In this document: positions 1 through 64,000 of the stretch, piece after piece
Numbering within the stretch: position 1 is the first letter of the stretch
How the letters are laid out: each line of letters opens with the position of its first letter
Assembly: GCA_030272585.1 (NCBI GenBank)
Contig: BSYQ01000008.1
Location: 1,674,001 to 1,738,000 of the forward strand
Length of the DNA stretch: 64,000 nucleotides
From: Bryopsis sp. KO-2023
Taxonomy: Eukaryota > Chlorophyta > Ulvophyceae > Bryopsidales > Bryopsidaceae
Reading direction: 5' to 3'
Position numbers and translations under genes: made by a program
Notes under the pieces: generated by a model
The model's database searches: none
Seen by the model: only the letters and a program-made list of their open reading frames with translations
Told to the model about the DNA's origin: nothing

Positions 1-1990
1 ACCTCCTCTTACAGGCAGCCACTCACAAATTTCCAATCAAAAAAGGATCTTGAGTTAGCATTGATGCTGCAACGTGGAAACGTGCTGAACCCCCTCTCCC
101 CTTTTGAAAAAGCAAACATGTACTCTTAGGATACATGCAACATTATTGTTGTGGAGGGTTGGGTAGCAATCAACTTTCTTCAATTCTTCCCATCATAGTT
201 GTAGGAAGCAGGTTGATGAATCCTTTGATTTTTCTTGCTATCTTTTTTCACGTTTGCGTTTGAGCGCCGCCGCATCTGGGAATGGAAGAGCCGAATCTTC
301 CCAGTGGGTAGATTGGGGGGGTCACTCGGCAGAATTTCGGACATTTGTTGATGGGTCGTCCAGTCGCCGTTCTGGCTGCGCGACTCAAAGCGGCTGGCGC
401 TTTATTAGTTGCTGGCTGGGGACGGCGAAACGACAAAGAATTACTATATATCCCCACCCTATGTTCCTCCCAGTTGTGAAGATTCGCAGCAAAGCTTCAG
501 GTCAAGCAAGAGTTTCACTCCCCCCTACACACAGATTCCACCGAGCAAAGCCTCGTTTTCTCAATCCTTTTGGGGACCGTGGGAAGCATGTGGCCTGGAC
601 CCGACCTCGGGCGTTTTGGAAAGACTAACCCTTTGCACCATGGAAGTCATCGAAGCCATGAGCGAAAATTGTTTCTGTGTGAAACCACAGAAAGGAGGGC
701 GCAAACGCTAGTGGGATGCGTGTATTTGTGCAGGGATATACGAACACTCATATGTATCTATGTTTTCCAGCAAAAACGCTGCACTTTCTTTTCAATAAGC
801 GAACACGTTTTTGGACGGTGGACACGTATCCTGGTGTCAATGTATCGAGGCAAAATTGACCGACAAATTTCGAGCTGGCGGATGAATATGTGAGAATTCA
901 TAGTGCAAGTATCAACATGCACCTCAATCCCCCGCTCGTTCAGTGTGGAGTTTCTAGCATCATGGGGGCCGATGGGTTTTTTCACTCGTGGTGTTTTTAG
1001 AGGTGTTTAAATCCACAATGGATCTTGATCCACAATGGTGGGGTGTTACCACTCCATCGATAAGACTCGCCGTCTCTGGCCAAAAAAGAGCGCGTCCCTG
1101 TCGAGCAAGGTTGGAATTCGTAAAATACCCACCTCCGCGATGCGGACGTACCGTTTCGAACGTGATCGACCACCCCCTTTGGTGAACGGAAAGAAGACGT
1201 TATCAAAAAGCTGGGACGGAAACAGAACATGACAGAAACGCGAAGTTCCACGTTTCAACAAAACGTGCAGGTTGACATTCATTTCTCAGCGACGTAACGG
1301 TCGGACATGGTGAATAGTCATGTCATAAGGACTTTTCCGGCTCGTTCGGATCTGTCCATTGATATTTGATTTTTCTAATTTTTGTGTTCTTAGGAACCGA
1401 TATGCCGATGACGTGGTCGACCCCAAGATAGGTACGGGGTCTACCCGATTTCGTGTGCGCCTGGAATCGATTGCATAGCCTAGCTATGTCGGTTCCGCTT
1501 CGGTTAGCCACGATGTCGGGGAAAAGACCATCACCCGGACCGGGCAATTCCAAAGACCGCCTGATCCGTTGGGTGGGCGGCCGAGTCCGGGGCTACCTTT
1601 GTTTTTCCACCGTGGTGGAACCCCCGCCTTGTCGTGACGCGGTGGCTCCCTTCTTACTTGAAGGGTCCAAGAGGGGTTCCAAATAATTACTTCTTTTCTT
1701 TTTTTCATTCTCTTCCAAGAAAATACAAATTTTTGGTTCAAGATAAATTCGTTAAAATTATATTTATTCAAAGCAATCAAAACATTAAATATCATAATTA
1801 AGAATATAATTTTTTTTCAACTTTTTGACGCGTCTTCGAAATATTTAGAAGAAGTATAATTATATCAATCAGCCAATTGATCAAGCATTTACCCCCATAA
1901 TTCCACTTTCACGGCGTGCTTGGCCTTCACTACTGACCACTTAAGAATTTCCCTCAAGCTCTCCTCCAACCGACAAAGGGATTTAAGTCA
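1..1990. other. No recognisable gene
   Basis: Only short, overlapping open frames are present (longest about 124 codons) and none shows a recognisable domain, a coiled coil or a consistent splice chain. The last 300 bases are AT-rich. I see nothing here that I can name. It could hold the 5' end of an unrecognised gene or old transposon debris. Confidence 0.5.
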
Positions 1991-2101
1991 ACTTAATCGA
2001 TTGATGACCCCTCGTTCATTGAGCCCTTCCTAAAACATCGGATGCCAGAAACAATGACTTCTCCTAACAGAGGATACACTTCCAAGCGCTCGTTTTACAC
2101 G

Positions 2102-2602
2102 GTTGTGGTAAATACCGAAAACTACCGAAAACTAATGAAAACTACCGAAAACTACCGAAAACTATAAAAACTTTAACTATGCAGCGATTACCCTTTACAA
2201 AAGGAAAAGGGAAATATAAATATTCAAGACTGTTTCACAAGACATTTGCTTTCAGAGTGGTAACAAGTGAGTCTCCAAGTGACAGTTCTTATCGGCAAGT
2301 GGGTATCCAAGTGTGACCCTCAGGATTCGAACCCGAGTCAACCAACCAAGGAGCCACTGGAACCAAATCAAGAGTCCATACCTTTTTTAACATATTCACT
2401 CATATAAACAAAATGAATGTATTAGTTTCTTTTGTGTGTAATGGTTTTTTTCGGTGGACTCCCCGATATATATTTATTTTTACTGTCCAAGTTTTCGTTT
2501 TATCATGTCGTTTTTTATAGTTTTCGGTAGTTTTCGGTGGTTTTCGGTGGTTTTCGGTAGTTTTCGGTAGTTTTCGGTAGTTTTCGGTGTTTACCACGAC
2601 CC
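2102..2602. mobile_element. Non-autonomous TIR transposon, 501 bp, MULE-like
   Basis: The element is flanked by an exact 11-base direct repeat, CGTTTTACACG, at 2091-2101 and 2603-2613, read as the target-site duplication. Its ends are inverted repeats starting near GTTGTGGTAAATACCG (right end GGTCGTGGTAAACACCG read inward), followed by short arrays of the ten-base word ACCGAAAACT. The paralogous arm near 23005 has an empty site, which fixes the boundaries. A target duplication of 9-11 bases is typical of Mutator-like elements, so I infer a MULE-type MITE. It has no transposase. The interior (about 2320-2380) contains a tRNA B-box-like stretch. The insertion lies 45 bases upstream of the start codon of the coiled-coil gene. 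Confidence 0.8.
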
Positions 2603-2646
2603 CGTTTTACACGTAGTCCTTGGGAAAAAAGGAACCTTCGCGCGCG

Positions 2647-4647
2647 ATGCGATCAGAAGGACGTGTCGGTGGACGGAGGCTTTCTACCGGGGGTCAGAAA
2701 GTCGCCAACTCCGGCCGTTCACGCCAAAACGGCGCTTCTCCAGAATGGAGACTTCCCAGGACATGCACCGTGGACGACCGCGATATTTTTGACAGCAGGC
2801 AGTTTTTCGCGGAACGAACGATCCGGATCAGGCGGGAAGAACGCGATCGAGACAAGTTTCAGAAACAAGCGAAAGTCAACGAAAACAACGCTCCGTTCTA
2901 CATCGACCCGGACGATCCGTTCGATCTGAAGGGCCTGGAGGAGGAAGAAAAGCGACTACAGGAAGAGTACTGCAGGGAGTTGGAAAACGACGACGCGCCG
3001 CAGGACCCGTGGCCGCGGAGACGTCGGCGATCGCGACACTCCATCACGGTGTTCAGCAGCGACGAGGACGACGAGCAGTGGGACGTCGAGTTGCGGATCA
3101 GTGAAGCCAAACGGGTAAGAAAGTCCCAGCAAAAAAACTTGGGGAGGACCTTCTGTGTGTGTGGAAGTCAGTTTCCAGCACTTTCCCATTCTAGGAGGGG
3201 TTGTTTTTCAATAAGCATTCCTTTTTCAAAAAAAAAAAAAGGCATTGAAATTTCAATAAAATTTGCTTGTTTGTGTTCAGGAGACCCAAGAGGTCCAGGA
3301 AAGACTGGCGGAGGCGGAGGCTAAAATCAAAGAGTGGGAAGGAAAAGAGGCCAGCGATTTGGAGCAGCAGCAGAAATGGGAAGACATCGAGGAGGAGGCA
3401 GACAGGGAAACACATCGATACAAAACAGAAACCCTGAGCATGATCGGAAAGATGGAAGCAAAAGAAAACCAGCTGGAAGAAGACCTGAATCGGTGAGGGC
3501 CAGGAAATCTATCCAGCTTGGGAGCTACATCGAAGCCCATACTAAACCAGTTAAAATGAAATATTCGTTTTTTGAAAGTTGTTTTCAAGTTTGAAGAAGA
3601 TGATCTCTGCTATTGAACAATGTAGTGGACATTTGAGTCGTTTGTTTCTGGGGCTTGCAACGATGGTAGGCTGTGGCTCACCATTGGGGAGGACCAAGCA
3701 TTGAGGGAATGCCAAGAATGGGCGAAAGCTTTTGAGGATCTCATTCAGCAAAAAGAGGTCAGTTGGATTTCTAGATATCCTGCTGATGTGGTCTTTAATC
3801 ATAGTGAAACATCACAGAATCTGGAACCACCCTTTATTTGTAATGGAATGGTGCAATGGAGTGGTGTTTCAGTTGACGATTTCACTTTCTGCAGGAGTAC
3901 TTGCAGGGTCAACAGCAGAACATCTCGGAGCTGTCGGAGCGAGAATTGGCTGGACCTGCAATTCTGAAGGTGCATGAACATCTGTATTGATTTCTTTGCG
4001 TTCAACCTATCATCTCTATATAATCATCTGAGGTCAGTGGTCGACCTGTCGAATAAAGTGGTGGAAAAATAGAAATCCAAATGGCTTCTTTTCCCTTTAT
4101 TCAGCGAAGAAACTGACAGTAAAGGGTGCACGTTTTCTGTTTGGTGCCCTCCAGGGGGAGGCAAAAATGTTGATCCAAGACGAAAAAACTCTGAAATGCA
4201 AAGTTTTGGAGCAGGATTGCATGATTGCTGATCTTCTGGAAATACTCCAGGAGGCTGAGTATCCCCAACAGGTAAAGATTTACTCACTCCTCCGTTTTCT
4301 CGAAAACTTTTTTAAAGAGCTCTTTTTTGGTTGACTAATCGTTCAGCACAAAAAACATACTGAAATGCAATTAACTCCATGGAGAATTGAAAAACAATAC
4401 AAAACTCTCCAGAGTTTTTAAGTATATTTTGAAAAGTACATTCCGTACATTGTTTTCCAGTCAACATAAAAGAAATATAAAGAAATAAACGCTTTATTGA
4501 TGAAGATGCATTCCAATAAAGCAAGGGTGAAATAACTCTGAGGAGGTCTCATAGTCCGTGTTGTTTTTTAAAAAACAGGAGGATTTGCTCTCCAAGGTCC
4601 CTGAGAGTGCCGATCCTGAGCATTTGCATGCGATGGAGGTTTCTTGA
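2647..4647 (+). CDS. Coiled-coil protein, duplicate copy A
   Basis: Six exons, 2647-3114, 3281-3492, 3670-3757, 3895-3969, 4155-4271 and 4579-4647, join in phase to give 342 residues. I do not recognise the family. The first exon encodes a basic, Ser/Arg-rich start, then a charged segment with an FYIDPDDPFDLKGLEEEEKR stretch, a run of Arg (residues about 132-140) and an acidic patch. The second exon is almost pure Glu/Lys/Gln-rich coiled coil; the remaining exons keep heptad character to the C-terminus. The start is the first ATG after an in-frame stop in the duplicate copy. A 501-bp transposon sits 45 bases upstream and probably occupies the promoter or 5' leader, so expression may differ from copy B at 20937-22965. 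Both copies are open throughout. Confidence 0.75.
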
Positions 4648-5002
4648 TGGGGTTGTTGCTGGTTTTTCGGCTTTAGATTCTTTTTTCTTTCGTCAGTTTT
4701 AGACTATCGTGCTTGCAGCTGTAGTACATGTACAACTAGTCATAGTATAAGAGGCTTCACAGTTTTGGGAAAGAATGTGTGTTTTGATAGCTTTGAAACC
4801 CTTTTCTATATTAGTGGCAGGTTGGCACAGTTCTCTTGCATTGAATACTGATTTACATAAGGAAAATAACAAATCAACCCACATAGAACAAAACCCAAGA
4901 GAATATAGCCCAGCTGTGAACAGACGGCTGTACGCTCTTTTACCAGTCTTTTATGTATGTATATACATTCCAAGCCTGAGAACTCAATTTTTTTCCTTCA
5001 CC

Positions 5003-8000
5003 CTATTTGGACGGGCTGCTTTTTGTTCCAGACATCGACCTGCTTTCTTTCCAAACCCCAAACAGGCCTCCAACGAAACTGTTCTGACGGCTGTTCTTTT
5101 CCACCCTCAGCTCATTCGCCAGCGGTTTTACACCGTTCGCTAGGATGTCCTTCAACACATCGCGCACCTCGCTGCTGGATAGGCACAGCTCGAACAATAC
5201 TAAAGCCACAACCAACTTCATCCCCAGCAAAGCGTCGTTGAGAATTTCCTTTTCCTGTTTGAGTGCCGATAAGAATGCAGAAGTGTTTATCCTTGTGAGG
5301 GTCGGGGGATTGTCGATGTCTTGACTGCTTGTGTTCATCCTCGACTGTTTGGTACGCACACCCGCCCCTGCACCAGCTTTCCGCCGCTCGGACGAGTCCA
5401 GACTTTTGTTGCGACTCAACGAAAAAGAAGAAAAACTTTCGTCATACAGTGCAAAAAGTCCCAGCTTGATCTTTTCCTTAAGGTGAGCGAAAGATGGTGG
5501 GAAAGACACCGGAAGTTGATTTCCATCGTCGCCAGGGGAAACCTCGGATTGAATTTCAAGGTCGTTGCACCATGAGGCAGCTATGGAGTCGTCCTCTTGT
5601 GACAGTTTCTTTTCGATGTCGGCGTGTGGCAAGCAGCACGTGATCAGTGCAGGCGGCAGCGGAGTGTGGTGGTCGAGGGATCGTGAATAGAACTGAGTTT
5701 CCCTGAGCAGTGTCTCGATTATGATTGAGGCAGCCATCGTTGCCTGGCAAGGGTCCTGCCCTTTTTTCAAAGCGCCGATAAGAGCCTCAATTCCCCCACA
5801 CTCGATGACTTCCACGATACTTAGGGGATTCTGCCATGAAATTGCACCAAGCGCAGCCGCACCGGACTCCACCATCTCTTCATCTGCAAAACACGAATAT
5901 CTCATTTCTGGAAACAGGCAGTCATTGTTCAAGGCATGATGCAAAAGCAAGCGTCTTGGAAAGATCCCTCAAAAAACTCTGTTTGTAGAAAGAGAACGAA
6001 TTTATTACCTCCAGTTCTGAGCAAATCTACGATGCCGACAATGGCTTCTTTCTTTCTGAAGCTGGCTTGACAAGAAGGAATTGTGAGGCATATACACATT
6101 ATGGCGTCTGCAACAGGAGCGAAAGATACCTCCTGGCATGGCCAACGATTTGCCAAGCTCAGCGCCTGGCACAACAGGTCTACAACACCTGCAGAAGGAG
6201 AAAAAAAAACACCACCCGTTGCAAACACTCCTTTCATGTAACTTCTTACAGTTGTACATATCCAATCCTGCTTGACATCCAAATTAAACAAATAAAGAGC
6301 GCGCCTAACCCCATTCGGAAGAAACGGAATCAACCGCAAACAAAAAGCTTGCGAACGACATAAAAGAGAAGAAAGCTTTTCAAGAAACTGAGGCAAGAGG
6401 ATTTTTCGTTGGAATCGATGTGATGCCTAATGTGTGGCGAGCACAATCAAAAAGCATACCCTCTTTTAACGCTGTGTTCAGATTAATTCTGTGCTTCTCC
6501 ACCAAAGACCCGATCGCTCCTGACGCGGAGGCTATGATTTTGAGCCTCAATAGTCGAGAAGAATTACTTCTTTCTTTTAATAAAGCCGTTCTGACGAGTG
6601 TCGTCAGCATCAAGACACCATCACAGTCGTGAATGGAGGTTTGATTGTAATAGTTTGCTTTACACCCAGCTTCCAATGCACAGCAGGCTGCAGAAGTTAC
6701 CTGATCAAAACAGAATATAGGGTTCGGGTTCTTGAGAATTGCACCCAGAAAGCAGTACATTCCCGCTGGTTGAAATCAAGAGGAGAAGCAAATTAATTTG
6801 TTCTTTGTTCTGTTTCAAGGAAGTGCAATCTATTTCTTTCATGTTTGTCCTACTGTCTGTTTCGACGTGAATAAAAAAGTTGAAAAATCGAAATCGACAG
6901 TTCGCATCGCACTGACTTCTTTTTTTCTTTCCAGCTATTTTCAACACCAATTTCGGAACAGCTGTAAACTACTGGTAGAATTCGGACTCCTTACAATTTT
7001 GCCGGGTCCGTACTGATGTAACAGAATAAGATCGAACGATGAAGCTTACACCAATGTGTTCGAGTACAGGGTTCACTGCCATGGCAGTCTTTCCTAAGTA
7101 TGATTCTGTAACGTCCTGGATCACACCACCTGTGCTAGTTCCCACTTCAAACCAGTGCTAAACTCATCATAACATTCCCCACCAAGTTCGAACTGCAAAT
7201 CGTCCCAACAACAATACATTTAATCAAAGTCACGTTACTGTGATATTTTCTCGTCTAAAAGTGGCGCACCGGATTAAGCGCTCCAGCTCTCAATATCGCT
7301 ACCAAGACCTCGAGGCCACCGCATTTCCTCAGTTCATTTTGGCCGGCAGGATGACTGTCGACGACTCTACTCAGGGCTACGGCCGCTGCTTGGCAGGGCT
7401 CTTTGTCCGCTCCACATTTAATGATACTAACAAGCCTTCCCACGCCGCCCTCCTTGATAATCTCGTCCTGACAAGCTTTGTTGGCTGCACAAATAGATTC
7501 TATAGCCACACACGCGCCGTGCACGATATCGTCCTGGGATTCTATACCCAAAAAACACATCAATGGATACATGGCACCGCAATCCCTTGTCTCGTCTTGA
7601 TCACTTTTGGAGCCTCGCACGAAAGACGCAAGAGCACGCATGAGCGCTCCCGGCTTCACGTGCCTACGACCCACAGGCTGCCGCAATATACCAATGATGT
7701 GAGACAGAATCAGCTCCATCGGCAGTGACTGCTTCGCTTGGGGGATTTTCTCAGCGATATGCGACGCAAGGATGATGAGAGGGCAATGAAGAGGATGCTC
7801 CGGTCCCAAGGACAAGAAAACCTCCGCAACAATAGGAGCAAGACCTGCAGCAAGGCGATTTGGCTGTCAAGTCCCGAACGTCGACGGAGTTAAGAACAAA
7901 TTGATGTTATATGTACACACCTTCAACGGCGCTTGCTGCTTTCTCTCCACCGATGCACGCAGTCAAGGCTTCAGATGTTCTTACGATGATTTCTGTATCG

Positions 8001-11000
8001 ATAGGTTGGCTGGTAATCTCAGAGTGGACGAGATCGACAAGAGCCCTGACCGCACCACTATGCAAGGCATCATGTTGATTGTTCTCATGATTCTCTGCCA
8101 GCGTTTGGAGGCACTGGCAGAGCAGAAGTCGAAGATGTCGGCGGTCGGGGCACGAGGAAGGATCTGATCCCATTCGTACAAGCAAGTTTGATATATGAGG
8201 GATCAACCGAGCCTGGCGCATCCTCTCGTGAGTTTCCCAGCTGCTTTTCAGGCACACCAGGAGGAACCTTGGTAGCCATTGCATAACTGGGGAGGAAACC
8301 TGTTGGTGGAAATCAATTCGGATAACAACATCATTTTTGTCCAGGAGGAGTGGCAGAACCTCTTTTCCAAAAACAAGAGCAAGGGTGGCATCAAAAATAA
8401 CCCAATACACACCTGACATGCACGGACCAGTCGTATGGTGACCTCTGTTCCTCCCATTCTCTCGAATGTTGTTATTTCAGCATCGTCTCGATCAAGGAGC
8501 CTGAGAAGTGATTTCATAGCAGTCACCATTAAATCCATTGTACAAACCCAGTTTTTCCACTCCTCAGCGCCTGACCTCTCCACATTTTTATCCCCATCGT
8601 CCTTATCAGTATCACTTCCAGAGCTGGGCAGGCAACTGTATGTGAAGAAGCCGCTGGAGGAATAAAGACCACTACCAACATGCAGATCAGGCAGCGAGTG
8701 TTTGGTGTCCTTTTCGTGATCCCAGAGTGCCATGTGGCGGCCGCTAGAACTGTTTTGGTCATCTGGAAGGGTGAAGAGATTATTTGCTCCCATACAAAAA
8801 ATCCGCGTCACGCATTCTGTGACTCGGACGAGCTCCTGTGAGGTTTTCGAGTGTTGGTTTTCCAATGTCCTCGTGAGTATCCACAAGGCATCAGCCATCG
8901 TAGAACATTTCAAAGGTCTTGATAACAGCTTCAGCAAGGTGTCGACCCCATTCGACCCCGTGATAAATGCGAAATATGAAGACGGAACGTGGGAAGTAAG
9001 TTCTCTCATGGCATAGAGACATTCCTCAACTACATTGAGCTGAAAAGAGGGGAAAAAGGGAGTCTCGAGTGCCTGCTGGAGCTTGGCGTAGTGCCCCCTC
9101 CATACAGTGCCCTTTTCATCTTTCTACCAAACATCAGCCACTAAAACGCAGTCAGGGCAGCTCTTCAGGGTTGTTGAAATACACGAATAATTCGATCAAT
9201 TATCAATGGCATCCCCGCAACAATTATGTTTTCGAACCTCCCTATTCTGTTGAACCAGTTTTTCTCATGAGCATTTCAAGGAGCTACGGCCCCTACCCGT
9301 GACAAAAGACCAATCAAGAAGCTCATCCCACAGGAAACCCTCTGTGCTTGAGATGGTGTTTCTTTCCATCTCATCGTGTCTTGAACCCGAGTCTCCACAG
9401 CCGAAAGGGGTCCCACTTTGATGACAACTCGGATGGCAGTCACCAAAAAATCCAAAGCCTGTTTTACTGTGGGTTCCGAGAGGTCTGATGCCGTCTTCCG
9501 TCGAAACATTAACCCAATCAGCCTGGGAAACAACCTATCAAATGAGAGTTGTCTCCAGAGTTTTCTCGATAAGATAGCCTCGAGACAAAGCACAGAGGAA
9601 GTCACAGTACGAGCAGGAACGGGTTTTCGTGAATGGTTTGGCTCACCGGGCTAACAGGGCAATCATACTAGATCCCCCTGTCATCCACGTGAAAAAATGG
9701 AAACTCATGAGCTGCAGCAAGAGATGGAGGGTCGAGGATGTTTGTAGCTCCGCTCCAGCTGTGTCGCAACTATCCATGAGGGAAAGTAGCGTCCAGAGGC
9801 CTTCCTGTCGAGTTCAGTATTTTGCTTTCTTTGCGTTCAAGGTGATAAGCACAACTTCTCTGATTCATGACAGGTTTCGAGTTCACACACCTCCATTTGC
9901 CTCCATCGCATATCAATCGCAGCGGCCTTGACTAGCTTAAGGGTTGCAGGAAGGATCCCCAGTTGACATAGACATTCCTGCCGTGCTGAACACAAAGAAT
10001 TCTGTCGGCTACGGAATCTTCTATTGGACGTTGTGGTGGGAGTACTCAAAACCGCTGTGAAATGCAAACCAGGTTGGGTTGTGGATTACCAGGACACCCT
10101 TCAGAGAGCTTGAGAAGGATGAATGCACAGTAGGTTTTGTCAGGTTGACCTCGATTGGCAAGATCGATCACAGGCCTTCAACCAACATGACCCTCTTCTT
10201 AGTCACATTGCATCTCAAAATGTGCACAGTCTCTTGCATCGATGCAAAAAAAATTCCTTTCTAGATCTATTTCCCCAATCTGGGCTTGATGGCGCCAGAG
10301 AAACGTACAGACATGGATATGGTGAGAAAGACATCGAATCAATGCCAGGAGGTGAGCGGATGTGAATTAGTATCTTGTTGAAGATATTGAAAGCGGAGTG
10401 CTGGCGGAAGGGGAAAGGAATGTTTGACTGTCATCACTTACTTCGCAATGCCAAGCTCCATGATTTCATCGCAGACGAAGGGATCTTCCGCACAGAGTCG
10501 AACGAGGATAGCAAGGCAAGAGCTCCTGCACACCTCTGTGCACTGATCGAAACGATCCACGAGGACACCTGAGCCCAAAAAACTCTGGTCTCAGACCTGC
10601 CGATGACTTCAAAAGCATGCATTGATATGAAGCAGTGACCAGGTGGTCAGGATACATTGAAGATTAAGACGCAAGCTCTCAAGCACAGTATCCAATGAAA
10701 GAGACCCGCTTTCACATGAAATCGAAAAATATGGAAACTGCGACCAATTCTCTCAGTGGAAACCTCGTTTCGATGTTTTTGTCGTTCAACAAGTGCCTCA
10801 CATTTAATAAGATGCGTGATCCAATAGTTCTTCATGACATTTGTGGATGGGCTGAACGAATGGCATGCTGTACCAAGAGCCAGGATTGCCCGATCCAAAG
10901 AGTTCCAGCTCTTTATATCGAGCCGCTCCAGCGCTATGACCGCCAGTCGTTTTACACTCTAAGAAACGAAAAGCATAACCCCTTGAACAGTACATTCTCC

Positions 11001-11679
11001 GTCTCAACTTCGATCCCCAAAGTGCATTATCAACTATAGCTCGGAAGACAAGGGCACCCTGCTAGGCACAAATGCCCGACTGGCTGGCCTATCGATTTGT
11101 GAGCGCGTACCATCACTTTTCTCCGGGCCTTCAGTGTGCGTGGGCCTAAGGGGAGTAGGCCGCCTTTCATTGAGCAGTTGTGACTGTCCATCTTCTCGGG
11201 GACGTTCGTATAACCGTCGCTCCACCTCGCTTACAGTCTTGATAGGCTTCTCAGAATTTCTTGCAACGACAGCAGGCACTGGGGAAACTTGACTTTGGGA
11301 GGAATGGATGACAGAAATCCTGGCGTGGTTGGAAATTACTGTGCAAGCGAAGTATTATTTCTACTGATCAATAGGGAGAATCGCTCATCGCTTCATGTTA
11401 TTATGAAGCTATATAGCTGTATAGCATATATGCTATGTTGTCGCTTGATGTCCGCGCCTCCGAGAAATACATCTTTGATTTGTCTTTAGCCCCTGGAGGC
11501 GTATATGTAATTTTTGTTGTTGTAGCCCCTGAAGGCGTTCTGGACGCCCACAGAGTCGAGGAGGCTGAAGCACCACTTGTCGAAGCATCGTCAGCTCGAA
11601 AAGACGCCAAAAGTTCCCTCTGGAGGGGATACTTCTCTTGGTGTCGAAAATTCGGAAGTGGGTTCTCCACCGATTTTAA
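5003..11679 (-). CDS. Armadillo-repeat protein, many exons
   Basis: A chain of minus-strand exons encodes tandem armadillo/HEAT-like helices, with recurring patterns such as GGLEVLVAIL, ALGAISWQNPLS and ECGGIEALIGALKKG. Well-supported exons are 5003-5883 (with the stop), 6009-6188, 6460-6765, 7270-7844, 7921-8299, 8413-9039, 9297-9650, 9705-9804, 9891-9985 and 10442-10568. Probable ones lie near 10630-10710 and 10815-10950. Junctions from 9650 down to 7270 are in phase. The junction between 7270 and 6765 is not resolved (a small exon near 7070-7150 is possible), nor is the one between 9705 and 9650. The N-terminus is uncertain; an open Ser/Thr-rich frame at about 11440-11679 may be the first coding exon. 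The C-terminal exon is Ser-rich and likely disordered. Armadillo arrays bind protein partners; I cannot name the ortholog. It lies wholly between the inverted arms. Confidence 0.7.
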
Positions 11680-14600
11680 ACGACATCCATGATGCGGAAG
11701 AATCGACGTGAGAACACGGTTTCAATCAATGCTTGATAATTAAAGCCCACAACAGAAGAGAGCATCTTGTCGAGCGATCGTTTCACAAAAAGCAAACATC
11801 TCATTGTATCGTGGAGAAAAATCGACTGTTTTCACAGTTTTTACCATTTGAATAGTTTTAAGCAAGCGGCTGTCTACCTACAGTATGGAGGTGATGAAAG
11901 CAACCCTACTACACGCTGAGTTTTTCCCCTCACTTGGCAATCCAGTGTTCGGATTATAACAATTAAGTGTACTGGTTCAGGTCTTTGAGACCAGTTGGGT
12001 GGTACACACAGAAGACACACTTGGGCTTTGCCCGACAGGGACTTACACCAACGAATCATATCGTTTCTCAACAGCAATTTATCCTTCCACCTTCCATGTA
12101 TCGCCTGTCCCTCAACACACCACTGTACTTTGCCCATACACCAAAGCTTCCTGTACTGCCTGTGAATTCTCACGAAACGCCCCTAGAATTCACCCACCAA
12201 CTCCTCTTCCCCTAACCTTTTCTACAGGGATAATATTGTGGGTTTTTCTCCTTAGCAAATCACTCTTTCCCTATTTTCTGTGCTGCTTTCACAATTGCTC
12301 AAATGTGTTGGGCACATCCCCAGATTCCCAGAGCTGACTTGCAGCAAATGAAGCTTTGCTTTGTGGTCCTTGTTGCTGTTTAGTAATTATTGGTATTGGT
12401 AGATGCCTTCTCCATTTACTTTTTCTATATATTCTCTACATTTTCATTTTTTTTATACTCCACTGTTCGGTGAGATGGAGTTTGTGCAACAGCAGAGGAA
12501 ACAGCATGAAAGGAAGTCTGGGCATTTTTCTCTGTACATTTTCCCCTTCAGCAACTCTCAAAACACACCAATCCAGACATTTCACACAGTAACAGTAAGT
12601 TTACAAAGACGAAATACGTCGATCTCATCACATCCATTCTTTTTTTAGTCTGCACAAAGGGCACCCACCCACCCCGTCCTCCCAACTTGTTTCATCTTCT
12701 TCCTTCTTTTTCTTGCTTTTCTTGCTTTTTTCTTCTTGCTTTTTTGCTCCTCTTTCTTTCATATAATCGTTTCAACCCACCTGATCAACCCCTCTCCCCC
12801 CCCCCTTCCCCGCACACAACAGAGATTGCCTCCAGACAGCCTTTTTGCAGGGAAGTATTTTTTTTGCCTCCTTTTTTTACTTCTTTTTTTTTTCCCACTC
12901 TCCCTCTCTATCTCTTTTTTTTCCAACTCCCTTCCACCAATTCCCTTTTCCTAACAAAAAAAAAACAACCCAACAATATCACTGCTCACTCTCCATGAGC
13001 TCCCCGCTCATTAACAATCGAAATTTCTTTAAAAGAAAAAACAAACAGAAAAATATTTCAACTGATTTTTTTTTCCGCCCCTACTAAAATTCCCTTTTTT
13101 TTCAGCAAATCCTCAAAACAAGAAACAAACAAACAAAAATTTCATGGAACACAAAAAAATCCGGATTCATCAATTATATCTTTAAAAAACCATGCGGTTT
13201 AACAAAACTTTTTTTTTAGCGCTCCACCATAAATTCCCACCATGTCCTTTTTTTATCAAAGTTTTTTTTTTTTTTGCCGGCTGTTCCTCCCCACTTTTTT
13301 TTTTCTTTTCAACCCATTTCTTTTTTTTTGTGTGTGTGTTTTCATATGGTGTTTTTCTTTTTTTTTTCTTCCCTTTAAATGAAAAAAAGGGTCACTCTTT
13401 CATCTCTTTCCTTTCCCCCGTTTCTGATTTTTGAATCTTTTTCGTCCCCTCTCTTTTTTTTGCCGCCGACACTCTTTTTCCTTGGTAATGAGTAAAAGAT
13501 ATCGCACCATTTGTCTTTCAAACATGTTTTCCCCTCTTTTCTCAACCCCAACCCCCCCCCCTCTCTTCCTTATAATTTTATTTACTTTTCTTGGAAAGAG
13601 AGGGAAAAAAAGACCACAAGAGTTCAAGACAGGTTTCAAAAATAGCAGCTTTTCTCTGTGGAAAAAACCAGTCTGCCCTCCCCTCCCCCCCCTGAGAAAA
13701 AACAACAAAAAGCAAAAGCAAAAGGAAAGCGAGACTTTTTTCCCCTGCCACTTTCTTCCTTTCTTTCAAATCAACCGTTCCCCCAATAATACACGTACTA
13801 AAACTTGTCAGATTGCCCACCCCATAATCAAAAGGAAAAAGACTTCCACCACCGCTTCCATTTCCTTTCCCTTCAATTTTGTTGTTACGTTTGATAATCC
13901 ACACCAACCCCTCCAAGATACAGCCAAAAAAACACCGTTCTCTACTCATCAACTGGACTCTTCTATTTTTCTGCTTTGTTTCTCCCCCCCCTCACTCTTT
14001 TCGGATGTGTGACCTGTACCTATGTCACACTGGGGTGAGTCTGGAAATGTGTTTTTCCCTCACAATAATCCTCCACATCAATCCGCCCCCTCTTTTTTCA
14101 AACTCAAAATCGGCATAACAAATGCTTCACTCCACCTCCCCCCCCTTTTCTTCCGTCCTCTTTTCCACGTCTATTTTTTTTCCCTTCAGGAAAAAACAAC
14201 AAAAAATAACATTAAAGGGAAAGGAAATCAAAAAAAGATGACTCAATCAGAAAAGCAGAATCAGACGAAAAGAAAAAAAAACCCAAACACAAAAACACAC
14301 ACCAAAAAAAAATGTAAAACTTCAAAAACAAAAAACGAGAAAGAAATATACCCCTTTCTCGATCTCTCTGTAACTATATGTCCTTAAAAATATATTTTTT
14401 TCTTTTCATCTTGTTTTTTTCCCCCTTAAATCTCTTTTTTTTCCTTTTCTTTTCCTTTGCATCCCTTTTTTTTGTTTTGGGTTTTGTTTGGGGAGGAATT
14501 TTTCAAGTTCACAAGACCTAAATTCAAAAGGTTAAGTTTCCTAGCTATTATCCTTTTGTTTTTGTTTCTTTTTTGTTTTTTGTTTTTTGTTTTTTTCGAT

Positions 14601-15086
14601 TTTCGGTTCTTGTTTTCCCGTCCGGACTTTCTTCATTCCTATTTTTTTTTATGAGGGGATGTCAAGATCGCCTGCAACACAAAGAAAGAAAAAAAAACAT
14701 TTGTTGAAAATAACAGCGAAACTCACAGAGCATGTCGTCAAGACCCCCTCCCCCCCCAAAAAAGACTGTCCAAAGACATTTCTCAAAATGAATTGGGGTG
14801 TTCGATGTTTTTAGTAAAGAGTTGGATTATGGCTGCTAGAATTTTTGGTCCTAAAAAATAATTCCAGGCAGACCAATGTCCAAAACATAGCAATGAAAAC
14901 ACATAGGAGTCTTTCTGTGTTTCATCGTGAAAAATCAATCAAACAAACTAACAAACAAAAATAAATTTTTGCAGAGTTTCGTCTCTAGAATATAACAGTT
15001 CTCCAGAAAATTAAATAATGTTTCATCACAACGCGTACCCATCCTCAGCATCAAAAGATGCACTCGGTCTGCGAACGGCCAAAAAG
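11680..15086. other. Gene-poor, strongly pyrimidine-rich stretch
   Basis: From about 12300 to 14900 the plus strand is dominated by C and T runs with embedded poly-T and poly-C tracts, giving many meaningless Phe/Leu/Ser/Pro frames. It lies directly 3' of the minus-strand CCDC6-like gene, so on that gene's sense strand it is purine-rich. No splice-consistent coding exon was found. 11680-12300 is of more ordinary composition and also holds nothing I recognise; it may contain 5' leader or promoter of the armadillo gene. Confidence 0.55.
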
Positions 15087-17690
15087 TCATTTCACAGGAC
15101 CATTCAAACTGGTGGAGCTCTGCCTTGTTAGGTTTCCACCCCGGCGATTGAAAGATCTTGCAGCGGAGGCCGGATTGGACCTCCACGGCATCGACCGAAG
15201 GTCCCAGGCGGTACCGGCCAAGGGAGCTCTTTTAAAAAAAAAAAAAATAGGGGAAAAAAAGCAAAAAGCAGAGCGCAAGAAAGGGTGAAAAGGAACTCAT
15301 TAAAATGAACCATAAAATGAACCGAAAAATTATGCAAGAAAAAAAAGCAAAATCTAATTCAAAAACATGCAAAAGCGTTTGATTGATGGAGAAGCCTCCA
15401 GGATATAGTTTCTTGAAAGATCGTCAGGCAAATCTTACCCACCCCAACAAATCACAAAACCCAAAACTTCAAATATTTTGAACTATGAAACCAAAAAATG
15501 CCTCAAATGCAACCCCCTTTCTTTTCACCAAAATCAAGGCCGAGGGAAAAGGAAAAACAAAAAAAACCATGAAATCGCTACCTGAACAAGTCGAGGGGTT
15601 GATGCGGAATTCCGTTCTGATCGAGACTCCTCTCGAGGCTTTTGTATTGCCCCACAACATGGCCCAATTGGCGCTGGAGGCGGTTGACTATGTTTTCCTC
15701 CTCCATCTCCATCTGATTCTCCAAATTGATCTTGTCTTGATTGAGCTTCGTTGCGGAGCGAGACAGAGCCCCGACCTTGATTGAAACAAAAATAGAAATT
15801 ATCGACAGCCATGTTAAGAAAGAATTATTTTTTTTCCCCCATTTGTAACATTGAGCATTTCTGTTTCTGAACCTTTTCTCCACTCCTCCACCTCACAACA
15901 CCAACAAAATAAACCAGGTTGTGAAAAAATAGTTAAAAAAACAAAAAGAAACAGCAAGCAATAAGCAGGTTAGTACAAACCTGCTTATTGAGCTCAGACT
16001 TTTCGGCTTGAATTTTCCTCTTCTCTTCGTCAAGTCGGCTGACCTGCCGGCACCAAGACAGAAATCGTCATATTCCCTTTTTTTTTTTTTAAAGCCCAAA
16101 AGTGAAAAAAACAAAAACATCTCAATGATCTCGATCAAATGAAAACTCCATTTAGGTGTTTCCAATCAGCAATCACACCGGCATAAATTCCTCACTATGT
16201 AAAACATGAACACCACAAATGCCATTTCAAAAGGAAAAAAGAAGAAAATAATAATATAAAAAAACTCCTCTTCCACGCCCACCCCCCCCCACTTTCCAAG
16301 GTTTAATATCCAGACCACACAGAGGAGGACCCAAAAAAAGGAAAAATCAAGTGCAGATCTGGAGAGGATGACTTTCACAGCAGGGCACAAACAAGAAAAC
16401 GGACAGATAAATCCATCATTGATATCAGTGTATTTTTTTTGTGTTGTGTTTTTTTGCACCTGCTTGTGAAGTTTGTTGACGATATATTCCTGCTCTGCCT
16501 CCAGCTTATTTTCCAGATCCACTTTTTCACGCGTCAACTTGACTTTTTCTGCATCCAAGTGAATAAGCTGTCTTTGGAGCTTTCCCACGACAGACTCCTG
16601 TTCCTCCAGCTGGCGCCCCAGGAGCATCTTTTCATCGTTCAACTATGGATTTCAGAAAACAAAGGACTGTAAAAAAGAAGACCGATCGAGTACTGTTCTT
16701 TTCCGTAGTGGTGCAATTGATGAATGCCAGCAAAAAACCAAAAAAAAGAGTACCACTACAAAGCGAAAAATTCGACCGAAATGAAGTTCGGGTTTGTGGA
16801 GGGATGTCTAGTTCGTTCAGAGCATGCTTGTTTTCCTTTTTTTTTCTTTTTTTCCTCGGTCCAGATTCAGCTCAGAAAAAAACAAACAAGAGCTGAAGTG
16901 CAAGAAGAATGAATGCAGCTTCCGTGGACTGGGTAGATTCTGTTGAAGGAAGTGGCAGTGGTACCTTTTCCAGGCGCTTCTGCAAGTTGTTCGTCAGAAA
17001 CTCTTCCTCTTGCTCCACCTGTTTTACAAAAAAAAAGCAAAAAAAAACAAACCTGAATCAGCAGTACAGGTAATATCCAGTTTTCGAGTTCATCCCAAGA
17101 AAATCTGTCGTCGAGAAAGTCGTCAGCGACAGAAAGAAGAAAGAAGCATACCTGGTTAACCAGGTTTTGCTTTTCCATCTTGAGGTCCTCGAGCCGCTTC
17201 ATCATCTTGTTGATGATAAACTCTTCCTCCTGTTCAACTTGGGTTTGCTGCGCGAGCAACCCGACGTGTAAAAAATTGCTCAAACAACGATAAACTTCAA
17301 CCAGCGGAGCAATCAACAATCGAAAGGGCGATAAGGTACCTTTCTCCTTTCATTACGAAAAGACCAGAATCAGAGTCACAGATTTTTCACCACAAAGGGA
17401 AAAAACAGGGGGCTCACCGCAGCGAGGTTTTGCTCCCTCTGGAATCGCAGCTCCTCGCAATAACATTCGCTTCTTTTCCTTTCTTGTATCACCTGCGCAA
17501 TCCAGCTCGGTGTTATTACGTCGCTCCATTCGACTCTCGAGGATAACATTCGAAAAAGAAACAAACCACCAGAAAAACAGGCCTCGCATTCCTGCACAAG
17601 AAGACTCACCAAATCTTTCACTCGAAAGAGTTCCTCTAAAATCTCCTCCCTACTCTTGCTGGACCAAATCTCCTGGTCAGAGCTCGCCAT
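15087..17690 (-). CDS. CCDC6-family coiled-coil protein
   Basis: Eight exons read from 17690: 17690-17610, 17492-17418, 17247-17152, 17018-16965, 16642-16460, 16043-15981, 15775-15582 and 15228-15087. All junctions are in phase, giving about 250 residues. The protein is one long coiled coil built from repeats of the type EQE(E/Y)(F/Y)I(V/I)NK followed by a Lys/Arg-Leu heptad and EK..L, the hallmark pattern of CCDC6 (H4/D10S170) and its plant and protist relatives. The tail after the coiled coil is short, basic and Ser/Arg-rich. Human CCDC6 is a cytosolic and nuclear scaffold linked to DNA-damage signalling; a scaffold role here is inference. The final acceptor is a tandem AGAG: the first AG gives a 46-residue tail, the second (2 bases on) would shift frame into a longer tail ending near 14935. 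The ATG at 17690 follows a pyrimidine-rich leader. Confidence 0.82.
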
Positions 17691-18004
17691 CTCGTCTCTT
17701 TACCCTCTCTCTGTCTCTCTTTCTCTTTTTTTTTCTGTTTTCCCTATCACTCCCGAACGTTGCTTTTCAAAGAGTTAGCGCACCCGCAACCACGGAGGGA
17801 TGAAGACCCGAAAAACAAAAAAAAGGAACGGTCCAAATCTGGCAGTCTCGAACGGCCTGCGCAGCGATCGCAAAGCGTTGCCGATGGGAACGGGACTCGA
17901 CCTCTCGTGGTTTTCGTGTTTCTTTTTGGGAAAGAACGATTGCACAGGAGGACGACTGGAGACGTGTCTAAAAATAGCGCCAGAGATTCGACCACGTGGC
18001 TCTC

Positions 18005-18013
18005 CACGCCAGG
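18005..18013. repeat. Left 9-bp target-site duplication of the MULE
   Basis: CACGCCAGG occurs here and again at 19971-19979, exactly flanking the inverted repeats of the element between them. Confidence 0.85.
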
Positions 18014-19970
18014 GCCCTCCCGTAATTCTAGCCCCTGTTGACTGGAGTTGTGTCAACTGCATTGCCGACGTCAGCATTCCCAACTTGGGCGATCTGAGAC
18101 CCGCGCCTCTGGACAACTCCCACACGTCTCGACGACTCCTGTCCTGTTCTGTTCCTTTCTGTTCCTTTCTGTTCCTTTCTGTTCCGTACGATCCAGACCG
18201 ATGACCAGGTCGCCATCGCCGTTAAAGCCACCGCGACCCGTCAACTCGCTGTGCGGTTTGCAACAGATACGTATGTTTTACAGTTTTCTTTTCGACCAGA
18301 TCGCTGAGATTGGAGTCGACGTGAGGAACGTTTCGTTTCCTATTTCGTTGAACGATGTGGAACAATTTTTGTGGAGTACACCGTTGCTTCTGTGGGTTGC
18401 AATACTTTGGGTTTCCTCTCTAAAGTAACAAAAAGTTGAAGATGAGCATTGGATTTCCTCTCTGACGTGACAAAAAGTTGAGGATGAGCATGAAATCGGT
18501 GAAGTATAACAACTATGTCAAAATCAGTGTGTGGGCAGATCAATGAAAACTAGTAATTAAAAAATAGAAAGTTCGACCCAATGAAGTCTACTCCTCTCCT
18601 GTTCTCCTTCTTTTCTGTTCTTTCAGGCTAGCCTCACGAACTTCAGCCATGAGTGGCAGCTTGGGTCTCTTGCTAACATTTGACCGGAAGGGTTCGACCC
18701 GCAACTGATTCTGTTCCTTTTTCTTCATCCTGTTGCTCCCCCTTTCAAAATAAGGCTTTAGCCTCTTCAATGACCAGCCATTTTCATCTTCCCTTCTCAC
18801 GAGCGTATTAGGTTTGTGATGCTGCCCCTTCGCCTGCAACTGTTTTATCCCTTCTAGTAACTTTTTCAGAGATGCCGATACAAAGCCATCCACCAATTGA
18901 TCATTTGCTTCTATCATTTTTGCCTGCACCTGTTCCCACAGTTTTAAATTTGATTTGTGCCGGACATCAGTGTTCCTTGTGGTATCTTGGTCAGGGGCTG
19001 AGTTCTCATCAGGAAATTCTGGTGCCTCGTGTCCCCCCTTGGTGCTGGATTCGTGTCGAAGGTCAGCAAGGCATTCCGGTGCTATTTCCTCACTGTTGTC
19101 CAAATTCTCTGGCGACTGACTTGGTCCAGCAGGAGTAGTATCATCAATCTCTGTATCGAGCATATTCGCTCCAACACCACAGTTTGCCGAGGAAAATCGA
19201 AACTTCGATAAAATGCTTTCCTCCTCTACCCCCAGATTTAGAAGAAGTCTTAATACATGTTTGCAAACATTATTTTGCATCCCTTCGTGGCATGAGCACA
19301 CATTCCAGTATATAGACTAGTCACCGTCCCAACGGCCCCTTACTTCCTTCCATACCAAGTCGGTCCCCATTTTACCTACAGTGCAACAAAATCAAACATA
19401 TCCGAGGGATCAGAAAAAGTGACAGGAGATTCGAACTCCTAAGGGTCAATACCCTCTCCAAGGATCACTGAAGGATCACTATTTTGTCGAAGATAAATTG
19501 TCTTTAAAACGAAAACTAAACGTGGCGGGATATCCCTGTAAGACGTCCAGGACGTCGATTCCAATCTCAACGGCTGGTCGATAGAAAACAGTGAAAGATA
19601 CGTGTGTGTTGTGAACCACGCAGTATTTCGAAGAGTCGCGGTGGTTTGAAAGACCATCGCTCAACGAAACGGAAAACGAAACGTGGCGGGATATCCCTGT
19701 AAGACGTCCAGGACGTCGATTCCAATCTCAACGGCTGGTCGATAGAAAACAGTGAAACATACGTGTCTGTTGTGAACCGCGCAGCGAGTTGACGAGTCGC
19801 GGTGGCTTCAACGGCAATGGCGATGACCGATCTCGCACGGAACAGGAGTCGTCAAGACGTGTGGGAGTTGTCCAGAGGCGCGGGTCTGAGATCGTCCAAG
19901 TTGGGAATGCTGACGTTGGCAATGAGGTTGACTGGAGTTGTGTCATCAGGGGCTAGAATTACGGGAGGGC
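18014..19970. mobile_element. Mutator-like element with long TIRs and SWIM ORF
   Basis: The element is 1957 bp, bounded by an exact 9-base target-site duplication (CACGCCAGG). Its ends are long imperfect inverted repeats beginning GCCCTCCCGTAATTCTAG; homology runs at least 300 bases inward (about 18014-18360 against 19970-19640). Long TIRs plus a 9-base duplication are the classical MULE signature. The right TIR is partly duplicated in tandem (units starting near 19505 and 19672, about 167 bases apart). The left TIR contains a ten-base minisatellite TTCTGTTCCT near 18147-18185, and about 41-base direct repeats lie at 18412-18493. The interior carries a minus-strand SWIM-type zinc finger ORF but no DDE catalytic core, so this is a deleted copy that would need transposase in trans. 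Confidence 0.87.
18588..19301 (-). pseudogene. MULE transposase C-terminal remnant with SWIM zinc finger
   Basis: The open frame begins just downstream of an in-frame stop with a SWIM motif: C-S-C-H, eight residues, then C-K-H (CxC...CxH), inside CSCHEGMQNNVCKHVLRLLL. SWIM fingers follow the DDE domain in MULE and FAR1-type transposases and help bind DNA. After it come about 200 residues of acidic then basic, low-complexity sequence. There is no good ATG before the finger and no catalytic domain, so I read it as the 3' part of a transposase gene left by internal deletion. It could still be expressed as part of a spliced transcript starting outside. Confidence 0.75.
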
Positions 19971-20860
19971 CACGCCAGGCTGGACGAAATCGATCTGGTG
20001 GGTGGTCAGAAGTTCCGAAAAAAAAAATTCGGATGGCAAATTTTGGTGCCACGAAGAGCCACACGTACTTCAAGTTTGATCGGGGCCACATCCAAGAAAA
20101 GTTCCACAGAACTCAAAGCTTTTCTTGTGTTGGACACGGTGAAATTTGTATCATCGAGTTGGGGCCATATTTTCATTTTTTCCTACGGATCGGGGTCACA
20201 AAAGGGCCACAATATGGTGAAATAGCCAAATTTAGGGCCACTTTTGGACCACTTGAAAAAACAATAGAAAAAAATACACTGGTCGGAACCTCTGCCCTTG
20301 AACTCAAGTTGATCACAGGATAGATTCCTATCAATTGGTGTTCTTCAATTGCAACTTTGCAAGGCCGCATTTTTCATGTTTTCGTTTTCTCCAAACAGTT
20401 AACTTTGGAAATGGAATCGAATGCAATGCTTGACTGCATGTAAGAAAGACCTTGTTTCTCTGGGCAAAAAAGGTTCTCAAGTATCCTGAATTCATAGATT
20501 TCAAAACAAAAAAAACATCTGTTCGGTTTTTAGGGGGGGGGGGGAATGAGATGATTGCATGAAACAAGAGCTGACTTAATTTCTTCATTATTTAATTTTA
20601 ATCAGTTTAATTTTTTGGGTGCTCAGACTCTGTATATACCTTGGAGTGTGTGTGGGGTCTCAAAGAATCAAGTGATCTAGAAATCACTTCTCAGCATTAT
20701 TGCTGAAATAAAAAATAGATCAACTAATAAATTTGCTTTGTGTGTGTGTGTCTTTGGGGGGGGGGGGTTTGATAAATCGAGAAGAAAACTATCACAACTC
20801 ATTTGCACATTGGACAAGCAACATCGGGCAGCTTGCCTTGATGTAACAAATCTGAACTAT
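19971..20860. other. Non-coding spacer, no recognised gene
   Basis: 19971-19979 is the right target duplication of the MULE. The rest has no convincing exon. The word GGGCCAC or GGGGCCA recurs several times between 20040 and 20250, and there are G-runs near 20530 and 20755. I see no known feature. Confidence 0.5.
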
Positions 20861-23110
20861 TACAGCTGCAAGAACGATAGTGTGAAACTAAGGAAAGAAA
20901 AAAAAATCTAAAGCCGACGAAGCCGCATCAACCCCATCAAGAAACCTCCATCGCATGCAAATGCTCAGGGTCGATACTCTCAGTGGCCTTGGAGAGCAAG
21001 TCCTTCTGTTTTTTAAAAAACAACACGGACGCACAAGACCTCCTCAGAGTTATTTCACTGTTGCTTTATTGGAATGCAACTTTTTTAATAAAGTGTTTAT
21101 TTCTTTTTACTTAATTTATGTCGACTGGAAAACAATGTATGAGCAGCAGTGCTTTCAAAATGTACTCAAAAATTCTGGAGACTTCTCTCATGTTTTTCAA
21201 TCCTCCATCGAGTTAATTGCATTTCAGTATGTTTTTAGTGCTCAATGATTAGTCAACCAAAAAAAAGAAGTTTTGATAATATTGAAAATGGAGGAGTGAG
21301 TAAATTTATACCTGTTGGGGATACCCGGCCTCTTGGAGTATTTCCAGAAGGTCAGCAATCATGCAATCCTGCTCCAAAACTTTGCATTTCAGAGTTTTTT
21401 CGTCTTGGATCAACATTTTTGCCTCCCCCTGGAGGGCACCAATCAGAAACATGCACTCTATGCTGTCAGTTTCTCCGCTGAATAAAGGGAAAATAAACCA
21501 TTGGATTTCTGTTTTTCCACCACTCCATTCAACTGGTGGACCATTAACCTCAGCTAAATATATTTAGATGATAGGTTGAACGCAAAGAGATCAATACAGA
21601 TGTTCATGCACCTTCAGAATTGCAGGTCCAGCCAATTCTCGCTCCGACAGCTCCGAGATGTTCTGCTGTTGACCCTGCAAGTGTTCCTGCAGAAATTGAA
21701 ATCGCCAACTGAAACACCCCTCCATTGCACCATTCCATTACAAATAAAGGGTGGTTCCAGATTCTGTGATGTTTCACTATGATTGACGATCACAACAGCA
21801 GCATATCTAGAAATCCAACTGACCTCTTTTTGCTGAATGAGATCCTCAAAAGCTTTCGTCCATTCTTGGCTTTCCCTCAATGCTTGATCCTCCCCAATAG
21901 TGAACCACAGCCTACCATCGTTGCAAACCCCAGAAACAAACGACTCAAATATCCATTACATTGTTTAACAGCGGAGATCATCTTCTTCAAACTTGAAAAC
22001 AACTTTCAAAAAACGAATATTTCATTTTAACTGGTTTAGTATGGGCTTCGATGTAGCTCCCAAGCTGGATAGATTTCCTGGGCCTCACCGATTGAGGTCT
22101 TCTTCCAGCTGGTCCTCTTTGGCTTCCATCTTTCCGATCATGCTCAGGGTTTCTGTTTTGTATCGATGTGTTTCCCTGTCTGCCTCCTCCTCGATGTCTT
22201 CCCATTTCTGCTGCTGCTCCAAATCGCTGGCCTCTTTTCCTTCCCATTCTTTGATTTTGGCCTCCGCCTCCGCCAGTCTTTCCTGGACCTCTTGGGTCTC
22301 CTGAGCATAAACAAGCAAATTTTATTGAAATTATAACTGCATTATCTTTTTTTTAAAAAGGAAAACTTCTTGAAAAACATTCCCTCTTAGGATGGGAGAG
22401 CGTTTTTTGGAAGCCTCCCTCTATATAGAGATGTCCTGGAAACTGGCTTCCACACACACAAGGTCCTCCCCAAGTTTTTTTGCTGGGACTTTCTTACCCG
22501 TTTGGCTTCACTGATCCGCAACTCGACGTCCCACTGCTCGTCGTCCTCGTCGCTGCTGAACACCGTGATGGAGTGTCGCGATCGCCGACGCCTCCGCGGC
22601 CATGGGTCCTGCGGCGCGTCGTCGTTTTCCAAGTCCCTGAAGTACTCCTCCTGCAGACGCTTTTCTTCCTCCTCCAGGCCCTTCAGATCGAACGGATCGT
22701 CGGGGTCGATGTAGAACGGAGCGTTGTTTTCGTTGACTTTCGCTTGTTTCTGAAACTTGTCTCGATCGCGTTCTTCCCGCCTGACCCGGATCGAGCGCTC
22801 CGCGAAAAACTGCCTGCTGTCGAAAATATCGCCGTCGTCCACGGCGCACGTCCTGGGAAGTCTCTGTTCTGGAGAAGCGCCGTTTTGGCGTGAACGGCCG
22901 GAGTTGGAGACTTTCTGAGCCCCGGTAGAAAGCCTCCGTCCACCGACACGTCCTTCTGATCGCATCGCGCGCGAAGGTTCCTTTTTTTCCCGACGAGGAA
23001 TACAAGCACTTGGAAAACTGGCCAAACGAGTTGTTCGGAGAACTCATAGTTTCTGGCATCCGATGTCTTAAGAAGGAACCGATGAATGACGGATCATTAT
23101 ATTCGATTTA
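20860..23110 (-). repeat. Right arm of the large inverted duplication
   Basis: This is the reverse-complement partner of about 1990-4740, with exons, introns and flanks conserved. It lacks the 501-bp transposon and so shows the ancestral empty site near 23005. Its first intron is longer than in the left arm by a few tens of bases. Confidence 0.88.
20937..22965 (-). CDS. Coiled-coil protein, duplicate copy B
   Basis: Six exons read downwards: 22965-22498, 22300-22089, 21911-21824, 21686-21612, 21428-21312 and 21005-20937. Their lengths equal those of copy A, again giving 342 residues with no break. Differences from copy A are scattered substitutions, for example in the third exon (Leu to Phe and Cys to Ser) and the last exon. 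An in-frame stop lies upstream of the first ATG, supporting the start. Two open copies suggest both are, or were recently, under selection, or that the duplication is young. Function is unknown beyond a long charged coiled coil with an Arg-rich and an acidic segment near the middle of the first exon. Confidence 0.75.
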
Positions 23111-23464
23111 CTTTCTTGATTTTGCCCAGGCATTTTGCAAAGCAATTGCTGGTTGGAGGGTTCTTCATGTCGTGGCCAGAGAGCACGGACTATCCCGAGC
23201 CTGCAGTATCCCTCCACACAGCCGCTTCAAACCCACCACCCGGCGTGAAACGCATCCCATTGAGATCGCCCACGCAACGAACGAATAAATGCACACGCAC
23301 ATATGCACATGTAACCTAGTCATCTTGTGAGTAATCAGCATTGTGAACAGTTGGCAGACTGTTCCACACATCAAGCTTAAACTGGAAAAGGCGTCCCGAC
23401 ACAGACGTTGGGTTGGGCAACGCGCGCGATCAACGGCGTCAGGGATCGATACAGCTTTCGAACC

Positions 23465-26073
23465 ATGGAACAGCTCGAAGCGATTCGCTACGCCAGGGGA
23501 AACCTGGAACTTGTGGATCAGCGGTTGTTTCCGCTCGAGAAAAAGTACCTGTCTATAACCAGCGTGGAAGAAGGATGGGACGCGATCAGATCGATGGTGG
23601 TGCGCGGAGCGCCTGCTATAGGAGTGGCGGCGGCGTTGTCGCTCGCCGTCGAACTTGCGATTGGCGGAGGGGGTAGCCAGTTCGAGTCTGCGCAGGAATG
23701 CGCGGACACTGTCGCAAGCAAAATGGAATACCTGGTGACTAGGTGAATAGGCGTCGCATGTACTGGCCTGGTATCGTTTGGTGACGACTTTAGATCTCGT
23801 GTTTGTTTTCCAGATGAGTCATGCGTGTGAATTTGGTTTTACCATTATGGGGAGAATAACACACATCCAGAATGTATCCAATAGATCATGCCTTATGTTT
23901 TCTGGAGGGGTGCTTTCCCTTGTGCCTTTTTTTTGATGCTTTCTCTTGTGCCTTTTTTTTTGATGCTTTCCCTTGACCTGATGGATTTTGCCATATGTGT
24001 GCACCATCTTGAAGTGAAATTTCATTTTGGATGCACCCTTTAGTCAACTCCTTCAAAACAAAAGCAAATATTGCAACAAAAAGAAGCGTACTTGTGAAAA
24101 AAGTAATCCCCCACGACCCCCCTCAAAAAAAGAAAAATGTAGTTTGAAAACAATAAAAAATCCACAGTTGGAGACAACTGTGCCAGAATCTATATTTCTT
24201 GTGGATACAGCTCAGGCAAGTTTTCGTTCCATCGATGGATTTTATCACTTGATATTTTTTTTTCTCTCCCCTGCTTTACTTTTGTGTGTGGTGGTTTGGA
24301 TTCCCTTTCAGCCGCCCCACGGCTGTGAACATAACAGATACCCACACAAAACTCAAGGCCCTTTGTGCAAAAGAGGTTGAAAAAGATGGAGCCACAGCCT
24401 CCTCCGTTGCTGAGGCCGTCATCCTAGCTTGCGAAGCAATGCTGGAAGAAGATGTTCGAACGAACAAGGTCGGGTTGAATCCTGGCTAGCATTCTTTGAT
24501 GTTGAAATGTTTTGTTTAGTACACAAGCCCCCCAGGAAAACAGCTCCCCTCATGGAAATATGAATTAGATGTATATGGTATGAAAAAATGTATATTTATT
24601 CTTAGAACAAGCCTAAAGCCTAATGAAACTCACCTAAAATTCGGATCAGTATTTTTCCTGCATCCTTTGCTGTGAAGGTGCGACGTATTTTGTTTTGCTG
24701 CTGTTACTCATTATCTCCTTTTCTTTTTTCTTTTTTTTTTTTCATTTTTTTTTGGGCTTAAATACCAGCATCGAATTCATTTTTCCTTTTTTAAAATTTG
24801 ATTCACAGATCAAATATCGTTTGCCACGTATCCATTTGCAACACTGAGCAGTTCCACATGTATGTGTTTGTTTTTTTCCAATGAATAATTTTCTTTTGTT
24901 GATTGTGCATGCTTTCTCAGGCAATAGGAAAATTCGGTGCAGAGTCGATAGAAACAGCTGCCAGTTCTCGAGGTCTGGGGGAGGGTGGAAAATTTCGAGT
25001 GTTGACCCATTGCAACACCGGGAGCTTGGCGACGGCTGGATATGGCACGGCATTGGGGGTTATCAGAGCATTGCACGAACAGGGAAAGCTTGCCCATGCG
25101 TACTGTTGTGAAACCAGGCCATACAATCAAGGTATTTTCCGAAAAAGTTTGAACGTTGGATTAGAAAGGGTTTCCATCCATAAATCGGCGTCAGATTTCA
25201 ATTTTGAAGCGCAAATGGCAGCTGTTTCTATTGCCTAAGCTAATTCTGATATTAGAATTAAGAACTTGGGACCCAATTATGATTCTAAAAACAAAAAAAC
25301 AAGAAAAGAGACAAGAGAGAAAGTTCGACCCAATTTTAATTCTAAAATTAGGAATAGAAATTTTGACCCAATTCTTGGAGCTTTGATCAACACTAGACCT
25401 AATTCTGCTCCGATTTTGATATGTTCAGGATCCCGGTTGACCGCTTATGAGCTGGTGCATGATGGCCTCCCCTCCACGTTGATTTGCGACTCCATGGCGG
25501 CAGCCCTGATGTCTCAAAAGAAAGTGGATGCCATTGTGGTGGGGGTCGACCGGACCGCCAGAAATGGAGATGCCGCCAACAAGATAGGAACGCTTTCCCT
25601 GGCCATCATCGCCCAGCATTTCGACATACCCTTTTTCGTCGCTGCCCCTTCGACATCCATCGATCTTGCCACCGAGGTACCCTATAGATTCTGAATTTGC
25701 TTACCCATAAAATAAAATGCAAAAAAAAACTAAAAAAACAATGCATTTGAAAATGCATTTCATCGATGCTTGCCCTATTCCCCTTTTTGCTGTGCCTGAT
25801 TGGATGTGTTGGAATCTCCCCTTCCCAAACAGTGACGTTTTGATGTATCAGAACGGTTCGCTGATCGACATCGAAGAAAGGCCGGCGGAGGAAATCACGC
25901 ACTTCCGAGGAGAGAGGGTTGCTCCTGAAGGAGTGAAAGTGTGGAACCCTGCTTTCGATGTGACCCCTGCTAAAATGATCGAGGGAATCGTCACCGAAAA
26001 AGGAACGATTTACAAAGCAGATGGGGAGTTCAAGGTTATAATCCGAAAAAAGGAAACGCGGGTTGATTTATAG
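23465..26073 (+). CDS. mtnA: Methylthioribose-1-phosphate isomerase
   Basis: Five exons, 23465-23742, 24312-24468, 24921-25131, 25429-25676 and 25852-26073, join in phase to 371 residues, the usual size for this eIF2B-like family. The enzyme converts 5-methylthioribose-1-phosphate to 5-methylthioribulose-1-phosphate in methionine salvage, in the cytosol. Visible family landmarks are [10 protein letters not shown] near residue 40-50, SRPTAVN across the first splice junction, [19 protein letters not shown] with the catalytic-type Cys, CDSMAA, VVGVDR with the conserved Asp, NKIGT, and the C-terminal IEER...[10 protein letters not shown] block. The last acceptor was chosen at 25851 because the earlier AG at 25832 would create a stop. 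The next gene on the same strand is the kinase that supplies its substrate. Introns contain small degenerate repeats (23900-23980; 25220-25400). Confidence 0.96.
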
Positions 26074-26387
26074 AATTGAAAAATAAAAATAAAAATATAT
26101 GTATGTATGTATGTATCTTTCACCCCAAGCATTATGTTGCCTTAGGGCTGAATGAAGGCCTCGCCCAAACCCTTGTGAACAAATCCAGCCCTATATGACT
26201 AAACCCTGTAATTATTTCCTTTTACAACTGCGGGAAGAAAAAAAAAACATGGAAGAAAGTGCCCTTTCTCTTGAGAAATTCCTTACATCCTGAAAACTAA
26301 CCCTTTTTCAAAAAAGCACCACAGGCTAAAGGAAACCCTTCATTAGGGCAGCATAGCTTGGAAAACGCACAGGGACCCACTTAGTAC

Positions 26388-26712
26388 AATATAATAACCC
26401 CCCCCCCCCCGAATACAGTACCTTGGGGTACAATAATTATAACTTTGGAAAAAAAATTCAAGGGGGTACACTATTTGGGGGTGTTCTATTTTTAGAGAGG
26501 GGGTTGGATCCTCCAGGGGGTATTCGGGAGGCAGGAAGGGGGCTAATGCTCCATCCATCACTATAAGAAGATTCTTAACATTGCATAAAAACCAGGTTTG
26601 GAGCGGTAGTCCCGGGGGGAGGGGGCACTTTTTGGGGGGTACACTATTCCGCGTTTGCTCCCAGGGGCGGCGGGGGGTACTATATTGGGGGGGGGGTATA
26701 ACATTATGTGAT
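26388..26712. mobile_element. Candidate small element with C-rich inverted ends
   Basis: The left end (A/T bases, then about twelve C, then GAATACAGTACC) resembles the reverse complement of the right end (A/T bases, about eleven C, then AATATAGTACC). The interior repeats GGGGTACACTATT twice and is rich in G-runs. This looks like a roughly 320-bp MITE, but I cannot define a clean target duplication, and homopolymer runs can mimic inverted repeats. The G-runs could also form quadruplexes between the two salvage genes. Confidence 0.4.
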
Positions 26713-26792
26713 AATACAACAATACTAAAGTACATAATTAAGAGAGGAAGGGCACAATTTTTAGTGGAGATAGAAGTTGGCCCCTTTGTTTT

Positions 26793-27780
26793 GTGGATCC
26801 CCGTTTCGAGATGCTTACCCCCGACATGCCATCCTGTGTTTTTTTTTTCCGTGAGATCGCAGAATTTCTTGGCAGCGATGCATCAGCTGTGAACGGCGCC
26901 ACTGCCCCACCTGGATTCAAAGCTCTGGACCTCGATTCTGCAAAAGAATACGTGGCAGCCAGGCCCGATCTGGCCAAAATCGTGGGCCCCCCCGAAACGG
27001 TGCCTTCGTGGACTTGCAGCGAGATCGGCGATGGGAATATCAATTTCATCTATCTGATAAAAGGACCTGAAGGATCCATGATTCTGAAACAAGGATTGCC
27101 TTTTGTGCGATGCGTCGGGGAGAGCTGGCCATTGACTCAGGTAAATATCTTCACCAGACGTCCGAAAGGGCCTGTCAATCAAATACTTCTTGATCTGGCC
27201 ACCATACGTTTTGCTGGATATGTATGAATGTATGTACCATCAAATATGGTGGTGAGTTGGGCCCCTGTTCTGGCATGGATTTTGAAGGATCGTGTTCGTG
27301 TGGAAGCCGAATCACTCATAGTGGAAAGGGCATGTTGTGAGGAGCACGTTCCAGAAGTGTATGGTTTTGACGAGAAAATGGCAGTCATAGCGATGGAGTA
27401 TTTGGCCCCTCCCCATGTCATTCTCCGAAACAGCATCGAAAAAGGGGATATTTACCCTTTGGCTGCCGATCATGTGGCCAAGTTCATGGCGGAAACCCTG
27501 TTTCACACCTCTCTGCTGGCCACCGATTCTGAGAAGTTCAAGTGTGTAGTAATGCTTGTGATGTGATGTGATGTGGTGTTGATGTGTTGCTTTTTTTTCA
27601 GGAAAAATGTTTGGGGGGGGGGGCCCTTTTCTATTTTTAGACTGGTTGAGAGCAGCAAAAGAATGTAATTTATTAATTTTCTTATTTCCCCCCCTCCCCC
27701 CCATGAACACCTGTTTTGTTTTTTCGATGATATTTTTTTTTTTAGTTTCAGTTTTACTTTTAGATTCTTTTGAAGCTTTC

Positions 27781-27811
<31 letters not shown>

Positions 27812-29024
27812 TTCTGTGTCCATTATTTATTATAGCACAGTTGTTTCCGACACAGGTATATATGATATATGCATATATTTATTTCTCGAAATGGGGAAAA
27901 ACGGCCTTGGATAAAAGTAGCAAAGGAAGTAGCCTCCTTGGTGAGAGAGTTGATTTTTTTATTTTTATTTTTTGCTCTAAAGGGAGGAGGTGAAACGGTT
28001 CACGAACCCTCAGATGTGCAAACTGACGGAGCAAGTCATATTCATGGATCCCTATTTCCATGCTCCAATGAACCGCTGGACATCCCCTGCCTTGGACTCC
28101 GAAATCCGAAGCTTGTGGAATGACATGGAGGCCAAGCTGGCGGCGGCCGATCTCAGAAGGAAATTCATGTGCCAGCCGGAGGCTTTGATCCATGGGGACC
28201 TCCACACCGGAAGCTTGATGGTGACTAAAGACACGACATATGCGATCGACAGCGAGTTTGCTTTCTACGGGCCCATGGGCTTTGATGTCGGGAAGATCAT
28301 CGGCAACTTCTTTTTGGGGTATTTCTCCGTGGATGGCTATGCCAGCGAGGGGGATCCTAGAACTGAACAAAGGGAATGGCTGCTGGAGTCTGCCGGAAAG
28401 GTGTGCTGAACAAGTGTTCGTATCGAGCGCCGTCGTTTTTGCATGGTTTGAATTCTGATGTTGGTACATGAAGCTCATTTGAAAAAAAAATGATTTTTTT
28501 TAAAAACTGAACCCCTGGTGAAAAGTTGAGAAAACTGCATGCGAGGTGTGTCGCATTGCTGGCTGTATTTCTTGTCAAGATACGTGTAGAAGCTGGATGG
28601 TTGGTTTGAGGTTTAAAATGCTGCTTGGTTCTCATTTTGCGATCAGATTTGGCCCAGGTTTGAATCCTGCTTTCTGAAACTGTGGCGATCGAACCCTGCC
28701 AACGGCGATCTTTATCCGACCGACCTCGTCGGAGGCGTGGCTTTCAAAAACTTACAAGATGACTACATGTACCGGCTCTGGCAAGATGTACTGGGGTTCT
28801 GTGGGGCTGTGATCATCCGGCGGCTGGTGGGAATTGCACACGTCCCTGAGATGGAGTCCATCAAAGACATTGATGCGAAGGGCATTTGTGAACAGAGGGC
28901 ATTGAGTTTCGGCAGACGGCTGTTGACCGAAGCCAGGGATGAAAATGCTTTCCCCAATATGGACGTCCTCGTGCAGCTGGCACGGGATTTGAGGAACGAT
29001 GGGCAGCAGCCATACTACAATTGA
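26793..29024 (+). CDS. mtnK: Methylthioribose kinase
   Basis: Four exons, 26793-27140, 27288-27541, 27983-28400 and 28647-29024, join in phase to about 465 residues. The enzyme phosphorylates 5-methylthioribose with ATP, making the substrate of the isomerase encoded just upstream. It has the aminoglycoside-phosphotransferase-like kinase fold. Landmarks are GDGNINFIYLI with the nucleotide-binding loop, the Lys in MILKQGLPF, RCVGESWP, the HGDLHTGS catalytic loop, and DSEFAFYGPMGFDVG, the DFG-like metal-binding segment (here D-S-E rather than the more usual D-P-E). Family members are near 400-420 residues, so the N-terminal 40 or so may be a non-conserved extension. The true start is uncertain: ATGs lie at 26793 and 26811, and a T-rich tract ending in CAG inside the first exon could be an acceptor. 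Animals lack this enzyme. Confidence 0.93.
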
Positions 29025-29502
29025 GGCTTCGATTTTGTAAAACAATCGACCTATATCGGATCTGCTCTGGTCAGATGGGGAGTTTTTTCCATATGGAAAA
29101 ATTTGATTCGATGTGGGAGTGTTGGACCGGGTAGAACACAAGTACTGAAAGACAGACATAAGAGCGTCACATCAACAAATTCACACAACGGACACTCATT
29201 TCTAATGAAAGTACTACCACACGATTTGACTCTGAGAGCGATGTCAAATCTGTTGAATCGACTGGTCAGTGCGGGTGAGAGGCCCCATGGCAGTAGGGGT
29301 TTTACGTTAGAAGTACGAGGTATGAGTCAGTGGAGGAAGTGTGAGAGTTGAGTGAGTCGGGAAGGAAAGTCTGTCAACGGGAGTTCGGGGTTGTCTTTTT
29401 GTTGTAAGACTTTTTTTGCGGAAGGCTCGTTCTTCCAGTAACAACAGGAGGGTTTTCCTGTTGCAAAAATGAATTGTGTTTTTGGCGTTCATGGTTGTCT
29501 TA
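29025..29502. other. Intergenic, nothing recognised
   Basis: 3' flank of the kinase gene. No exon, RNA gene or repeat that I recognise. TTA at 29500-29502 is the left target duplication of the MITE that follows. Confidence 0.5.
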
Positions 29503-30246
29503 GAGCATCTCCACCGCTATACTGCAAACGGTACTGTAAACGCTATTTTGCCGTAATTTCGAAAAATGAACCCCCACCGGCATACTGTAAACTGTAAACG
29601 CTATCGCAAATTAGTAAGCGCTACTGCAAAATACGCAAGGAAAACTGCAAATCCGGCCGTTTTACCGTATACGCTAAAAAGTGCGGGAAGGCGGGAAAGA
29701 CGGAAACAGGACTTCGCTAGGGTAAAAAGACGCCGCCCTTTCTGTTGTCGGTTGTCAAGATCTGAAGACCTGTGTTTTCGGGACTTTTAACAACATGGAA
29801 TCGTTTTGGTCCTGGCCCTTGGCGGTTTCCACACCCACCCACGCCCGAATTTCGACAGATCCTTGCGCCTATCGAGACTACCGAACCCAACTGACTTCCT
29901 AGTATATTTTTAAACGACTCCCAAGCTCCCTTTGAACACGAATGTCCTTTCGAAACATTGAGAATATTTTGCAAACGGTCGCAACGGCCAGCCGATACTC
30001 GGAGATGCCTTTTCACGACAGCGTTCCCTCAAAAAACACTATTATAAGGTGCCGCGCTCCGCGCGCCGGCCTGCGCAACTCCTTTGCGAGCCAGAACACT
30101 CGTAACCTATTTTACAGTACGTGTTTACAGTATCGCCGGTGGGGGTAGGTCGACTTTTACAGTGCCACGTCGTTTTTGCGTGCTCGGGGTGCCACTGTAT
30201 ATTAGTAATTTACAGTGTCGTTTGCAGTGCAGCGGTGGAGATGCTC
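29503..30246. mobile_element. Harbinger-like MITE, 744 bp
   Basis: Terminal inverted repeats begin GAGCATCTCCACCGCT at both ends, with about 27 bases nearly identical and weaker similarity further in. The element is flanked by TTA on both sides (29500-29502 and 30247-30249), a three-base target duplication typical of PIF/Harbinger elements. The subterminal regions repeat the words CTGTAAAC and ACTGCAAA many times, as transposase-binding sites often do. There is no transposase, so it is non-autonomous. Confidence 0.85.
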
Positions 30247-30249
30247 TTA

Positions 30250-31253
30250 GTCGTTTGCCTTGGATCACTGAGAAGAGCCCAAGGTTGAATTTTAATTGAA
30301 CCTCATTACCACGGGACGCTGAAACTTCTCGACTGAAGAAGAACAGTGGTGGAATGATGTGGCGGGTTGTTAATCGGAGTTTGTTATGGACAATTCGGCG
30401 TCAAAGAATGGCCAGAACCAAGTCTTGATGTAGGAGCTACCTCCCCGACTCCTCCTGTCGGCCTTACGATTACTGCTTCCCTTCAGAACATAGAAGCGTG
30501 TTGAGAACTCTGGGAGAAACTCGAACCCGTCAGTGTAATCTCATGTCGGTCCAGGTAAGTTTTTCGCAGTAGTGTGTGCAAGGGAATTCATCACCTCAGC
30601 AAGAGTCTTGCGTCAGGCTGGACACCGCGACCCAACGAGGGCGCGCAGGCCAGTTGAAGGCAGGTGAAAGGCTTACTTCCTCTTGCCCTTCTGTACCACC
30701 TCTAGAAATTCGCTCCCACAACGTCCGTCATTCATTGCGGCGTTTCTAATCGTTCCATTCTGAACGCACGCGTGAAAAAATCAAACGAATTTAAAGGGAT
30801 CCACCTCCACGTACCCCCATTGGCTGCGCGTAGATGTGTGCTGAGTCAAGGAACGTGTAAGAGTTGCGCAAAACACGCCCACATGCGTTGAGGCGGGTGG
30901 GAGCTGCCCTCTTCCCAGCCAGGCTGTGAAGTACTCCCGGAAATCGCAGGGCACAACAAATGACGCCATGCACCCGCGCTGCTCTCGCTGCGCCTCGCTG
31001 CGACCTATGCACGCCTGTACGGCCTCCCCCATTAGAGCGATTTCGTCCGCGACCTTTGTAACGCCTCGACAGAACACATAATCGGCACGAAGATTTATGA
31101 AACGCCAGCCTGTATACATGCCTTCTTAAAGAACTTTCGGGCCTGCGATTGTGGACTCAGGCCAGGGGTCGTCTGAAAAAAAAAAAAAAAGTCATCGCCC
31201 TAGGTGAGTAGGTGGGTTGGTACGCAACGGAAGACGTGAAGACGAACGAAAAG
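30250..31253. other. Intergenic with one unsupported minus-strand ORF
   Basis: A 112-codon ATG-initiated frame lies on the minus strand at 30781-31119. It is composition-balanced but resembles nothing I know and has no clear splice partners, so I do not call it a gene. The segment just before 31254 presumably contains the promoter of the expansin-like gene. Confidence 0.4.
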
Positions 31254-33427
31254 ATGGCCTCGAAGCTCGTGTTGTGTCTTCTGTTCGTGGCGATCTGCCG
31301 AAGCCTGGGAAATGAAGCGGACCACTCGAAAGATTGGTACGATAGAGACTACTCCATGGAGAAGAATGGAGTGAAAAAGTCCATATGGTACAGCTACGAC
31401 GGAGAAGATGGCTATGAGTACCATAACTCCGCCAAGTGGAGGGCGGGGCGGTCGACTTTCTTTGGAGACAGGCCCTTGGACAACCTGAACAAGTGAGTGT
31501 CCGTCGACATGTTGTTCTCGTAGCTTTGGTCGCATCGCTGTGCAACTCTCCCACACCCAGAAGCACGGCCCACCTCTGCGTCGGATGTAGTTTTCATTGT
31601 TCGTGCGTGTGGGGAAACAGTGTATTCATGCTTTTTCCAACACCGTTTTTCTCGTGCTGTTGTTTTTCAGAGGGAGCTGTGGGTACGGCTCCTTGCAACC
31701 GCACAAAGGAACGGGATTGGATATTGCCGCTATCTCCGACCGGCACTATGAATACTACGGAAGTTGTGGGTGAGAAACGTTGAACATTGTCGACGTGGAT
31801 ACTTTTCCCAGCACCTGTTCAGAGGCCCGTCATGTTTTTTTTATTTTTTCGGTTATGGATGGCAGGGACTTTTCAGCCATCTTCCTGTTGTTTCTTTTCT
31901 TTTTGAAACGATAGACGCGGGCGGCGACATTCGCATTAGACACGTGGGCACACAACAGAAGCGCCACCACAGAAAGCGAGCCCGAAAGAAAGGGAAAGCA
32001 TAACCGTGGCTGGACAGTACGCACAAATCACGCCCCCCCCCTGGCTCCGCCGCTGGGAATGTGGCGCTCGAAGCTCCACGATCGTCTCTCGGAAAGAGAG
32101 GTGGTGGATGCAAATGCATGGAAACTCGACGTCGACGAATTTCTGTGTGGCGCACGTGATCGCGACACTGTATTTCCTTCCTTCCTGCAACATGTCGATC
32201 GATCCAACCACAGTCAGACCGTACAGACCGTAGTAGGAAACACTGTACTGCGGTAGCCTACCTTCTATCCTTCTAGGCTGAGTGTTTTTATTCTTCTGGA
32301 AAACAGAGAGAGAATGACTCCCTCCATCAGCTTTCTAACCCCCCCTTCAAAACACACTCACACACACACTACACTGGAAAGGTGCTTTCGCTCATGTCAG
32401 TGGGGTTTTACTCGTCGGTGAACATTGTTGTTGTGCTGTTGCTGGAGCAGGCGTTGCTTCGAAGTGAAGTGCAGGCCGACGCAATTCTATGATAAATATG
32501 GGAATTTCTTGGAGAGGAACACTGCTTGCCATGATCCCAACAAAATCATCACCGTGACAATCACTGATGTGTGCCCTTGTTACGATCCTTTACCATGGAA
32601 CACAGACACCAATCAGAGATGGTAGGGAAAATTGCTTTTCTTTGTCTGGTTTTACGTCTTTGTGTGTGTTTGTGTGTGCCTGGAATTGAGAATATGAACA
32701 GGGTAAGTGGATTGGTGGAGGTGAAAGACCTTCCACTGTTTGCCGTTGCATGTGTTTGTTCCTCACGTCGAGGAACATCGTTAGGTGGTTTTGCCTATGA
32801 CAGACTGGTCATCGCAGTGAAGGATTGTTATCACTGTGCAAGGCCCCTGTGCCAAGCACATGCTCTCTCTCGAAGATGACCTGGCATGGCATTTTGGGGG
32901 GTTTTGTCTTTCCGGGTCATCATGCTGTTCTTTCGTTGAGCTGACTAATCCAACCTGGCTGTTTTGTCTCAGGTGTTGTGGCGACATGGATCACTTCGAT
33001 TTGTCTTACAATGCCTTTGGGAAGGTAATACCTCAACCCTGTGCCATTTTCCTTTTCTCCCTCCGCTTGTGTGGCACCCTGCATTCTCACCACTCTTGTT
33101 ACATTTTCAAAACATACATTCGCCTTCTTCGCTGCGTTATTTCAGAATGAGCAATCGCCTCATGTGTGTGTTTTGGACTTTGTGCAGCTTTCGCCTATGA
33201 AATGGGGAGTGATTGGAATGTGGTATCGGCCGGTGAATTGCCCCACGAACGAATTCCCAAACAGGCACCACCACGAAGATCATCTGAAACCTGGTTACAG
33301 GGAAAAATTCGACCAAGGAAAAGCTGGCAGGAAGCTTCTGGATGTCCCCGGTGTTGAAATTCTTTCCGTTCGAAGTGAATCCGATACGTCCCCCCACACC
33401 AAATCTCTGAAAGGGCTCATTCCCTAA
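31254..33427 (+). CDS. Secreted expansin-like protein (DPBB domain)
   Basis: Five exons, 31254-31492, 31671-31769, 32451-32621, 32973-33024 and 33188-33427, join in phase to 266 residues. The N-terminus is a signal peptide (MASKLVLCLLFVAICRSLG), so the protein should be secreted. A six-stranded double-psi beta-barrel as in expansins follows an N-terminal insert. Landmarks are GSCGYG, DIAAIS, CGRCFEVKC, ITDVCPC, HFDLSYNAF with the expansin HFD Asp, and WGVIGMWYRPVNC. Cysteines are placed as in expansins. There is no C-terminal grass-pollen/CBM63 domain; instead a basic, His-rich tail of about 60 residues. Expansins loosen cellulose networks without hydrolysis; a role in a cell wall, cyst wall or on external polysaccharide is inferred. 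Barwin-like or GH45-related proteins are the alternative, but the HFDLS motif favours expansin. Confidence 0.85.
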
Positions 33428-35244
33428 GGGTTGAAATCTTTTCTTTTTTGTCTTCTTTTTTTTGGTACCTACATAAAGAAAAAGTCCTACGTTCTTTCTG
33501 TTTTATCTGATTCTGTATAAAACACACGAGTATTAACTCCGCAACTAGGCACAAACAAGAAAAAAGAGAGAAAGAAAGAAAAAAAAAAAAAAAAAAAACA
33601 GGAAAAAAAAACAACCAAGGAATTGAGCTCTCAAAATAGGTTCTGTGTGTACTGTTGGTATGGGATTGTGTATGTATTTTTTTCTTTTCTTCTTTTGGTT
33701 TTGATTTTTTTTTAAGTTTGTAGTTTGATCGTGAGGGGCCGGGAGGAGTTTGCTTCCTTAGCTGAAAGATAAAAAAAAAAGATAGGTGGGATGTTGAAAA
33801 AAGATTAAAAAAGGAAAAAAAAAGAGTGATTGGGTGAAAAAAAAGTGGGGGAAAAGTGAGAAAGGGGGGGGGGGTAATAGAAGGGTGATGGGGAGTGAAC
33901 AGGATAGATGAAAGAGAGAAGGATAATCTTTCTTTTTATATGTTTGAGCTCTAGATAATCAGGTTGGAGACCTGAGTGCTAGGGCCTCGTGTTTGTGGTG
34001 GGGTTTGGTTTTTTTTTCTTTTCGATCCCCTTGTCTTTTGGTTTATTACTTGTTACTCCTGAATTGCTTTGTTGATTTCCCAGCAACTGAAACGCACAAG
34101 GCTTTGAAGAGGAGAACACTAGGTCCCCCAAAGATTTACAATTTCTTCTGTCAGGGCATGGCTAGACCAACTTGTGAAAAAAAAAGAGAAAAAAAGAGCA
34201 GAAAAAATTAAAAAAGAAAGAGAGAAAGTCTCATCTTTATTCTTGGTTGATATTTTTTCGCCGTGCTTCCGGTTTTAATGGGGGGTGGTGTTTTTTTTTT
34301 CAGTATTTTTGCGTTTTCGACTGGTTTGATATTTTTCTTTTTTTTCCTTTTCGTTTTGTATTATCCTTTTTCTTTTTTTTTTCGTTTTTTTCTTGCTTCG
34401 GTTGGGTCTTTCTCTGTTTTGCTTTTTTTTTTGATAGATCCCATCAAATCTGGAGATGGATTTGTCGGTTGTGATGGATGGACGGTCCAAAGAAACTAAA
34501 AATAGAAACAGAGAAAAAAAAAGAACAAAGGGAAGGAAAAAAAAGGAAAACCAGTGTAATCAACGCATTTGAGAAAATTATCTGGGAAGGGATTGTTTCA
34601 TTTAAAAAAAAGAATAAAAGAATATTCTGGTGTTGAGCTGGCACAGATTCGAAAAAAAGGGGGGGGGGTGGGCAGGGCAGGGAACGGGGCGGGGTTTGAG
34701 AAATAGCTTGAGGGGTGGAATGCATTGCCCACCCAAACAATCACAGAAGTGGATGTTGTTCTTTTGAAATAATTTTTGCCTTCTTGTAAGTCAAGCTGTC
34801 AGTGTGGAGTCCCAAACTGAAAGGAAAGAAAAAAATACAAGTCCTGACTCTCTCGACTGACCAATTTCCCTCCCAAATTTTTAATCAACCGGTGCCACAG
34901 TTTCACTTTTAAGAAAAAAATATCCCCACACCGTAAATACCAACCTCCAACATTTTCCGTGGCGGGAAAACGATGCTGGGGCTGCTGGCGATTTGGATTT
35001 GGTGTTTCTAATGACGCGATGGATTGTATTTGTTGAGATGAAGCGCCAAATCCTCGTACGGCTCCTTTGCCAGTAGTCACCTCAACAATTGACAAAAATA
35101 TCTACCGCAACCTGCTCCAGAGGTCGAGTTTGCGGGTGGTGTTGAATTCTTGTCGATCGCGCGGTAGCGAACGCACAGGCGAAGTCGCGCAACAAAAAGG
35201 GGGAAAAAACAACAGAAAGAAGAAAAAAGAAGCTAAAGACAACG
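33428..35244. other. Gene-free, purine-rich then mixed low-complexity DNA
   Basis: 3' of the expansin-like gene the plus strand is rich in A and G runs (a poly-A tract near 33578-33600, G-runs near 33865), followed by T-rich sequence near 34300-34430. No exon is supported. Sequence near 35000-35244 is probably the promoter of the LRR gene. Confidence 0.5.
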
Positions 35245-38200
35245 ATGGTATCCACACTCCTGGAGCTCTCTTTGGAGGTGAGTGGACGTGCGTGATTCTG
35301 TAGCGAATCCCTCTTCCTCGACCGCTTCCACACAAAACACCAACTCGAGGCGACCTCTTCGACGCGCGCGCTAAGGCGCTCGTTTCTCTTTGGATATTTT
35401 TTTTTTTTTCTGTTTTTTTAAATATTATTTTCGGATATTTTTTGTGTTTTTCATGGTTCGTTGCTCGTGGTAGGCCGCATCGAAGACGAAGATCTGGAAG
35501 TACCGGCGGCGGACGTTGCAGGTGGGTTTCCTGGCGGTTTGATTTCTCGGATCTCCGGTTCGAATCCCAAAATTCGAAAATTCAATGGCTTCTCGCGCGC
35601 CCCCATGCGCGGAATCCCCCAGAAGTCGTCTTGTACATAGCGTCAATGATTTCCTTGCCACGATCCATTGGTCTGCACCCATTCAACCTGACGATCAAAA
35701 GAGTAGTGAACGGGGAGGAAAATGTAGATTTTTGATAAAAGAAATTTCAAACACTCATTAAGACAGTATTATCCAAGATCCCAACGCCTGCTGCTTCCAA
35801 TTCAGCATTTTGATCGATTCGTTGAGCGGTGTTTTTTTTTGCTGATGACGAACAGGGGTTGCCCCCCGTCCTCGCAAATCGCTTGTTGAAGGAAATCTTG
35901 GAGAAGGGCAGTCTGAACATGTCCTACATGGAATTCGAAGCTTTCGCAGCATGCGTCACTGAAGTTTTCCTCGACTCGTTCAAAGTTCCGGTCGGACCAG
36001 AATGGATCAAAGCTCTGCAGTATTTCAGGTCAGATTTTTAAGGAAATGTACATATTTTTTTGGAAAAGAAGTTTTTTTTTGGCCTGTTTTATGTAAATGT
36101 ACGTGTTTCATTTAGTATTGCCATATGTCGTTCAGAGATCCCACCTGTTGTTTTCTCATGCTTTTGCTCGATTTTTGAATTTTTCACGTCGAGTCTCGAA
36201 AGAAAACCCCATCCAGCCCATCCACCGCACAAATAAATCCTTTAATCGTTTGTTTAATGTTTACTTCAAATTTATTTAGATTTATTCGTGGGGGATTTTT
36301 TTTTCTTGCAGGGGCTTGATATCCGTCGAGATTCGTAATAATAGAAACCTCGTAGACAAAAACGTCGAAGTGCTGAAACCTTTTGCTAAGAAAATGAGTT
36401 CCATCGGCTTCCCTTTCTGCACGCAACTCACCGGAAAGATTTTCAAAGAGCTGTTGGTGAATTGCGTCAACCTTCAAGAACTCAATCTTTCGGGTCAGTC
36501 TTGTCGTTTCTCCTTCCTTTTTTTTTCTATTTCAATTTTATGGCATGTGTTGTACAAATTTCAATCGTCGTTATTCGTTTTTGTATTTTTTTTTTTTTTG
36601 TGTCTAATTTGGTTTTTTGGTTGACTCTTTGGAAGCTGACCGGAAGCCAATCAAATTCTTCAAACACACTTCTTCTATCAGTCCAATTTTCACCTTAGAA
36701 TTTGCTTTGCTCTTCTTCTTTTCCCTCCCCCCCCCCCCAAAAAAAAAAGAATAAAACAAAAAATCATTAAAAAACACACAAAAAAAAAACAAAAATCAAG
36801 TGTGCTGTCCCTATCGACCATGCAAATGAGTGTGATGAGTGACCACCTATGCATTCCTTTTTTTTTATTATTTTAGTTTCAAAATTTTTGTTTGAAAAAA
36901 ATTTATAGGTACTCGTGCTTTCTCGAAACACGGGGCGACGACTCACATTGGCGAAATGAAAAGCTTGAGGAACCTGTCCTTGGAAAGCTGCGGTTTGAAG
37001 GATTCCGACTGTCGATTCTTGACTAATCTCACAAATCTGTCTTCCCTCAATCTGGCCGGAAACAAAATCACACAACTTTGCATCACAGGTACGGTTTTTT
37101 TTCCTCCTTCCCCCCCCCCCTTTTTTTTTCCTTTTCTTTCCTTTTTTATCTATTTTTTAGTCTACGTGTTTTCTTGTATTGCACCACTGGATCAAAGCTG
37201 GGATGTTTCACGGTCAGAATTTTGTTCAGGAGATACTTTTCTTAATTCGCGATGGACAAAAACTGAAAGAAAACTGGCCAAAGCAAAATGTCTAAATTGG
37301 TTGTGAACCTTGTCCAGAAACTCCCCCCAGTACCTCATTGGCATCATTGTCAAGTGGGGTGAAAACTAGACGAGGTCATAAATCTTCCCACCGTACAGTG
37401 GCACTGTTTTCTGAATTGGAGGGGGGGTTTTCCACGCAGGCCTGACGAAATTCCAGGAGCTGACAAAATTGAACATTTCATGGACCCACGTTCACAGCAT
37501 CCCCGATTTCCGAAAGCTCAAGGAGTTGAAAATGGACGTCTTGGTTTTGAAAGGGGGAATCGTGGGGGAGCAAAAGTGTGAGATCGATTGTCTGGAAGAG
37601 CTAAGTGTGAGGAACTGCACGATCGTGGACAACTGGAATCAAATCGGGGACATGCTGAGGTGCGAAGGAAAATTATCGAAGCAACGAAAGAGGGTTGGGG
37701 GTTTGACCTGACTAAGTTCCATCCAAACTTGTGAATATGGAGAATTATGTGCTGTTATCGATGCAAAAATTCCCCACAGAAAACGCTCGCACGGCCAGGA
37801 ATATACAAAAAACCCGTGTGTAATGATATCTGTAATTATGTGAAGGTGCTCTGGGGAATCTCTGCGGCGTTTGGATTTGCACGAAACCCCATACGTGTCG
37901 ATCCTCAATTTGACGACCCTGAAGAATATCACGAGTTTGACCTTGCCTAAGGTGGCGACGGATTCGCACCTGGCTCAGCTTTCCCACATGGACTCCCTCA
38001 AGGAGCTGGCCCTGACCGATGCTCAAGTCACAACAGAAGGCTTGTCCAAAATCAAACACCTGAGCAAGTTGGAGGTAAAAAGCGAGGGAAAAACCGAATG
38101 GAGAAAGCGGCCAGTAATGGACATTCTCCCCCCCCCCTTTTTTAAATCTCGTAATTCCCTTGATAAGTTTTTTAGTTTGTTTAATAACCTTGAGAGAACT

Positions 38201-39528
38201 TTTCAGGGTTTTTTAATTCCCTTGATAAGTTTTTTTGTTTTTTAAATTGCTTTGAGGAACTTTTTAGTTTTCTTAATTGCCTTGAGAACAATTTTTTTCT
38301 CTCCTCGATGGAGTGCATGCAGTCCATCCCAAGCAGTTGCTGATGTTCTGTGTGGTTTGGTTTGACTTGTTTTTGTTTTTGTTTTTTTTATCTTTTTCCT
38401 CCCAGGCTTTGGTGTTGACCGGATCGGCCGTCGACGATGGATGCTTCGACCACATTTCCCATTTGACTGCTTTGACGAGACTGGAGCTGAAAGGGACCAA
38501 GGTGTCTCAGCTGCCTTCTAATGGGAAAGGTCCAGAAGCCGAGGTTTTCGACGAAGCGGGCAGCGAAAACATCTGTCATTTGCCCAACCTCGTTCGGCTG
38601 GATCTGCTGGACACCGATTGGCAACTGAAGAAAGGATTTGGCCAGTATTTTGGCTCCGTCAAGATTCTGTCGCTCGGAGGCAAGCACCTGGAGGGAAGAG
38701 GCCTGGATCATCTATTGGAGCTGAAGAATCTGGAGGAGCTCCATCTGGAGGTATTCTGCCGATTACGGTTTGTCATGCAAAACAAGAAAAAATTTGACTG
38801 AAAAAAGATGAGAAGAAAAAAAAGGAGGGGGGAAAGTGGATGTTCTTTTTTGTCCAACTGAGCACAGGAAAATTGAAGGAAAGAACTGGATAGATTTTGG
38901 CATTGCTCCGGTTTCTACCGTATCATATGTTTTTGCCACTTTGACTTTTGGAAGCTTTTGAATCAACCGTTTTGCGAAGTGGCCATGAAAAGGGGTGTCG
39001 ACATGCTAACTTTCTTTCTGGCAGAAGGGGGTGCAGAGTTCAGGATTCGAAACTTTTCCTCTTTTTGCACAAAATTGCCACAGCCACGCTGTTTCTTTCC
39101 AAACTCTGCTCAGAATTGTTCCAGTTTGATCATGTCGAATATACTTGCACCGAAAAACGAGTGCGTGTTTTCGGTGAAACCTCCAGATGAAGTCGATCGA
39201 CAGATTCGACCTGAAGCCCCTGTACAAATGCACGACGTTGACTTCGATTAGGATCGTCCCTGCTTTCGCTTGGCTGGAGAATTGGACGGAGGTTTTGGGG
39301 AGTCTCTACTCCGTGCTTCCTCATCTCAAAATGGCGGCCTGGAGCAAAAATCGCGTTCCCAATCCTAGGGCGACCTCGACCGATGGGGAGGAGCTGTCCT
39401 CTCAAGCAACCATCGACGAAAGGAGGAGATACAGCTCCAAGGAATTGCTGGATTTGAAAGGGAAAACGATGGATGGATCGGCATGGAAAGATGCTTTGCC
39501 TAAATTGGCATGCTTGCAAGGAGTGTAA
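35245..39528 (+). CDS. Leucine-rich-repeat protein, possibly ZYG11/ZER1-like
   Basis: Nine exons, 35245-35277, 35474-35521, 35856-36028, 36312-36493, 36909-37088, 37440-37659, 37846-38074, 38406-38750 and 39187-39528, join in phase to 583 residues. The N-terminal 70 residues (MVSTLLELSLEAA ... GLPPVLANRLLKEIL) look like the cap seen in F-box-like or ZYG11/ZER1 leucine-rich-repeat proteins. Then come at least eight LRRs with patterns such as LQELNLSG, LRNLSLESCGL, LSSLNLAGN, LKELALTDAQVT and LEELHLE. The C-terminal exon is charged and not repeat-like. No signal peptide or membrane segment is visible, so it is probably intracellular. A role as substrate receptor of a cullin ligase is possible but only inference. 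The intron at 38075-38405 holds a degenerate minisatellite. An orphan TPR-like exon lies antisense just downstream. Confidence 0.8.
38140..38300. repeat. Degenerate minisatellite in an LRR-gene intron
   Basis: About four or five imperfect copies of a unit near 35 bases, centred on the words TTAATTCCCTTGATAAG and TTTTTAGTTT, lie wholly inside the intron before the eighth exon. Confidence 0.65.
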
Positions 39529-41106
39529 TTTGGGGTGGTTGGGAAAAAAAAAGGAAAAAAAGGAGAAAAATACCCTTTTCCTAATTTGGAAGGAAAAAAG
39601 AATGTAAGGGGAGAATGCGATTCGTTTTTGGACATGGGAGGGATATGTTTGCTAGACTCATTTTTTTTGGTTTTTGTGTGAAAAAGAAATGTAAATCCAT
39701 CGTTTATTGGAATGTGGTTGGGTTGCAATGGCTTGTTTTTGGATGGTTTGCGAGTGTTTTTTTTTTGGTTGTTGGCAGCTCTTTTTTTCTTTTTTTCAGG
39801 AAGGGGGAGGGGGTCATTGTGACGGTTTGCAAACACTTGGCCCCCCGCTGATACGCTTTTATGTATTTTCGGTTGAATTCGATTGCGGTTTTGCTATCCA
39901 CCAGTGCTTCTTGTGGGTTTTCAGCATCAGCCGGGCTGCCCCTCATTATTGGATGGAAATTTGAGGGGTAAAGAAAAGAAAAAAAAAAAAAGAGTGAGAA
40001 GCAGAAAGAGTGAGAGGGGAAAAAAGGGTGGGAACATGTTTTGAAACTCGATCGAGACGGACAAGGAAAGAGAGGAAGAAAAAAAGTACGACCAGAAAAA
40101 AAAAAAAGACCATGAAAAAAATCAAGAGAAACATATGTCGATACAAGGGGGTTGGGAAAAAAAAAAAGATTATGTATTCATGATGCGGGGGGTTGATTTT
40201 CAGAACCTTTGATCTTTGCATCAACGTTTGTGCAGTTATTGTGTTTTTGGTTTTTGGATATTTTCGTTTTCATAAATCGGTCCTTGATGGTTAATTCTTA
40301 GTCCCTTTTTCTTTTCTGTTTTTTTTTTTTTGAACATTTTTTAATTCTCCGACGAACATATGGTTGGTCGATGGCAGGGGAAAAAGAAGAGGAAAAAAAA
40401 AAGGAAAGAAGGGGGGCACATGAAATGCAGCGAGAAAAGGATTTGAGGGAGAGATCCTAGGAAAACACCGTTTTCTTTTGTGTGTGTGTGTGCTTGTGCT
40501 TGTTTTGGAAGCAGCAGGGATTTGAGGGGTTTTATTATAGGGGGAATTGATTCGAATTTGACCGATCGTTGCCATGATGTCCTATTTTGAAACTTGTACA
40601 TTTGAGGGGGTTTTCTGTAAAACCATTCGAAAAGAAAAATCCTGATTTGGCATCAGAATATTTTCCTGTAGGAAACTTAAAACCAAGCCAAAACTTGAGC
40701 GAACAAACCGTCTCTGTTTTTTTTTTGGGGGGGGGGGTCAATTTCCTCTCTTTGTTTGGCCTCACTGCTACCTTTCTCAGTGAATGAAATTTCTCGAGGT
40801 TGCGGTGTCTTTTTTTCTAAACTTACATAGCTCCTGTGTGTAGGAAAATTAAATCTACCTCTCAGCGAAAAGTCCAAACGTGAACCCCTACCCCAAAACA
40901 CTTAATTCCAGAGAATCGATTCACGAACAGAAATGATGGATGTTTTTTTAAAGCCTTCAATTTGCAGCCCAACATTTTTCAACATTTTCTGCGATTGAGA
41001 ATTCTTACGTGAACCATCAGCGAACCTCAAAAAACACGCGAAACCAAAGACGTCCACAGTAATCGATCAGCCCCCCTTCCGCAAGCAAAAAAAAGACGAG
41101 GGGAAA
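39529..41106. other. Purine- and homopolymer-rich intergenic DNA
   Basis: Long A and A/G runs on the plus strand at 39540-39600, 39965-40130 and 40380-40450, with G-runs near 40730. Apart from the TPR-like fragment at about 39820-39930 nothing is recognised. The last 200 bases probably hold the promoter of the nuclease gene. Confidence 0.5.
39820..39930 (-). pseudogene. Orphan TPR-like fragment
   Basis: On the minus strand a stretch reads EALVDSKTAIEF, then N-R-K-Y-I-K-A-Y-Q-R-G-A-K, which fits one tetratricopeptide repeat (small residues at helix A, Y-x-K-A-Y at the turn into the next helix). No other TPR exon is found within 1 kb on either side, and the frame runs into low-complexity sequence. 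I read it as a relic or transposed exon of a TPR co-chaperone-type gene. Chance resemblance is possible. Confidence 0.4.
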
Positions 41107-44093
41107 ATGTCGAACGGGTGTGCAGTCGAACTCACCCAAGGCTGCAGAGTGTCCGTCGACTATTGGAATCGCAAAGAGAAATTCCAAGCTTGTTTTCTCA
41201 CGCACGCGCACACCGACCACACCAAAGGCCTGTCTGATCGATGGCCCGGTCCAGACATCCACTGCACAGAAGAAACCAAACGCTTCATTCTCAACAAATG
41301 GCCGGGGCTGGAGGAAAAGATAGTTACCGTTACGGTGGGGGACGCCGTGGACCTATGCCTGACCAGCAGGAACGAAGAGCGTTTGTGCGTTACCGTGACG
41401 CCCATCGATGCTCGTCATTGTCCGGTGAGTTTTTCGAATCTGGGGGCTTAAAACAGCAAGAAAACGACGTTGATGTGATGTTGCAGCACCGATCCATTTT
41501 TGTTTTGATTGTTCGATTCTTCTTTTATCACATCTGCCGGTGCTATTCCGATCGAACAAACCTTCTTGTTCAAAAATCACATGGGTTCACATGACGCTGC
41601 TGACTACAACACAACACAGATTTCTTAATTTTATTTTGATTGTTTTTATTTTTTTTAAACAAAAAATCTATGTGGGAGCCATTGAGATCCTGTGTGTGTG
41701 ATTGTGTGTTCTTTGGTGGTCCATGATTCTATCGATATTTTTTGTAACAGGGATCTGTGATGTTTCTTTTCGAGGGTTCGTTCGGTAGAATCTTGCACAC
41801 TGGTGATTTCAGGTTTGTGTCATTACGTTGTTTTTTTTTTCTTTTTTTCCAATCAGAATGACTGGTGCTGATGATTGAATAATTAATGGTGATCAATGAT
41901 TGGACCTGCGGTTTTTGCAGGAAAAACTTTGAAAAACTTGCTTTGAAAGACCACCTGTTTCATATTCTTTTGTTCGTTGTTTTTGTTTTTTTCACAGATG
42001 GGAGCTGGAGGATGGGTGCATGGAAGTGCCAGATGTTTTGTTGACTGGCCCAATCGACAGGCTTTACTTGGACAACACATACTGCAATCCAGAGTGAGTG
42101 CATTATTTATTTTTTTTTGCTTTCGTGAGCCTGAGTGGTTCCACATTCTTTTTCAGGCAATTTTTTAAAACTTTTTTCCCAAAGGAGTGCGTGCGTTTTG
42201 CTTTTGTAGAAAGAAATGTAAAGTGTACCATGAAATCCAACTCATGGTGGTGGTCTTTTTTTTTGCCATGTTTTTTTTTTTTTCAATCAAGGTACAAATT
42301 TCCCCCTCGGTCCAGCGAGATCAAGAGAATCGTCGACATTGTGAAACACAACCCAGAATTCAAGGTGGTCATCGGGATGGACAGTCTCGGAAAAGGTGTA
42401 AACCCCTTTGCTGTTAAAAAGAAAAAAGTGAAAAAAAAAAAAAAACCACCACAACATGATGCTGTTTTTATTGTCTTCCCTGACCTTTTTCTTGTTTTGG
42501 TGGAGTTCATAGCTCATGTGTCGAACTGTCATTTTTATTTGGTTTTGCTATTTTGGGTCAAATCTCAGGAAAAAGCATCGATCTGAATGTAATATTTTTG
42601 GTTTTCTAATGGCACCTTCCAGAGGAATTGGTGGAAGTGGTGTCCCGAGTTGCGGAAGAGGCTGTGGGGGTTTCGGAATCCAGAGTCGGGGCTCTAAGAA
42701 TAGCTGGCATTCCAGAGGAATGCTTCACCACCGACAAGGAGAATGCGAGAATCACAGTCATTCCAAAGTGGACGGTAATGAATGCTGTGTTTGAGCCAAA
42801 AAAACAGAAAACAAAAGAAAAAGAAAAGAGGGGGGGGGGAACTACTTGCATGCAAAAGAATATTTACTTTTGAATTGGCCTGTTTGTTCTTTTTTTCAGG
42901 ACCCAAATGAAAACGAATAAAATGAAGTATTGTTTGAAAAGTGCATCCTTGCTGCTGACTTCTTCGTTTTCTTTTTTCCTTTCTTTAAAGGGAAAATTGG
43001 GCGTCAATCTATTATCGAGACCTTTTCAAAAAACCAGTCATGTTGAAAGAGATCTTTCCCTCGTTTTCTTTTCGGAACGGTGTAGGTGCGCCAAGACGAT
43101 TTGGCCTCCACCACCCCTCCCAGCATAGGCATCGTCCCCACTGCCCTCTTCAGCCAACCTTACCGATACCCCACCAAAGTGCCTACGAATTCCTGGAGAA
43201 AACAGCAATTGAGGGTCACCGTCCCTTACTCCCTGCACTGCTGCTTCGTTGAGATCGAGGCTTTCGTGTCGATTCTGCAACCCAGGGAAATCATAGGCAT
43301 CGTCAAAACATCCAGGGGCTCCGACATTAACCCCCTCTCCCATTTCCGGCACTTGTTGGCAGGTGCAGGTGGGGTTGCTGAAGCTGACCTGACCAACCCA
43401 TTCGAGAGGGTTTGCCGAGGTCAGGATGGGGAGTTTCCGAAATCAATGGAATGCCCCCATGATCGAAATCCATCCACTGTGAGGCGCCACTCGAGTGAGC
43501 CCATCCCGAGAACTCCGGTGTCCTCTCTGGAAAAGATGCCCCCCAGTTTCGAAAGGTCGAGAAATTCTGACGATACCTTGCACCAACAAGGAGGAAATAT
43601 TATCGATCTGAGTCAATCCCCTGTGGGTGAGGAGAGGTCCAAAAAGAGCGAAGGGGTTGATGTGGGGGTCAGGCGGGCGTTTTCCGAGGAGGAAATTAAA
43701 GTGGGGGTGGCTGTGGGGCTGCTGGAATCGGGGGGGAGGGGTGTGAAGATGGGTGGTGCAGGTGTGGTCAGCACGAGGTCTTGGCGAACGAGGTTCACTC
43801 GTCCACAGAGGTCTGCGCTCAAAATCGTACCGCAAGGGTGCGTCAAGGAGAATAAGAAAGAGGAGAAGAATTTCGATGGATGTGCAAGGAATGATGGTGT
43901 CAGTCATGAAGGCGTGAAGCAGGAGACGATTTCCACAGGAGGAGGAGGAGTGATGGTGGAGCAGAAGGAGGAATTGAGGGCACTCCATGGTGAGGGAAGA
44001 AATCCTCCAGCAATGCTGAGTCGATCAATCCTTTTGGCTGGAGGTCCACATGGCTATCTAATTCAGAGGCAACGACGTTTTGAAAATCGCTGA
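41107..44093 (+). CDS. SNM1B/Apollo-like DNA cross-link repair nuclease
   Basis: Six exons, 41107-41424, 41751-41812, 41998-42093, 42292-42395, 42623-42774 and 43086-44093, join in phase to 579 residues. This is a metallo-beta-lactamase/beta-CASP nuclease of the SNM1 (Pso2, Apollo, Artemis) group, 5' exonucleases acting in interstrand cross-link repair and, for Apollo, telomere-end processing. Landmarks are VDYWN, HAHTDH (HxHxDH zinc site), DARHCPGSVMFLFEG, the Asp of LHTGDFR, LYLDNTYCNP, IGMDSLGKEEL, and the DRMBL block VPYSLHCCF...FVSILQPREIIGIV. Overall spacing is closest to Apollo/SNM1B. All zinc ligands I expect are present, so it should be active. The C-terminal 200 residues, encoded by the long last exon, are Ser/Glu-rich and disordered. 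It is likely nuclear. It converges with ARPC4. Confidence 0.92.
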
Positions 44094-45202
44094 TGAATTG
44101 GCATGTCTTCGTTACGAGAAATTAAAAACTGATGTCCCTGACCACCCGCGTTTTGTTGTAAGCAGAGGAGGAAAAGAAGGAGGAGGAGGAGGAAATTGTG
44201 CCAAACCCGCATAAGTTAGTTTGGTCAGCGACAGACGAACGAAAATATTGCAAGGAGGCAATCAACGTAGAGGTGAGCCCTGGTGAATATGTTTCTTTCC
44301 CGTCAAATCCTGGAAAGGTTATGTTAGATGCCCACTCCTAACAGGACTGGTGGGGATGACTGTTTCGTTTCGGTTTTCACCTTTTTCCCTCCCCTCAGTG
44401 GAACATGAAAACTAGATGAATAAAACCCTCCTTCGAAAAATCCCTCAATTTCAGATTCTGTGAGGAAACTGAATGTTTCGTTTTCCTGGGACTGAAAGAT
44501 TGGCTGATTCCATAAAGATTTTGTGGTGTTGGCTGCAGTGTTGAACTGATATATCGATGGCGAAACGCAGCGCAGGAAAAGCATTCACGCACCCAGAATC
44601 TCGAAATCAATTGCCATCGAGGTGGGTGGGTTTGCACTCATGAGTAGAGTTTTTTCTTTTATTTTTTTCTTCTTTGCAAGCGATTTTGTTAGGATGTGGA
44701 ACACAGGTACCCGATTGCAGCAAATCTCGGGTGGAGAATGTACAGTTATGTTTCTTGTAGTTTGATTTAGATGGATTAATTTGCTCCCAGAAAACGGGTC
44801 CATGGTTTTTTTCTTCGTATGGGCTGAGGGTGCAACAGGACAGGGTCCATAAAAAATGGGTATGTAACATCTAAGGAAAAAAAAAGAAAAAAGCAATTGG
44901 GTATGTAGCATATAGGAGTCATCCTGGGGTGTGATTAGTCAGACTCCTGGGGCCACTGTGCTCCATGATGGGGGATGGCAAAAGGAACAGTTGCGATTTG
45001 AGATGTGCCCAATGTTGCGAAAACCCACCACCACCGAAAACCTTCAGCAACGAAAATCAACTGACTTCTCATTCCAGAAAACAGAACCCAGTGATCAGAA
45101 CACATCTCGCTGCACCGTGCGTTCAATTAACAGCACAAACCACCTCGCAACGAAATTCCCGTACCCACCCCCCAGGTCGGATCAATGATGAAGAAAAAAC
45201 GC
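44094..45202. other. Convergent intergenic region
   Basis: Shared 3' flank of the plus-strand nuclease gene and the minus-strand ARPC4 gene. Only short unsupported frames are present. Confidence 0.5.
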
Positions 45203-45721
45203 TCAGTTGGATAAACCCCTCAAAAAGCTGGTGGCCACGGCCCTCCCCCTGGTGTTAACGGCCAACTTCATCCGATTGATCTCCGCATCCAGGTCCTCCA
45301 CAAACTGGCATATGAAATCCACCAGCTTCGTCCGCCTCATCACCAAGCAATGCGCATCGGTGATCAGAAAGCTGATGTCGAATCCATCCACAGGCACTCT
45401 CCTCAAGACCTGAAAGCTTTCGGCCCTTTGCATCAAGAATCGAACGTACATGTGGCACAGCACCGTCTCCAGCGCGTCGCAGCGCTTCACTTTGATGCTC
45501 ACGCGCAAGGAGTTGATCGATTGCTCGATCAAAATCTTCTCATGGGCGTTGCGCGAGATGCACACTGGCTCCAGCAGGAGTTCTTTGCTCGTTTGGTATT
45601 CCACCTCGGGTTTGTTGTGACGCTCGACGTCTTGGCATGGGAAGGTGCGCACGCAGACCGCCTTGTTGAGCGTTTCCCTGATGGATTGCAGATATGGACG
45701 TATCGAGCTCGACGCTGCCAT
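45203..45721 (-). CDS. ARPC4: Arp2/3 complex subunit 4 (p20)
   Basis: A single uninterrupted frame of 172 residues, close to the usual 168, carries the family's landmarks from end to end: RPYL near the N-terminus, [62 protein letters not shown], and a final MKL.VN.R.R block. ARPC4 pairs with ARPC2 to form the structural core of the Arp2/3 complex that nucleates branched actin. The organism should therefore make branched actin networks. The start is the ATG at 45721. Unlike every other gene resolved here it has no intron, which suggests intron loss or a retrocopy; there is no visible poly-A tail just after the stop. Confidence 0.97.
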
Positions 45722-46758
45722 GTCTGGACTACTCTTTGGTCGGCAGAATTCGGGTGTGGCAATCTGAGCAGTATTGTGAGCAGGTCAATGGACAGACGTC
45801 GATGTTTGGCTTCAACGTGTGGGAGTATGAGTTCGTTTCAACAGAGTGCAGCATGATTGTTCTGAGAAATATCTGAATGTTTCACTGCTCAAGGATGATT
45901 GTTGGGCCGACATCCTTCCAATGCCAATGTCACGTGCCCAACACCCCCTTTTTTCCACCTGGACATGTCGGCCAAAACTGTACCTGAGAAGTATGAAAGA
46001 GAAAGTTCCCTGACTTCAATGAATCAATCAATCAATAGGGGCAACCCACAGCACTGACTTCACAAAGGGCATGTCTTTCACTTAATCATGGGACTTTAAT
46101 CTTGGGCTAAATCTTGAGATTGCCTTCGAAACATGCCGACACCAATGATTCATTTGCCTTCGCAAAAGCAAGACTTGTTATTTCTTCCATATCCTCGTTT
46201 CAACCACAAACCATCCACCTCCACTGCCATCTTAAAAGTTTTATTACCAGCGCTGATGCTTCCTTAACTTGAAGAAAAGCAATATTTTCAATGAAGACTG
46301 CTCCATCGTGTGGATGGATCCTAGCTTTGTTTTTATGCAATGTAAGCGTTTCATTGATGAAGCAAGCACAAACAATATTTTCCTCTTGGATTTCTAATAT
46401 CCACAACAAAATGATCAGACAAGAACTTCGCTGGCCATGGAGTGCCACCGCGCATGTCAGAATGAGCACAGAAAAGTGAAAACCGAAATTGGGCGAAATC
46501 CTCTTTGGCCCAACATCCTTGCACCGTCAGGCTGTTGGGCAAACGTCGTCTTTCTCAGATTTTACTGGCGGCTGACTGGAGTTGGAATTCCGAAGGTGGC
46601 ATTGTCCTCATCCAAGCCGGAATGTTCTGAAAGAGAAAGCCCTACAATTATTTTTTCTTAATGACTTGCATGCATGCATTCAAAATACGCATGCGTGCCA
46701 AATCCTTCATTGCTCCTCCGAACAAGACACCACCACACTCGTTCCAGGGGGCTCCAGG
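45722..46758. other. Divergent intergenic region
   Basis: Lies between the divergent ARPC4 (minus) and DUF1338 (plus) genes, so it should contain both promoters. No exon, RNA or repeat recognised. Confidence 0.5.
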
Positions 46759-49700
46759 ATGATTCCGTCGGCGAATGTCCTTTCCCGACACCCTTTTCCT
46801 TGCAGTAGAGTGCTGGGTCGATTTCCGGCAAGGGTGCAGTGCGGCGCCGACTTCGACGCCTCCACGGTGAAGTCCTCGAAAAGACGAGGAAGGAAGGGAA
46901 AGAAGGGGGGTGGGGCCAAAAAAGCCAAAGAGGAGGAAAAATTCCAAGGGCTCGACCCAGCGGATCGGTGGAGATCGCCACAAGATGTGGAGTACGCCAT
47001 GGAGGTAGGCAACATCCCACATTGAATGATCAATTATGCATTGAGAGGTTGCTTGCTTCCATTATACGATATCCCAACAGTGGATGTTGGATTTTGATAT
47101 GTGCAGAAATTTCTGTAAAGAAAAAGATGGAGTCCTGATCATTTTCTTCTCTCCATATTTGATAAATGCACATGCAGAACTGCGCCCAATCCAAGCATCC
47201 TTGGATTAAAAAAAGTTCATGGTGGTGGAGGTCACCAATTTGTATTTTCATTTTTCGCAACCAATACGATCAAAAAATCAAATAACCAATTCCACAGCTA
47301 CGATTTGACATGATGCACCATTTTTCACTTGGATGTTTTCATGGCAGTCTAAAAATAGCACTTTTTTGTGCAGGAGTTACCACATCCTATTGTTGGAGGC
47401 GTCATTCAGGGAGCCATGGATCGATATTTCGGTAACAGCAGGGTTTTTTCCCTCCCCCCCCCCTCTTTTTTTCTGGCTTTTTTTTTGAACGTTCCATGGG
47501 TAGCACAACAATGTGGAGTTTTTCGGTCTTCGTTTCTTTTTTTCTTTCATGAATTTATTTTATCGCATTTAAAAAAAAAATAATAACTGGAACAGTGAGG
47601 ACGGGGCAAGAAAAATAAACCCCAAATTTGATGCGCAAAAAAAACAAGAGGGAAAAAAACAACTGTGTGATATGACAGACCAGAACCCGCCGATGAGTGC
47701 TCTGATGGACGATCTCTTCCAGAAAAAGTACAGCGAATCCAGGGTGGCTTTCGACTACTTAGAATTCCGCACTTATGAGGCAAGCTTGACACAAAAAAAT
47801 GATCTAAATGAGTTATATGAAGAAAAAAAAACACTGTCAAAATTGCTATTGCTTGGAAGAATTCATACCAGGATGTCTCGCATGCAGACTTGAGTGTGTA
47901 ACGAGATTCGGTTTTGTTTTTTATTTTTTTTCTTGTTGTCAGATTGAAGGCATGGGGATGGATCATATCGCTGGCTTTTGGGAGGATTTTGGCTACACGA
48001 AAGTGGAGGACCATGATATTTCTGAGTTTGATGTGACGTACCGATGGCTTGCACCCCCATCTGGCAAAGCGCTCCCCAGAATAGTTATTTGCTCCATCAA
48101 GGTAAGTTTCTGTCGTCTTTTTTTTTTTTCCTCCCAGGGAAGAATATTGTGTTTTTTGGGGGAAATCAATCTCATGTGTTGACAAAAAATAAAAAAAAAA
48201 TATCGTACCTTCCAAATCTTCCCTGGATGACATATTGGATTACTTATTATTTTCGTTTCAGTTTTCTGGATCTTAAAAACATTTTTTAATTTTTTGTTTT
48301 AAATGATATCAGAATCACAGTACTTTTTTTTCTTGTCGTGCTTAGTTGGAAGTGCTGTCGGAGCAGTCACAGCAAATGATTAAAAAGAGGTTGGGGACTT
48401 GGCCAGAAATGGCAAAAAAACATGTCAGTGGAGCGATCGCTGCGAGAGCCACTCCCTGGGATGCACCAACTTTGGTCAGTGTTTTTTTTATTCCGGATTT
48501 TCCATGCTGTGTTTCTGTTTTTTTTTCATTTCAGTTCATCCCCCCCCCCGGTTTTCAAAAAAGAGTATGACAGGTGGTTTTGAAACAGGCCTTTTTGCTG
48601 TGCTTTTTTGTTTTCGCCCTATTTTTCCAAAACTTTTTTTTTGCGATCGTGATGCTTGCTTTCTTCTTTTTTGTGGGTGGTGGACGGGCAGCAAAGGGTT
48701 ACGTGATAACATCGAAGGGGGTAATAAATCGTACATCTTATTTCTTTTTCGTAGGATGAGTTTGACCGGCTCTACACAGAAAGCGAATTCTCAGCATGGT
48801 GAGTTCCCTATACGGACATATTTTTGTCGACAGTGAATTTCTTGAACCAAAAAAAAAAAAAAAGGGAAAAATTCTGTGTCGTGCTGTCAAGATAAAAAAA
48901 CCCCACCACCCACCCACCCCCTGAAAGATTTAAAACAAGTATATATATACGTCCCTCCTGTTTGTTTCGTTCACCCCACAACTTTTTTTTCCCCACCCTT
49001 CCATCGTCTCATTTTTTTATTTTTTTTTTTCAATGAATGCTTTTGTCTTTTCTAGGGTTTTGATCAGCGGCTACGGAATTTCATGCGCTGCTCTGTCTGT
49101 CAACGAAATGTCGAATCCCGTCTACCGATTTGGAAAACCACCAACCCCCGTGACATTGGAGGGCATCCTGGAGGGCGTCGCCGAAAACCCAACTTTTTTG
49201 CTCAACCCAGGAGATGAAGCAGAAGTCCTGCATGTACGCCCTGTTTGTTTTTGGTAATCCTTTTTTTTTGTTGAAGCATCTAGGAAGAAGTCCTGCAAGT
49301 AAGCCCTGTTTTTTTTTTTGGTAATATATATATATATATATTTTTTTTCCAACTGCTCGACGGAGTCTCGTCGATTTTTTGCTATGTATTTGCATTGAAT
49401 ATATATTTTTTGTGTTTTTTTTTCGTTTTTTTTTTCAAGACGAATGATGCAGGGACTATAGCACAGTTTGCCACCATGGCGAATGTTTTGGAATACATCT
49501 TTGCAGATGGCCAGGTAACAAGAGCAAATTTTTTTGTCTTCCACTCATGCTTCATTTTTCAACCTTTTTATGTTATTTTGAAGTGTGCGTTTTGAGGTGC
49601 CGGGTTTTTTCTGTCGACTTTTTTAATTAACCAGAAGTTTTATTTTTTTTGTGGGGTGTTCTTGCAGAGAATGGTGGTGGTTGGTTCATACTTGAGTGAG

Positions 49701-50831
49701 TGAACCAAAAAAAAACGAATAAAATGAAAGAAAGAAGCTGGTTTGAAGTGTTTGTACTTTCTGGAAAACTTAAGAAAACCTAAAATAAGAAAACAATAAA
49801 AAACAAAAATCACGCCTCCAAAAAAAAATCCGCTGAAAAGAGAATGAATAGAGCTCTTATCGCTCACTTGAATAGTGGATGGGCAGCATGGTCTGACTGA
49901 ATTCAAAAACGATATATATATATATATTAAATATGTGATGTCAGATCTCTTATTTTTATCCACACAAATATCTATTCGTTTTTACTTATTTTTTGGGAAG
50001 GTTTTTTGAAACTGTTGATGATGATTTGCTTGCAATAACAGGTTGTGTTGAGAGGAGCATTTTGCCGGAGTGCAAGGATGAAAAGGTAGGCCGTATAACA
50101 CCATACATATCCCTGAGGGTCAGCGTTCAAGAGATTTTCTTTTAAAAAATATGTCTTTGTCGGTTTTGTCACTGCAGTGCTTGAAACATAACATCCTGCA
50201 TTCAAACTTGCAGCAGCCAGCTAGGATCCCCCCACCCCCCCGCTCAAAAAATAAAAATGAAAATAAAAAATAAACGCCGGCAAAGTCGCAACTTTTTGGT
50301 CAGTGTAAAAAAACAAAAGCAAAAAAAAAAACAAAACTGTTTTTTCCATTAAAGGGGGGGGGGTGCATTTTGGGAACTTTTTTTTTTAAACATTTGTTTT
50401 GTGTATGTTTTAAAGGGGGCTGGTTCGAAGCGATCGCACTTGTACGATGGAATCGATCCAGGATTGATGCAGAAAATGCTGTACAGCACAGCGATGGCAT
50501 TGCCAATGACTGCAGAGCAACTGAACGTCCAGAAAGAAATTCACAACAGAGCTCAAATGGATGGATACAACCTCAGAGGTACAGCAGAACAACCCCATCC
50601 GTTTTTTCCAAACTTTTTGGGAGAGGTTTCAAATGTATTGAAACGGATTTTTTTTAGCCGATCTGATTCAAAAAAAAAAAGCAATTTGGGGGGTTAATTG
50701 CTTTGCCTTGTTTGTGTGTGTGTGTTTTCGTTTTTTTCCCAGGGGAAGGTGACCCCGAGGAAGAAGCGATCATTGATAGATACTTGGAAATCATCATGGC
50801 GGAAAAGCAACAGCAACACAATGCCAACTGA
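46759..50831 (+). CDS. DUF1338-family protein (2-oxoadipate dioxygenase-like)
   Basis: Twelve exons, 46759-47004, 47374-47431, 47679-47779, 47943-48101, 48346-48474, 48755-48798, 49056-49233, 49440-49514, 49668-49695, 50042-50085, 50416-50578 and 50743-50831, join in phase to 437 residues. The layout matches DUF1338 proteins (bacterial HglS/YdcJ, rice FLO7), Fe(II) enzymes turning 2-oxoadipate into 2-hydroxyglutarate in lysine breakdown. Matching blocks are EFRTYEIEGMGMD, FWEDFGYT, RWLAPPSGKALPRIVI, ESEFSAWVLISGYGIS, EYIFADG and SYLSCVERSILPE. The three metal ligands I expect (His in the xxFR block, His in the NHVT block, Glu in the YIEF block) read Tyr, Cys and Ser, so catalysis is doubtful. 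The first 35 residues, basic and Arg/Ser-rich, could target an organelle. The third intron is GC-AG. The C-terminus is Gln-rich. Confidence 0.72.
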
Positions 50832-52010
50832 TATTTCCAAACGAAAAAAATGCTTTGAAGGTGGCTTTTGGTGTGCTTTGTTTTACCGTTTTTTCAGTTT
50901 TCTGGGAACGGATGATGCTTGAATCATGGTTAAGACGAGGAAAGGGGGGGGGGGATGACCTCCCTGAAATGCTAATGTAATTTAAGAAATGAAACTCTTT
51001 TCTAATCGCTGCGATGATGTGCCACTGATGTATCAAGATATCAGCAGCTGTTTGGGCACTGCCAAACTCATTTTATGGAGTGAGGAGTTTGAGAGAAATT
51101 GGATCAGCCTCAATTTTGACCCAAAATCAAAGCAGACATAGCGCATTATTTTTTCAGAATTTCGCTCACCAGAAAGTGGCCCTAACTCAATATTACAATG
51201 ACATGGTTGGAACGCAACATTGATATCTTCTTGTTGGTTGTCAGTTCTGTGGAAATGTTGATTGTTTTCTTGGATGTGGCCCATTTGTGGGCCCAAAATT
51301 ATCTTGTGAAAAAATTTTTGGGCCCTTTGTATCCTTGAGTATGATAGGCAATTTGTTTTTGTTTTTTTTGGGGGGGTCACAATGGGCCACAAGATACCAC
51401 ACTGTGCAGTATTGAAATTAACCGCAGCTTGTTTGATGGGCACTAAAAAACAAAGGGGCCGACATTACAAGTCAGCATTTTTCCCCAGTTTTTCTCTTTT
51501 GGTGGAAGATATCATGGAGGAAGAAATCCAACGAGGGGAACATCACGAGTGCTTAGGATTTCTCCCTCCATGATATCTTCCACCAAAAGAGAAAAACTGG
51601 AACCCAAAACACAATGTATTTCTTCCTGTAATTCCCATAATATGAAAATTCAATTCCTATGAAGGAACAAATGAAGGAGATGTCAGTGCTTGATTTCTGT
51701 TTGATGCATCTGTCTTTTCTCATTTTTTTTTAGAGGAAAGTTTATTTTATTTCTTTTCATTTGGGGGGGTGGGGGGAAGAATAAAAAGCGAATTCTGTTT
51801 ACACAATTGCCAAAATGTGTGGAACGGCGACCCATCACAAACAATCTTCAAGAAATCCTGCTCAAAACCCCCAGAGACCCCCGAAACCCAAAAAAGAATA
51901 ATCCCTACCCCCTTTTTTTTGTGAAACTTTTGATGCGATATCCTTTCTCACTTTTTTTTTCCTCTCTCTTTCACTCTTTTTCCCCAAAAAAAACCAAAAT
52001 GGGAAAAAAA
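50832..52010. other. Convergent intergenic region with hairpin
   Basis: Shared 3' flank of the DUF1338 and bL28 genes. It holds the large hairpin at 51485-51600, described separately, G-runs near 50945 and 51370, and no supported exon. Confidence 0.55.
51485..51600. repeat. Near-perfect 45-bp inverted repeat (hairpin)
   Basis: The left arm 51485-51529 and right arm 51556-51600 are reverse complements over 45 bases with one mismatch. The outer 35 bases are perfect, starting CCAGTTTTTCTCTTTTGGTG. The loop is 26 bases. No target duplication flanks it. If transcribed it would fold into a 116-base hairpin of small-RNA-precursor size; it could also be a recent fold-back duplication. Confidence 0.92.
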
Positions 52011-52673
52011 TTATCTCAATTCAGCCTTCTCATCTGGCATCATTCCCTCTCGCACGTACACGATACGGCCATCCAGGTATTTTGCCATAACTGGCGTTTT
52101 TCTCGATGCAGCCAGCCTTTCAGGATTCTTCATCTTTTTGTTACCGGGGTTCTTTTTGGTGGGCACCTAATCAGACAAGTTGGAAAAACAAAAAACTTTT
52201 CAAGAAATCTCTCTCCACAAATTTCCAGCCCAAAAAAACACACCATTGAGCATCTTTTCGGCTGCTGCTTTTTTTTCCTCCTGTCATTATGTGTTTCAGA
52301 GAAAATAATTTTACAAGCAGCAAAAACAGTTCGGAACTGAAAAATTGCGAAGGGCAGAATCGTCTCCATTGTTGCTATATTTTCGAGTAAGGACCCCTGT
52401 TTATAGGACAATGAGAAATATATCAGAAAAGATTACATATATGTATTATTTTGCTGACCTCCATGGGGTGCTCTTTCAGATACTGGATGCGTTCTGGTCG
52501 GCAATCCACGAACGGCAACTTCCAGAGATCGATGCCAGCGTCATCAGCCATTTTGTTCAATCCTTTTTTCTCGATAGTTCGAAGGGCCTGCCTCACAAAA
52601 AACGACACCCCCCAAACCACACAGATATTACTCCCTGCTTTTCTTTCTTTCTTTCTTTCTGTCTTTCTTTCTG

Positions 52674-52742
<69 letters not shown>

Positions 52743-53557
52743 TTTTTTTTTCTAATTGGTTGCGGTGAATAGGAAGCTTTGAGAGATATTTTAGTTTTAA
52801 ATGGACAGTTAGTGTTATGACAGATTGTTTGTCCTGTCCAATCTTTACAAGCGTCTTCTATATTTACACCAACTTATTTCTGGCAAATGCAAGAAAATGG
52901 TGACTCTCCCTTCCCCCTCCAGAAAAATTAAATTAAAAAATAACAAAAGAATAAGAAAAAGGAGCCTGGAAATGCACTGCCTTCTTGTTGCATCTCAAAT
53001 GTGTTGGGAAGCAAGCGATGCTGCAAATTACAAAAGAAAGGAAAAAAACAACAACAATACACGGTTCGATGTTGGCCTGTGAAGTGAAATTTTCCTTAGT
53101 TTACCTTGGTCGAAATTTTCATCTTCACCCATCGCTGCCCCTCAGGCCAGTAAATCTTTCGTTTCTGCAAGTTGACGTTCTGAACCTTTTTGTTCCTCTT
53201 GTGCGAGAAACTGATGGAGAAACCGTTGTTGCGCTTCTTTCCCGTCAGGTCGCACACGCGCTTGCCTAACCGAACCACACGAAACAACCCCAGTTACTCA
53301 CGCACATAAAGGTCTAATATCCCCGACGCCGCACTCTCGCGTTTCGTCCGTGATTCCAGAGGTGGCGAGGCACGATAAACCAGCATGGAACTTGTCCGAC
53401 TGGTGAGGACATACTCACTTTCCACGGGGACGACGGCCGCCCTCTGGACTCGTTGAGGTGTCGAGATTTGCACCCTTCTGAACGCGTTGGTGAGTCCCGC
53501 GAACTCCGATCGGGACGAAGAGGCCACCAGGGCCCGGGGCTTCAAAACCGAGTGCAT
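52011..53557 (-). CDS. rpl28: Plastid ribosomal protein bL28, nucleus-encoded
   Basis: Four exons read downwards: 53557-53419, 53265-53105, 52587-52459 and 52166-52011. They join in phase to 194 residues. The first exon is a Ser/Arg/Val-rich presequence ([20 protein letters not shown]...), suited to organelle targeting. The mature core starts at [20 protein letters not shown], continues [20 protein letters not shown] and [20 protein letters not shown], which is the cyanobacterial/chloroplast form of bL28, a large-subunit protein. After the usual end of the family the protein runs on for about 75 residues, ending PDEKAELR, a lineage-specific extension. A complex (secondary) plastid would normally need a signal peptide first; the N-terminus is not clearly hydrophobic, so it may be a simple transit peptide or an upstream exon may be missed. 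Confidence 0.9.
52641..52742 (+). repeat. (TTTC)n microsatellite
   Basis: About 25 copies of the tetranucleotide TTTC, with two GTCT variants near the left end, lie in the second intron of the bL28 gene. Confidence 0.97.
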
Positions 53558-54527
53558 CTTGGAAAGAAAGCTCGAAAGAATTCGAACCGATCAGGGGCAC
53601 CACGCGCGTTCAAGACTGGAAACCCCACACCGCAACACATTGTTGATGTACGGCACTTTCTGTACGGAACAATCGACTCAGCAGGGCGGCGACCACCGCG
53701 TCAGGTCCTGCGATGCAGCGCGCATCTGACCCTTATTGGAAGTTCAGATGAGAAAAGTCTGGCGGTGGGTGGTAAAGTGTGGTTTTCGAAACCCCATTCG
53801 TCTCTTTGTGTGTGTGTGGCGCGTGGGTTGGGCGTTGATCATCTGAGAATCGTGTGGTGGATAGGTGCTCGTTCGAATCCTGGGGTGCGGCGCCAAGACG
53901 GCGCGAAACCTCACCGGAAATCGGAGCTTGTGGCGGTTCGAGATGCTTGTGTTACGAAAATCAAGTGGGGTGTACGTCGGAATTTGAAATATCGCGCTTG
54001 TGATGAGGAACGCACACGACTGTTCTGCGCTGCGCCGCGTTTTGCGGTGATCGCCAGAATCGTTGGAGAAGGGGACGGCGCCTGGAGCCGTTCCGATTCG
54101 CTGCCGTTGATGGCTGGGACGTCGGCAGCCGCTGCGATGACGTTGTGTGGAGGTGGTGTTCTGATGGAGATGATTAGTAACGCCAATGCAAGGAGGCCTC
54201 AAGTCAATTTCGCCCGAATGAAAGATCACAGTCGGCGTGGAGGTGACCCTCGCTGTTGAGTGGCTGCAGCCTGTTTCGGGATTGCCAACGTGTCCGCGCT
54301 TTTGGTCAGTATACGGTTTTGCTGTGGGAGAAACTGGACTCTTTTGCGAAATTCGTTCGAGACAGCGTTCGCGTTCGCGTTCGCAAGTAATGATATTTTT
54401 CGGCTTGTCGGCGGTCGCGTTCTGAGAATCTTTTTTTTTTTCACCTCAGCTTTTGGCTGTTAAGTGTGAGTCGCGGGCAGTTTGGCGTTTGGTGTGGAAT
54501 GAAGCCACGTGTGACGCTGCAGAAATA
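53558..54527. promoter_or_regulatory. Divergent promoter region, bL28 and telobox Myb genes
   Basis: The 970 bases separate the start codons of two divergent genes, so both promoters should be here. The segment is GC-richer than the introns. A long plus-strand frame (to 54259) crosses it and the bL28 first exon antisense; I take it as a by-product of GC content. No individual element is identified. Confidence 0.45.
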
Positions 54528-57185
54528 ATGGACGTTGAACGAGCGGTGGTGCGAACAAGCCGTGCAAAGGCAGCAAGGAACATGCGAACGGTGGGTGCAT
54601 TCCGTGGCAAGTCGGCGTCGCGCGTTGAGTGCCGATGTTTTTTCGACGGGAAAAAGTGACGGTTTGGTTTTGGAATGAACAGGACGACCAAAGTATTTAT
54701 CTGGAGGAGCTGCTCCGAGAATGCAGAGACCTGTCGCCCTGCGAGGAGCTTTTCGGCGGGCCGGACTTCGCCGTCAGTTTCGAAGGTATTCTTAGCTGTA
54801 CCGTAGTGGGTGCCTACGCGCCAGATATTTTTTTTGCGTTTCCTTGAAGCCGGTGAGAAGGCGTCGCTAAATATATTCCCCCGTCGGTGTGTGCGTGCGT
54901 GTGTTGTTCGTCAGACAAGTCTGCTGCGAGGGATCGACCGAACTGCAACCCACAGGTAGGCCACAGAATCCCCCCACCTTTTCTGCTCCGTCCCTGCGTT
55001 CAGTCCCCCTCCCCGCTGCTGTTCGTAAACTTTTGAAAAGTGTTATTTTTGGCGTGCAGCTCTTCCGTCCATCTTTGTCAAGACTTCGCTTCAGTTTGTC
55101 AGCCGATTTACTGTTTTGGTTGTTTTATTTTCCTTCCTCGATACCGTCAGGTTGGCGACCATTGGAGCGCTGGGGCTGCTTTCCAAACCGACAGGGCAGC
55201 AATTTTTCCGTTCGACGCGGGCGCGAGCGCTGCGCGCGGAAAAAAAACAGTTTCTGCTGGACGCGCGGAACGGTTAGTCATGGATCGCAGAGACACCGTT
55301 GAGTCAACCAGTACCGTGGCGCCCCCTCGCAAGAGGAAAGCGCTGCACATCGGCGACCTGGAGCCGGAGCGAGACTCGCAGGACGACTCTCTCGTTAAAC
55401 AGGAGGGCCCATATTTCCTCGACTTCGGTGGGGATGGCGACGTTTTTGGTGGGGGTGGCGAGGCGCTTATCGGCGACCAGCATTGGGGGGAGCCGACGTT
55501 CGCCGAGTCCTGTTTGGTGGCTTTGTCGAGGAGCAGCGTCAGGACCACGGATTTTTTCGGGGCTGCGGAGCCGTCCGCTTATCAGCAAGTTTCCATAGAC
55601 GGAGTCGGAATCCCGCCGACGAGTTCGAACGATAATTCGTGGGGAGCGGGTGTCCCGGACGTCGGGTTTTCGGACGTCAAGACGTCACCCAACCTGCTGT
55701 TTGAAACCATCGACACGGGGAGTTTCGAACAAAGAAAACTCACGGTGGAATTATCTACGTTCAATGAACCGTGGATCCCCGTTCATCCCCGCCGAGCCGA
55801 AACCGGTGTGCTAGGCTGCGTCGGAAGCAATTCAAGCCTCGCCACCCCTCTGTTCCCCGAAACCGCCGCAACCCCTCCGTTTTGCCCTGCATCGCCCGGG
55901 AAAGAGGCGCCCGCGGATGACGACAACGAGGAAACGGAAGAAGACCAGGAGTTCAGGGTCGGGGAGGAGGAGTCGAAATCTTCCAGCACTGGCGCGGAGG
56001 ACCAGTCTGGTGGGGGCGAACCGGAATCTCTGGTTCCGCGTCGACGCTCTCGACGAAGGGTACACCCTACCGCGAAATTCAGGGGGGAGGAGGTTTGCTG
56101 GACTCCCGACGACAAGGACGAAACCGAGGACGAGGAAATCGGAGAGAGTCCGCGGAAGGGAACGAGGTCGAACCGAAGTCGGGGTGGTAATCGAGGCAAA
56201 CACCGACGGAGTCGTTGGGATGGCGCGGATGGCAGCAGGAGACGGAAACCGCACAACCCTTGGTACAGTGTCTTTGTTACTCTCCTCACCATATCACCCC
56301 AGGCCACAGCATTAACATAATATTTGTGCTTTTATTTTTTTACATTATATTTAAAAGTTTTTTTTTGTCCTCCACGAGTATAAAGGCAGTGGTCTTTTCG
56401 AAAATCAGAGGAAGTGGATGTTGTTGATTTATTTTTCAAGCAGTTTTTTTCACATTATTATTTGCTGCAGGACGCTGGATGAAACCCGAGCGCTGGTGCG
56501 GGGTGTGGAAAAATGCGGAGGAGGAAAATGGGCTGACATCAAAAGGCTGGGCCTCAAAGAGATTGGCTCCAGGACGCCGGTGGATTTGAAAGACAAGTGG
56601 AGAAACTTGTTGAGAGTGGCTCTGTTGCCTCCTGAACAGATGCGACTGAAAAAGGTGATCACAGGAGAAATAATAATAATATATATAATAATTTCTTTTT
56701 GGATGTGGGTGAATAGGCCCATATCATTAATGTAGTGGATCATTTTTGCCACCCTTTCCTGCCCAAAATTGCACTAACAAATCCCCATTTGCCCCCAGAA
56801 GGAAGATAGAGTCAACAAAACCCACAAAAATCCACTGCAGAAAAGACTGGGCTGCATGGGGCTCTCAACCTCAATACATTTGACCAAATAAGAAAAATCA
56901 TCACCATCATGAGATAAAAAGCATTCCCCCCCCCCCCCTCCCCCCAAAAAAAGAAAAGAAAAGAAAAGAAAGAAAGGTAGGCTTTCTATGTGGAGCTGAC
57001 AGTGGGGAAATGAGTAAATATGAGTATTTGTTTAGATTTGTTTTTGTTGGTTTCAGATTGATCGTCGCCAGGATTTGCCGATGGAAATCCTGCAGAGAGT
57101 GAAGGAGCTGGCCCAAAATAAAACCACCAAGAGATCGCCATCGACAAATCTCATGCATTGTAAAATGGCTAAAATATCTCATTAA
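54528..57185 (+). CDS. Telobox Myb protein (TRFL/telomere-repeat-binding type)
   Basis: Six exons, 54528-54590, 54683-54785, 54915-54955, 55151-56262, 56471-56654 and 57057-57185, join in phase to 543 residues. The N-terminal 400 residues are acidic, Ser/Gly/Pro-rich and look disordered, with a basic PRKRK near the start of that part and an RS/basic patch before the Myb domain. The Myb domain spans about residues 440-500: WTLDETRALVRGVEKCGGGK, then KWADIK and the diagnostic telobox VDLKDKWRNLL. After it comes a P-x-Q...P-x-E-x-L-x-R-V tail as in plant TRFL proteins. These bind TTTAGGG-type telomere repeats or telobox promoters in the nucleus. An alternative last exon beginning 56801 (KEDRVNK...) with its own stop is possible. 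A second in-frame ATG at 55280 could start a shorter form. Confidence 0.83.
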
Positions 57186-60100
57186 AATTCGCTTAAGATT
57201 CCTTTTTCCATTCGGATAATTTCGACGAATTCCAGAAAAGTACCAAAAAAAAAAAGACATATAGGAAGAAAAAAACGGAGGTAATAGAGGAGGATGAGAA
57301 TGTTTGTGTGCAAAAGGTAGGTGCAAGAATTTTAACCCCTACCGGTGAGAGAGAAAGAGGAAAAAAAGATATATTTTCAAAAAGGAAAAAAAAATGAAAA
57401 AATTCGCTAAAAGAAAAAAAAAGAAAAAAAAAAGATGTGAATGTCGGAAGGAGAAAATCCGTAAGATGCACACTAGATGGGAAAAAAAAAGAGAATATAT
57501 GCCTATATGATTGAGAATTGAGTTATTGGTTATCGCTTGTTTCATAGAGGAAAAGAGAAAAGAGATATATATTAGTAAAAAAAAGCCAGTTTCTTTGTTT
57601 TTTGTTTTTTGTTTAATTATTGCCCTCGGGAGTGTGGGAGAATCATTCCACATCTCTATTGGAAAAAAAAATTTGAAAAATCATCGACACCGAGAAGGGG
57701 CCACAGATGGAAGATTTTTACATGTTCTCTATCTTTTTTTTTAACATTTTTTTTTTTTTTGGAGAACCCCCCCCTTTTTGGCGGTGATTTCTTTTAAGGG
57801 CGATAACGAATTTGGAGGGACGAAAAAAAAAACATATAAAGGAAAAAGTGAAAAAAAAAGCTTTGGAAAACTCAAGAAGTACTATGTGCCGGTTAAAACT
57901 TTTTCTTGCTATTTTATTGGCTTACCTTTCTGTGGGTGTGAAACTCAGCCCAAAAAAAAAAAGAAAAAAAAGTTAACGAAGGAAGGAAGCGAAAGAAAGA
58001 AAAAAAAGAAAGAAAATTTTGTTGAATCTTTTTGTACCATAGATGATAAAAAGGTTTCTTTTTTTTTCCTTAAGGGGGTTTGTAGAATAATCCGATTTCT
58101 CGTCCTCATTTTTTTTCCCCTTTTTTTCGGGGGGGTTAAGTGTGAAAGGAAAGGTGCAGAGAAAATGGGTAGACTGAAAAAAAAATGCTGGTCAATTTTT
58201 CCCGATGGATAATGGCAAATTTTCGAGGAGGGGAAAAAGGAAAAAACAAGATAATGGAAGATGAAGAGAAAAAAAAAGTCATGTAACAGGAAAAGCAGAG
58301 GGCAGGGGAGGGGGAGAAATTTGGCACAAGAAATCAGGGGTGTGTTAAAACGTACAATAGAACTTTTCATTTTGAGGCAGTTTGTGTATCTTTTTTCTTT
58401 TTTTTAATTCTAAAAAAAGCTTTGGGTTTGAAGGGGTACATCGTTTTATAAAAAAAAACAAGAGGTTGGGCAAAAAAAAAGAATACTCAGGGGATGAGAA
58501 ATCAAAAAAAATCAAAAAAATCAAAAAAAAATCAACAGGGGAAAAGGAGGAGAAAACACAGGGGGGTTTTACATCCATCGACTCTTGACGTTTCAAAACA
58601 AATCAAAGCAACCCCCCCCCCCCCTAAAAAAAGAAAAAATAGGGACGCCCACCTGACTTTTGAATATTGCAGGATCTCGAGTAAAGATTCTTTTTCGGGG
58701 GGGTTCATTGAAATGTTCCATCAAACATGGGGTTCAAAAAAAAGAAAAAAAAGAAAAAAAAATTTGATCATGGACATTTTGAAAAAGGAAAGAAAAAAAA
58801 TTCATTGCTCAATCAGGGGTCGACGATTTTGACGTTTTCCTGTTTTTCGTATCGTCGCGATTGAGCTGATGAACTATAGTGTTAGAAGCAACAAATGCTT
58901 TGGGTTGTTTATCGGAACAAGGACAAGGGGGGGCGGGGGGTATGACTAAAAACACTAACAGCACAAAACTAAAAAAGATGGACGGAGGGAGGGGCAAAAA
59001 ATATATATCAAAAAAAAAAAAAAAAGGGGAAAGGGATGACATAACATGACATGACGAAAAAACAAACAGGGTTGTGTAAACTTGGGGTTGAGTAAATCTA
59101 TATCAAGGGGTTTTTTGGAAGGGGGGAGGGGGGGGTAAAAAACGAAAAGAAAATAAAAAAAAAAAGAACACAGCAAGACCGAAGGTAAAAAAAAAAGGTA
59201 TGAGGTGATGGGTACAAGAAGAAGGAGCAAAAAAAAAGGGGGGAAAAGCATTTTTAGAGAAAAATTATCGATACATCTATTTGTGATTTTCATGCACCCT
59301 GGTTTAGAGTCTAAACCGTGGAGGTTTTTCGAAGGGGAAAAACATTACATGTGTATACCTCTCAACAAAAAAAACAAACAAAGAAAACAAAAAAAACAAG
59401 AAAAAAGAAGTCTCGAAAAAACAAAGGGCACGCACTCTTTGAAACACACGCCCACATTTTTGCATTTTTATTTTTTTTTTGATATCGGTTGAGTGACGAT
59501 ATATTCATTTTAAAACGAGAAAAAAAAAGAAAAGGGAGGAACTCGTGTTTTCTTTCTGTGAGGGATGTCGAAACAAAGAGAAGGAAAAAAAAAAAGAATG
59601 ATGATCTCAGTGGTTTATTTATTGGAAAAAAAAAGAAGCAAAGACTGTTTGGTTTCCTTTTTTTTTAACAGGAAAGTATGTACAGGAAAAAACACATGTC
59701 TATACATAAAGATTTTACTCTGAATTTGTGAGTGAGACGAGGAAAAAAAAAGTGTTTTGATCTTGCAGAAAGGTTTTTGCATGTAAAAATGTATATGTGT
59801 GGGGTTGTGTGGGTGCGTTTCTGCAAGGCAAGAAAAAGTATATATATATATATATGTCCGTTGTTGAAAGTTTTTGATGAAAGAATTCTCACATCGGAAA
59901 TGCATGGTTGGAAATATATGTGGAAAAGATGCTTTTTTTTTTGGTTGTGATGCTTGCATGTTTTTCTTATTTATTGTTTTTTATTTTTGTTTTTGTTTTT
60001 TTTGGTAGAGAGAGAGAGAAAGTTTCAGTCACTTTTTTTCAGTGGATGGTTTGATGTGGTGGTGATACATTATGGTTGGGCAAGATCTATTGTGTTTGGT

Positions 60101-61530
60101 TTTTTTTTTTGGGGGGGGGGGGGAATGCAAAAAGGGCATACAGCCTCAGATTTGATAATGTAAATTTTTGTGCAGGGTGGAGCCAGAAAAAAGAGAATAG
60201 GAAAAATCTGGATGACGGACGGGAAAAAAAAAGATGATAAAAATCAGTTTGGAAAAGAGAAAGACAGAATTTTTTAAAATTATGAGGATGTGCACATGCA
60301 ATTTTCTAAAAAGGATGAAAGAGAAAAAAAGAAAATGGGAGGGAGAGAGTGAGTTTTGAAAAAAAAAAAAGGGAAAAAGGAAAGGTTTAAGAAAGAGCGA
60401 GGAAGGGTGGATGGGGAATGTTTGGAAAGGTAATTTACTGATAGGTGCTGTGGCTGGTGCCTAATAAAGAGACGTTCATTCAAAAAGAAAGAAAAGCAAA
60501 AAAAAAATGCAGAACAATGGGTTTGAAAGAGAAGGGCAGGAATATGATTAGGGGGAAAAAGAGAGAGAAAGAGACATAATGGATGCTTACATATCATATG
60601 TATGTATTGATTAAGCAAAAAAAAATGACGAGTGCAGTAATGGGGGAGGGGTGGAATGCTCTTGTTTGATTGGCAGCCTGTGTAAATATTCCAATGTTGT
60701 GTTCGTCAGATAAAAAGTTTGAAAAAAAAAAGTGAGGGAAAAAGTGAGAGAAAAAAGTAATAAAAAAAGAGAGAACCAAAAACGGATAAAGAGAGGAAGA
60801 AGAAAAGAAACCTTTATGAAAGAAACAAAAATTTCACAGAAAAAAAAAAATCCTTTTTGTTTTGTTCGCAGGTATAATAATAAAGACGGGTTGAAAGAAA
60901 TTAAAAAAGAAAGAAAGAAAAGCATGTGTTTGGGAGGGTCGGCGAGATTGGTAGTAAACACTGCTTGGATTTCCTATTTTATTGGTATTTCAAAAGAAAA
61001 CTCCCCATCAACGGATGAAGTCACACAGAAAAAAGAATGAGAGAGAGAAATGGACAGAGTGATTGTTTCCTATTTACTTTTTCATGGAGTCGAAAAAAGA
61101 AAAGAAAAAGGGTTTATTAAAAGGAATATGGAGAAAAAAAGAGACTGGGGGAGGGGGGTCGATTGAACCAACATATAACTGCAGAATGCCAAAAAGATTA
61201 CACAAAGAGACATGAACAAAAAAAGATCACCCTGGTACAATAGGAAGCAGATTATCGCCCCCATTCCATTGTCGCAACGATTTTTTCCACCTAAGAAGTC
61301 ACTTCAATCTGAAAGAGAAAGTTCCTGCAAAGTGTGGGTGGGTGCTTTTGCTTTTCCCTCTTTGTGTGATTTCATCTGATTAACGCAAATGCCTAAAAAT
61401 TGAATGTCTTCCTACTATATGAAGTCTGACAGCGACCTCATCTCTACAAGTTTTGGGGAAAATGAAAATCCCCCCTGCCTTTCACATCGTTTCTTTCTGG
61501 AAAAGTTACCAAATTTAAATTTTTTGCAAA
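57186..61530. other. 4.3-kb purine-rich, gene-free tract
   Basis: The plus strand is overwhelmingly A and G, with poly-A runs, G-runs and few pyrimidine stretches, producing only Lys/Arg/Glu frames or, in reverse, Phe/Leu/Ser frames. It lies 3' of the plus-strand Myb gene. Short AT dinucleotide runs occur near 59839. No exon, tRNA or known repeat is recognised. The plus-strand frame at 61404-61688 overlaps the last exon of the next, minus-strand gene and is probably its shadow. Confidence 0.55.
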
Positions 61531-62630
61531 TCAACAATAAGTTGAGCGATTTGCGTCCCACCGAAGCTGCCAGATGCTGGGGTTTAACTCATGCAAGGAC
61601 TCTGGAACGGGGCAAAAACACAGAAAGAATGAATCACCCATTGTTTCACCAACTTCAGACTTCCATGAAATTCCCCAATCTGGTCTGAAAATCTGTAATG
61701 AACGAGGTCATAAACTCACCGTCAAAAGAGAGATTTTATGACTAAAAGGCAGGGCTTTTTGTATGGCAAAAATACCGTAACTGTTCTCGGAAGGACTTAC
61801 TTCTCACCTTTGTATTCTTGCAACTGTTGGTAGTTGAACCACTGGGCTTCTGTGAAACCAATCATCCACAGCAACAGTTTCGCCACCATCCTGATCGGCC
61901 ACACTACGATCGCATGAAATAGAGTGACGATTACCTCCTGTGGTAAGAAAATAAATAATAAAAGAAAATAAATAAAAAACAAACACCAAAAAATTGTGGG
62001 AAATCCCTCCCATTTTGATTCAAAGAATGACTATCATAAAACATCAGCAGTGTGAGATATTTCCACAGGTGGCTGCAGGAGGCTTTCGGTCTTTGATATA
62101 AGACGTTTGATAAAAATGGTATAAGTGCAGAATATTGGCTTGGATCAAAGGACACGACCTAAGGTTGGGTTGCGTGATTTGTGTTCTTCTGGATAGGGGT
62201 GACATCTTTAATTCTTTCAAATAATGGGTTTGGAGCGTGGCAGCACAGTGTTTTGCCCTTTTCCGACAAGAAAAAGTAGTATAATTTCAATTTCAATACA
62301 ATTTCAGAAACTGTCTTTCACTCCTTTCCTTCTCTTTTCCAATCACTCATCTTTTGCAAAATTCAGAAAAATGGTTACAGTAGCTTAGTACTGGTAACCT
62401 CTGCTCAAGGTCGGAAAAAATCCATCCAGTATACATAAGAAAGCCATTACATGGTGTGAACCAATTGGAATCTTCACAATGGAAGGAAAAAACAGAAACA
62501 ACCATGTCATTAGTAATTTTGGATGACTCACCAGTGTATCTTCCCAGTACTTCAGCAAAACGAACGCAACGCCATACAGAATCAAAATGCAAGCAAATTC
62601 CGTCAGAGTGAACTCATGAGCGGCTTTCAT
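61531..62630 (-). CDS. Small two-helix membrane protein, unknown family
   Basis: Three exons read downwards, 62630-62532, 61937-61808 and 61601-61531, join in phase to 99 residues. All three junctions are good GT-AG sites with T-rich acceptors. Residues about 9-27 (FTLTEFACILILYGVAFVLL region) form a hydrophobic helix, and residues about 35-61 (VIVTLFHAIVVWPI...LLLWMIGF) a second one. The C-terminal 35 residues are hydrophilic and Gln/Trp/Asn-containing (AQWFNYQQLQEYK, then LNPSIWQLRWDANR). It should be an integral membrane protein with two spans or a hairpin. I do not recognise the family. It is divergent from the RS-RRM gene, with 268 bases between the start codons. Confidence 0.62.
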
Positions 62631-62898
62631 GATTGCTTTCCTCCTTTTCCCCCCGACCCAAATTTCGAGCGCTGCCGAGCAGCCGCAGATTCTTTCTTTT
62701 TTCCTCCCTTTCTGTGATCGCTTGCAGCGATTCTACGGACTTTCTGCAGCCGCAGCACTCCTCCCAGCTGCAGCAGCAATGAAAATAAAACCTGATGGAG
62801 TATCCTAAAAATAGATCCCAAACAACACAAAACCGAACACATCAACACCCATTTTTGGAAGACGATTTTTTTTGCCATCCAGGCAAACGGATGCGAGT

Positions 62899-64000
62899 AT
62901 GGGGAAGTTTGCTGCAGAACTGCAAGCCATCAACAAGGGGACGATGGGTTTTTTGGACTCGTCGCCAGAGTCGGGAGAAATGCGGACCGAGAGGAAAAAA
63001 CGCCGTCACAATAACTCCAGCCCCTCGCGCTCGCGGTCACGGAGCTCGTCACGCCGGTCGGATAACTCTGACATCTCGTCGTCGTCGAGCTCCGGGCGAT
63101 CGGGTCGCTCCCGTCGACGCAGGAGGAGTTGGGGACCGACGATTCGAGGGAAGCGGGTGGCGAGGAGCGTGTCGCGAAGCTTGTCCCCGAGCCGAACCCC
63201 GTCGAAGGATTTGGGCCTGAGGGGGGAAAGTCCAGGACTCGTCGATGCCATCAACAGTACCGTTTTCGTCGGCAACGTATCCGAAAAAACCGACGAACGC
63301 GACCTGCGCGAGTTTTTTCAAAAATTCGGGACGGTCGTCGAAACTAAGGTGGGTGGGTGTTCGAAAGATGAACGGAGGGCTTGGGTTCGAACCGAAACGG
63401 ACGAAAAAGACAGCTGAAGCCTTGGCGCCCGGAGAGTTTTTGATTGTGCCTTGGGGGAACGCGGCGTCATTTTCTGTGTTGCACAGGTTGTGTTCGACCC
63501 TGACACCCATCAGTCCAGATGTTTCGGTTTTGTGAAGTTTTCTTCTGCGAACGACGCGGATTTGGCGGTTTCGCAAGCGCACGGAAAGGTATCCCTCGTT
63601 CTTAGCCTTCTATAGAGATATTCGTGCGAGCGGTTGTTGCGCAAGAAAATTTTCCACGCGCTGAATACAGATGCATGTGTGTGTGGTGGAGTCAAATTTC
63701 TTAATTTCCCGTGGAGTGATAACTTTTGATTGGATTATATATTTGTATCATAACATTTTCCCTATAGTATTCACTTTTGATTCGATACATGTATGTATTG
63801 TATAAAAAAATTTCCCTAAAGTATTAACTTCTGTTTTTTATTTTATTTTCGAGGTTTTGGAAGGAAATACCATTCGTTGCAACTTGGCAAGATATCCCCC
63901 TCCAAGCAGTCGAAAAGGAGAATCCGACAGAGACTCCCCAGAGAGGAGCAAAATGAGGTGATTTTTTGTTTCTTTTTTGCACCTCAACTTATCTTTTTTT
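62899..64000 (+). CDS. RS-rich RRM protein, TRA2/SR-like (3' end outside window)
   Basis: Exons 62899-63348, 63487-63588 and 63854-63957 are in phase; the gene continues past the window. The first exon encodes an Arg/Ser-rich region (repeated SRSRS and RRRRR runs, residues about 40-105) and the first half of an RRM. The RRM has RNP2 as VFVGNV and RNP1 as RCFGFVKF across the first splice junction, then an Arg/Ser/Asp-rich start of a second RS region. An RS-RRM-RS order is that of TRA2-type splicing regulators, which bind exonic enhancers in the nucleus. The start was chosen at MGKFAAELQ; an in-frame codon run extends upstream but has no better ATG. The third exon's acceptor is TTTTCGAG, an unusual G before AG. 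Confidence 0.82.

Follow-up and report, generated by a model that had tools for sequence, protein, structure and literature searches.

One question raised by this locus is whether a gene can belong to a family of Fe(II) enzymes, keep its reading frame and its substrate arginine, and yet have parted with every residue that would hold the metal. In HglS of P. putida three residues, His70, His226 and Glu294, bind the metal, and Arg74 binds the substrate; the R74A mutation removes activity, and the equivalent residue in FLO7 is Arg64 (PMC7286885). The enzymes of this DUF1338 family are described as performing one reaction across bacteria and eukaryotes, a prediction made in PMC7286885 for the members that keep the arginine. 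The gene considered here lies in a 64-kb window (the whole stretch of DNA that was analysed) and encodes a predicted protein in which the three iron-holding residues appear to be replaced, for which reason it probably no longer performs this chemistry of lysine breakdown.

An intact gene model

The gene runs on the plus strand from an ATG at 46759 to a TGA stop that ends at 50831, and its 12 in-phase exons (1314 nt, 0 internal stops) encode 437 aa; coordinates, exon number and phase are exactly those of a preliminary description made from the sequence (Table 1). AG acceptors are found at all 11 introns and GT donors at 10 of the 11, with a GC donor at intron 3, and there is no upstream in-frame ATG within the open frame 46576-47025. 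The GC content of the exons is 55/41/56% by codon position and that of the introns 35%, and when the exon bases were shuffled the frame acquired a mean of 22.4 in-frame stops and stayed open in 0 of 2000 trials. As far as DNA can predict it, the DUF1338-like gene is an intact gene model.

Table 1. Positions of the exons and active-site codons of the DUF1338-like gene in the 64-kb window
Feature	Position	Strand	Remarks
Exon 1	46759..47004	+	Start codon, presequence-like residues 1-30, Lys/Arg-rich linker at about 36-60
Exon 2	47374..47431	+	Gene model
Exon 3, GC donor	47679..47779	+	Block FDYLEFRT
Tyr128 codon TAC	47756..47758	+	First metal His column
Arg132 codon CGC, kept	47768..47770	+	Substrate Arg column (HglS Arg74, FLO7 Arg64)
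Exon 4	47943..48101	+	Gene model
Exon 5	48346..48474	+	Gene model
Exon 6	48755..48798	+	ESEFSAW (W finished by exon 7), family block ESEYAAW
Exon 7	49056..49233	+	Block GYGISCAALS
Cys256 codon TGC	49084..49086	+	Second metal His column
Exon 8	49440..49514	+	Gene model
Exon 9	49668..49695	+	Last base is first base of Ser340 codon
Exon 10	50042..50085	+	First two bases finish Ser340 codon (metal Glu column); poorest acceptor in the gene
Exon 11	50416..50578	+	Gene model
Exon 12 and stop codon	50743..50831	+	End of 57-aa C-terminal extension, residues 381-437, beyond profile match

Family membership

The nearest solved protein, 6w1k (phmmer 6e-29 over residues 94-380), carries the PDB listing name 'Hydroxyglutarate synthase' and is taken here, after the FLO7 structure reported in PMC7286885, to be FLO7/HglS of rice. 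A second solved match is 3lho, a 'putative hydrolase' (phmmer 8.3e-5). The protein is 28% identical to rice and 20-27% identical to 86 other full-length rows, and a profile of 87 relatives scores the protein at 117.5 bits (111.6 bits when the profile is built without rice), the best of 500 residue shuffles reaching 3.2 bits. The phmmer and profile scores bear out the block-wise similarity to the 2-oxoadipate dioxygenase/decarboxylase family that had been noted at the outset. Similarity is significant along the core, as expected of common descent with the FLO7-type proteins. Against PF07063 of Pfam-A, on the other hand, the protein scores 19.6 bits (E 0.00064), short of the 25-bit cut-off. The rice protein reaches 156.2 bits against this family, and the scores of three bacterial proteins are 231.2, 122 and 227.3 bits.

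The relatives came from plasmids (15 records, four fetched), from genome loci (the best 80 of 560) and from viral contigs (four loci). Because the genome part is the best 80 of 560, retrieved via two conserved blocks, canonical proteins are over-represented among the rows compared. Two of the viral rows, L096 and L099, are one truncated ORF of a single contig fetched twice, and both were excluded from the 87-row profile and from the counts of near-invariant columns. With the protein itself as query, the viral contigs yielded no relative and NCBIfam no meaningful match. Nor did a close orthologue turn up in the collections searched. A tree of 34 rows sets the protein beside rice (95/82) on a very long branch, the longest of the 34, and since this branch is saturated the position is unsure.

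The metal-ligand columns

In alignment with rice, Tyr128 stands at the first metal His column (DYLEFR against DHFAFR), Cys256 at the second (ISCAALS against LNHTTIS) and, in the best gene model, Ser340 at the metal Glu column (SYLSCVER against SYIEFAER). The first His is shared by all of the 89 other rows. The second His and the Glu each occur in 87, and the two rows with gaps at these columns are the truncated viral ORF. The substrate Arg is present in 89 of 89 and is kept as Arg132. Of the four active-site residues of the HglS enzyme, then, only this arginine is found; both His and, under the best gene model, the Glu are missing. Alignments by phmmer, MAFFT and the profile HMM concur on all three ligand columns, each inside an ungapped block, and the profile-HMM alignment gives its top posterior mark ('*') to residues 126-132, 252-258 and 337-344.

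Most of what the preliminary description had said of the active site survives this comparison. Its family motifs fit the rice sequence, the two His and one Glu that it named are those of HglS (PMC7286885), the alignment with FLO7 that it had proposed, made by three methods, places Tyr, Cys and Ser at the ligand columns, and the Arg of its xxFR motif is indeed at the substrate column. The predicted replacement of both metal His is firm, and that of the metal Glu by Ser340 is good but not final.

The exon 9/10 junction

The reservation about Ser340 arises from the gene model. Both His columns lie within exons, while the Ser340 codon, split into A and GT, straddles the junction of exons 9 and 10. 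The exon 9 donor scores -0.3, against 5.9-10.8 for the ten other donors, and the exon 10 acceptor 1.9, against 7.6-16.8 for the ten other acceptors, in matrices that were built from the ten other sites of the gene with the tested site left out and that flatter those ten sites because they contain them. Of the 136 pairings of a donor in 49680-49759 with an acceptor in 49780-50109, five leave the frame open as far as the natural stop. One is the model, another removes four codons, the GSY block among them, and the remaining three start from donor 49699. In none of the five does a Glu fall exactly at the aligned position; two bring it in one residue late (SYLSEFFET and SYLSESILP), and one has an Asp there.

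It may thus be asked whether the model is wrong here and a Glu near the third ligand provides part of a metal site, an arrangement that would be compatible with a pseudoenzyme in any case. The in-frame alternative that joins donor 49699 to acceptor 50001, giving SYLSEFFET, has a much better acceptor (11.1 against 1.9 for 50042). It also has a poorer donor (-2.3 against -0.3), and its alignment with rice has to shift by one residue and to accommodate 15 inserted aa. The scores on which it draws come from matrices of ten sites each, and both His columns would remain replaced. The given model is preferred because it passes through the junction in a gap-free alignment to rice (SYIEFAERLVLP), and an error at exons 9 and 10 is considered unlikely.

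Constraint on the protein

Near-invariant columns of the family (at least 97%) are kept at 26 of 59 positions, compared with 58 of 59 in rice and with 56/62, 57/61 and 58/62 in diverged canonical rows that were each left out of the reference. Constraint of the kind that acts on the catalytic family therefore seems to have been lifted. Even so, near-invariant columns are retained more often than variable ones agree with the consensus (50 of 206), in keeping with a protein that is still under some hold. The losses show no preference for polar residues: among the near-invariant columns the protein retains 12 of the 25 polar ones and 14 of the 34 others, a point against the pseudoenzyme reading.

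A protein of this kind could have been left behind in several ways. That it is still an active 2-oxoadipate dioxygenase with ligands drawn from elsewhere in the chain is very hard to credit: the substrate Arg is kept and there are nine His in the protein, but those closest to Cys256, at 214 and 305, are separated from it by 42 and 49 residues of sequence, and three alignment methods agree on Tyr, Cys and Ser at the ligand columns in ungapped blocks. A gene recently dead or dying, with its frame still open, would account for the longest branch of the 34 rows, for the fewest family columns kept among the rows compared and for the weak splice sites of exons 9 and 10. Against this, the frame is open over 437 codons and each of the 11 introns has consensus dinucleotides, although identity to rice is no more than 28%, a distance over which drift should, we infer, have broken the frame of a dying gene; such a state is improbable.

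A further alternative is an enzyme with a new function, its VOC pocket rebuilt around Tyr128, Cys256, Ser340, Glu130 and Arg132 for metal-free or other-metal chemistry. The substitutes are polar and potentially reactive, the nearby Asp127 survives along with Arg132, Glu130 lies two residues past Tyr128, and the branch in the 34-row tree is very long; no relative with the same Tyr/Cys/Ser pattern, however, was found among the rows compared, and we regard this course as rather unlikely. The reading preferred here, and judged likely, is that of a pseudoenzyme: a FLO7-type DUF1338 (HglS) homologue that has lost its Fe(II) site and is retained for some task other than catalysis. With three metal ligands replaced, the Glu under the best gene model, the Fe(II) site would be lost and the conversion of 2-oxoadipate to 2-hydroxyglutarate would no longer be catalysed, while the VOC-type fold, to judge from homology, would be retained. 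The folded protein might then be imported into an organelle and retained for its non-catalytic task.

Since Arg132 is kept, an acid may still fit in the pocket. Binding of a small oxo- or dicarboxylic acid, or else of a partner protein, through the remaining Arg pocket is seen as the likeliest task, and is offered as a tentative guess. The suggestion in the preliminary description that the protein might be 're-purposed' is compatible with the data.

Copy number in the genome

The preliminary description had spoken of a non-catalytic or re-purposed paralogue and had proposed a search of the rest of the genome for a canonical copy. Searches of the 91-Mb genome (28 contigs) with the protein, the rice chain, a 61-aa rice block and four motif patterns turned up no convincing second or canonical copy. 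A retained FLO7/HglS relative without its ligands is supported; a paralogue is not. The PF07063 profile found no candidate, and says little on copy number because it missed the window gene as well. The protein itself gave 11 matches, ten of which are its own exons (exons 9 and 10 being unmatched); the eleventh, on C4, is weak (E 0.89), covers residues 36-95 including the Lys-rich linker, and was rejected as a second copy. The full rice chain matched nothing in the genome, the window gene included. The exon-sized 61-aa rice block matched 7 of 7 positive control records and nothing in the 91-Mb genome, a negative that covers only rice-like canonical copies with the block in one exon, because here too the window gene was missed.

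Short patterns gave a few matches elsewhere: DH.A[FY]RT once on C1, ESE[YF][AS]AW in the window and once on C1, ADKIFE once on C12 and SY.EFA.R once on C5. Backward patterns used as controls gave 0, 0, 0 and 2 matches, respectively, so that chance is not shown by the control for the first three. The two C1 matches, on opposite strands, are separated by 3 kb. The first overlaps a 355-aa minus-strand frame at its end, and the second is antisense to a 453-aa plus-strand frame and lies within it; the C12 match sits in a frame without the residues that follow in the family, and the C5 match has an in-frame TGA immediately before it. On translated stretches outside the window the family profile reaches a maximum of 6.1 bits, on a C1 stretch that includes the very motif by which it was found, as compared with 15.6, 8.1 and 6.9 bits on the three highest-scoring exon frames of the window gene and -1.0 to 62.7 bits on the rice protein cut into pieces of 30-60 aa. 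All four non-window motif matches were judged to be chance.

Any copy split by introns within the probed blocks, or equally diverged, would escape these searches. Since the protein, rice-block and motif searches gave no convincing copy, the gene is probably the only DUF1338-type gene in the 91-Mb genome rather than a paralogue beside a working copy. A more speculative proposal, which we hold doubtful, is that the sole gene of this type has become a metal-free organellar protein whose Arg pocket serves as an oxo-acid sensor, or whose Tyr, Cys and Ser support a new chemistry. If that were true, the family, thought to perform a single reaction across life, would have a non-catalytic or re-catalytic branch.

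Pathway genes and surroundings

The C-domain of saccharopine dehydrogenase (PF16653) gave no match in the 91-Mb genome and matched in 2 of 14 control genomes. PF16870 gave four matches in two places on C3, and both resemble solved 2-oxoglutarate dehydrogenase more than they do DHTKD1 (95.5 against 78.9 and 125.2 against 78.8 bits). The route from lysine to 2-oxoadipate may be absent, a point to be given little weight because genes split into exons may evade family searches. The 64-kb window contains no tRNA and no Rfam match at the gathering threshold.

Termini of the protein

Residues 1-30 include 4 Arg, 0 Lys and 0 Asp/Glu. The maximum 15-residue mean hydropathy, for segments that start in residues 1-70 and span residues 1-84, is 0.37, and on that ground no segment resembles a signal peptide. 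This composition, with no strongly hydrophobic stretch, is presequence-like, as the preliminary description had thought possible; it fits a mitochondrial or primary-plastid presequence and proves neither. FLO7 of rice is plastid-targeted and imported into amyloplasts (PMC4737065). The most likely character of the protein is that of a non-catalytic, long-retained VOC-fold protein, possibly organellar.

Comparison with known systems

The closest likeness is to rice FLO7, with which the protein is homologous over residues 94-380, with the same order of blocks, the substrate Arg and a targeting-like segment at the N-terminus. It differs in having Tyr, Cys and Ser for His, His and Glu, in falling below the Pfam cut-off, and in its Lys/Arg-rich linker and 57-aa C-terminal extension. 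The bacterial FLO7-type proteins (Bacteroidota, Deinococcota, Chloroflexota and others) can be aligned with it throughout at 20-27% identity but, unlike it, have all three ligands in 86 of 86 full-length rows, the genome part of which is the best 80 of 560. HglS of P. putida and YdcJ of E. coli share the Pfam family, the fold and the reaction with FLO7, although identity between HglS and FLO7 is only about 15% (PMC7286885).

Another eukaryotic departure from the active-site consensus is a Brassicaceae subclade of DUF1338 proteins, a mirror image of the present case, for it is enriched in proteins that keep His, His and Glu and have Gln or Met in place of the Arg (PMC7286885). The same source finds the three ligands in 86% of 2417 Pfam members, so that entries without them had already been counted. 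No ligand-less DUF1338 protein was named, among the matches listed, in titles and abstract openings of the open-access literature. As the protein is below the Pfam cut-off, relatives that are equally diverged and ligand-less would escape surveys of Pfam members such as that of the 2417. A protein that keeps the Arg and has seemingly lost the three ligands would set a limit to the prediction in PMC7286885 that Arg-keeping members perform the same reaction, and the protein, which is distantly related to an enzyme of lysine breakdown and is encoded in a eukaryotic genome rich in introns, may have taken on a different role. Among the bacterial relatives, two Deinococcus plasmids carry the DUF1338 gene between those for an FAD-type oxidoreductase and an aldehyde dehydrogenase.

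Genes adjoining the DUF1338 gene

The DUF1338 gene lies in a divergent pair with an open frame on the opposite strand, the two being separated by a gap of about 1 kb. This frame contains a nearly whole match to the profile for ARPC4, the 20-kDa subunit of the ARP2/3 complex. At lower coordinates than the pair, two family profile matches suggest that the region from about 40999 to 44090 on the forward strand may hold pieces of an SNM1-like DNA cross-link repair metallo-beta-lactamase gene. Homopolymer runs are abundant throughout the introns of the DUF1338 gene.

Features located in the window, at related loci and in the host genome
Feature	Position	Strand	Remarks
PF09755 (DUF2046), short match	window 16870-17349	-	25.3 bits vs cut-off 24.7
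PF12706 match	window 40999-41448	+	family profile match, under cut-off
PF07522 DRMBL match	window 43086-44090	+	family profile match, above cut-off
ARPC4-domain open frame	window 45206-45784	-	PF05856, 3.8e-70
TTTC tandem array	window 52640-52753		29 copies
Myb-like DNA-binding domain	window 56355-56732	+	PF00249, 2.1e-8
Canonical DUF1338 gene and flanking genes	L012:1788-5556		Deinococcus plasmid
Canonical DUF1338 gene and flanking genes	L013:1-2771		Deinococcus plasmid
2-oxoglutarate-dehydrogenase-type E1 gene piece	G000:C3:6834378-6835059	-	nearer OGDH than DHTKD1
2-oxoglutarate-dehydrogenase-type E1 gene piece	G000:C3:7480509-7481245	+	nearer OGDH than DHTKD1

DUF1338 relatives and E1 genes

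On two Deinococcus plasmids (loci L012 and L013), the canonical DUF1338 gene is flanked by genes for an FAD-type oxidoreductase and an aldehyde dehydrogenase, a cluster resembling a catabolic operon. In Flavihumibacter petaseus, one contig has two FLO7-type DUF1338 genes (L048 and L068), both with intact ligand motifs. DUF1338 genes are also present on putative viral contigs from IMG/VR. The proteins of two of these, L097 and L098, retain all ligands; in the third, a single contig represented twice (L096/L099), the matched ORF stops upstream of the second His. Within the host genome (G000), contig C3 bears E1 gene pieces at two distinct places, each more similar to OGDH than to DHTKD1.
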